In this document: one piece after another, positions 1-36,060 of the stretch
Layout: each line of letters starts with the position of its first letter
Position numbering within the stretch: the stretch's first letter is position 1
NCBI GenBank assembly: GCA_014860355.1
Contig: JACZJV010000039.1
Coordinates: forward strand, 1 to 36,060
Reading direction: 5' to 3'
Source: Burkholderiales bacterium
GTDB taxonomy: Bacteria > Pseudomonadota > Gammaproteobacteria > Burkholderiales > SG8-39
Length of the DNA stretch: 36,060 nt
Made by a program: the position numbers and the translations under genes
The notes under the pieces: generated by a model
Seen by the model: the letters and a program-made list of their open reading frames with translations, nothing else
What the model was told of the DNA's origin: nothing
Database searches by the model: none

Positions 1-777
1 CGCGTGCTGGTGGGCCAGTTCGGCGGCGCCGCCGGCACGCTCGCCTCGCTCGGCAGCGACGGGCTGGCGGTGCGTGCCGCGCTCATGCGCGAACTCGATC
101 TGGGCGAACCCGACATCACCTGGCATGTCGCGCGCGACAACCTGGCCGAAGCCGTGCTCTACACCGGTCTGCTTAGCGGCTCGCTCGCCAAGATAGCGGG
201 CGACGTGATGCTGATGATGTCCACCGAATTCGGCGAAGTATTCGAGCCCTTCGAGCACGGGCGCGGCGCGAGCAGCACCATGCCGCAAAAACGCAATCCG
301 ATCTCCTCAGAGCTGATCATGGCCTGCGCCAAGCTGGTGCGCCAGCATTGCGCGCTGATGCTCGACGCGACGGTGCAGGACTTCGAGCGCGCAACCGGGC
401 CCTGGCATGCGGAGTGGATTGCCCTGCCCGAGAGCTACATCGCGACCGCCGGCGCCTTGCGCCAGGCCAGGCTGATGCTGGCGGGCTTGAGCGTCGACGC
501 GAAGCGCATGCAGCGCAACCTGGAACTCAGTTCCGGCCTGATCGTGACCGAGGCGGTGATGATGGGACTCGCGCCCAAGCTCGGACGCCAGCTCGCGCAC
601 GACGTGGTGTACGACGCCTGCCGCGCGGCGGCCGAGAGCGGACGTCCGCTGTTGGAACTGCTTTGCGCCGACACCCAAATCAGCCCGCACATGGGCCGCG
701 CCGAACTCGAACGCCTGCTCGACCCGCGCAATTACCTCGGCAGCGCAGGGGCGATGGTGGACCGCTCCCTCGCCTGA
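1..777 (+). CDS. PcaB-like fumarase/aspartase superfamily lyase (3' part)
   Basis: The reading frame is open from the first base of the window, so the N-terminus lies outside it; 258 codons and the stop are seen. The superfamily signature SSTMPQKRNP lies about 90-99 residues from the window edge. It contains the catalytic-loop serines and the Lys/Asn residues that bind the leaving carboxylate. The C-terminal part (helical bundle plus a domain ending near LDPRNYLGSA) matches 3-carboxy-cis,cis-muconate cycloisomerase (PcaB) and related adenylosuccinate-lyase-like proteins. PcaB acts in the protocatechuate branch of the beta-ketoadipate pathway. No other pca gene is visible here, so the substrate is not fixed and another lyase of the superfamily is possible. 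The gene converges on msrA with only 8 bases between the two stops. Confidence 0.85.
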   Translation, partial: RVLVGQFGGAAGTLASLGSDGLAVRAALMRELDLGEPDITWHVARDNLAEAVLYTGLLSGSLAKIAGDVMLMMSTEFGEVFEPFEHGRGASSTMPQKRNPISSELIMACAKLVRQHCALMLDATVQDFERATGPWHAEWIALPESYIATAGALRQARLMLAGLSVDAKRMQRNLELSSGLIVTEAVMMGLAPKLGRQLAHDVVYDACRAAAESGRPLLELLCADTQISPHMGRAELERLLDPRNYLGSAGAMVDRSLA

Positions 778-785
778 AATCGGCG

Positions 786-1466
786 CTACCTACCCACATA
801 GAGCGCGGGAAACTGCCGCTGAAGATTGGCGATTTTCGGCAGGTCGTTGATTACGATGTAGGGCTGGTTCGGGTTGTGCGCAAGATAATCCTGGTGATAA
901 GCCTCGGCCAGGTAAAACGCCCTCAGCGGCGTTACCTGCGTGACGATCGGACGCGGAAATGCGCGCGCTGCCTGCAGCTGCGCAATATAAGCCTCGGTGA
1001 CCCGCTTCTGCTCGTCGTTGGCAAAAAATACCGCCGAGCGGTACTGGGTGCCGGTATCCGGGCCCTGCCGGTCCAGCTCGGTCGGATCATGCGCAACGGA
1101 AAAGAACACCTTCAGCAGCTGCCCGTAGGAAATGCGCGAGGGATCGTAGCTGATGCGCACCGACTCGGCGTGACCGGTGCTGCCCGAACTGACCTGCTCG
1201 TAGTTCGCCGTCTTTGCGCTCCCGCCCGCGTAGCCCGATACCACCTTGCTTACGCCTTTGACGTGCTCGAACACGGCCTCCACGCCCCAAAAGCAGCCGC
1301 CCGCGAAAACAGCGGTTTCGGTACCCGCCGCCGGCGCCAGCGTCGCATCGACCCTGGGGTCGGGCAGCGGCCCTTCGGCATGGGATGGCGCGAAGAACAG
1401 GACGAGCGTCAGCAGCGTCACGACACCGAATATCGCGAGAACCGCATCAGTAGATGGACGTAACAT
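786..1466 (-). CDS. msrA: Exported peptide-methionine (S)-S-oxide reductase MsrA, one-cysteine type
   Basis: A 226-residue protein that reduces methionine-S-sulfoxide in oxidised proteins. Residues 1-30 form a signal peptide or N-terminal anchor: a hydrophobic stretch about 8-26 followed by SHA, a plausible cleavage site, so it probably works in the periplasm. The MsrA domain starts near residue 50, with the catalytic motif GGCFWG at 56-61 and Cys58 as nucleophile. The family motifs GHAE (99-102) and GTQYRS follow. Cys58 is the only cysteine in the protein, so the usual resolving cysteine is absent and regeneration must use an external thiol. The start is the ATG at 1464-1466. The gene stands alone, divergent from the FGGY kinase. 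Confidence 0.93.
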
Positions 1467-1615
1467 GGCACATGCTCCCTAGACCGGACTCCACGCACCG
1501 CTTGCGGCCTGAGCCGACGGTGGCTGATCCAGCGCGTATGATAACCAAGGAAGGCCGCAATGCGAATGAATATTGCTGAGGGCCGCGTACACCGCCGCAA
1601 CGGAACAGTCCCAGC

Positions 1616-3049
1616 TTGAACCCGGAGCCGCTTTACCTCGCCATAGATCAAGGCACGCACGCCAGCCGCGCGGTGGTGCTGGATCGCTGCGGACGGGTGC
1701 TCGCGAGCGCTGCGCGCGAGCTCGGCCTCGCGCGGCCGCAGCCGGACTGGGCAGAACAGGACGGCGAGGAGATGGTGGAATCGATCTTGGCCGCCGCGAG
1801 GGAGGTAATTGCGTCGGTCGGCGCGGGCCGGCGCGCGGTGGTGGCTGCGGGCCTCGCCAGCCAGCGCTCGAGTTGCATCTGCTGGGACCGGCTCAGCGGC
1901 CGGCCGCTGTCGCCAGTGTTCAGCTGGCAGGACCGGCGCGCGCACCAGTGGCTGCGGCAGTTCGAGCCGCGCGGCGAAGAAGTGCACCGCAAGACCGGGC
2001 TGTTCCTGTCGGCGCATTACGGCGCGAGCAAGCTGCGCTGGGCGCTCGATCATCTTCCCGCGGTGCGCGAGGCGCGCGCCGCAGGCACGCTATGCTGGGG
2101 CCCGCAGGCGAGCTTTCTCGCGTTCCGGCTGCTGGACGAACGCCCCCTGATCGCCGATCCGCAGTGCGCGGCACGCACCCAGCTATGGAATCTGGGCACG
2201 CGGGACTGGGACCCGGAGCTGCTGGCGCTATTCGGCCTGCCCCAGGGTTTCCTGCCCGAGAGCGTTCCCACCTGCCGCCGCTTCGGCACGCTGCGGCTGG
2301 AGGACTGCGCGATACCGCTCACGGCGCTGAACGGCGACCAGTCGGCCGCGGTGTTCGCCTGCGGCTGGCCGGAGGTGGATTCCGCTTACGTCAACATCGG
2401 CACCAGCGCCTTTGTGCAGCGCGCGCTCACCCGGGATCCCGGCGATGTTCCACGCCTGCTCAGCGGCATCATCCTCGACGATGGTGAAACCACGGTGTAC
2501 ACGGTGGAGGGCAACGTCAACGGCGCCGGCACCGCGCTCGAGTGGCTGCGGCAGGAAATGGGCATAGCGGATCTGGACACGCGGCTGCCCCAATGGCTGG
2601 CGGCGCCGGACGAGCCGCCGCTGTTCCTGAACGGCGTCGCCGGACTCGGCGGCCCGTTCTGGCGGCCCGATTTCACCTCGCGCTTCATCGGCACGGGCGA
2701 GCCTGCACAAATGGCCGTGGCCGTGGTCGAGAGCATCGCCTTCCTGCTCCAGGCCAACATCGAAGAGATGGCAAAGTACCTGCCGCCGGCTGCGCGCATC
2801 CGGGTCAGCGGCGGAGTTTCGCAAATCGACGGTCTTTGCCGCAGACTCGCCGCACTCAGCGGGCTGCCCGTGCATCGTCGCGACGATGCCGAAGCGACCG
2901 CCCGCGGCATCGGCTACCTGGCGGCTGCGCGGCCGGCGACCTGGGACCATGCCGTCGCGGAAGAGGTTTTCGCGCCGGCCGCGGATGCGGCAATAAGGCT
3001 GCGTTACCGCCGCTGGCGCGCGTTGATGGCAGAGGCGACGGGAGTCTGA
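1616..3049 (+). CDS. FGGY-family carbohydrate kinase, glycerol-kinase-like
   Basis: 477 residues in the two-domain FGGY/actin-fold layout. The N-terminal phosphate-binding strand reads AIDQGTHASRAVV (residues 9-21). SWQDRRA, HYGASKLRWALD and NGDQSAA align with GlpK regions that hold the polyol and the catalytic Asp (GDQ). The second domain has NIGTSAFV and the late adenosine motif SGGVSQID. Compared with E. coli GlpK, the QRET segment reads QRSS, so the glutamate that contacts glycerol is replaced. The kinase may be a glycerol kinase with altered polyol binding or act on a related polyol. Its position next to glpAB argues for making glycerol-3-phosphate. The start is TTG at 1616 with no strong ribosome-binding site; no ATG gives a full N-terminus. 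It converges on the HdrB-like gene. Confidence 0.82.
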   Translation: MNPEPLYLAIDQGTHASRAVVLDRCGRVLASAARELGLARPQPDWAEQDGEEMVESILAAAREVIASVGAGRRAVVAAGLASQRSSCICWDRLSGRPLSPVFSWQDRRAHQWLRQFEPRGEEVHRKTGLFLSAHYGASKLRWALDHLPAVREARAAGTLCWGPQASFLAFRLLDERPLIADPQCAARTQLWNLGTRDWDPELLALFGLPQGFLPESVPTCRRFGTLRLEDCAIPLTALNGDQSAAVFACGWPEVDSAYVNIGTSAFVQRALTRDPGDVPRLLSGIILDDGETTVYTVEGNVNGAGTALEWLRQEMGIADLDTRLPQWLAAPDEPPLFLNGVAGLGGPFWRPDFTSRFIGTGEPAQMAVAVVESIAFLLQANIEEMAKYLPPAARIRVSGGVSQIDGLCRRLAALSGLPVHRRDDAEATARGIGYLAAARPATWDHAVAEEVFAPAADAAIRLRYRRWRALMAEATGV

Positions 3050-3095
3050 ATTGGCGTCCCGGATGAGCCTGATTCCGGCGGAGCAGTTTCGGCAG

Positions 3096-3902
3096 CTACA
3101 GTCCCAGGGATTTCGCGCTCAGGCCCAGCGCCAGCCCTAGCAACTGAGTGTAGAGCAAGACTGGGATAGCCGGGTCCGCAGCGCCCGCCGGAACGGCGTC
3201 GAAGCGCAGGTGGCAATGCGGGCAGACCGTGCAGATGGCTTGCGCACCGGACTCCAGCGCATCGCTGATCTTGCCTCGCGTCATGCTTGCGGCCAGCGGC
3301 CCGTTGGCTTCGTGCAGCGGATCGCCGCAGCAATCCAGCCGCCGCGGCCAATCCACCGGCGTCGCGCCGGTTGCGCGGATCAGCGTTTCGAATATCGTCG
3401 GCGCCATCGGGTTGTCCATCCGGGCCACATTGCTCGGCCGCAGCGCATGGCAGCCGTATTGCGCGGCGACACGCAGGCCGGTACGCGGAGCGCACACCGC
3501 AGCGGCCAGCGTATCCGCACCTATCTCGCGTGCCAGCAAGGGCAGCAAGTGCTCGACCGCCGTGTTCCCCGACCAGGTCAGGCGCTCGGCGGCAAGCGCC
3601 TGCTTCACGCGCAGGCGCAGTTCCGCATCCTCGTGCAAAAACCGGATCGCGTGCCGCAGGGTGCCAAAACAACAGGTACAAGGCGCCAGTACATCGAGGC
3701 CGGCTCGCTCGGCCAGAGCCAGATTGCGGGCCGCAGACAACACGAAAGCATCGCGGCTGACATTGCGCGCGGGATAGCCGCAGCAGTCGAATTCCAGGTC
3801 GACCAAGGTGACGCCCAGGCGCCCCAGCACGGCGCGCGCCGACAGCTCGTAGGCCGGCAGTCGTGACGGGATCTTGCATCCCAGGAACAGCGCGTACTTC
3901 AT
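3096..3902 (-). CDS. HdrB-like CCG-domain iron-sulfur protein (GlpC C-terminal half equivalent)
   Basis: 268 residues with two cysteine-rich CCG domains. The first is C9, C40-C41, C75 and C78; the second is C151, C191-C192, C224 and C227. This spacing matches the CX31-39CCX31-36CXXC pattern of HdrB, DsrK and the C-terminal part of GlpC, which hold non-cubane or 4Fe-4S clusters and act as electron-transfer partners. The true start is the ATG at 3900-3902, because the protein then begins MKYALFLGC like other HdrB proteins; upstream codons in this frame only read through the previous gene. That ATG overlaps the stop of the membrane cytochrome gene (ATGA), so the two are co-translated. As the last gene of the glpA-glpB operon it probably passes electrons between GlpAB and the membrane subunit. 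Residue 225 onward (CTVCPHCH) carries an extra cysteine, C230. Confidence 0.88.
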   Translation of the reverse strand: MKYALFLGCKIPSRLPAYELSARAVLGRLGVTLVDLEFDCCGYPARNVSRDAFVLSAARNLALAERAGLDVLAPCTCCFGTLRHAIRFLHEDAELRLRVKQALAAERLTWSGNTAVEHLLPLLAREIGADTLAAAVCAPRTGLRVAAQYGCHALRPSNVARMDNPMAPTIFETLIRATGATPVDWPRRLDCCGDPLHEANGPLAASMTRGKISDALESGAQAICTVCPHCHLRFDAVPAGAADPAIPVLLYTQLLGLALGLSAKSLGL

Positions 3903-5608
3903 GACCGGCCCCTGGTGCCGCGCACAGCGCCCAGGCGCTGCACCGCCAGCGCGCGCAACTCGCACATGATGTCGGTCACGCGCACCCGTTCCGGGCAGAT
4001 TTCCTGGCACTGGTAGCAGGTCGCGCAGTCCCAGACCATGCGCGAACCCAGGGCGAGGTCGCGCAGACCCAGCCGCAGCAGGTTCATCACCTTTTGCGGC
4101 GTCAGATCGACGCCATCCGCTTTTTCGATGCTGTGCGCCACGACCGGGCATACGTTGGTGCAGGTCTGGCACTGCACGCAACGCGAGAACGAATTTCGGT
4201 CGGCCGAGAGCGGAGCGCAAGCAGCGTCCGCGTCGGAAAAAGCGTGCAGCCCGCAACCCGACCCCAGAGACTCGGCCCAATCCAGGGCCGGCCGTTCCTG
4301 CACCCAATGCGCCGGCGCGGGTAGTCCAGCAGCGACCAGGTCGCCGCGCGCGGCCTGCCACAGATCCTCAAGATCCAGCCCCGCCGGGCAGCTGCTGGTA
4401 CAGCGTCCGCAGTCGGTGCAGAGGAAAGCCCCGTCCGCGGCCCGCAAGGCGTCGCTCTCGCGGCCTGGCCGCAACAGGCGACCATTCGCCAGAGCGGCGC
4501 TGGCAATGAGTTTGTGCGAAGGCAGCAGGCCGGCATTGCCCAGGTTGCGTGCCAAGGGTGCGACGGAACAGCGCGCGTCACAGATGCCGCAACGCACGCA
4601 GGCGTCTAGCGCCAGTGCCCGCTGCACAGCACGACCTGCGCTCGAGTACCCCCGATTCGTCGCCGCCGCATTCACCAGCAGGCTGAGCGGCACTGCCACA
4701 GCGTGAAAGAGGCGAGTGAACGGCAGGCTCGCCAGTCCGAGGAAACACGCGAACACGTGCAGGTACAGCAGCCAGACATCCGCGCGGGCGGCGTCCAGCA
4801 GACCGGTCACGGGCGCCAGCATCCGTGCGACTGGAAAGGACACGAAGGCAGATTCCGGCCGCGCGTGGCAGGATGCACAGGCGTCGCTGTGCAACTTGCG
4901 GCCTTGGGCCACCAGGCCCGGGTCGATCGGCGCCTTCAGATGGTCGAACGCCACTGCGAACTCGCTGGCCCAGAGGGCGCGCAGGGGCTCGAGTTCCTGC
5001 GCATCGCTATAGCCGACATAGCGTTCCGTCATGCGCTGGAAGGCGCGCGGAGATGCGATCTTGTGGCCCTCGAGCAGGAATCCCGTAAGGAGTACGAACC
5101 CAAGCAGCGCAATGAACACCATGCCCAGGGGACGGCGCGGCTGCGCCAGCCCAGGCTGGGGACGGCGTCGTCCAAAGTAGATCATTGCCACTCCGGCCAG
5201 GACCATCGCGCCGCAAAGGTCGCGCAGCAGGAGGTAGGGAGCCAGCGTAGGCTGGTAGCCCTGGAACAAGTTCGCGGTCACCAGCGGCGCGAGCGCGTGC
5301 ATCGATAGCAGCAGCGTGAACCCGACCAGGACCAGCAGATGCCCGAACCAGCGCAGTTTTTCGTGCGCAAACAGCCGGCGCAGGAGCAGCACGTCGAGAA
5401 AAAAAGCGCCTGCGAGGCCTAACAGATCGCGGCTGAAAAGCGCCGCGATGGTGCCGCGGTAGACTGCGGCCACGCGCTCAGAAAACGTGATCTCGCGCAC
5501 GTCCGGACCGATTCTGACCAGGAACCAGGCCGAGGCGCGCCATACGAGGCCCAGGGCGCACAGCGCCAGTGATGCGTAGAGTGCGGTCTGGAACAGGGCC
5601 TGCGACAT
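3899..5608 (-). CDS. Membrane NarI-like cytochrome b with c-type heme site fused to a duplicated HdrC ferredoxin domain
   Basis: 569 residues from the ATG at 5606-5608; longer frames upstream read into glpB. Hydrophobic segments lie near 7-30, 61-78, 88-108, 128-145, 163-180 and 278-298. Histidines in membrane context (H82, H90, H104, H284, H302) and the end LPFTRLFHAVAVPLS resemble NarI/DsrM, whose last helix ends on the cytoplasmic side beside a heme-b histidine. The loop 181-277 should then face the periplasm, and it contains CASCH at 244-248, a c-type heme site. The cytoplasmic tail has four CxxCxxCxxxC motifs (C337-347, C397-407, C477-487, C528-538), i.e. two HdrC-type ferredoxin pairs instead of the usual one. 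It probably takes electrons from GlpA/GlpB/HdrB-like proteins to quinone or a periplasmic acceptor. Topology and hemes are inferred from motifs. Confidence 0.85.
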   Translation of the reverse strand: MSQALFQTALYASLALCALGLVWRASAWFLVRIGPDVREITFSERVAAVYRGTIAALFSRDLLGLAGAFFLDVLLLRRLFAHEKLRWFGHLLVLVGFTLLLSMHALAPLVTANLFQGYQPTLAPYLLLRDLCGAMVLAGVAMIYFGRRRPQPGLAQPRRPLGMVFIALLGFVLLTGFLLEGHKIASPRAFQRMTERYVGYSDAQELEPLRALWASEFAVAFDHLKAPIDPGLVAQGRKLHSDACASCHARPESAFVSFPVARMLAPVTGLLDAARADVWLLYLHVFACFLGLASLPFTRLFHAVAVPLSLLVNAAATNRGYSSAGRAVQRALALDACVRCGICDARCSVAPLARNLGNAGLLPSHKLIASAALANGRLLRPGRESDALRAADGAFLCTDCGRCTSSCPAGLDLEDLWQAARGDLVAAGLPAPAHWVQERPALDWAESLGSGCGLHAFSDADAACAPLSADRNSFSRCVQCQTCTNVCPVVAHSIEKADGVDLTPQKVMNLLRLGLRDLALGSRMVWDCATCYQCQEICPERVRVTDIMCELRALAVQRLGAVRGTRGRS

Positions 5609-5615
5609 GTCCGTC

Positions 5616-6920
5616 CTACCCTGCCCCGACCCTGCGCAGCTGGCGCGCGACCTGCTCCACTGCCCCCCAGGCCGTGGCGATGGCCAGCCCCGAGCCGCAT
5701 TTCGCGCGCATCCAGTCCTGGTGCGCAAGAATGGAACCGGCTGCGAATAGCCGCGGCCACGCCGGTCTACCGGCAGCGTCCAGGGGCCGCCACGCGCTGT
5801 CGATCTCTAGCCCGGCGCGGTTGATCGCGTGGCCCGAGGGGTCGAGGAAGTCGCGCTGGTGCCAGGTCTCGCGCGAGTCCGGCTGGTGCACGGGCAAACC
5901 GAGGATGCTCTCGCGTACCTGTCCCCGATAAGCTGTGAGCCCGCGGCCGGTAAATCGCCCCGTGGCCAGCACCACGGCGCGGGCAACCACGCGCTCGCCG
6001 CCTTGTGCGCCGTCGAGTTCGAGCGTGGCCGGACCTGCGCCGGCGCTGAACACCAGCGCGCGCACGCTGGCCTGGTGGCGCCGACGGACGCCGAGCTTCG
6101 ACACTGCGGTTTCCAGTGCGCCGAGCAGCCGCAGTCCCGGCACCGATGTCGGCATGGTCGGGATTTCGAACACCGGCATGCCCAGCGCCTCCTCGAAGGC
6201 CGCGTGGACCTCGCCCGCACGCGCGAGGCCGAGTACCGCGGGAAATCCGACCGCACGCGCGTCGCCGAGCAGCGGCTTCACCAGATTGATCGTCCGCTCG
6301 CGCATCAGCCTCGATTCCAGGGCGCGGGCGAGGTGGGCGGCATACAACTCGGGCGCGGATTCGGCGCCCGGGAACTCGATGCGCTGATGCCGCAGCCCCG
6401 GCCAGCGCTCGCCCAGCGTCGCAACGATCTGGCGTGCGCTGAACTCGCGCAGCCCGCGAAAATCCACCAGTAGGCAGGGCGGCCGCGCCTCCAGCGCTGC
6501 GGCGCCGGCAATCATCGAGCGCGGCACGCCGAAGGTGGTCTTGACGGTCCCGATCGACGTGAGCACTTTCCGGTTGAACTCGCCCAGCGGAGCGTACCTT
6601 AGCCCGGCCGAGGCCAGGGCGGTGACGAAAGACTCAAACGCCGAGCGGATCGAAGCGACTGCTAGCCGCGCCATAGGATGCTCCGCCTGCTCGCGCGCGA
6701 GCAGCGCGAGAGCCTCGTAAGGGGATCGCCACAGGCGGCGCTCGGCGACAGGGTACACGCCCAGCAGATCGAGCAGGCCGCTCGCAAAAAGCAGGCTTCC
6801 GCCGTTGCCGATCTGTACGCAGCGCAGACCCCGTTGCGCGGCGAAAAGCGCCGCCGCCATGCCCGCCATCCCGGCGCCGATTACGGCGACGTCGCAACTG
6901 ATGCAGCTTGCATCCTTCAT
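5616..6920 (-). CDS. glpB: Anaerobic glycerol-3-phosphate dehydrogenase subunit B
   Basis: 434 residues from the ATG at 6918-6920, which overlaps the glpA stop as ATGA. A Rossmann dinucleotide-binding motif (VIGAGMAGMAA) starts at residue 13, and a flavin-site C-terminal region contains RLFAAGSILAHQDWM and GSGLAIATAWGAV. Length and order of blocks fit GlpB (about 420 residues in E. coli), the flavin subunit that links the GlpA active site to the iron-sulfur chain. The ORF can be extended upstream but the extension is Arg-rich shadow of glpA, so the internal ATG is preferred. It is followed after 7 bases by the membrane cytochrome gene, in the place where glpC follows in E. coli. Identity as GlpB rests on the motifs and on adjacency to glpA. 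Confidence 0.9.
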   Translation of the reverse strand: MKDASCISCDVAVIGAGMAGMAAALFAAQRGLRCVQIGNGGSLLFASGLLDLLGVYPVAERRLWRSPYEALALLAREQAEHPMARLAVASIRSAFESFVTALASAGLRYAPLGEFNRKVLTSIGTVKTTFGVPRSMIAGAAALEARPPCLLVDFRGLREFSARQIVATLGERWPGLRHQRIEFPGAESAPELYAAHLARALESRLMRERTINLVKPLLGDARAVGFPAVLGLARAGEVHAAFEEALGMPVFEIPTMPTSVPGLRLLGALETAVSKLGVRRRHQASVRALVFSAGAGPATLELDGAQGGERVVARAVVLATGRFTGRGLTAYRGQVRESILGLPVHQPDSRETWHQRDFLDPSGHAINRAGLEIDSAWRPLDAAGRPAWPRLFAAGSILAHQDWMRAKCGSGLAIATAWGAVEQVARQLRRVGAG

Positions 6921-8551
6921 CGCTGCGCCCTGCCCGCCGCGACCTGGCCCGGCGCATCGGGCAGGCCATCGTCCTGCAACTCCTCCCCGAACAGACCGCA
7001 ATGCAGGGCCTCCATCAATTCTGCCTGGGCCAGTTGCTCGCCCCACAGGACGGCGCGCTGGCCGCGCCAGCGCTCGCCGACGAAATCGAGAATTTCGGCG
7101 AGGCCGCGCGACCCCTGGAAGCCGCCGCCCTGGTACAGGTGGGCGGAGGTGCGCAGGGCGCAGAAAGCGCCCTGACAGGCGCCCTTGCCCACGCGGCTGC
7201 GCAAGCCGATGTCGGTCAATGTCGGCGTGTCGCCGGCCGCGCGCAGCGCCGCGTAGATGGCATCGACGGCGCTGCCCGACACCATCTCGCACTCGCACAG
7301 GAGCGGATCCTTCAGCCGCAGCGTACGCATCCACGCGCGCGGCGAGTGGCCCGGCTCCGTCCACGCGCATTCCGGGACTGCGGGCAGGGGCAGGGTCGCA
7401 GTGACGCAGGCTCGCGTCACGCCGAGTCGCCGGCAGACCAGGTCGGCCGCGCGCTCTGCCATCAAGCGACAGGTGGTGAGCTTGCCGCCGGTTATCGTTG
7501 CCAGGTTATCGAGACCCTGGTCCTCGTGATTGAACAAGGCGTAGCCGCGCGAGACCGCGCGAGCGTCCCTGCCGCCCGTTGCGCCCACCAGTGGACGCAC
7601 GCCCGCATACGCGCGTACGTAGCGCATCGCCGCCAGCGCCGGCAGCATGCGCGAGGCTTCCGCGACGATCAAGTCGGCCTCCAGCGTCGTCGGGCGGATG
7701 TCGTCCAGGGCGTCAACCCGAGTCGACGTGGTGCCGACGATGGAGACGGTGCCGCCCGGCATCATAATGTCGGCGTTGCCTGGCAGCCGCAGGCGGTTCA
7801 CCACGCGGCCGGCCAGACGGGTGTGCGTAACCAGCAGCGTACCCTTGGAATAGCTCATCTCGATCGGCGCTCCGGCGAGCAGCGCTACCTCCCGCGCCCA
7901 GGCTCCCGCAGCGTTGACGACCTGCGCCGCCTCGATGCGCTGCGCCTGTCCGCCGTTGCGGGACTGTAGCCGCACCGCACGGATCTGCCTGCCCTCGCGC
8001 TCGAAGCCGACGACGCGAGTGCGCCGCATCAGCCTCGCGCCCAGACTTTGCGCATGCGCCATGCTCTCCAGCGACAGACGGAACGGGTCGATCGAGGCGT
8101 CGGGCACCTCGAACACCGCGATGGTACGCGGCGAGAGCGCAGGTTCCAGCTCTCGTGCCAGGGCGACGTCCACGACCCGCGCGCTGATTCCCGACCGCGC
8201 GCAGCAAGACGGGAAGTCGGCGATGTAGCGTTCGTCGTCGCCTTGCACCGCGACGTAGTAGCCGCCGGTGTCCTGAATCGCCTGCTTGGCCATGCGCTTG
8301 AGGATGTCACCTTCGGAGCGGCAATCCACCGCTGCCTCGCGGTCGCCCGCGACGTAGCGTGCGCCGCTGTGGAGCAAGCCATGATTGCGCCCGGAGGCGC
8401 CGGCGTTGATGTCGTCCATCTCGACCAGGACGCAGTCTACGCCGCGCAGCGCGAGGTCACGGGCGAGCGCCGTGCCCGTTACGCCGCCTCCGATGATCAG
8501 GACCTGCGTCTGGACGGAAGACGCTGAGTTCAATTCTGCCTCTGCACGCAC
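6917..8551 (-). CDS. glpA: Anaerobic glycerol-3-phosphate dehydrogenase subunit A
   Basis: 544 residues, essentially the length of E. coli GlpA. The N-terminal FAD fold has VLIIGGGVTGTALARDLALRG at 18-37 (GxGxxG core), followed by the GlpA/GlpD block ending in GRNHGLLHSGARY. The C-terminal domain has four cysteines, C419, C421, C459 and C464, in the BFD-like [2Fe-2S] arrangement (CECE...GKGACQGAFC) that separates GlpA from aerobic GlpD. It oxidises sn-glycerol-3-phosphate to dihydroxyacetone phosphate at the cytoplasmic face of the membrane. The start is the GTG at 8549-8551; no ATG is available and the ribosome-binding site is weak. It is the first gene of the operon, and the divergent region upstream contains a perfect FNR-type box, in line with anaerobic control of glpACB in enterobacteria. 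Confidence 0.93.
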   Translation of the reverse strand: MRAEAELNSASSVQTQVLIIGGGVTGTALARDLALRGVDCVLVEMDDINAGASGRNHGLLHSGARYVAGDREAAVDCRSEGDILKRMAKQAIQDTGGYYVAVQGDDERYIADFPSCCARSGISARVVDVALARELEPALSPRTIAVFEVPDASIDPFRLSLESMAHAQSLGARLMRRTRVVGFEREGRQIRAVRLQSRNGGQAQRIEAAQVVNAAGAWAREVALLAGAPIEMSYSKGTLLVTHTRLAGRVVNRLRLPGNADIMMPGGTVSIVGTTSTRVDALDDIRPTTLEADLIVAEASRMLPALAAMRYVRAYAGVRPLVGATGGRDARAVSRGYALFNHEDQGLDNLATITGGKLTTCRLMAERAADLVCRRLGVTRACVTATLPLPAVPECAWTEPGHSPRAWMRTLRLKDPLLCECEMVSGSAVDAIYAALRAAGDTPTLTDIGLRSRVGKGACQGAFCALRTSAHLYQGGGFQGSRGLAEILDFVGERWRGQRAVLWGEQLAQAELMEALHCGLFGEELQDDGLPDAPGQVAAGRAQR

Positions 8552-8930
8552 ACCCGGCCAGCGGCAATGGCCCGGCGCCGGTCAGGAGGGAAAGACGCCG
8601 CAGGTCGCCGCGTTGGTCTGCCTTGCACCCATGTCGCCAAGCCCTGCGCGGCGCGCCGGACGCGCGCGTCGCATTGAACCAGCGCCACGATGCTGTGCAT
8701 GGCTGCAGCTTATCCCCTCGCCCTGCCCATGGCTTGACGAAAGTCATATCTGCCGCACAACTGCAACGCTATGTGCACGACACCGATTTCGACTTCCGCG
8801 CCCTCCCGTTCCCATGCTAGGCTCGGCGCGCACCATTGATCGCGATCAACACTGGTTTCCTCGCTTGTTCTGCAATGCGCTAATAAGGTGGGCGGGATGG
8901 CCAGAAACTCGAATAAGGATCTGATACACC
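8552..8930. promoter_or_regulatory. Divergent regulatory region between glpA and the IPMDH-like gene
   Basis: 379 bases without a convincing gene; short ORFs here lack ribosome-binding sites and family features. It must hold the promoters for glpA (leftward) and the dehydrogenase (rightward). It contains one perfect and one imperfect FNR/CRP-type dyad, listed separately or in the findings. An AAGGAT at 8914-8919 may serve the GTG start at 8931. Confidence 0.7.
8836..8849. promoter_or_regulatory. Predicted FNR/ANR box
   Basis: TTGATCGCGATCAA is a perfect 14-bp palindrome and an exact match to the FNR/ANR consensus TTGAT-N4-ATCAA. It lies 82 bases before the GTG start of the IPMDH-like gene and 285 bases before glpA on the other strand. 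A weaker dyad, TTGAC-GAAA-GTCAT, is at 8734-8747, 183 bases from glpA. The site predicts oxygen- or NO-responsive control; which promoter it serves cannot be told from sequence. Confidence 0.75.
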
Positions 8931-10055
8931 GTGACCAAGCAGCTATTCAGGATCGCCGTCCTGCCGGGTGACGGTATAGGTTCCGAGGTGATGGATGCCT
9001 GCCTCGGGGTGCTGGAACGCCTGCTGGCGGACCAGCCGCGCTTTGGCCTCAGCTACATACACGCGGCGGGTGGTGCGCAGCACTACGCCGATACCGGGGT
9101 CGCCATGCCGGAGAGCACGCTGCGCGCCTGCGAAGACGCGGATGCCATACTGTTTGGCGCCATGGGCCTGCCCCATATCCGTTACCCCGACGGCACGGAA
9201 ATAAGTCCGCAACTGGATCTGCGCAAGGATCTGGACTTGTATGCCGGCGTGCGCCCCATCCGCGCCATCCCCGGCGTGCCTTCCGTATTGGCCGACCCGC
9301 GCGCCGCGCAGATAGATCTGGTCCTGGTTCGCGAGCAGTCCGAAGGTCTGTTCTATGGCCGCCTCTACCCCGAAAAGCAGCCGAAAGCGAACGACAGCGA
9401 AGCGTTCGATCTCGGACGCATATCGCGCAAGGCTTCCGAGCGCTTGTTCGATTTCGCCTTTCGTCTCGCACGCCGGCGCCGGGACGCCGACCCGGCGAAG
9501 GGGCAAGTCACCTGTGTAGACAAGGCCAACGTACTGAGCAGCATGGCGTTTTTCCATAAAGTCTATTGGGAGCGGGCCGAGCTCTACGCGGATATCCAGG
9601 CGAGCCACTGCTACGTCGATGCCATGGCCTTGAATCTGGTCAAGCGCCCCTGGGATTACGACGTGGTCCCGACCGAAAACCAGTTCGGTGACATCCTTTC
9701 AGACCTTGCCGCAGGATTGATAGGCGGCCTGGGTATGTCGCCCTCGGCAGATATCGGAGACGAGCACGGGCTGTTTCAGCCCAGCCATGGCACTGCGCCG
9801 GATATTGCCGGGATGGGCAAGGCCAACCCTACGGCCATGATCCTTTCAGCGGGATTGATGCTGGAGTGGCTGGGCGAAAAACACAGCCTGCCCGAGGCCT
9901 GTACCGAAGCGACCCGCCTCAGGCTAGCGGTGGACGCAGCCTTCGGCTCGGGCAATATTCGATCGGTAGAATCAGGCGGCCAGGACGGCACGCAGGCGAT
10001 AACGGCGGTCGTAATCGCAGCGCTGGCCAGGAATTCGGCGGGAACAGGAAGCTGA
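8931..10055 (+). CDS. Isocitrate/isopropylmalate dehydrogenase family beta-decarboxylating dehydrogenase
   Basis: 374 residues, GTG start at 8931. The family fold is clear: [10 protein letters not shown] at 11-20, a substrate-arginine block ([14 protein letters not shown]98 and R108), [11 protein letters not shown] with R134, catalytic VDKAN with K198, metal-binding D230, D254 and D258, and the cofactor loop [13 protein letters not shown] at 282-294. Enzymes of this family oxidise a 2-hydroxyacid at C2 and decarboxylate at C3 (3-isopropylmalate, isocitrate, tartrate or homoisocitrate). The segment that reads REXTGGIYFG in LeuB reads [10 protein letters not shown] here, closer to the tartrate/homoisocitrate side, so I do not call it LeuB. 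LeuC and LeuD homologues lie 5 kb away on the other strand. The FNR box upstream is unusual for leucine biosynthesis. Confidence 0.85.
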
Positions 10056-10101
10056 ACGGCAACAACCACTAATTCACTTTAATTTGTTTATGTATATAGT
10101 T

Positions 10102-10122
10102 GTTTATATGCATTATATAAAC
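10102..10122. repeat. AT-rich inverted repeat between convergent genes
   Basis: Perfect 7-bp arms (GTTTATA and TATAAAC) with a 7-base spacer sit inside a roughly 60-base AT-rich patch (about 10070-10130) in otherwise very GC-rich DNA, between the stops of two convergent genes. It may help end transcription, but there is no GC stem or T-run of a standard terminator. Confidence 0.4.
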
Positions 10123-10143
10123 TTCTATTTGCCCTGCAGCTGC

Positions 10144-11298
10144 TCAGGTTTCCTCCCTTTGATGGTGTATCGAGTTGCCTTCCTCCCCAAGCAACAAGGC
10201 ATTGTGCTCGCCCAGCAAGGGCGGCGGCCCGTATTCGCGTTGCGTGCCGGCGATCCTGATCGGATTGCCGACCGCGCGGATGGTGCCGGCCGCGCATTCG
10301 ATCGCAGCGACCATTTCGCGCTCGCGCACCAGGTCCGAGGCCAGCGCCTGTTCCAGCGATTCGATCGGCGCAACCACCACGCCCAGCGGCGCGAGGCGCG
10401 CGCTCCACGATGCGGTGGTGTCGCTTTTCAGCACCGGCTCGAGCGCGGCCAGCACTGCGCCGCGATTGCGGCTGCGCGCGGCCATGGTGGCGAAGCGCTC
10501 GTCCGCGAGCCAGTCCGGCCTGCCCGCCTCGTTGCAGAAGCGCCGCCAGAATTCGTCGTGCGAAATGAACACCACCAGCCAGCCGTCGCTGGTCTCGAAA
10601 ATCTGCGCCGGCACGATGTAGGGATGCGCCGAGCGCGGCATGCGTTCGGCGCGTTCGCCCGCGTTCAGCCAGGCGCCGGCAAGATAGTTCAGCTGCGAGA
10701 GCATCACGTCGTACATGGACAAGTCGATCTGGCCGCCCTTTCCATCGACGACTTTTGCCAGCAGGCCGAGCGCGCCCATCATTCCGGCTGAATTGTCCAC
10801 CGCCGAATAGCCGGTCTTGGCCGGCGGGCCGCCGGGCTCGCCGGTAATGGCCATCACGCCCGTCAGCGCCTGTATCACGTAGTCGTAGGCGGGCCGATCC
10901 GCATAGCTGCCCTCCAGGCCGTAGCCGGTGAGCGCGACGCACACCAGCTTCGGGTTCACTTCCCGCAACGCTGCGTAGTTGAGGCCCAGCTTCATGATCG
11001 CCGCCGGGCGCAGGTTGACGATCAGCGCGTGCGCGCGCGCGGCCAGCCGGCGCAATTTGCCCTGCCCCGCGGCCGAGGCCAGGTCGAGCACCACGCTCTT
11101 CTTGCTGCGGTTGAGGCTGGCGAAATAGGCGTTGTGCGGCCCGATCGAATGCGGGCTGACGCGCCGCGCGATATCGCCCTCGGGCGGTTCGATCTTGATG
11201 ACTTCGGCGCCGAGATCCGCGAGCAGCATGCCGCAGTACGGGCCCGCGAGCATGTGCCCGACTTCGAGGACGACGATGCCCGCGAGCGGCCCGTTCAT
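10144..11298 (-). CDS. Class III (CaiB/Frc-type) acyl-CoA transferase
   Basis: 384 residues, a full-length family III CoA-transferase. It opens with the typical GIVVLEVGHMLAGPYCGMLLADLGAEVIKIE-like block (residues 8-38, shown here only in part: LADLGAEVIKIEPPEGD), followed by LNRSKKSVVLDL. The block TGYSAVDNSAG (about 171-181) carries the aspartate expected to form the acyl anhydride with CoA. Such enzymes move CoA between carboxylic acids. The ATG at 11296-11298 overlaps the stop of the B12-binding subunit (ATGA), so it is translated with the mutase. By analogy with ScpC in the E. coli Sbm pathway it could recycle CoA from product to substrate acid; this is inference, and ScpC itself belongs to another CoA-transferase class. 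It is the last gene of the four-gene coupled block. Confidence 0.9.
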   Translation of the reverse strand: MNGPLAGIVVLEVGHMLAGPYCGMLLADLGAEVIKIEPPEGDIARRVSPHSIGPHNAYFASLNRSKKSVVLDLASAAGQGKLRRLAARAHALIVNLRPAAIMKLGLNYAALREVNPKLVCVALTGYGLEGSYADRPAYDYVIQALTGVMAITGEPGGPPAKTGYSAVDNSAGMMGALGLLAKVVDGKGGQIDLSMYDVMLSQLNYLAGAWLNAGERAERMPRSAHPYIVPAQIFETSDGWLVVFISHDEFWRRFCNEAGRPDWLADERFATMAARSRNRGAVLAALEPVLKSDTTASWSARLAPLGVVVAPIESLEQALASDLVREREMVAAIECAAGTIRAVGNPIRIAGTQREYGPPPLLGEHNALLLGEEGNSIHHQREET

Positions 11299-11711
11299 GC
11301 GAGCGCGAGCGCCAGTTCGTCTATCATCTGGGCAAGCGGCATGTCGTTGGTGTACACGCCCCTGACCCCGGCCGCCAGAAGTCCCGCCGCATCCTCCGGC
11401 GGAATGGTACCGCCGACGAACACCGGAATATCGCCCGCGCCCGCGGCCGCAAGGCCCTCGAGTACCTCGCGCGCAAGTTCCTTGTGGCTGCCCGAAAGTA
11501 TCGACAGGCCCACCGCCGAAACGTCCTCGTCCAGCGCCACGCGCACGATGAATTCCGGGGTCTTGCGCAGCCCGGTGTAGATCACCTCGGCTCCGGCGTC
11601 GCGCAGCGCCAGCGCGATCACCTTGGCGCCCGAATCGTGCCCGTCGAGCCCGGGCTTGGCGACGAGTATGCGCTTTCCCGCGAGCGGGCCTGCGCCGATG
11701 GCGGCGTTCAC
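11295..11711 (-). CDS. B12-binding small subunit of an acyl-CoA mutase
   Basis: 138 residues, a single cobalamin-binding domain. DGHDSG at 23-28 is the DxHxxG motif whose His25 becomes the lower cobalt ligand. S70-I-L72 and the glycine pair at 100-101 (FVGGTIP) complete the usual three-part B12 signature. It pairs with the upstream large subunit. A split of about 540 + 138 residues is the layout of 2-hydroxyisobutyryl-CoA mutase (HcmA/HcmB) and some archaeal and bacterial methylmalonyl-CoA mutases, rather than the single-chain MutB or Sbm. It overlaps both neighbours by ATGA-type junctions (11708-11711 upstream, 11295-11298 downstream), which should keep subunit amounts in step. Confidence 0.93.
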   Translation of the reverse strand: MNAAIGAGPLAGKRILVAKPGLDGHDSGAKVIALALRDAGAEVIYTGLRKTPEFIVRVALDEDVSAVGLSILSGSHKELAREVLEGLAAAGAGDIPVFVGGTIPPEDAAGLLAAGVRGVYTNDMPLAQMIDELALALA

Positions 11712-13324
11712 AGGCGCACCGGTTCCTGGAACTCGCCCCAGCAGCGCTTCAGGCGCTCCACCATTTCACCTACGGTCGCATACGCATGGCAGCATTCCAC
11801 CAGCAGCGGCATCAGATTCTGCTCGTCGTTCGCGGCCGCGGTTTCGAGCGCGCCGAGCGCGCGCTCGACGCGCGCCGCGTCGCGGCTGCGCTTCAATTCG
11901 GCGTGCTTGGCGAGCACGCGCCCGGCAATCTGCGGATCGAGCCGGAACACTTCGCCGTAGCTGTCGGCCTGCGCCTCGCGGCGGAACTGGTTTTGCCCGA
12001 CGACAACGCGCTCGCCCCGGTCGGTGGCGTCCTTCTTCTCGCGCGCGCGCTGGGCGATGCGCCGCTGCAGCCAGCCCTCCTCGATCGCTTTCACCACGCC
12101 GCCGTAGGCGTCGATCTCGCCCATCACCTCGCGCATCCCCTGCTCCATGCGCTCGGTGAGCCATTCGACGTAATAGCTGCCGCCCAGCGGATCGACCGTG
12201 GCCGCGATGCCGCTCTCGTGCTGCACGATCTGCTGCGTGCGCAGCGCGATCTCGGCCGAGAACTCGGTCGGAATCTGGAATGCCTCGTCGTAGGCGCAGG
12301 TGAATATCGACTGCGCCCCGCCGAGCACCGCCGCCAGATTCTCGATCGCCACGCGCACGATGTTGTTGTACGGTTGCGCCGCGACCAGCGAGGAGCCGCC
12401 GCACACCACGCCGAAGCGAAAATGCAGCGCCTTGTCGTCGGTGACCCCGTAGCGCTCGCGCAGCAGCCTCGCCCACAGCCGGCGGCCGGCGCGGAACTTC
12501 GCCGCCTCCTCGAACAGGTCCATGTGCGTGTAGAAGAAGAAGGACAGGCGACGCGCGAACCTGGTGAGGTCGCCGCCGCGGCGGATCAGCTCGTCTACGT
12601 AAGCAAGTCCGTTGGCCAGCGTATAGGCCATCTCCTCGATGGCGGTGCAGCCCGCGTCGCGCACGTGCGCGCCGGCGATCGAAATGGCGTTGAAGCGCGG
12701 CGACACCTCGTTCGAAAAGAGTACCGAGTCGGCGATCAGCCGCAGCGACGGGCGCACCGGAAAAATCCAGGTGCCGCGCGCGACGTATTCCTTGAGTATG
12801 TCGTTCTGGATGGTGCCGGTCAGTTTTTCGCGCGGCACGCCCTGCTTGTCGGCCGCGGCCAGGTACATGGCATAGATGATCGCCGCCGTGCCGTTGATGG
12901 TGAACGAAGTGGAAATCGCGCCCAGGTCTATGCCATCGAACAAGGTCTCCATCTCCGACAGGGAAAAGAGCGATACGCCCACCTTGCCGATTTCGGGACG
13001 CGCCATCGGGTCGTCCGGATCGTAGCCGCACTGGGTCGGCAGATCTAGCGCCACCGACAGCCCGGTCTGGCCCTGATCGAGAAGAAAGCGGTAGCGCTGG
13101 TTGGATTCCTCGGCCGAACCGAAGCCGGAATACTGGCGTATGGTCCAGGCGCGCCCGCGATAACCGTCGGCGAATATGCCGCGCGTGTACGGATACTGCG
13201 CCGGCAGCCCCGGATCCGATTCGGCCGCCATCTCGCGCGTCACCACCACCGGCACTTCGATCCCCGATGGCGTCACTGCACGCGTCTCGGGCCGCGGCGC
13301 GCCGGGCTTGGGTACTGCACTCAT
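11708..13324 (-). CDS. Adenosylcobalamin-dependent acyl-CoA mutase large subunit (methylmalonyl-CoA mutase-like)
   Basis: 538 residues from the ATG at 13322-13324, overlapping the crotonase stop. It is the TIM-barrel catalytic chain of a B12 carbon-skeleton mutase. With Propionibacterium MutB numbering offset by 24 the active site can be read. Conserved residues are R58 (R82), T61, R63, Y65 (Y89), S90, S140, T142, Q173 (Q197), R183 (R207), H220 (H244), R259 and S261. Y65 separates it from isobutyryl-CoA mutase (Phe) and 2-hydroxyisobutyryl-CoA mutase (Ile). It departs at F51 (Y75), G54 (M78) and A219 (Y243). The HSQTSGW and HTNALDE segments near the adenosyl group read GVVCGGS and FTCAYDE. 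The enzyme probably interconverts a branched and a linear CoA-ester with a carboxylate; the substrate is not fixed. No MeaB/ArgK-type chaperone or epimerase gene is nearby. Confidence 0.9.
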   Translation of the reverse strand: MSAVPKPGAPRPETRAVTPSGIEVPVVVTREMAAESDPGLPAQYPYTRGIFADGYRGRAWTIRQYSGFGSAEESNQRYRFLLDQGQTGLSVALDLPTQCGYDPDDPMARPEIGKVGVSLFSLSEMETLFDGIDLGAISTSFTINGTAAIIYAMYLAAADKQGVPREKLTGTIQNDILKEYVARGTWIFPVRPSLRLIADSVLFSNEVSPRFNAISIAGAHVRDAGCTAIEEMAYTLANGLAYVDELIRRGGDLTRFARRLSFFFYTHMDLFEEAAKFRAGRRLWARLLRERYGVTDDKALHFRFGVVCGGSSLVAAQPYNNIVRVAIENLAAVLGGAQSIFTCAYDEAFQIPTEFSAEIALRTQQIVQHESGIAATVDPLGGSYYVEWLTERMEQGMREVMGEIDAYGGVVKAIEEGWLQRRIAQRAREKKDATDRGERVVVGQNQFRREAQADSYGEVFRLDPQIAGRVLAKHAELKRSRDAARVERALGALETAAANDEQNLMPLLVECCHAYATVGEMVERLKRCWGEFQEPVRL

Positions 13325-14097
13325 TTCTTCGTCTCCTTGCTCAGTATATCGGCCGCCGCCCGCCAGTGATCCGCGTGGCACCACGCCGCTGCAAACAGAT
13401 CGCGATCGCGCGGGTCGGCGAGTTCGCGCGCCATGCCCAGTTTGCGCGCCGCTGCCTGCCACTTGAAGGCACGCATCACCTGCGGCCGCTGCTGCATCCA
13501 GGGACCGATGAACCGCTCGACGAAAGCGGCGAACGATACGCCCTCGGGCGCGACGGCCTCGACCAGCCCCGCGGCGAGCGCTTCGGACGCCGACAGCACG
13601 CGCGCGCTGCACAAAAGCTCCAGGCCGCGCGCCGGACCGAGTATCGCGGCAAGATCGCTGCCGCCGCCCCAGGCCGTGGGAATGTTGAGCGTGCCCTGCA
13701 CGAAGCCGATGCGCGCGTGCGCCGCGGCGATGCGCAGATCGCAGGCCACCGCCAACTCCGCGCCGCCGCCCAGCGCGACCCCGTTCAGAGCCGCCACCAC
13801 CGGAACGCCGAAGCTCCGGATGGCCTGAAACGCGCCGTTGCCCAGATCGAACAAGGCGCGCGCCTGCTCCACTGTGCGCACTTGCTCCAGGTCACGCAGA
13901 TCCCCGCCGGCGGCGAAACTCCTGTCGCCCGCGCCGCAGATCAGCGCCAGCACGAGCGTGTCGTTGTCGCGCTGCTCTTCGAATACCTGCTGCAGCTGCG
14001 CGAGCACGGCGCGCGACAGTGGATTGCGCTTCTCCGGCCGGTTGATGGTGACCCGAAGCAGGCCGTCCTCGACCGAGGCAAGAAGGTCGGAACTCAC
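13321..14097 (-). CDS. Crotonase-fold protein (enoyl-CoA hydratase or acyl-malonyl-CoA decarboxylase type)
   Basis: 258 residues with the crotonase oxyanion-hole segments FAAGGDL (61-67) and GVALGGGAELAVACD (106-120). E114 corresponds to Glu144 of rat enoyl-CoA hydratase. The second catalytic glutamate (Glu164) falls on Q134 (GFVQGTLNIP), so simple hydratase chemistry is doubtful. E. coli methylmalonyl-CoA decarboxylase ScpB also lacks the second glutamate, which, with the mutase gene next door, makes a decarboxylase a reasonable alternative. It is the first gene of the coupled block: its stop overlaps the mutase ATG at 13321-13324. The dodecin stop lies 46 bases upstream of its start, so the flavin-storage gene may share the transcript. 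Confidence 0.85.
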   Translation of the reverse strand: MSSDLLASVEDGLLRVTINRPEKRNPLSRAVLAQLQQVFEEQRDNDTLVLALICGAGDRSFAAGGDLRDLEQVRTVEQARALFDLGNGAFQAIRSFGVPVVAALNGVALGGGAELAVACDLRIAAAHARIGFVQGTLNIPTAWGGGSDLAAILGPARGLELLCSARVLSASEALAAGLVEAVAPEGVSFAAFVERFIGPWMQQRPQVMRAFKWQAAARKLGMARELADPRDRDLFAAAWCHADHWRAAADILSKETKK

Positions 14098-14143
14098 CGC
14101 CTTGCCTCGATCGGCCTGCGCCGGCGCGTGCCTGCGGGCAGCC

Positions 14144-14362
14144 TCAAGCCTCGTACTTGAACGACAGCGATACGCGCGTGCGGAACGCGGTCACCTTGCC
14201 ATTCTCGACCTTCATGTCGGTCTTGATCACTTCGGCCACGCGCAGGTCGCGCAGCGACTTGGAGGCGACCTCCACCGCCTTTCTGCCTGCGTCCTCCCAT
14301 GAATCCTTGCTGATTCCGACCACCTCGACGATTTTGTAGACCCCGCTTTTTTCCTTAGCCAT
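14144..14362 (-). CDS. Dodecin family flavin-binding protein
   Basis: 72 residues from the ATG at 14360-14362, preceded by a strong AAGGAGG site (14367-14375 region, reverse strand). The sequence shows the dodecin pattern: YKIVEVVGISKDSWEDA, AVEVASKSLRDLRVAEVI and a C-terminal strand RTRVSLSFKYE. Dodecins form hollow dodecamers that store or buffer flavins and sometimes CoA. A longer upstream extension in frame has no second start signal and is rejected. It sits between leuD and the crotonase gene. Confidence 0.93.
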   Translation of the reverse strand: MAKEKSGVYKIVEVVGISKDSWEDAGRKAVEVASKSLRDLRVAEVIKTDMKVENGKVTAFRTRVSLSFKYEA

Positions 14363-14512
14363 CTCGCCCTCCTTGGTTGGTGGCCCCGCCGCCCGCCCGG
14401 GTGCCGGGGAGATTTCATGATACACCTGCCTGCTGCGGGAACCGAATGCGCACCACCCGCATAGGCAGCGGCAGAACCCGACCCCTCGGCAGTCAGCTCG
14501 CGGGGCAGCGTC

Positions 14513-15127
14513 TCAGGTGTACAACCAGGGACGGGCATCGCGATCGCTGCGCTGGAATGCTGCGATTTCAGTCTCATGCCGCAGCGTGATACCGATCTCG
14601 TCCAGGCCCTCCTGCAGCATCGTGCGGCGCAGGGCTTCGACCTCGAAGGCGATTTCCTCGCCTTTGGCGGTGACGATCCGCTGGCGTTCGAGATCGACCG
14701 TCAGCAGCGCATCGCGCGCATCGGCTTCGGCGCCTGCCGCCAATCGCTCAACGGTGGCCGCCGCGAGGCGGATCGGGAGCATACCGTTCTGAAAACAGTT
14801 GCCGAAGAATATATCGCCGAAGGAAGGCGCGATGACGCACTTCAGTCCCCAGCCCATCAGCGCCCAAACTGCATTTTCACGCGAGGAGCCACAGCCGAAA
14901 TTCTCCGCCGCGAGCAGGATCTTCGCACCACGGTAAGGCGGCTTGTTGAGGATGAATTCCGGCTTTTCGCTGCCGTCCGCGTTGAAGCGCATCGTCTCCA
15001 GCAGGTACTCGCCCTGGCGTTCGCGCGGGACGCCGGCGCAGCGCTCGATGCGTATGATCCGGTCGGTATCGATATTGGGCAGCATCAGCGGCGCCGCGAT
15101 GCCTTGCAGCAGGGTGAACTTCTCCAT
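14513..15127 (-). CDS. leuD: 3-isopropylmalate dehydratase small subunit family
   Basis: 204 residues. LPNIDTDRIIRIERC (about 16-30) is the LeuD/aconitase swivel-domain signature, followed by ENFGCGSSRENAVWAL and APSFGDIFFGNCFQNGMLPI, all expected of the isopropylmalate isomerase small subunit. With LeuC it moves the hydroxyl group of 2-isopropylmalate to give 3-isopropylmalate. The ATG at 15125-15127 overlaps the leuC stop by one base (TGATG), a typical coupled pair; a TTG one codon upstream is possible. The family also contains citramalate and other alkylmalate isomerases, so leucine biosynthesis is likely but not proved. Confidence 0.92.
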   Translation of the reverse strand: MEKFTLLQGIAAPLMLPNIDTDRIIRIERCAGVPRERQGEYLLETMRFNADGSEKPEFILNKPPYRGAKILLAAENFGCGSSRENAVWALMGWGLKCVIAPSFGDIFFGNCFQNGMLPIRLAAATVERLAAGAEADARDALLTVDLERQRIVTAKGEEIAFEVEALRRTMLQEGLDEIGITLRHETEIAAFQRSDRDARPWLYT

Positions 15128-16557
15128 CAATGATCTTCCCCTGGCGTACGCCGCACATCGGTAATCACGCCGGCGATCGCCGCAGCCGCCGCCATGGCCG
15201 GACTGGCAAGATGGGTGCGCGCCCCCGGACCCTGCCGGCCGACGAAATTGCGGTTCGAGGTGGACACGCAGCGCTCACCCGGCCCGACCAGTTCCCCATT
15301 CGCACCGACGCATAGCGAGCAACCCGGTTCGCGCCACTCGAAACCGGCGGCGCGGAAGATCCGGTCCAGTCCCTCGGCTTCGGCCGCGCGCTTCACCCCC
15401 TGCGACCCGGGCACGACCCAGGCGCGCACATGCGCCGCGACCTTGCGCCCGCGCACCACCTTCGCCGCGCTGCGCAAGTCGGAAATGCGGCTGTTGGTGC
15501 ACGAACCGATGAATACCCAGTCCACTTTGGTGCCGGCGATCGGCCGGCCCGGAACCAGGCCCATGTATTCGAGCGCAGCGCGCATCGCCTGCCTGCGCTC
15601 GCCGTCGGCGGCGCTGGCGGGATCCGGTATCATGCCGTCGACCGCAATCACATCCTGCGGGCTGGTGCCCCAGGTGATCTGCGGGCGGATTTTATCCGCA
15701 TCGATTTCGATTTCGCGCTCGAAAACCGCGTCCGCATCGGAGCTGAACGAGCGCCAATACCGTAGTGCGCGCTCCCAGTGTTCGGCCTTCGGCGCGTAGG
15801 ACCTGCCCTGCAGGTAGGCGGCCGTCCTGTCGTCGGGCGCGATCATGCCGAATTTCGCGCCCAACTCGATCGACAGATTGCACAGGGTGAGCCGGCCTTC
15901 GACTTCCAGAGCGCGGATCGCGCTGCCGGCGTATTCAACCGCATAACCTGCACCGGCGGCGGTACCCAGCTTGCCGATTGCGTGCAGGATCAGGTCTTTC
16001 GCCTCGACGCCCGGACCGGGCCTGCCCTCGAAGCGTATGCGCATGCGCTGCGGCTTTCTCTGCACCACGGTCTGGGTGGCGAGCACGTGCACTCCTTCTG
16101 ATGCACCGATGCCCCAGGCTAGCGCGCCGAGCGCGCCATGGGTGCTGGTATGGCTGTCGCCGACCAGCACCAGCATGCCCGGCTGGGTAATGCCCAGCTC
16201 CGGGCCGATCACATGCGCAATGCCCTGGCCCTCGTCGTTGACATCAAACAGTTTGATGCGATGGGTCTTGCTGCCGGCGCGAAGTTCGGCGAGCAGCGAC
16301 GCGCTCCAGCTCGCGTGGCCGCCGCTGCGTCCGGGCTCGGTCGACACGACGTGATCGGCGACGCAGAAAGTCATTTCCGGATTGCGCACCGGCAGCCCGC
16401 GCGCGGCGAGCAGACCGAACTCGGGGCTGTGCATGTCAGTGAAAAAATGACGGTCGACGTGCAGCAGCGCTACCCCCGGGGCGAGCTCGGCCACGACATG
16501 CCGGTCCCAGAGTTTGTCGAACAGCGTTCTGGCAGCCATCTTGTCCTTGGAGTTCAT
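15127..16557 (-). CDS. leuC: 3-isopropylmalate dehydratase large subunit family
   Basis: 476 residues with the three cluster cysteines of LeuC/aconitase: C353 in GSCTNSR, and C413 and C416 in PGCSLCVGAN. Upstream blocks VGDSHTSTHGALGALAWGIGASEGVHVL and CVADHVVSTE are typical, here shown as positions about 132-158 and 65-74. It binds a 4Fe-4S cluster that activates the substrate hydroxyl. The start at 16557 gives MNSKDKM; the internal ATG six codons later (MAARTLFDKLWDRHVV) is the start seen in most LeuC proteins and is equally possible. It is followed directly by leuD. There is no leuA and no clear leuB in the pair's own transcript. Confidence 0.92.
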   Translation of the reverse strand: MNSKDKMAARTLFDKLWDRHVVAELAPGVALLHVDRHFFTDMHSPEFGLLAARGLPVRNPEMTFCVADHVVSTEPGRSGGHASWSASLLAELRAGSKTHRIKLFDVNDEGQGIAHVIGPELGITQPGMLVLVGDSHTSTHGALGALAWGIGASEGVHVLATQTVVQRKPQRMRIRFEGRPGPGVEAKDLILHAIGKLGTAAGAGYAVEYAGSAIRALEVEGRLTLCNLSIELGAKFGMIAPDDRTAAYLQGRSYAPKAEHWERALRYWRSFSSDADAVFEREIEIDADKIRPQITWGTSPQDVIAVDGMIPDPASAADGERRQAMRAALEYMGLVPGRPIAGTKVDWVFIGSCTNSRISDLRSAAKVVRGRKVAAHVRAWVVPGSQGVKRAAEAEGLDRIFRAAGFEWREPGCSLCVGANGELVGPGERCVSTSNRNFVGRQGPGARTHLASPAMAAAAAIAGVITDVRRTPGEDH

Positions 16558-16830
16558 AGAAAAATGCGGCGATGCATCCCCTCAGCAGCGGCCCCCATGG
16601 AAGGCGGGTTCGGAATTCTAGCCCGAATGCCAGCGCGTAGTACCCGTTCCGCGCTGCTGCGGGTCATCGGCTGCCGCGAAAAAAGCGGTTCCGCAAGCCT
16701 GCCAAATCAGTACACTTATGCCTAGCGCGGAGAGCGCTTAGGCTGCTGCCCGTGCCGACACCCGCACGGGCCGGATATGGCGACCAGGCGCCCGGCCTGG
16801 CCTACCCGGAAGCCTTTCTAAGGAGCGAGC

Positions 16831-17598
16831 ATGATTGCAAGTGAGCGCGTAAAGGTGTATTGGCAGCCCGGATGCACGAGCTGCCTCAGAACCAAGGAAT
16901 TCCTCACCCGCCAGGGTGTGGACTACGAGTCGATCAATGTACAGGGCAACAGCGCCGGCATGGACGAACTGCGCAGCCTGGGCGCGCGCAGCGTGCCGGT
17001 CGTGTCGCGCGGCGAGCGCTACGTCTACGCCCAGACGCTCACCGACGTCGTCAGGTTTCTCGAGCTGCAGATCAAGCTGCACGAGCCCCTGAGTCCCGCC
17101 GAACTGGTGCGCAAACTCGATCTGGTGCTCACCGCGGCGGCGCGCTACCTCAGGCAGATTCCGGATGATCGCCTCGCGCTGCCGTTTCGCAACCGCAACC
17201 GGCCGATCCGCTCGCTGGGCTGCCACGTTTTTCGCATCCTCGAAGCCTTCCTCGAAGTCGCTCCCGCCGGGCCGCTCTCTTACGAGCGCATCATGGCCGA
17301 GCCCGCTGCGCAGCCAGGCACAGGCGAAGACATTGCGCGCTATGGCGAAGGTGTGCTCGCGCGCTTCAAACAATGGTGGGCGGGGTATGCGGACCAGAGT
17401 TGCACCACCGAAATGGATACCTACTTCGGCCGGCACACCCTGCATGCAGTCCTGGAGCGCAGCGTCTGGCATCCCGCGCAGCATACGCGCCAGCTGATGC
17501 TGATCCTCGACGATCTGGGGATCGAGCCGGACCGCAGGTTAACCGCGGACGATCTGGCCGGGCTGCCGCTGCCGGAGCAGGCCTGGGACGCCGAATAG
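16831..17598 (+). CDS. Glutaredoxin domain fused to a DinB-like domain
   Basis: 255 residues. Residues 5-80 form a glutaredoxin/thioredoxin fold with an active-site GCTSC (C15 and C18) and the cis-proline loop SVPVV at 55-59. From about residue 90 the sequence turns into a helical DinB/DUF664-type bundle with scattered histidines (LGCHVFRIL and the late WHPAQHTRQLMLIL) in positions that bind metal in that family. DinB-like thiol transferases use mycothiol or bacillithiol in Gram-positive bacteria; here fusion with a glutaredoxin suggests work with glutathione. The ATG at 16831 follows AAGGAG at 16820-16825. The function is inferred from domains only. Confidence 0.85.
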   Translation: MIASERVKVYWQPGCTSCLRTKEFLTRQGVDYESINVQGNSAGMDELRSLGARSVPVVSRGERYVYAQTLTDVVRFLELQIKLHEPLSPAELVRKLDLVLTAAARYLRQIPDDRLALPFRNRNRPIRSLGCHVFRILEAFLEVAPAGPLSYERIMAEPAAQPGTGEDIARYGEGVLARFKQWWAGYADQSCTTEMDTYFGRHTLHAVLERSVWHPAQHTRQLMLILDDLGIEPDRRLTADDLAGLPLPEQAWDAE

Positions 17599-17682
17599 GC
17601 GCAGCCGGCGAACCTTGCGGTGAGCTAGACATTCGAACTGGCGGTTCTCGCGCGCCTCGTCAGCCAACCGGGAGAATACGAA

Positions 17683-18165
17683 ATGCAAAAAACCATCTGG
17701 ATCCTGAACGGACCGAACCTCAACCTCCTGGGCGAGCGCGAGCCGCAGATCTATGGTTCGACGACGCTGGCCGCCGTCGAGGCGAGTTGCCGCGCCTATG
17801 CCGAACTGCTCGCGATCACCGCCGAGTTCCGCCAGACCAATCATGAGGGCGAAATGGTCGATTGGATCCAGGCCGCGCGCAAAAGTGCCGATGCCATCGT
17901 CATCAACCCGGCCGGACTCTCGTTCCATTCGATCCCGGTGCTCGACGCGCTCAAGATGTTTGCGGGGCCGATAGTCGAGATCCATATTTCCAACATACAC
18001 GCCCGCGACGCACTGCACCGGCATTCAATAATGTCCACCGTAACGACAGGCGTAGTCTGCGGCCTGGGCACATACGGTTACATCGTCGCCATGCAGGCCG
18101 CCGCGCGCATGCTCGGCGTGCTCCCGGACGGCTTGCCGGAACCGATCCGGGTCGGCCCAGTCTGA
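17683..18165 (+). CDS. aroQ: Type II 3-dehydroquinate dehydratase
   Basis: 160 residues, near the usual type II length. It has ILNGPNLNLLGEREPQIYG at 7-25 (Asn and Arg of the active site, Tyr of the flexible lid), HEGEMVDWI, and the block EIHISNIHARDALHRHS with the conserved histidine. It dehydrates 3-dehydroquinate to 3-dehydroshikimate in the shikimate pathway or in quinate use. The segment after INPA reads GLSFHS where most AroQ proteins have AYTHTS; the histidine is kept. The start ATG follows GGGAGA. A stand-alone gene; next to catabolic genes it could serve quinate breakdown as well as synthesis. Confidence 0.93.
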   Translation: MQKTIWILNGPNLNLLGEREPQIYGSTTLAAVEASCRAYAELLAITAEFRQTNHEGEMVDWIQAARKSADAIVINPAGLSFHSIPVLDALKMFAGPIVEIHISNIHARDALHRHSIMSTVTTGVVCGLGTYGYIVAMQAAARMLGVLPDGLPEPIRVGPV

Positions 18166-18313
18166 GCACCGTGCGCGATGGCAGTGCAAGCGCTTGTTTC
18201 ATTTGCAGCGGGCGCTGGTCTTTAGTTCGCCGGGCACCGGGGCGTCGACGCGACGCGCCGGCCGCCGCCTTGCGCGCAGTCGGGCACAATGATGGTCCAT
18301 GCGGAGCGGATAA

Positions 18314-18745
18314 ATGCTAGATCTGGAATGGAAAGACGAGTATCTGCTTGGAATAGTTGCGGTAGATTTCCAGCACAGACAAATCTTTGACTGCATCAAG
18401 AACATATTGTCCGGGCCGGCCGAAGACGATCGATTGCGCGCCGAAGCTGAAGTCATCAAGCTGCTGACGCTGCTGCAAGCGCATTTTGCTCTGGAGGAAA
18501 GCATGATGCGGAACCTCGGCTATCCTGAACTGGAAGGGCACATCGAAGAACACAGACAGTTCAATGCTGCCGTGCACGATTTGGCGCAACGCTCACTTAG
18601 GCGAAAGGGAGGCGTGTCGCACGACGCCATCAGCGTATTTCACAATTGGTTGACTGAACACATCATGGGGAGCGACAGGGATTACGCGCTGTTCTTTGCG
18701 AATCCGGCTCACCTGAGCGCAAATGCAAAACGGAGCGCGAAGTAG
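18314..18745 (+). CDS. Bacteriohemerythrin
   Basis: 143 residues of the four-helix hemerythrin fold. All seven iron ligands of the family are seen: H21 (DFQHRQ), H57 and E61 (HFALEE), H76 and H80 (HIEEH), H116 and D121 (HIMGSD). Single-domain bacterial hemerythrins bind O2 at a di-iron centre and may deliver or sense oxygen. The ATG at 18314 follows a GGAG. No other domain is fused. It lies between aroQ and the acyl-CoA synthetase gene, with about 145 bases of non-coding DNA on each side. Confidence 0.94.
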   Translation: MLDLEWKDEYLLGIVAVDFQHRQIFDCIKNILSGPAEDDRLRAEAEVIKLLTLLQAHFALEESMMRNLGYPELEGHIEEHRQFNAAVHDLAQRSLRRKGGVSHDAISVFHNWLTEHIMGSDRDYALFFANPAHLSANAKRSAK

Positions 18746-18891
18746 TGCATGGCCCGGGGCCTGGATCGTGGCGCATGACGCATGCGCCAGCGGCGGTCTC
18801 AAGCGCTTGAAACACCTTGCAACCGGCGGCGTTGAAGTTTGCCTGCTCCTGCCCCATAATCGCCTCACAATCGTGTAACCGGGGTGACCCC

Positions 18892-20589
18892 ATGCCCGCC
18901 GCCCGTCGTTTCATCGAGGCTCGCGACTTCCTGCTCAGACACCGAAGCGACTATGCGGCCGCCGCGCGGGATTTTCACTGGCCGGTGTTGGCCGAGTTCA
19001 ATTGGGCGCTAGATTACTTCGACGCCATGGCCGCGGGCAACGACCAGCCGGCGCTGTGGCTGGTGGGCGAGGACGGCAGCGAGCACAAGTACAGCTACGC
19101 CCGGATGTCGGCGCGCTCCAATCAGGTAGCAAACTGGCTGCGTAGCCTGGGCGTAGTGCGTGGCGATCGCATCCTCGTCATGCTCGGCAATGAGACGCCG
19201 CTCTGGGAGACCATGCTGGCGGCGTTCAAGCTCGGCGCCGTGGTGATTCCGGCGAGCACCATGCTCGCGGCGGACGACCTGTCCGATCGCTTCGAGCGCG
19301 GCGACGTGCGCCACGTCGTCATCGGCAGTGCCAACGCGGACAAATTCGCCTCACTGCGCGGCAGCTACACGCGCATTGCCGTCGGCACGCCCGTGCCGGG
19401 CTGGCACGGGTATTCCGAAGCCGACACCTGCCCCGCGACGTTCGCGCCCGACGGACCGACCCAGGCCAGCGACCCATTGCTGCTGTATTTCACCTCCGGC
19501 ACGACTTCCAAACCCAAGCTGGTGCTGCATACACACCAGAGCTACCCCGTCGGCCACTTGTCGACCATGTTCTGGATCGGTCTGCAGCAGGGCGACGTGC
19601 ATCTCAACATTTCCTCGCCGGGCTGGGCCAAGCACGCGTGGAGCTGCTTTTTCGCGCCCTGGAACGCGGGCGCATGCGTCTTCATTTTCAACTATAGCCG
19701 CTTTGATTCCAAAGCCCTGCTGGCGGTGCTCGAGCGTTGCGGCGTCACCACCTTGTGCGCGCCTCCGACGGTTTGGCGCATGCTGATCCAGGAAGACCTG
19801 GGCGCCTATCGCGGCCGCCTGAAGCTGCGGGAACTGCTAGGCGCCGGCGAACCCCTCAATCCGGAGATCATCGAGCAGCTCAGACGCAGCTGGGGTATCA
19901 CACTGCGCGACGGTTTCGGCCAGACCGAGACGACTGCGCTGATAGGCAACTCGCCGAACCAGGTATTGAAGCCTGGTTCGATGGGCCGGCCGCTGCCCGG
20001 CTACCGCGTAGCGCTGCTCGACCCCGAGGGCAGCGAGGCGGACGAGGGCGAAGTGTGCCTGGCGCTAGCGCCGCGCCCGCTCGGGCTCATGGTCGGATAT
20101 GTGGACAGCGCCGAGAAGACCGCCGAAGTCACGCGCGACGGCTACTACCGCACCGGCGACGTGGCCAAGCGGGACGCTGACGGATATATCACCTATGTCG
20201 GCCGCGCCGACGACGTGTTCAAGGCATCGGACTACCGCATCAGTCCGTTCGAATTGGAAAGCGCACTGCTCGAACATCCGGCCATAGCCGAGGCAGCCGT
20301 GGTGCCCAGCCCGGATCCTGTGCGCCTCGCGGTGCCTAAGGCTTTCCTGATCCTGACCCAGGGTACGCAGCCCAGCCGCGAATTGGCCAAGGACATCTTC
20401 GCCTTCGTGCGCGGCAATCTCGCACCCTACAAGCGCATACGCCGGCTGGAGTTCTCGGATCTGCCCAAGACGATCTCCGGCAAGATACGCCGCGTGCAGC
20501 TGCGCGCAATGGAAGCCGAGCGCCGCAGCAAGGGCGAACGCACGCAGTGGGAGTTTTTCGAGGAAGACTTTCCCGAACTCAGGCAGTAA
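18892..20589 (+). CDS. AMP-forming acyl-CoA synthetase (acetyl-CoA synthetase-like)
   Basis: 565 residues. The ATP-binding loop YFTSGTTSKPKLV is at 199-211, the adenylate motif GFGQTETT at 341-348, YRTGD near 417 and the catalytic lysine K531 in LPKTISGKIRR. All steps of acid activation through an acyl-AMP are therefore supported. The sequence resembles medium-chain or 'AMP-dependent acetyl-CoA synthetase-like' enzymes; the acid is unknown. The start is the ATG at 18892 (MPAARRF), not the upstream ATG at 18817, whose extension looks like leader. The dehalogenase gene follows 76 bases later on the same strand, and the two may work together in activating dehalogenated acids, but this is inference. 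Confidence 0.9.
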   Translation: MPAARRFIEARDFLLRHRSDYAAAARDFHWPVLAEFNWALDYFDAMAAGNDQPALWLVGEDGSEHKYSYARMSARSNQVANWLRSLGVVRGDRILVMLGNETPLWETMLAAFKLGAVVIPASTMLAADDLSDRFERGDVRHVVIGSANADKFASLRGSYTRIAVGTPVPGWHGYSEADTCPATFAPDGPTQASDPLLLYFTSGTTSKPKLVLHTHQSYPVGHLSTMFWIGLQQGDVHLNISSPGWAKHAWSCFFAPWNAGACVFIFNYSRFDSKALLAVLERCGVTTLCAPPTVWRMLIQEDLGAYRGRLKLRELLGAGEPLNPEIIEQLRRSWGITLRDGFGQTETTALIGNSPNQVLKPGSMGRPLPGYRVALLDPEGSEADEGEVCLALAPRPLGLMVGYVDSAEKTAEVTRDGYYRTGDVAKRDADGYITYVGRADDVFKASDYRISPFELESALLEHPAIAEAAVVPSPDPVRLAVPKAFLILTQGTQPSRELAKDIFAFVRGNLAPYKRIRRLEFSDLPKTISGKIRRVQLRAMEAERRSKGERTQWEFFEEDFPELRQ

Positions 20590-20665
20590 GCGGCCGTGAT
20601 CAGGCATGGCACACAGCCCGTTCCGGGTGCAGGCCCCGATTTGTCCGTCGCGATGAAGGAAGGCC

Positions 20666-21541
20666 ATGCCGATGCTGCGACTTAAGCCCGATCCGCTCCC
20701 CTGCATTCATGCGGTGCCGGAACTTCTCGCCGACGCGCGGCTCAAGGCGGTCTACGCGAGGACAAAGTCGACGCTACAGGTTCCCTGGATGGGCGTGGTG
20801 ACTATGGCCTTCGCTCATTACCCGACGTTCTACGGCGCGCTCTGGGATGGATTGAGCGCCGTCTGCGAAAGCGTCCAGTTCCGGATCGCCTGCCGCGAAC
20901 TGCGTGCCCATGCCGAGGAGGCCGCGATTGCACTCAAGCCTTCGCGTCTTCAAGGCGAGCTCAAAGCACTGGGCTATGCGCAAAGGGAGATAGACGGCAT
21001 CCGTGACCTGGTCGAAGTGTTTTCGCACGGGAACATGCTGTATCTCATGATCGCGACGGCTGCGCGTCTGTTGCTGGAAGGACAGGAAGTGGGGCGCGAT
21101 GGGCGCATCGAGCCCGTAGCCCGGCAGCCTGCAGCCTCAGCAGCGATGCGGCTGACCTTGATAGAAGAGCACCATGCCGACGCGCCGACGGCGGCTGTAT
21201 ACAGGGACATAAAGGACACGCTCGGACTGCCGTTCGTCAATACCGACTACAGGGCGCTCGCGCGCTGGCCGAGCTATTTCGCCCGCGCCTGGGCCGGCAT
21301 CCGCGGCACGATCGGCAGCCAGGACTACGAACGCGCAGTACGCTCGGTGCACCAATTCGCGGTTGACGGCTGGAGCAAGCTTCCCGTGCCGGCTAGCCTC
21401 ACAACAGAAAGCCTGCTCGCCGCGGCGGCGCGCGACGCCTCGCCCGAAGAAATCACCGCGGTCGTCCGGCTTTTCCAGTGGCTGCTGCCCGGACTGGTGG
21501 TGAACGTGGCTTGCTTCAGCGCGCAGCTTGAGCCGCACTGA
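20666..21541 (+). CDS. DehI-type (group I) 2-haloacid dehalogenase family protein
   Basis: 291 residues in a tandem duplicated layout typical of DehI, an all-helical group I haloacid dehalogenase that inverts or hydrolyses both D- and L-2-haloacids by direct attack of water. The second repeat contains IEEHHADAPTAAVYRDIKDTLGLPFVNTDYRALARWP (about 166-202, only the key parts cited), with D194 in the place where DehI has its water-activating aspartate. The first repeat, LADARLKAVYARTKSTLQVPWMG, is the paired version. Many family members have unknown substrates. The ATG at 20666 follows GAAGGAAGG. It lies downstream of the acyl-CoA synthetase on the same strand. Confidence 0.78.
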   Translation: MPMLRLKPDPLPCIHAVPELLADARLKAVYARTKSTLQVPWMGVVTMAFAHYPTFYGALWDGLSAVCESVQFRIACRELRAHAEEAAIALKPSRLQGELKALGYAQREIDGIRDLVEVFSHGNMLYLMIATAARLLLEGQEVGRDGRIEPVARQPAASAAMRLTLIEEHHADAPTAAVYRDIKDTLGLPFVNTDYRALARWPSYFARAWAGIRGTIGSQDYERAVRSVHQFAVDGWSKLPVPASLTTESLLAAAARDASPEEITAVVRLFQWLLPGLVVNVACFSAQLEPH

Positions 21542-21618
21542 GCGCATCGGCGTGGGCGTGACTACACCGTGACGCGCTCCGCGAACTTTCCGGGGCTGTT
21601 CCGGGTGGCGCTGGTGCA

Positions 21619-22515
21619 CTACGCCAGTTCGCCTTCGATCGTCTCGAGCAGCGAGTTGTAATGGGGCGACCAGGCAAGTTCGCGCCGCGCGCGCGTGGCG
21701 CGCACCCGGCTGTTGGAACCGTAGGTGTAACTCGCTGCGCCCTCGCCGAATTCCGCGATCGCTTCGTCCATCGACATCGCCTGCGTGCTCCCGTCATAGC
21801 CCAGCGCGCGGCTGATCGCCGCGCACACCTGGCGCATCGAATGTTCGCCGTTCTCCGCGAAATACGCGGCGCCGGCGGGCGCATGCGCGAGTATCCGCTG
21901 GTACAGATCCGCCAGATCGTCGATATGCACGTTGGACCAGATGTTCTCGCCGCGCCCTACATGGCGCGCTACGCCGAATTTCTTCGCCAGCGCGACCAGC
22001 CGCGGAATCTGGATGCTTTCGCGGTGTGCGCCGCGCCCGTCGCCGTAGATCAGGCTGGGGGAAACCACCACTGCGCGCACGCCCTCTGCCGCCGCGGCAA
22101 GGACGCGCTGATTGACGGCGACGCGCGCTGCGCGCCCCGGGCCCGGCCGGAACGGCGTCCCGTCGTCGTACACCTTGTCGCCCGGCTCGCCCCAGGCCCG
22201 GTCACCGACGATGCTCGATCCGCTCGTCTGGATGTATGCCTTGCCGCTGCCCGCGAGCGCCGGCAGGATAGACTCGATTGCCGCCATGTGGTCCGCATCC
22301 GCCGCGTTGATGACGGCATCGGCGTCGCGTGCCGCGCGCACGAGTACGCCTGCGTCCTCCAGGCTGCCCAGCACCGGCTCGATGCCGCGCGCCTGCACCT
22401 GCTCGGCTTTTTGCGCGGACCGAACCAGTCCGAGGATGTGGTGCCCGGCAGACAGCAAACCCGCGGCCACGGATCCACCGATGTATCCCGAGGCGCCGAT
22501 GATGAATACCTTCAT
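21619..22515 (-). CDS. NAD(P)-dependent epimerase/dehydratase family protein
   Basis: 298 residues from the ATG at 22513-22515, beginning MKVFIIGASGYIGG, a GxxGxxG nucleotide-binding motif (residues 7-13). SPSLIYGDGRG and IWSNVHIDDLADLY are typical of extended SDR epimerases. The usual catalytic YxxxK is not clear: the expected stretch reads RAARVAVNQRVL. It may therefore be an atypical SDR or NmrA-like sensor rather than a sugar epimerase. A longer upstream reading frame overlaps the end of the dienelactone hydrolase gene and is rejected. The dienelactone hydrolase gene lies 40 bases upstream on the same strand, so they may be co-transcribed. Confidence 0.85.
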   Translation of the reverse strand: MKVFIIGASGYIGGSVAAGLLSAGHHILGLVRSAQKAEQVQARGIEPVLGSLEDAGVLVRAARDADAVINAADADHMAAIESILPALAGSGKAYIQTSGSSIVGDRAWGEPGDKVYDDGTPFRPGPGRAARVAVNQRVLAAAAEGVRAVVVSPSLIYGDGRGAHRESIQIPRLVALAKKFGVARHVGRGENIWSNVHIDDLADLYQRILAHAPAGAAYFAENGEHSMRQVCAAISRALGYDGSTQAMSMDEAIAEFGEGAASYTYGSNSRVRATRARRELAWSPHYNSLLETIEGELA

Positions 22516-22555
22516 CCCGCTCCCCTGTCCTGGTTCAGGCGGCGCGCTTGCGCAC

Positions 22556-23230
22556 TCAACCGATGTGCTCGCGGAAGAACGCCAGCGTGCGCTCGCGCGC
22601 GAGTTTTGCGCTCGCCGCGTCATAGGAGCCGCGCTGATCGCAATTGAAGCCGTGCGGGGCCGGGTACAGATGCACGGTCTGCGCCGGATGGACTGCGGCG
22701 AGCTTTTTCACGCTCTCGACCGAAATGTGCTCATCCTTCTCCCCGTAGTGTGCCATCACCGGGCACTTCGGCTGCTCGGCAATGGCCTCGTCGGTCGTGC
22801 TGCCGCCGCCATAGTAGGGCGCCGCGCAGGCGAGGCCCGGCACGCGCGCTGCCGCCATCCACGCGATGTATCCGCCCCAGCAGTAGCCGACTATGCCGAC
22901 CTTGCCGGCTTGCGCAGCCGCCTTCACCGCCGCTTCGACATCGAGCAAGGCCGCCGCCATGCCCGCCTTTTCCTTGAGTGCGCGCCCCTTCGCGATGTCC
23001 TCCGGGGTGTAGCCGACTTCGAAGTTGCGTTCGAGCCGGTCGTACATCGCCGGCGCGATCGCGAGATAACCGTCGGCCGCGTAGCCCGCGGCAACCGAAC
23101 GGATGTGGCTGTTGACGCCGAAGATCTCCTGGATCACGACGATGCCGCCGCGCGGTTTGCCGCCGGGGTCGGCGCGGTATGCCGATAGCTGGTGCCCGTC
23201 GCCTGCGACAAGTTCGATGAACTTACCCAT
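22556..23230 (-). CDS. Dienelactone hydrolase family protein
   Basis: 224 residues, an alpha/beta hydrolase of the DLH family. The nucleophile is C117 in GYCWGG, with D166 (EKDEH) and H193 (PHGF) completing the Cys-Asp-His triad; E36 (IQEIFG) is the residue that activates the thiol. Carboxymethylenebutenolidase opens dienelactone in chlorocatechol breakdown, but many members act on other lactones or esters. With the DehI-like and PcaB-like genes it hints at breakdown of halogenated or aromatic acids, which is inference. The start ATG (23228-23230) gives MGKFIELVAGDG, the usual DLH N-terminus. Confidence 0.92.
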   Translation of the reverse strand: MGKFIELVAGDGHQLSAYRADPGGKPRGGIVVIQEIFGVNSHIRSVAAGYAADGYLAIAPAMYDRLERNFEVGYTPEDIAKGRALKEKAGMAAALLDVEAAVKAAAQAGKVGIVGYCWGGYIAWMAAARVPGLACAAPYYGGGSTTDEAIAEQPKCPVMAHYGEKDEHISVESVKKLAAVHPAQTVHLYPAPHGFNCDQRGSYDAASAKLARERTLAFFREHIG

Positions 23231-23395
23231 GGTTGCCGCCTCCTTTCCGAACGATTTGAGATTCGATCCCGCGCATTCTCTTGTGCGCCGGCGCCATCGC
23301 AGCAGTGTGCCGCCCGTCCGGCGCCGTGCTGCGTCCTTGCCTGGAAATATTGCGCCCCGTGCCCGGCCGATTGCACGGACACCAATTGCCAGCGC

Positions 23396-23752
23396 TCAGG
23401 ACGGATCCAGCCGGCGCAGCACGTGCCGGCGGTTGCGCGTATAGGGCCGCACCTCGGCCGGCCAGCGGCCGGCATCGACTGCCCTCGCCCACGCCTCGCT
23501 GGTGAGTACTTCAGCGCTTTCGAGTTCGTAGATCGCGCTGTATTTCGGCTCGCCTTCGGCGACCAGCGTCTTGAGTTCGCCGCCGATGAACATCTTGAGC
23601 GGCACCAGTGTCGTGCGCCGCGCCGAAACCACGCCCGGCACCTTGCGTATCAGCGGGATATGCTCGGTGTCGTAGACCTCGTTGAACACCGCCTCCTTGT
23701 CCGGATCGACGTCCATGCTGGCGGTAAACACGAACTTCGCCTGAGTGGCCAT
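23396..23752 (-). CDS. Dimeric alpha-beta-barrel (EthD/DUF4286-like) small protein
   Basis: 118 residues. The N-terminal pattern MDVDPDKEAVFNEVYDTEHIPLIRKVPGVVSARR is the ferredoxin-like fold found in EthD, NIPSNAP and DUF4286 proteins, where a conserved Asp-x-x-His lies in the helix (here DTEH, about 28-31). Members act as small dimeric enzymes in breakdown pathways or have no known role. The ATG at 23750-23752 is preceded by AAGGAG. The dienelactone hydrolase gene follows after 165 bases on the same strand, so co-transcription is possible. No specific function can be given. Confidence 0.75.
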   Translation of the reverse strand: MATQAKFVFTASMDVDPDKEAVFNEVYDTEHIPLIRKVPGVVSARRTTLVPLKMFIGGELKTLVAEGEPKYSAIYELESAEVLTSEAWARAVDAGRWPAEVRPYTRNRRHVLRRLDPS

Positions 23753-23822
23753 AGGAATGCTCCTTGATTAGTGGCTCGATGGGATGAAAGTCAGCTTACC
23801 GGCATTGGCGCAGTGCGCTCAA

Positions 23823-24185
23823 TCAATTCTCGTCCCGCCCGATCGACGGGGCGGGATTGTCGCGAATCACGTCCATGTGGCCCAGGTCGTAGCTCTTCCC
23901 GCGCAGGTCCTGGACGCGCTCGTCGACCCAGCTATCGTCGACCGTGGCAGCACGAAAGACGAGGAAATGGATCATCAACACCAGGCCCCAGGCGATCAGC
24001 GGCCAGAAGGCCCACCACGGTGATCCGGTGTAGACATTGACCGCGCTCAGCGCGCAGTTGCCCAGGACGTAGGCGTACAAGTGCCGCCGGTATGCGCGCC
24101 CGGCGGCGGCGCGCGCGGCAGCCCCCGCCGCCTTCGCGGCTGCGGGCGCGTTCACTTCGCCGCACTCAGCGCGGTCCATGACCAT
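23823..24185 (-). CDS. Small two-helix membrane protein (2TM domain)
   Basis: 120 residues from ATG at 24183-24185 (or 118 from 24177-24179). After an Ala-rich N-terminus a basic patch (RRHLYAYVLGN) leads into two hydrophobic helices, about 50-68 and 73-92, joined by a short turn with GSPWWAFWP, as in the 2TM domain family. The C-terminus is polar. It overlaps the end of the upstream membrane-protein gene (stop at 24166-24168), so the two are translationally coupled. 2TM domains are often found in regulators, but no regulatory domain is visible. Function unknown. Confidence 0.65.
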   Translation of the reverse strand: MVMDRAECGEVNAPAAAKAAGAAARAAAGRAYRRHLYAYVLGNCALSAVNVYTGSPWWAFWPLIAWGLVLMIHFLVFRAATVDDSWVDERVQDLRGKSYDLGHMDVIRDNPAPSIGRDEN

Positions 24186-24621
24186 GCGCGAGCGCCGCAT
24201 GGGCGCGCGCGACCGCCTGCAGCCGCCAGCAATATCCGGCCCAGAGCACCATGGCCGCCAGGAGCAGCGTCTTGTCGCCGGCGCCGAGATTGGGGTGGAA
24301 ACCGAACAGCGCGAAATACAGCAGCGCAGCCAGCGGCGCGCTGGCACAGTACAGGGCCGCGCCTGCGCTGCAGCTCGCGCCCAACAGCACCGCCGCGCAG
24401 ACCTGGGTGAAAGCAAACAGCGAGACGATGCGGGTGTCCCCGTGCGGCAGGTCGGGCAACAGCGACAGGAGTGCAATCAGGGCGAACAGCACGCCGGTGA
24501 TTACCGCGTAGAACAGCATTTCGTACTCCGCCTGCCGGCGCGTCATGCGCGCGACCGGGACCAGATAGGGCGTGCGCCCCTCGTCCCAGACGTACTTGCG
24601 GTAGAACTTGTCCATGTCCAT
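24166..24621 (-). CDS. Hypothetical multi-pass membrane protein
   Basis: 151 residues from ATG at 24619-24621 (MDMDKFYRKYVWDEGRTPY). Four hydrophobic segments are visible, about 35-55, 63-85, 87-100 and 115-135. The N-terminal cytoplasmic part is polar with several charged residues. I recognise no enzymatic motif. It is coupled to the 2TM gene downstream by an overlap of up to 20 bases; the pair may form one membrane complex. The upstream extension of the frame runs into the REP-type repeat and is not coding. Confidence 0.6.
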   Translation of the reverse strand: MDMDKFYRKYVWDEGRTPYLVPVARMTRRQAEYEMLFYAVITGVLFALIALLSLLPDLPHGDTRIVSLFAFTQVCAAVLLGASCSAGAALYCASAPLAALLYFALFGFHPNLGAGDKTLLLAAMVLWAGYCWRLQAVARAHAALAHGHGPR

Positions 24622-24690
24622 GGCGCGGTTCGCGGCAGCCGGTCCTAGTGCGATGACACGCCAATTTCGAAGCGTGTCTGCCTTATAGGT

Positions 24691-24771
24691 GTGGGAGCGA
24701 GCTTGTGCCCCGAAGGAAATCCCCTTGGGGGACTCGCGAATATCAGGCTTCGCGAGCAAGCTCGCTCCCAC
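24691..24771. repeat. REP-type inverted pair (REPIN-like)
   Basis: GTGGGAGCGAGCTTG at 24691-24705 is an exact reverse complement of 24757-24771. Inside are further short dyads, CTCGCGAA with TTCGCGAG (24733-24740 and 24749-24756) and TCCCCTTGGGGGA (24720-24732). The arm is close to the known Pseudomonas REP sequence core (GTGGGAGCGGGCTTGC). It is located between the membrane-protein gene and the end of the TRAP operon, the usual intergenic setting. No RAYT transposase gene is in the window. Confidence 0.75.
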
Positions 24772-24819
24772 GCCATGTGCTTGCGCGCCACATTGTTTCG
24801 CAATTTAGGTGTCATCGTA

Positions 24820-25620
24820 CTAGTCCCCGGTCAGGATTTTCGAAGTGCGCGCCCGCAGCAGGTCGTCGGGCGCGGCAAGCGTATCAATACTGTCCTCGAG
24901 TTTGACCCGCTCCTTGCCTTCGATCTTCATGCCCGCTTCCTCCGGCCATTCCAGCGTCATCAGCGGAAAACGCCGCGCGCCGTCGCCGAACAGCACCAGC
25001 ACCACCTGCAGCCAGACCGCGATGCCGGCCAGCGCCGCAAGCACGAGGCCGAATACGAGCACGCTCTTGATGATCCAGCGGTTGGTCAGGCCCACCGTCG
25101 ATGCCGAGATTTCGCCCATGGTGTACGAATTGTACGCATAGCCGTAGGCGAACCAGATGATGGTGAGGCAGAAAGGCAGAAGAAAGAAAGTAATCCCGAT
25201 CAACTCCAGCCAGGCTTTTTTGCGCAAGGTCAGTGACTCGCGGATCAGATCCACCCGAACGTGCGTATTGTGGATGTAGCCGTAGCCTAGAACCAGCGCG
25301 AACAGCGCGGCGTGGAAATGCCATTCCAGTTCCTGCAGCATGGTCGATTCGAAAATGCGGCCGAACACCGACACCAGGAATACCTGGGCGCCATGCAGAT
25401 TGCCCTCGGCGTCCAGCCAATGAATCTTGCGCGCGAAAACATCGATGACCGTAAACGCCACCACCGGCAGGATCAGCCAGGATCCGGCGCGCCCCACCCT
25501 GTCGACGAGGATGCGCAAGCGCTCGCTCAGGCGCAATGCCCAGGGCGTCGCCGACTGCGGCGCCTCGCCCGGGTTCGTTTCCCTGCGCGCGCCCTCTGCC
25601 GTGTTTTCTGCATTCGCCAT
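24820..25620 (-). CDS. dctQ: TRAP transporter small permease (DctQ type)
   Basis: 266 residues from ATG at 25618-25620, long for DctQ (usually 160-210). Membrane helices are about 42-62, 98-118 (LEWHFHAALFALVLGYGYI), 138-160 and 183-208. The conserved DctQ pattern, E-W-H-F-H and H-V-R-V-D (about 97-101 and 123-127), is present. The N-terminal 38 residues and the C-terminal 50 are polar extensions. It pairs with DctM to take up a carboxylate using a sodium gradient. It is last in the operon, 11 bases after the large permease, giving a P-M-Q order instead of the common P-Q-M. Confidence 0.9.
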   Translation of the reverse strand: MANAENTAEGARRETNPGEAPQSATPWALRLSERLRILVDRVGRAGSWLILPVVAFTVIDVFARKIHWLDAEGNLHGAQVFLVSVFGRIFESTMLQELEWHFHAALFALVLGYGYIHNTHVRVDLIRESLTLRKKAWLELIGITFFLLPFCLTIIWFAYGYAYNSYTMGEISASTVGLTNRWIIKSVLVFGLVLAALAGIAVWLQVVLVLFGDGARRFPLMTLEWPEEAGMKIEGKERVKLEDSIDTLAAPDDLLRARTSKILTGD

Positions 25621-25631
25621 GTATCGAGTCC

Positions 25632-27125
25632 TCAGCCATTGCCCCTGATGATCCACAGCGCCACGTCCGGAAAGGCCATCACCACGATCAGCGCGGTGAG
25701 TTGCAGCAGCACGAATGGAATAATGCCCCTGTAGATGCTCTGGATCTTCACTTCCTTCGGCGCGATTCCCTTCAGGTAGAAAAGCGCGAAACCGAAGGGC
25801 GGCGTCAGGAACGAGGTCTGCAGGTTGATCGCCATCAGGATGATGAACCAGTAGGTGATCTCCGCTTTCGGCACGTGGTCGCCGAAGTCCAGCCCGGCAA
25901 CCAGCGGCGCGAATACCGGCAGCACGATCAGGGTGATCTCGATCCAGTCGAGGAAGAAGCCGAGCACGAAGGTGATCGCCATGATCAGTATCAGGAATCC
26001 CCAGTCCGACAGGGCCGCACTCTTGATCAGTTCCTCCACCAGGTCGTCGCCGCCGAGCGAGCGATAGACATAGGCAAAGCAGGTCGCGCTGATGATGATG
26101 AAGAATATCATCGCGACGGTGCGCGCTGCGGTGTGGCAGACGCCCTGCAACACCGTGAATTTGAGCCGCCCGTTGAACAGCGCGAGCAGCATGGCGCCGA
26201 AAGCGCCGACCGCACCGGCCTCGCTCGGCGTCGCCCAGCCAAACAGGATGGAGCCCTTGATCATGCCGATCAGGAACACCGGGGGAAAGAACGCACGGCC
26301 GAGCAGGCCCGCCATCTTGCCCTTGGGCACTGTCAGCATCTCGGCCGACAGCGGGGGCGCCATTTCGGGCTTGAACCACGCGATGCCGGTTACGAACAGT
26401 ATGTAGAAGAATGCCAGCGTCAGCCCGGGGACGATCGCTGCAGAGAACACGTCGCCCGCGGAGACCGACAGCAGGTCGGCCATGATGATCAGCATGATGC
26501 TGGGCGGTATCAGGATGCCGAGCGTGCCCGAGGCGGCGATCGTGCCGCAGGCGAGACCGTGGTTGTATCCCTGGCGCAGCATGGTCGGCAGCGCGAGTGC
26601 GGTCATCATCGTCACCGAAGCGCCGATGATGCCGGTCATGGCGGCCAGGATGGTGCCCATGATGGTGACCGCGAGCGCCAGCGCGCCGGGCACGCGCTTG
26701 AGCAGCACCTGCACGCAGTACAGCAGGTCGTTCGCGATTCCGCTGCGTTCCATCATCACACCCATGAAGACGAAAGCCGGAATCGCGACCAGCACCAGAT
26801 TCTCCGCCGCCTGACCCCAGATGCGCGGCATGAAATTGAAGAATTCGACGATCTTGAACACGCCGAGGAAATAGCCGATCAGGCCGAACAGCATGGCCAG
26901 GCCGCCCAGGATGAAGGCGACCGGAAATCCGGTGAACAGCAGGAACGCGAGCGTGAGGAACATGACGATAGGCAGGAACTCCCTGACGTAATCCAGCAGT
27001 TCCACGCGGGCGTCGGCGCTCAGGCCCGAGACGTAGGCGTAGCCAGCGCCCAGCACCAGCAGCAGGCCGATGATGAGGACGTAGCGATTGAGAAAGCGGC
27101 CGCCGATTCTCAGCAACAACTCCAT
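25632..27125 (-). CDS. dctM: TRAP transporter large permease (DctM type)
   Basis: 497 residues, 12-13 hydrophobic helices. Typical DctM blocks are visible: VAIPAFVFMGVMMERSGIANDL, AASGTLGILIPPSIMLII and the late TPPFGFALFYLKG. These form the ion and substrate path. It works with the small permease and the periplasmic DctP-type protein. The start at 27123-27125 gives MELLLRIGG. Between it and dctP lies a 117-base gap with a strong hairpin that should lower its translation or transcript level relative to dctP. Confidence 0.95.
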   Translation of the reverse strand: MELLLRIGGRFLNRYVLIIGLLLVLGAGYAYVSGLSADARVELLDYVREFLPIVMFLTLAFLLFTGFPVAFILGGLAMLFGLIGYFLGVFKIVEFFNFMPRIWGQAAENLVLVAIPAFVFMGVMMERSGIANDLLYCVQVLLKRVPGALALAVTIMGTILAAMTGIIGASVTMMTALALPTMLRQGYNHGLACGTIAASGTLGILIPPSIMLIIMADLLSVSAGDVFSAAIVPGLTLAFFYILFVTGIAWFKPEMAPPLSAEMLTVPKGKMAGLLGRAFFPPVFLIGMIKGSILFGWATPSEAGAVGAFGAMLLALFNGRLKFTVLQGVCHTAARTVAMIFFIIISATCFAYVYRSLGGDDLVEELIKSAALSDWGFLILIMAITFVLGFFLDWIEITLIVLPVFAPLVAGLDFGDHVPKAEITYWFIILMAINLQTSFLTPPFGFALFYLKGIAPKEVKIQSIYRGIIPFVLLQLTALIVVMAFPDVALWIIRGNG

Positions 27126-27165
27126 CTCAGCACCTTTAGGGTAAGTTCACCGACAAAGGAGGAAG

Positions 27166-27200
27166 GGACAGTGGGGCGCCTCCCTGCGCCCCGGCTGTCC
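27166..27200 (-). terminator. Intercistronic hairpin between dctP and dctM
   Basis: Arms GGACAG plus GGGGCG pair with CGCCCC plus CTGTCC across an 8-base loop, with a one- or two-base bulge. It lies 43 bases after the dctP stop and 41 before dctM. No T-run follows, so it is more likely an RNA-stabilising or attenuating stem than a full terminator. This fits the need for far more binding protein than permease. Confidence 0.65.
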
Positions 27201-27242
27201 TGGCCGATGCGGCGGCGTGCGCGATGCACGCCGGCCCGTGAT

Positions 27243-28316
27243 CTAAGGCAAATAGGTAGGCTTGAGTGCCTGCGCCTCGCCCCAGACCTTGTATTGCTTG
27301 CGGAACGCTGTATAACTTTCGGCAACCTGCTTGAAGGTTGCGTCCTTGGCCGATAGTTCGGCCAGGACCTCGTCCCAGGCCTTCTCGAAGGCAGCGAGCT
27401 GCTCGTCGGTCCAGCGCACGTTCTTGACACCGTGCTTGTTGACGTTTTCGTTCATCGCCGTCGGGTTGCGCCACTCGGTCTCGGCATAACCCCACGAGAT
27501 GGTTTCGCCCAGGGCCAGCTGCAGGATCATCTTGTTGGACTTCGACAACGCATCGTAGGCCTTCTTGTTGACCAGGAATTCGTTGACCGAAACGTACTGG
27601 TGCCAGCCCGGAAAGTAGTTGTTTTTCGCGATCTGGTAGAAGCCCAGCTTCTGGTCTATCGAGGGCATGGAGAATTCGGTGGCGTCGATCACGCCGCGCT
27701 CGAGCGCGGGATAGATATCCGCCGCCGCGAGCAGCTGCGTCGACACGCCCAGCTTCTGCATGACCTGCGCGCCCAGGCCGAAGAAGCGCATTTTCATGCC
27801 CTTCAGCGAGTCCAGCGACTTGACCGGTTCCTTGAACCAGCCTGAGGTCTCAGGGCCGATCACCAGGGCGTTGAATCCGAGCACGCCGTGCTTGGCGTAG
27901 ATTTCGTTGCGGATCTGGTCGCCGCCGCCGAAAATTTTCCATGCCAGGAATTCGCCCATGCTCGGACCGAAAGGCACCGCGGTGAAGAAAGACACTGCGG
28001 GTCCGATCTTGCCGGTGTGATAACCCGGAGTGGTCCAGCAGGCATCGACCGAGCCTTTGGAGACGGCATCGAAACACTCGAGCGCCGGAACCAGCGCGCC
28101 CGGTTCGTAGAATTTGATTTCGAATTTGCCGCCGCTCGCTTCCGAAACGTTATTCGCGAAACGCACGCCCGAGGTTCCAAGGTGGGGCAGCGTGCCACCG
28201 AAGGCGCTCTGCATTTTCCATTTGACCTTCTTCTGCGCGAACGCGCTGCCCGCACTGACAGCCATAGCGATCGCAATTCCCGCTGCCAACAGTACCTTGA
28301 GTGATGTCCTGCTCAT
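27243..28316 (-). CDS. dctP: TRAP transporter periplasmic solute-binding protein (DctP type)
   Basis: 357 residues with a clear signal peptide: MSRTSLKV, hydrophobic core to about 22 and a cleavage site at AFA before QKKVKWK (about 27-28). The mature part follows the DctP/TakP fold, with F-A-N-N-V, PSMGEF, GMKMRFFGLGAQVMQKLG (substrate arginine in the MRFFG stretch) and a late block of hinge residues. The stretch MKMRFFG and the Trp/Tyr-rich segments resemble binding proteins for 2-oxoacids and other monocarboxylates (TakP group) more than C4-dicarboxylates. The ligand is not fixed. First gene of the operon; a divergent lactonase gene lies upstream. Confidence 0.95.
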   Translation of the reverse strand: MSRTSLKVLLAAGIAIAMAVSAGSAFAQKKVKWKMQSAFGGTLPHLGTSGVRFANNVSEASGGKFEIKFYEPGALVPALECFDAVSKGSVDACWTTPGYHTGKIGPAVSFFTAVPFGPSMGEFLAWKIFGGGDQIRNEIYAKHGVLGFNALVIGPETSGWFKEPVKSLDSLKGMKMRFFGLGAQVMQKLGVSTQLLAAADIYPALERGVIDATEFSMPSIDQKLGFYQIAKNNYFPGWHQYVSVNEFLVNKKAYDALSKSNKMILQLALGETISWGYAETEWRNPTAMNENVNKHGVKNVRWTDEQLAAFEKAWDEVLAELSAKDATFKQVAESYTAFRKQYKVWGEAQALKPTYLP

Positions 28317-28681
28317 GTCTTCCTCCTTCTTGGTCTCGTTTTGATATTGTCGTATTGGACCCGGCCAGCACTCTCCCCCTGCCGGGTTCGACTGGACTAC
28401 GACAGTTATTGTCCGCGCCTCCGTTGCGAACTGGACTCATAATAAATCAGCCGCTGGCGGATTCCAACCGGAAATTGGCCGGGACTCGTGCGCTGCACTA
28501 TCCGCTGGCCGCGGCAAGGACATTGCAGCGCGGAATTGTTGCGCCGCAACCACGATTGCGGAACCCGTTTGCTCAGCGCAGTCCAGACAGGTGCGCGATC
28601 AGAATCATGGACACCCGGACGCCGCCGCGTATATATTGTCCGGGCCGGCCCCGCAGCCACGATGAATCACTTGAGTGCCTT
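28317..28681. promoter_or_regulatory. Divergent region between dctP and the SMP-30 gene
   Basis: 365 bases with no convincing gene. GTTGCGCCGCAAC at 28538-28550 is a perfect 13-bp dyad (6-bp arms, one-base centre), a possible operator. TATTGT/TATTGG stretches followed by GGACCCGG or CCGGGCCGG occur near both ends (about 28350-28364 and 28633-28648). A seven-codon ORF at 28662-28685 ends in ATGA overlapping the lactonase start, without a good ribosome-binding site. Confidence 0.5.
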
Positions 28682-29623
28682 ATGAACCTTCCCGACTGGC
28701 AATCCAGCCCGCGCTATCCGGATCCGGCGGTGGTCGCGCTGGACGAATCGTTCAACCGTTACCGGCTACCGCTCGCCAAGCTGGAGCGCCTCGCCAGCGG
28801 CTGCCGTTGGGCGGAAGGTCCGCTGTGGCTGGGTGATATGCGTTGCCTGATCTGGAGCGACGTTCCGAACAACCGCATGCTGCGCTGGGACGAGGCGAGC
28901 GGCAACGTGAGCGAATTCCGCAATCCCTCGGGCAATGCCAATGGCAACACGCGCGACCTGCAAGGCCGGCTGCTGACCTGCGAGCACGGCGGCCGGCGCA
29001 TCTCGCGCACCGAGCACGACGGCCGCGTCGTGACACTGGTGGATTCCTTCGGGGGCAAGCGCCTCAATTCGCCCAACGACCTGGTCTGCAGGTCCGACGG
29101 CTCGGTCTGGTTCACCGATCCGAGCTTCGGCATACTCGGCTGGTACGAAGGCAATAAGGCGGAGCCGGAGTTGCCGCTGAATGTCTATCGCCTGGATCCG
29201 GCCGGCCAGCTGACCGTGGTAGCCGAGGGCATCAACCAACCCAACGGCCTCGCCTTCTCGCCGGACGAATCCGTACTCTATATCGTCGAATCGCGCTCCG
29301 TGCCGCGCAGAATACTCGCCTGCAATGTAGTCGGGGGCACGCAGCTTGCCAATCGGCGCGTACTGATCGATGCCGGACCGAAAGGTACGCCGGACGGCCT
29401 GCGCGTCGACCTCGACGGCAATCTGTGGTGCGGCTGGGGCATGGGCGAAACGGGCCTGGACGGCGTTCACGTTTTTAATCCGGCTGGAAAGCTGATCGGG
29501 CGCATTGACCTGCCCGAGCGCTGTGCCAACCTGTGTTTCGGCGGCCTGCACCGCAATCGCCTGTTCATGGCGGCGAGCACCTCGATCTACGCCCTCTACG
29601 TCAACACCCAGGGCCTGCCCTAG
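28682..29623 (+). CDS. SMP-30/gluconolactonase family protein
   Basis: 313 residues, ATG at 28682, beginning MNLPDWQSSPRYPD. Six-bladed propeller family markers are seen: EGPLWLGDMRCLIWSD (metal-binding Glu near 45), RLNSPNDLVCRSDGSVWFTDPSFG (Asn and Asp of the active site), INQPNGLAFSPDES and GTPDGLRVDLDGNLWCGWG. Members hydrolyse sugar lactones with a divalent metal. It is divergent from the TRAP operon, so it may open a lactone whose acid is imported by that transporter. Length and motifs are complete. Confidence 0.93.
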   Translation: MNLPDWQSSPRYPDPAVVALDESFNRYRLPLAKLERLASGCRWAEGPLWLGDMRCLIWSDVPNNRMLRWDEASGNVSEFRNPSGNANGNTRDLQGRLLTCEHGGRRISRTEHDGRVVTLVDSFGGKRLNSPNDLVCRSDGSVWFTDPSFGILGWYEGNKAEPELPLNVYRLDPAGQLTVVAEGINQPNGLAFSPDESVLYIVESRSVPRRILACNVVGGTQLANRRVLIDAGPKGTPDGLRVDLDGNLWCGWGMGETGLDGVHVFNPAGKLIGRIDLPERCANLCFGGLHRNRLFMAASTSIYALYVNTQGLP

Positions 29624-29723
29624 CGCCAGCCGCAGGCTTTCAGTAGCCCAGGATGCCGGCGCCGCGCGGGAGCGCGCGCTCTAGGGCATGGGTTCGATGC
29701 TCGGGCGCATCGCCTGGCAGGAA

Positions 29724-30401
29724 TCAGCCCGGCAGCACCCGCCCCAGGTGCGTCTGTACCTCTTTCACCCCCGGCACGCCGCGCACCGCGACGATCAGCG
29801 CCTCGCGCTGGGGGGCGGATTCCACCGTTCCCCACAGCTGCACGTGGCCATTGTCGACCTGGACGTTGACCACGGCGCCCGCCGCCCAGTCCTCGTCGAG
29901 CAGCATCGAATCGATACGCTTACGCAGATCGTCGTCGCTGGATGCCGCTGGCGCAACACTCCGGCTCGCCAGCAGGGCCCGCAGCAGATCGCGGCGGGTC
30001 AGGATGCCGGCGAGTTTGCCGCCCTCGACGACCACCAGGCGCTTCACGCGTTTGCTCTCCATGAGCCGCACGACCTCGGCTAGCGCCGTGGCCGGCGCCA
30101 CGCAGATCGCCGGCTGCGACATGACCTCGCGCGCGGTCAAGCCGTGCGTCTTTATAAAATCGCGCGCGCTCTCGTCCTCGGACAGGAATAAGCTCAGCCA
30201 GCCGCTCGGGTGCTTGTAAGTCCCCATTTCGGGCCGGCGTATGAGATCGCCCTCGCTCACGACGCCGAGAACGCGGCGCTCGGCGTCGATCACCGGCACT
30301 CCGCTGACGCTGCGCTCCAGCATCAGCGACGCGACCTCGCGCACCGAGGTATCCTGCCCTACACTAGCCACGTCCCGCACCATGATGTCGACTACGTTCA
30401 T
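29724..30401 (-). CDS. CBS-pair protein with C-terminal BON domain
   Basis: 225 residues. Two CBS motifs lie at about 3-57 (MVRDVASVGQDTSV, SGVPVIDAERRVLGVVSEGDL) and 92-148 (VMSQPAICVAPATAL, RLVVVEGGKLAGILTRRDLLRAL), together forming a Bateman module that binds adenine nucleotides. Residues about 155-222 (LRKRIDSMLLDEDW... VQLWGTVESAPQREAL) are a BON domain, linked to membrane or surface binding. The combination is common in proteobacteria and of general stress role. It is convergent with the lactonase gene and stands alone. Confidence 0.9.
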   Translation of the reverse strand: MNVVDIMVRDVASVGQDTSVREVASLMLERSVSGVPVIDAERRVLGVVSEGDLIRRPEMGTYKHPSGWLSLFLSEDESARDFIKTHGLTAREVMSQPAICVAPATALAEVVRLMESKRVKRLVVVEGGKLAGILTRRDLLRALLASRSVAPAASSDDDLRKRIDSMLLDEDWAAGAVVNVQVDNGHVQLWGTVESAPQREALIVAVRGVPGVKEVQTHLGRVLPG

Positions 30402-30627
30402 CGCTGCCCGCCCGGAAAAACGATAGGAATTTCAATCCTACCGCATTTCGCCTTGCCGGCCACTGGCAGTGATTTGCAGTCCGTTTCCTCAGCGCAGGGC
30501 TTTACCGGAGTCGCGACAACAAGACCGGTAGCCGACTCAATACTTGAAGCCGAAAGTCAATATGGATGCATAGAAGGAATGCCATCGTCCGCATGCACAT
30601 GTCGATGGTCCGTCGTAACAGCTGGCC

Positions 30628-31113
30628 TTAGGGACGGAATTTTGGGTCGGGATTCTGCGCCCAGACATCAATATCCGATTGCCGAATAGCTTCGTCGGGT
30701 GTCAGCTCTGACGTTCTGGTCAAGTTGATGGAGGAGGTCCCAGGGCGACGATCCAGCGCAATCAGGGCTTCAAGATCGTCACCCCAGCACGTTGTTCGCG
30801 GAGAATGAAAAAGGGAACACGTCGGAGCGTCGCAATGAAAGGGAATGGTCGCTGATGGATTCAGTGCAATCAAAACGGTCCGTAGATCGCGGCAGTTGGC
30901 GCGCGCGGTTTCTACGTTGTCTGCGCAATCCAATTTGTCCAGTTCGCCAAGAGACGCACGCAGCTCGCGGCAGTAGGGGCGTACTCTATCGAGATTGGGC
31001 GTGGTCGCGTCGCAGCCAGCGTTGACATCGATTGAGCTAATTGCCGAACTGCTTAGATCAACTTCCGCCGTGTCGAGTATGGCGTCAAGTGCTCCGGTCT
31101 TGGTCACGGTCAT
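30628..31113 (-). CDS. Hypothetical protein, cysteine-containing
   Basis: 161 residues with no recognised domain. An AAGGA lies about 9 bases before the ATG at 31111-31113, which supports translation. Seven cysteines occur, spread in the middle third. It directly follows the truncated MCP gene (11 bases), in a region of lower GC content. It has no signal peptide. It could be a chance ORF in a decayed region; the ribosome-binding site is the main support. Confidence 0.4.
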   Translation of the reverse strand: MTVTKTGALDAILDTAEVDLSSSAISSIDVNAGCDATTPNLDRVRPYCRELRASLGELDKLDCADNVETARANCRDLRTVLIALNPSATIPFHCDAPTCSLFHSPRTTCWGDDLEALIALDRRPGTSSINLTRTSELTPDEAIRQSDIDVWAQNPDPKFRP

Positions 31114-31124
31114 TCATCCTTCGA

Positions 31125-31535
31125 TCAAGGGTACCCGCATGGTAGCACAGGAGTTGTGTACTGAATTTGGATCAATTCGGAAATGACGCTGCCGTAGCGC
31201 AGGACTCTGAGGTTCTTGATGTTGTTCGATTCGCGCACCTGGTCGAGGAACACCGCGCGCTCCTTCGACACGCCGGTGATCATCATACCGGTGAGGGTCG
31301 CGTTGATCATCTGGTTGGTGCTTTCGGCGAAAACCTGCGCGTCGGCTATGGCGGCGTCGCGCCGTTCCACATAGGTCAGCACCACCGTGATCGTCCAGGT
31401 GAGCGCGAGCATCGCCCCTATGGCCGACACCAGCCTCGCCCACAGGGGCATGCCCGCGAACCATCCCGAATCCGGGGATGCGACCTTCCCCGCCAGCTCA
31501 CCAACCCCCGGAGTGATTATTCTTGCTTGTTGCAC
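31125..31535 (-). pseudogene. Truncated methyl-accepting chemotaxis protein (N-terminal part only)
   Basis: 136 residues, GTG start at 31533-31535. A membrane helix (about 30-52, WARLVSAIGAMLALTWTITVVLTYV) is followed by the start of a periplasmic sensor domain, FAESTNQMINATLTGMMITGVSKERAVFLDQVRESNNIKNLRVLRYGSVISE. This matches Tll0287/DUF3365-like MCP sensors seen next to cheW in betaproteobacteria. After VISE (about 31180) the family sequence stops and 15 unrelated residues lead to a stop. The HAMP and signalling domains are missing, so it cannot signal. The break marks a rearrangement. Confidence 0.75.
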
Positions 31536-31620
31536 TTGCTGCGCTCCTGACTGGTTGCAATATGCTGTTCACCGTTCTCGGCAAGCACAGCGCCTAACAC
31601 CGCGCCTCACGGCGTCCGGA

Positions 31621-32379
31621 TCAGAACTCGTCCCATTGTTCATCTGCAGCGCCGCCCGCCGCCGCACTGGCACGCCCTTTCGCAGCCGCGGGCTTCGCCG
31701 CCTTGCCCGGCAGGCGCGCCACGTTCGGCGCGCGGTTCGGACCGCGGCGCTCATTGGGGCGCTCCTTGGGGTTCTCGTCCTTGTGGGCAGGCTCGGTACT
31801 GCGCGCCGCCTGGGCAGGCCCGCCCGCGCTCGCAAGCTTGAATACCGACACTGCGCTATCCAGGTTCTGCGCCTGCTCTTCCAGACTCTCGGCCGCCGCC
31901 GTCGCCTCCTCCACCAGCGCCGCGTTCTGCTGCGTCACTTCGTCCATCTGCGTGATCGCCTGGTTCACCTGCTCGATCCCGGCGCTCTGCTCCTGGCTCG
32001 CCGCCGTGATCTCGCTCATGATGTCGGTCACGCGTTTGACCGAGGACACGATCTCTTCCATGGTCTTGCCGGCTTCGTCCACGAGCCTGGTGCCCGCACC
32101 GACCTTGTCCACCGAATCCCCGATCAGCGCCTTGATTTCCTTCGCCGCCGCCGCAGAGCGCTGCGCGAGATTCCTCACCTCGGTCGCCACCACGGCAAAG
32201 CCCCGGCCCTGCTCGCCCGCCCGTGCGGCTTCCACTGCGGCGTTGAGCGCCAGGATATTGGTCTGGAACGCGATGCCGTCGATCACGCCGATGATGTCGA
32301 CGATCTTCTTCGACGATTCGTTGATCGAGCTCATGGTGTCCACCACCTGGCCCACCACCGTGCCGCCTTTCACCGCCAC
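31621..32379 (-). pseudogene. Methyl-accepting chemotaxis protein signalling domain remnant (N-terminus lost)
   Basis: About 252 residues, reading from VAVKGG. The highly conserved hairpin tip [42 protein letters not shown] (about 33-75, key residues only) binds CheW/CheA. A Pro/Ala/Arg-rich linker ends in EQWDEF, the WxxF-type tail that tethers CheR. The whole N-terminus, with sensor and HAMP, is missing. Upstream of the first codon the frame passes into the cheW remnant in another frame. There is no membrane segment; the fragment is left from a deletion. Confidence 0.85.
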
Positions 32380-32383
32380 GGTG

Positions 32384-32821
32384 GTCCACCGTTCCCAGGC
32401 CGGTGATATAGGCCACGTCGAGCGAGGATGAAAAGTCCGGCGCCGGCCGGATCTGCTCGGCCGAGAGCGCGATCACGTCCGAGACGCTGTCCACCACCAT
32501 GCCGACCACGCGCCCGGCCACGTTGAGGATGATGACCACGGTGAACTCGGTGTAGTCCGCGTTGCTGAGGTTGAACTTGATGCGCATGTCCACGATCGGC
32601 ACGATAATGCCGCGCAGGTTGACCACGCCCTTGATGAAATCGGGCGAGTTGGCAATCTTGGTGACCTGCTCGTAGCTGCGGATCTCCTGCACCTTGAGGA
32701 TTTCGATGCCGTACTCTTCCGTGCCCAGGGTGAAGGTCAGAAACTCCTGCCGGTCGGCGCCCGCTCCCATGGCGGGCTTGGCCTCGCTCACTGTCGTATC
32801 CATCGAATGGTTCATATGCAT
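32384..32821 (-). pseudogene. cheW: Truncated cheW
   Basis: About 145 CheW residues from ATG at 32819-32821 (or 32813-32815), preceded by [43 protein letters not shown] and [11 protein letters not shown] are typical CheW blocks. At [10 protein letters not shown] the family sequence should continue with DRMLILVDIEKL, but the frame instead runs on through the MCP remnant in a wrong frame ([10 protein letters not shown]). The last strand, needed for the CheW fold, is lost. Expression from the start could still make a chimeric tail of about 175 junk residues. Confidence 0.88.
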
Positions 32822-33226
32822 TGCTCCCGATCCAGAAATAATTACGCAACCCGGTATGCCTAGATCGCCACCCTGCAAGGTCCTGTCGCGATCCTATCGC
32901 TGCGCTGCGACGGTATTCGTCCTAGGACTATCGGCCAGATGGCCTGAAACTTGAAACAAATCGCCAGCCGGAACCGTTGCCGCGATCGATCCGGAACTGC
33001 TCCGGAGCCGAACCGCAATGCCGCCTCATGCGCACCCACGTTAGCAGCGGCGTACTGCGAGCTACGCCCGGATAAGCGGCGGTATTGCAGTTCAATTGAC
33101 GCAATGGGACCGGAACGCCGCCAGGCGGGCGCGGCCAGCATCGTGGTCGGTAGCCGCGACCACGACAGGCAGGTCTTTCGGTCCGTTCACGGGCGCGTCA
33201 CGCCGAAACCTGCGAAAATATCCGCT
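32822..33226. other. Non-coding stretch between cheW remnant and mntA
   Basis: 405 bases without a gene I can support. It should hold promoters for the leftward cheW remnant and the rightward mntA-hepT pair. I see a few short dyads but no clear operator or terminator. An open frame in phase with mntA begins at 32951 but its extra residues are low-complexity shadow without a start site, so I treat it as non-coding. Confidence 0.5.
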
Positions 33227-33517
33227 ATGCGTCCTTCCGTAGCCCTTGCCACCCAACGAGAAAGAATCCTGGCTATCGTGGCGGCCCACGGAGCGAGTAA
33301 CCTGCGCGTATTCGGCTCGGTGGCAACCGGGGCGGACCAGGAAGGCAGCGATATTGACCTGCTGGTGGACATCGGCCCCGGCGTTTCGCTGTTCCAGTAT
33401 GTCGGATTGCAGCTGGATATCCAGGAAGCGCTCGGGGTGAAGGTCGACCTGTGCACGGAGGAGGAACTTCATCCGAAGCTCAGGGCACGCATTCTTGCCG
33501 AGGCCAGACCCCTGTGA
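33227..33517 (+). CDS. mntA: MntA-like minimal nucleotidyltransferase antitoxin
   Basis: 96 residues from ATG at 33227. It has the polymerase-beta-type motif in the exact spacing GSX10DXD: GSVATGADQEGSDID, with the two aspartates about 42-46, followed by LLVDI. In type VII systems MntA adds AMP groups to a tyrosine of the HepT toxin and so silences it. The stop TGA overlaps the GTG start of hepT (GTGA at 33514-33517). It sits in a mosaic region next to decayed genes, as these mobile pairs often do. Confidence 0.92.
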   Translation: MRPSVALATQRERILAIVAAHGASNLRVFGSVATGADQEGSDIDLLVDIGPGVSLFQYVGLQLDIQEALGVKVDLCTEEELHPKLRARILAEARPL

Positions 33518-33861
33518 GCGGGCGCGACGAACTTTATCTCGAGCATGTTCTTCAGGCTATCGCGCTGATCGAGCGATTCACTGCCGGCGGTCGCGCGGTG
33601 TTCTTCGGAGATGAGATGGTCCAGAGCGCGGTCATTCGACAAATTGAAATTGTCGGCGAGGCGGTCAGAAACCTCAGCGGCGAATTGAAAATGCGCGAAA
33701 CGACAGTCCGGTGGCGTGATATAGCGGGAACCCGCGATAAACTGATACACGCTTATTTCAGCGTGAAGCTCGATGTAGTCTGGAACGTTGTCGAACATGA
33801 GCTTCCCTCTCTCAAGCAACAGATTCGGCGGATCCGCGACCAATCCAGACCGGGACCGTAG
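33514..33861 (+). CDS. hepT: HepT-like HEPN RNase toxin
   Basis: 115 residues from GTG at 33514-33516 (SGRDELYLEHVLQAI). The HEPN catalytic motif with the modified tyrosine, RX4HXY, reads RDKLIHAY near residues 80-87; R and H make the RNase site and Y is the target of MntA. RQIEIVGEAVRNLS and VVWNVVEHELPSLKQQI match DUF86/HepT. It is a presumed ribonuclease held in check by its partner encoded just upstream. Both active-site motifs are intact, so this pair looks functional despite the decayed surroundings. Confidence 0.92.
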   Translation: MSGRDELYLEHVLQAIALIERFTAGGRAVFFGDEMVQSAVIRQIEIVGEAVRNLSGELKMRETTVRWRDIAGTRDKLIHAYFSVKLDVVWNVVEHELPSLKQQIRRIRDQSRPGP

Positions 33862-33972
33862 CGACCTCGTGAGAACGGCGACCTGAGGAATATTCCCCGA
33901 GGCGTTGATCTGCATCCGGTAAATGCATTTTTTGCCCCGACGCGTAGGCGCCCACGCTCGTCCGGCGCAGGA

Positions 33973-34178
33973 CTATAGAGCCAGTTCCACGCGCACGCCG
34001 ATGAGCGTGGCATTCGCGATGGCGCTGTCGGCGCCCGGATTGCGATACCACTGGATGAGAGGTTGCAGCGCGAGCCATCTGCCGGCCTGAATGCGGTAGG
34101 TGATTTCCGTTGCCGATTCCGCGTCCGTCGCGACGACCCCGGCGAGCGCCTCGCTGGCGCGGAACTTCTCGCCCATGC
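33973..34178 (-). pseudogene. C-terminal remnant of an OprB-type carbohydrate porin
   Basis: About 68 residues on the minus strand ending ESATEITYRIQAGRWLALQPLIQWYRNPGAD... VRVELAL. The pattern E-x-T-Y-R...WL-x-LQP-x-x-Q-W...NPG is that of the last beta-strands of OprB porins. The coding sequence breaks off near 34178, where phage-like sequence starts on the other strand. More than 80% of a porin gene (usually 400-450 codons) is missing. The final residue is leucine where the outer-membrane signal would be phenylalanine. Confidence 0.7.
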
Positions 34179-34684
34179 CTGCGCGAGTAGACGCTGCAGA
34201 AGCCGCGGCCAAGGCCGCGAGCAGCGGCGAGGCACGCAAGGCGAAGTACGATCACCTTCGGCAATGCCGCGCGCGGCTGGCAGACTCGAACACCAAGGCC
34301 GAAGCACTCACGGCGAAGCTGCAGAGCGCGTTTTCCGATCTAGGCCCCCTGCTTGCCGAGTTGCAATTAGTGATCGAAACGAGATCGGCGAATGCGAGGG
34401 CGATAGTTGCCGGGTGTGGCGAGCACGACGAGAACATATCCCGGCTAGTGCGATTTGATTCAGGCGAGATCACCGAGGCGTTCGCCAATCTTGTCGCCAA
34501 CACAGGGCTGGCCGCGACTGCGATCAACTTCGATCCATTCGTGATCGTGACACCGCCATCGCGACTGTCGGCGACGCATACCTTCGGCGATGCAGTGAAG
34601 AAGACCAATAGTCGACTGCTCGACATGATTGACCGGCGCCTCGAAGCCGGCAAAGCCGCGATACTCGGAGGCGCTCATGCTTAA
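34175..34684 (+). CDS. Phage-like hypothetical protein, probably 5'-truncated
   Basis: Up to 169 residues from an ATG at 34175; its first few codons overlap the porin remnant on the other strand, so the natural start may have been lost. The visible part is Ala-rich and helical (AAEAAAKAASSGEARKAKYDHLRQCRARL), followed by a mixed C-terminal part ending GGAHA. I recognise no family. It ends with the stop overlapping the start of the next gene by eight bases (ATGCTTAA), the packing seen in phage morphogenesis operons. Its base composition differs little from the flanks. Confidence 0.5.
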   Translation: MPARVDAAEAAAKAASSGEARKAKYDHLRQCRARLADSNTKAEALTAKLQSAFSDLGPLLAELQLVIETRSANARAIVAGCGEHDENISRLVRFDSGEITEAFANLVANTGLAATAINFDPFVIVTPPSRLSATHTFGDAVKKTNSRLLDMIDRRLEAGKAAILGGAHA

Positions 34685-35573
34685 CGACGACGCACTGGCG
34701 GCATCGATTTTTACGCACCCGAGTAGCCAATCGTTCACTCACCCGACGAGCGCAAAACCCGAAACGCCCACCCCGGCGGATTCGGTGAGGCTCGCCGGGG
34801 CGAGTGACACCAACTTAGCGGCGTCGATCTACGATCACGCGACCAGCAAGCCCACACCGGCGACAGAGGCCAAGACCGACGAGCCGAAGGAACCGCTCGC
34901 AGAATCGCTCGATGGTCCCAAGGAGTCGCTGCCGAAGGTGGAGGTGCCCGCGAACATCAAGGCACTGCGCGACGCCGCCAGTGGGCTGTACGACGCGGCT
35001 ACGCCCTACGCGGACGCAATCGTCATCGACCGCGAGGACGGAGTTGAACCAGCACCTGAAGCGCTCGCCGCAGTCAACGAACTGCGATTGATGGCAGCGG
35101 ACCTCGACCTAGCACCAGCAGAGGCATCTGAAGTAGCAACGCTCGCGCGCAGCCGGCCGACACCGGAGGTCGAGGCCGAGTGGACCGCTCAGGCGGCAAA
35201 GCGACTGCTCGATACCAACAATCAGAACGTCGAAGCGGCAGACCGCGATCTCGAACTGGCAAGAAAACTCGTGCAACGCGACCCCACGCTTCCGCTAACG
35301 CGCGACGAGCGCGTAGCGTTTCTTCACTCCTGGCGACCTCCCTGCCCCACTCTGCTCGGGCCTCGGAAGTTTGTTTGTTACTCATTTTGTGAACAGAGTG
35401 GTTTTTTATTGCTATTTACCCTCTATGGGGTGGCGGAGAGAGCGTCTGCTCTATTTCTAGTATCCATGCGGTTCTACAAGGCTTCTTGTGCAGTACCCGC
35501 CACTGTACCCGCCACTTGGATCCACCGCCTTGCGCTAGACGGTCTGTGCCATCGCGATGGGTGTGATTTGTGA
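34677..35573 (+). CDS. Phage-like hypothetical protein, 3' end probably broken
   Basis: 298 residues from ATG at 34677. The N-terminal part is acidic and repeated: LAASIFTHPSS near residues 8-18 and LAASIYDHATS near 47-57 are two copies of one motif. The centre is helical, with AAVNELRLMAADLDLAP and ELARKLVQRDPTLP. From about codon 221 (nucleotide 35340) the composition changes sharply to AT-rich DNA coding for Cys/Phe-rich residues (KFVCYSFCEQSG). The natural protein seems to end there and the rest is read-through. I recognise no family; a phage structural or scaffold role is only a guess. Confidence 0.45.
   Translation: MLNDDALAASIFTHPSSQSFTHPTSAKPETPTPADSVRLAGASDTNLAASIYDHATSKPTPATEAKTDEPKEPLAESLDGPKESLPKVEVPANIKALRDAASGLYDAATPYADAIVIDREDGVEPAPEALAAVNELRLMAADLDLAPAEASEVATLARSRPTPEVEAEWTAQAAKRLLDTNNQNVEAADRDLELARKLVQRDPTLPLTRDERVAFLHSWRPPCPTLLGPRKFVCYSFCEQSGFLLLFTLYGVAERASALFLVSMRFYKASCAVPATVPATWIHRLALDGLCHRDGCDL
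35493..35516. repeat. Perfect tandem 12-bp direct repeat
   Basis: GTACCCGCCACT occurs twice head to tail at 35493-35504 and 35505-35516. It lies 99 bases from the tRNA fragment. Short direct repeats of this size next to a tRNA-derived core are typical of arm-type sites for tyrosine integrases, but no integrase gene is in the window. Confidence 0.6.
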
Positions 35574-35865
35574 ACTGTTGCTGAATCTCTGAATAACCGG
35601 ACACCCTAAATAAATGGCGCGCTTTGCAGGACTCGGACCCACGACCCCTTGGTTCGTAGGCGGCAAAATGGACTTTTTCTCTTGCTAAATCCATACCCTA
35701 CAACGCACGCTATTGTGATTTGAAGTCTCAGAAAGCCTTAACGGATTTTTTGCAGAGGCCAGCAAAGTTACGATCGTGCTACGTCGGTTCGTCCGTGGTT
35801 TCTGTGCCCTGTACGGCTCCCCGATGAGGGCAAAACTTGGCCCTATTGGATGATTAGAGTCGACT
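35574..35865. other. AT-richer non-coding stretch with tRNA fragment
   Basis: 292 bases without a gene I can support, clearly lower in GC than the rest of the window. It contains the tRNA-Arg 3' half at 35615-35660 and otherwise nothing I recognise. It leads into the GFA-family gene starting at 35866. Confidence 0.5.
35615..35660 (-). pseudogene. 3'-half fragment of a tRNA-Arg(ACG), possible attachment-site scar
   Basis: On the minus strand, a CTACGAA anticodon loop (anticodon ACG, as in tRNA-Arg), a CCAAG-type stem half, a variable region GGTCG, a T-arm GTGGG-TCCGAGT-CCTGC and an acceptor half ending AAAGCGC-G-CCA follow in correct order, CCA being 35617-35615. The 5' half (D-arm and acceptor 5' strand) is absent: the bases to the right do not pair. 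A tRNA truncated at the anticodon loop is what integration of a tyrosine-recombinase element leaves at its distal end. Confidence 0.7.
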
Positions 35866-36060
35866 ATGAACCCTCTCCGTCTCGGTGGGTGCCAATGCGG
35901 GGCAATACGGTTCGAGGTTAAGGGCAATCCCATGCGCACGTATGCGTGTCACTGCACGATTTGCCAGAAACAGTCTGGAAGTGCGTTCGGCTTGTCTGCC
36001 GTGTTTCCGCCAGGTAGTTTCACTGTCACGAAGGGCAGCATGGAGCACTTCGTTCGTGCC
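35866..36060 (+). CDS. GFA/CENP-V family zinc protein (5' part)
   Basis: 65 codons from ATG at 35866 to the window end; the rest is outside. It shows the GFA zinc signature GGCQCGAIRFEV (C9 and C11) followed by YACHCTICQKQSGSAFG (C28, C30 and C33). This is the fold of glutathione-dependent formaldehyde-activating enzyme, but most members are of unknown role. The ribosome-binding site is not strong. It lies beyond the tRNA fragment, so it could belong to a mobile element. Confidence 0.85.
   Translation, partial: MNPLRLGGCQCGAIRFEVKGNPMRTYACHCTICQKQSGSAFGLSAVFPPGSFTVTKGSMEHFVRA

Follow-up and report, generated by a model that had tools for sequence, protein, structure and literature searches.

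The 36,060-nucleotide stretch of Burkholderiales DNA analysed here (the window) carries a four-gene unit that we read, with a probability of about 0.64, as a membrane-bound glycerol-3-phosphate (G3P) dehydrogenase of the GlpAB kind, in which a wire resembling EtfD and HdrF, encoded by two genes, has taken the place of the third subunit and ubiquinone takes up the electrons. This functional idea is plausible and is supported by the genomic context, and the unit appears to wire in a new way a respiratory enzyme whose modular kind is already known.

The four genes lie head to tail on the minus strand, in the order glpA, glpB, cytochrome and hdrB (Table 1). An earlier note on this DNA had given their positions and junctions, and re-reading the sequence returned the same: an ATGA overlap at glpA/glpB and another at cytochrome/hdrB, and the cytochrome gene starting 7 bases after glpB. 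Its naming of glpA and glpB was also borne out, each protein exceeding at least one curated NCBIfam cut-off. Thus, GlpA passes PRK11101 (479.5 bits, cut-off 425) and falls slightly under the cut-off of TIGR03377 (539 bits, cut-off 552.8), while GlpB passes both NF003725 (539.7 bits, cut-off 345) and TIGR03378 (195.1 bits, cut-off 174.15). The C-terminal Bfd-like cysteine set of GlpA (C419, C421, C459 and C464) is found in 20/20 of the GlpA proteins compared, a 21st row (L073) having been excluded beforehand. The protein of the convergent glpK-like gene has FGGY_N and FGGY_C domains and scores 255.6 bits against TIGR01311, below the cut-off of 590.35.

Table 1. Features of the four-gene unit and its convergent neighbour, in window coordinates.
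Feature	Position	Strand	Remarks
glpA	6917..8551	-	544 aa; FAD-dependent G3P dehydrogenase catalytic subunit
glpB	5616..6920	-	434 aa; flavoprotein subunit
Membrane cytochrome b/c with two HdrC-like dicluster domains	3899..5608	-	569 aa
CASCH heme-c attachment motif, residues 244-248	4865..4879	-	in the predicted periplasmic loop
NarI-like last membrane segment, residues 278-311	4676..4777	-	contains H284 and H302
First HdrC-like dicluster domain, residues 337-412	4373..4600	-	Fer4_8 at 334-411; 8 invariant Cys
Second HdrC-like dicluster domain, residues 477-540	3989..4180	-	TIGR03290 match at 476-558; 8 invariant Cys
hdrB, two CCG domains	3096..3902	-	268 aa
glpK-like glycerol kinase	1616..3049	+	convergent with the four-gene unit

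The order glpA-glpB-cytochrome-hdrB, on one strand, is kept in 9/9 distinct genomes with a full-length cytochrome, the window's own included and three repeat loci counted once. The earlier note had proposed such a conserved neighbourhood as a check on its reading, and its presence in all nine genomes led us to reject a chance neighbourhood. Among the repeats, L022 corresponds to L010 (its wider stretch, L117, is 100% identical), and L020 and L021 were treated as repeats of L009 and L011, all their match values being identical; L016-L018 match single ferredoxin stretches of the cytochrome alone and were left out of the counts. Six peptide patterns, used to look for close relatives of the cytochrome in a single genome of each species, picked out 10 loci, of which 7 match over the full length with 64-74% identity. 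When 98 genomes of the family were searched, 72 had some match to the cytochrome, almost always to a single ferredoxin stretch, and 5 had full-length copies, among them the window's own. At the level of the order (E 1e-30, three candidates scored per genome) it was found in 2/399 genomes, the window's own and one of the same genus. The four-gene unit is therefore rare; since the loci from close relatives include Rhodoferax and Burkholderiaceae, it is not limited to a single genus. In the searches made, we saw no full-length cytochrome without glpAB.

To the cytochrome the earlier note had ascribed NarI-type heme-b histidines, a CASCH heme-c site and four 4Fe-4S motifs. The CASCH site, the four cluster motifs and four invariant histidines are there; Nitrate_red_gam scores 23.5 when the N-terminal 325 residues are scanned alone (cut-off 22.9) and 21.3, under that cut-off, with the whole protein. 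The same profile matches the N-terminal parts of 9/9 homologues at E values up to 0.1, with the window match at residues 279-314. H284 and H302 are 18 positions apart, the histidine spacing of E. coli NarI, with whose last helix this stretch aligns; in NarI, H187 and H205 bind heme. The other pair, H90 and H104, lies on a strongly hydrophobic segment with a separation of 14 residues (10 in NarI). The relation to NarI leans mainly on the last helix, because hhalign of the N-terminal part against a single NarI gave a probability of 10.8% and aligned it to a different NarI region. Searching the PDB with this part produced no convincing match, and comparison with 349 genomes of the phylum returned the window's own genome and one 35-residue stretch only. 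A search of plasmids gave no match. The AlphaFold2 model of the cytochrome, built with the nine homologues, had a mean pLDDT of 37 and was left unused.

The remainder of the protein contains two dicluster ferredoxin regions (Fer4_8, Fer4_17). The second HdrC-like domain matches the solved HdrC 5odc_C (E 2.8e-11) and scores 61.7 bits against TIGR03290, below the equivalog cut-off of 160. Across the nine cytochromes 227 of the 569 window positions are invariant, including 6/13 histidines (90, 104, 248, 284, 302 and 492) and 20/24 cysteines. Five of these six histidines are the four membrane histidines (H90, H104, H284 and H302) and that of the CxxCH, and the invariant cysteines include all 16 of the four CX2CX2CX3C motifs as well as both of the CxxCH. 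Since the invariant residues of these two kinds are mostly motif residues, the conservation of the cofactor ligands is more than chance.

A hydropathy scan of the cytochromes delimits five segments, near residues 4-27, 85-110, 126-144, 157-179 and 280-303. Between them, Lys and Arg together average 9.8 in 57, 1.0 in 15, 4.0 in 12 and 11.0 in 100 residues, and the 100-residue loop before the last segment also averages 12.8 acidic residues. This spread fits the positive-inside rule; given the distribution of Lys and Arg, and with the ferredoxin domains in the cytoplasm, the 100-residue loop that holds the CxxCH would lie outside the cytoplasm. In the nine homologues no conserved Met follows the CxxCH in this loop, and the heme-c region is short; the invariant M193 is a candidate for the distal ligand of heme c. 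Matches to cytochrome c families are weak (Cytochrome_CBB3 in 3/9 of the cytochromes at E up to 0.1; PDB entry 3vrd_A at E 0.025), and CcmF matches are present in the window genome, in pieces on several contigs.

The hdrB product is the HdrB-like CCG protein that the earlier note had described, with two CCG stretches (80.4 bits) and all ten HdrB cluster cysteines. These (C9, C40, C41, C75, C78, C151, C191, C192, C227 and C230) align with those of HdrB in the PDB (E 1.5e-49) and are invariant in the nine homologues, as are C77 and C224. The protein scores 200.5 bits against TIGR03288 (HdrB of the CoB-CoM heterodisulfide reductase), which is below the equivalog cut-off of 345.15, and 152.6 bits against SdhE. 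At the position of C77, the five solved HdrB sequences compared have Gly. According to the consulted part of the report on EtfD, cluster D1 of that protein is bound by Cys503, 538, 581 and 584, Thr539 stands in for one Hdr cysteine, and an additional ligand, His583 inside the CXXC, closes cluster D2 and renders it non-catalytic (PMC13083937). C77 occupies the same motif place as His583, which suggests that the clusters of the window protein serve electron transfer and not disulfide chemistry. The comparison rests on motif spacing, because EtfD was not among the PDB matches of the HdrB profile.

Does the unit contain a GlpC, or descend from one? The earlier note had pictured GlpC as split and rebuilt on a membrane scaffold, and this picture was weakened: the hdrB product, with its 200.5 bits to HdrB, reaches 17.7 bits against GlpC, and a sister lineage pairs GlpAB with a DsrK/HdrD-like protein. 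We have thus rejected a literal split of GlpC, the bit scores favouring HdrB plus HdrC. The window cytochrome itself scores 55.3 bits against PRK11168 (GlpC; cut-off 278). A normal glpC serving GlpAB from elsewhere, which the same note had regarded as a threat to its reading, was also looked for, and no protein of the window genome exceeds the TIGR03379 cut-off of 279.9 (best 170.8). A GlpC-like protein of 442 aa does exist at G000:C150 (241.3 bits to PRK11168, cut-off 278), its gene coming after an ORF that we named rubrerythrin-like by reading. It could in principle serve GlpAB; we rejected it as the missing partner, as it lies below both GlpC cut-offs and sits after the rubrerythrin-like gene. 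Replacement of GlpC fits better than splitting, and the unit looks as if it were built from Hdr parts.

Within the genus (14 genomes), a DsrK/HdrD-like gene precedes glpA and glpB in 4, and 5 have the four-gene unit. Both arrangements together were seen in 0/14, which is weak evidence, many of these genomes being incomplete and the locus of one of the 4 with the DsrK/HdrD-like gene (G018) being cut by a contig end. The DsrK-type gene order recurs in another family of the phylum (L070 and L071), where L069 is without such a neighbour. The best families for the DsrK-type partners scanned (L110, L111, L112 and L070; 4/6 loci) are HmcF, TmcB and DsrK, all below cut-off; the remaining two, L113 and L071, owe their placement to tblastn matches of the ferredoxin part alone. 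The four-gene, DsrK-type and GlpC-type rows come out separately in the trees of both GlpA (21 rows) and GlpB (19 rows), and the four-gene rows form one group, with support of 94/96 for GlpA, slightly below what earns the tool's star, and of 96/98 in the GlpB tree. L069 is counted in the DsrK-type tree group despite having no DsrK-type neighbour, L113 appears in the tree of GlpA but not in that of GlpB, and the tree tool warned that long branches meet between the outgroup and the other rows.

In several relatives the unit adjoins genes of glycerol and G3P metabolism. In L014 it is followed by ugpB, ugpA, ugpE and ugpC, each above its NCBIfam cut-off; in L012 and L116 glpK lies directly downstream of hdrB on the same strand; in L010 glpK is about 6 kb away on the opposite strand; and L009, L010 and L011 have downstream genes of an ABC transporter in common. 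A cytochrome that resembles octaheme nitrite reductases (7 CxxCH and a CMSCK) starts about 300 bases from glpA in L015, divergently. The window genome also encodes a normal GlpD (764 bits, cut-off 360), and GlpD exceeds its cut-off in 13/14 genomes of the genus; the four-gene unit would therefore be a second G3P route. As to the quinone, no MenD over cut-off (11 weaker matches) and no match to the MqnA/D family were found in the window genome. Menaquinone is therefore unlikely, and ubiquinone is assumed.

The gene order, cofactor-ligand motifs, conservation and topology estimate are read from the sequence; from them we infer the formation of a complex, the pairing of the heme ligands, the order of the carriers, a quinone site and the role of heme c. 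GlpA would oxidise G3P to dihydroxyacetone phosphate (DHAP) in the cytoplasm, and the electrons would pass from FAD to the Bfd-like iron-sulphur centre of GlpA, then to the flavin of GlpB and to the two noncubane clusters of HdrB. From there they would enter the second and then the first HdrC-like domain and reach two b hemes, with H90/H302 as ligands on the cytoplasmic side and H104/H284 on the outer side. The b hemes would deliver them to ubiquinone, most likely the acceptor, although no quinone site was identified. A second exit, possibly to a periplasmic cytochrome, could be offered by heme c, whose loop precedes the last helix and would lie outside the cytoplasm.

That second exit might also be the principal one. 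The unit would then be mainly a transmembrane G3P:cytochrome c oxidoreductase that bypasses the quinone pool, and the CxxCH, invariant in 9/9 and placed in the predicted periplasmic loop before the helix with the outer-heme ligand H284, speaks for this; the CcmF matches and the octaheme gene of L015 point the same way. However, that gene stands beside 1/9 of the loci only (not all the other flanks being annotated), the unit has no cytochrome c gene of its own, and the heme-c region is short; we hold this reading to be unlikely. Unlikely, too, is a related one in which G3P electrons cross the membrane through HdrB, the two HdrC domains, the two b hemes and heme c to periplasmic cytochromes, alongside or instead of the ubiquinone pool. 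GlpD would be kept for ordinary respiration, and an octaheme nitrite reductase would be an example of a periplasmic acceptor.

Two further explanations were weighed. The reverse flow of electrons, from quinol or a cytochrome to DHAP, yielding G3P for lipid synthesis, seems to us very improbable: such wires are reversible in principle and GlpD covers the forward reaction, but the glpK and ugpBAEC neighbours in relatives supply G3P, and the reduction of DHAP by ubiquinol is uphill, as follows from the redox potentials. The cytochrome-HdrB pair could also be a disulfide reductase or another module that adjoins glpAB by co-regulation and not in a complex. Hdr noncubane clusters act on disulfides, and the window HdrB retains all ten Hdr cluster cysteines where EtfD, in the portion of its report consulted, has Thr539 for one of them and the added His583 (PMC13083937). 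Against this stand the gene order and close spacing kept in 9/9, a full-length cytochrome never seen apart from glpAB in the searches made, and the invariant C77 at the motif position of His583, which suggests closed, electron-transferring clusters. We consider a separate module distinctly improbable, and a GlpAB dehydrogenase wired to ubiquinone the best explanation.

Should this hold, HdrB-type clusters would serve glycerol-phosphate respiration in an organism without the menaquinone genes searched, and a small conserved unit would be available to probe EtfD/HdrF-like electron transfer to hemes, to quinone and possibly to the periplasm. Within one genus, GlpAB is joined here to two other kinds of electron-transfer partner: the pair of cytochrome and HdrB in some genomes, a protein of the DsrK/HdrD kind in others.

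The unit shares features with several known systems and differs from each of them: (i) E. coli GlpABC has the same GlpA and GlpB families and an iron-sulphur third subunit with ferredoxin and CCG parts. In its place, the window unit has a NarI-like cytochrome, with a doubled HdrC and a heme-c site, and a separate HdrB, without GlpC; the menaquinone genes searched are absent from the window's genome. (ii) DsrMK and HdrDE pair a cytochrome b of the NarI type with an iron-sulphur protein that has CCG motifs, but HdrC and HdrB are fused in their soluble subunit and their substrates are others. (iii) The DsrK-like-glpA-glpB operons (L110-L113, of the same genus, and L070 and L071) belong to the same GlpAB branch and have an iron-sulphur partner of the HdrD kind; this partner, of 429-439 aa and without a membrane part, is encoded upstream of glpA, and there is no cytochrome. 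(iv) Mycobacterial EtfD wires ETF to menaquinone and, as far as the consulted part of its description goes, does so as a single chain with five membrane helices, CCG clusters, two cubanes and one b heme (PMC13083937). The unit resembles it in its five helices, b heme, cubanes, two CCG clusters and proposed passage from a soluble flavoprotein to quinone, whereas its own ligands would serve two b hemes and its motifs four cubanes. The one-chain layout of EtfD/HdrF (NarI-like part, HdrC and HdrB) is not that of the window, where hdrB is a separate gene. (v) The literature searched, with subscription papers mostly outside its scope, gave no glpA-glpB-cytochrome-hdrB unit among the matches listed; the nearest published arrangement found is that of Desulfobacterium autotrophicum HRM2, in which hdrF1 and hdrF2 are clustered with glpAB, and hdrF3 with etfAB (PMC2702500, 2009). 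As there described, HdrF1 and HdrF2 join domains of HdrC and HdrB to as many as six membrane helices, and HdrF1/F1' are two genes according to the supplement legend, so that HdrF1 may be split as in the window (PMC2702500). Both systems thus cluster glpAB with a membrane protein holding Hdr domains; unlike the window unit, the HRM2 clusters come with dicarboxylate transporters, in a sulfate reducer, and the consulted part of that description mentions neither heme c nor a doubled HdrC (PMC2702500). The earlier note's statement that no GlpABC of such composition had been described therefore stands in part: glpAB with a membrane Hdr protein is already published, while three traits, here in betaproteobacteria, seem to be new: the doubling of HdrC, the site for heme c and an HdrB encoded on its own.

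The surroundings of the glpA-glpB-cytochrome-hdrB unit are collected in the table below. Downstream of hdrB, the first genes of the transport and PhoU_div set are common to three of the relatives' loci, L009, L010 and L011, within the sequence stretches covered. At a fourth, L015, about 300 bases separate glpA from the octaheme cytochrome gene, whose product scores 114 bits against the ammonia-forming nitrite reductase family, below the cut-off of 595. In the window itself, the genes at 8931-16557 possibly form an organic-acid degradation cluster.

Features near the unit in relatives and in the window, and elsewhere in the window's genome (G000)
Location	Feature	Remarks
L010:10668-16284	Solute-binding protein, ABC ATPase, PhnU2-like double permease, then PhoU_div (DUF47) protein	Downstream of hdrB
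L015:3059-4795	Octaheme cytochrome	Divergent from glpA; 7 CxxCH + CMSCK
Window, within 8931-16557	Isopropylmalate/homoisocitrate-type dehydrogenase	
Window, within 8931-16557	CaiB-type CoA transferase	
Window, within 8931-16557	ORFs resembling split methylmalonyl-CoA mutase, enoyl-CoA hydratase, LeuCD	Names from reading alone
L118 (G000:C150:88456-89784)	GlpC-like protein	Immediately 3' of rubrerythrin-like ORF
L119 (G000:C52)	HdrA2-like protein, 1028 aa	Adjoins 420-aa CCG/ferredoxin protein

Elsewhere in the same genome, no glpAB lies in the vicinity of the GlpC-like gene on contig C150, and the CCG/ferredoxin protein of the HdrA2-like pair resembles TfrB.

Sister GlpAB loci of the window's genus (L110, L111, L112 and L113) and of another family of the phylum (L070 and L071) have an alternative operon with the gene order DsrK/HmcF/TmcB-like, glpA, glpB. 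This first protein, of 429-439 aa in complete copies, is a GlpAB partner distinct from both GlpC and the cytochrome.
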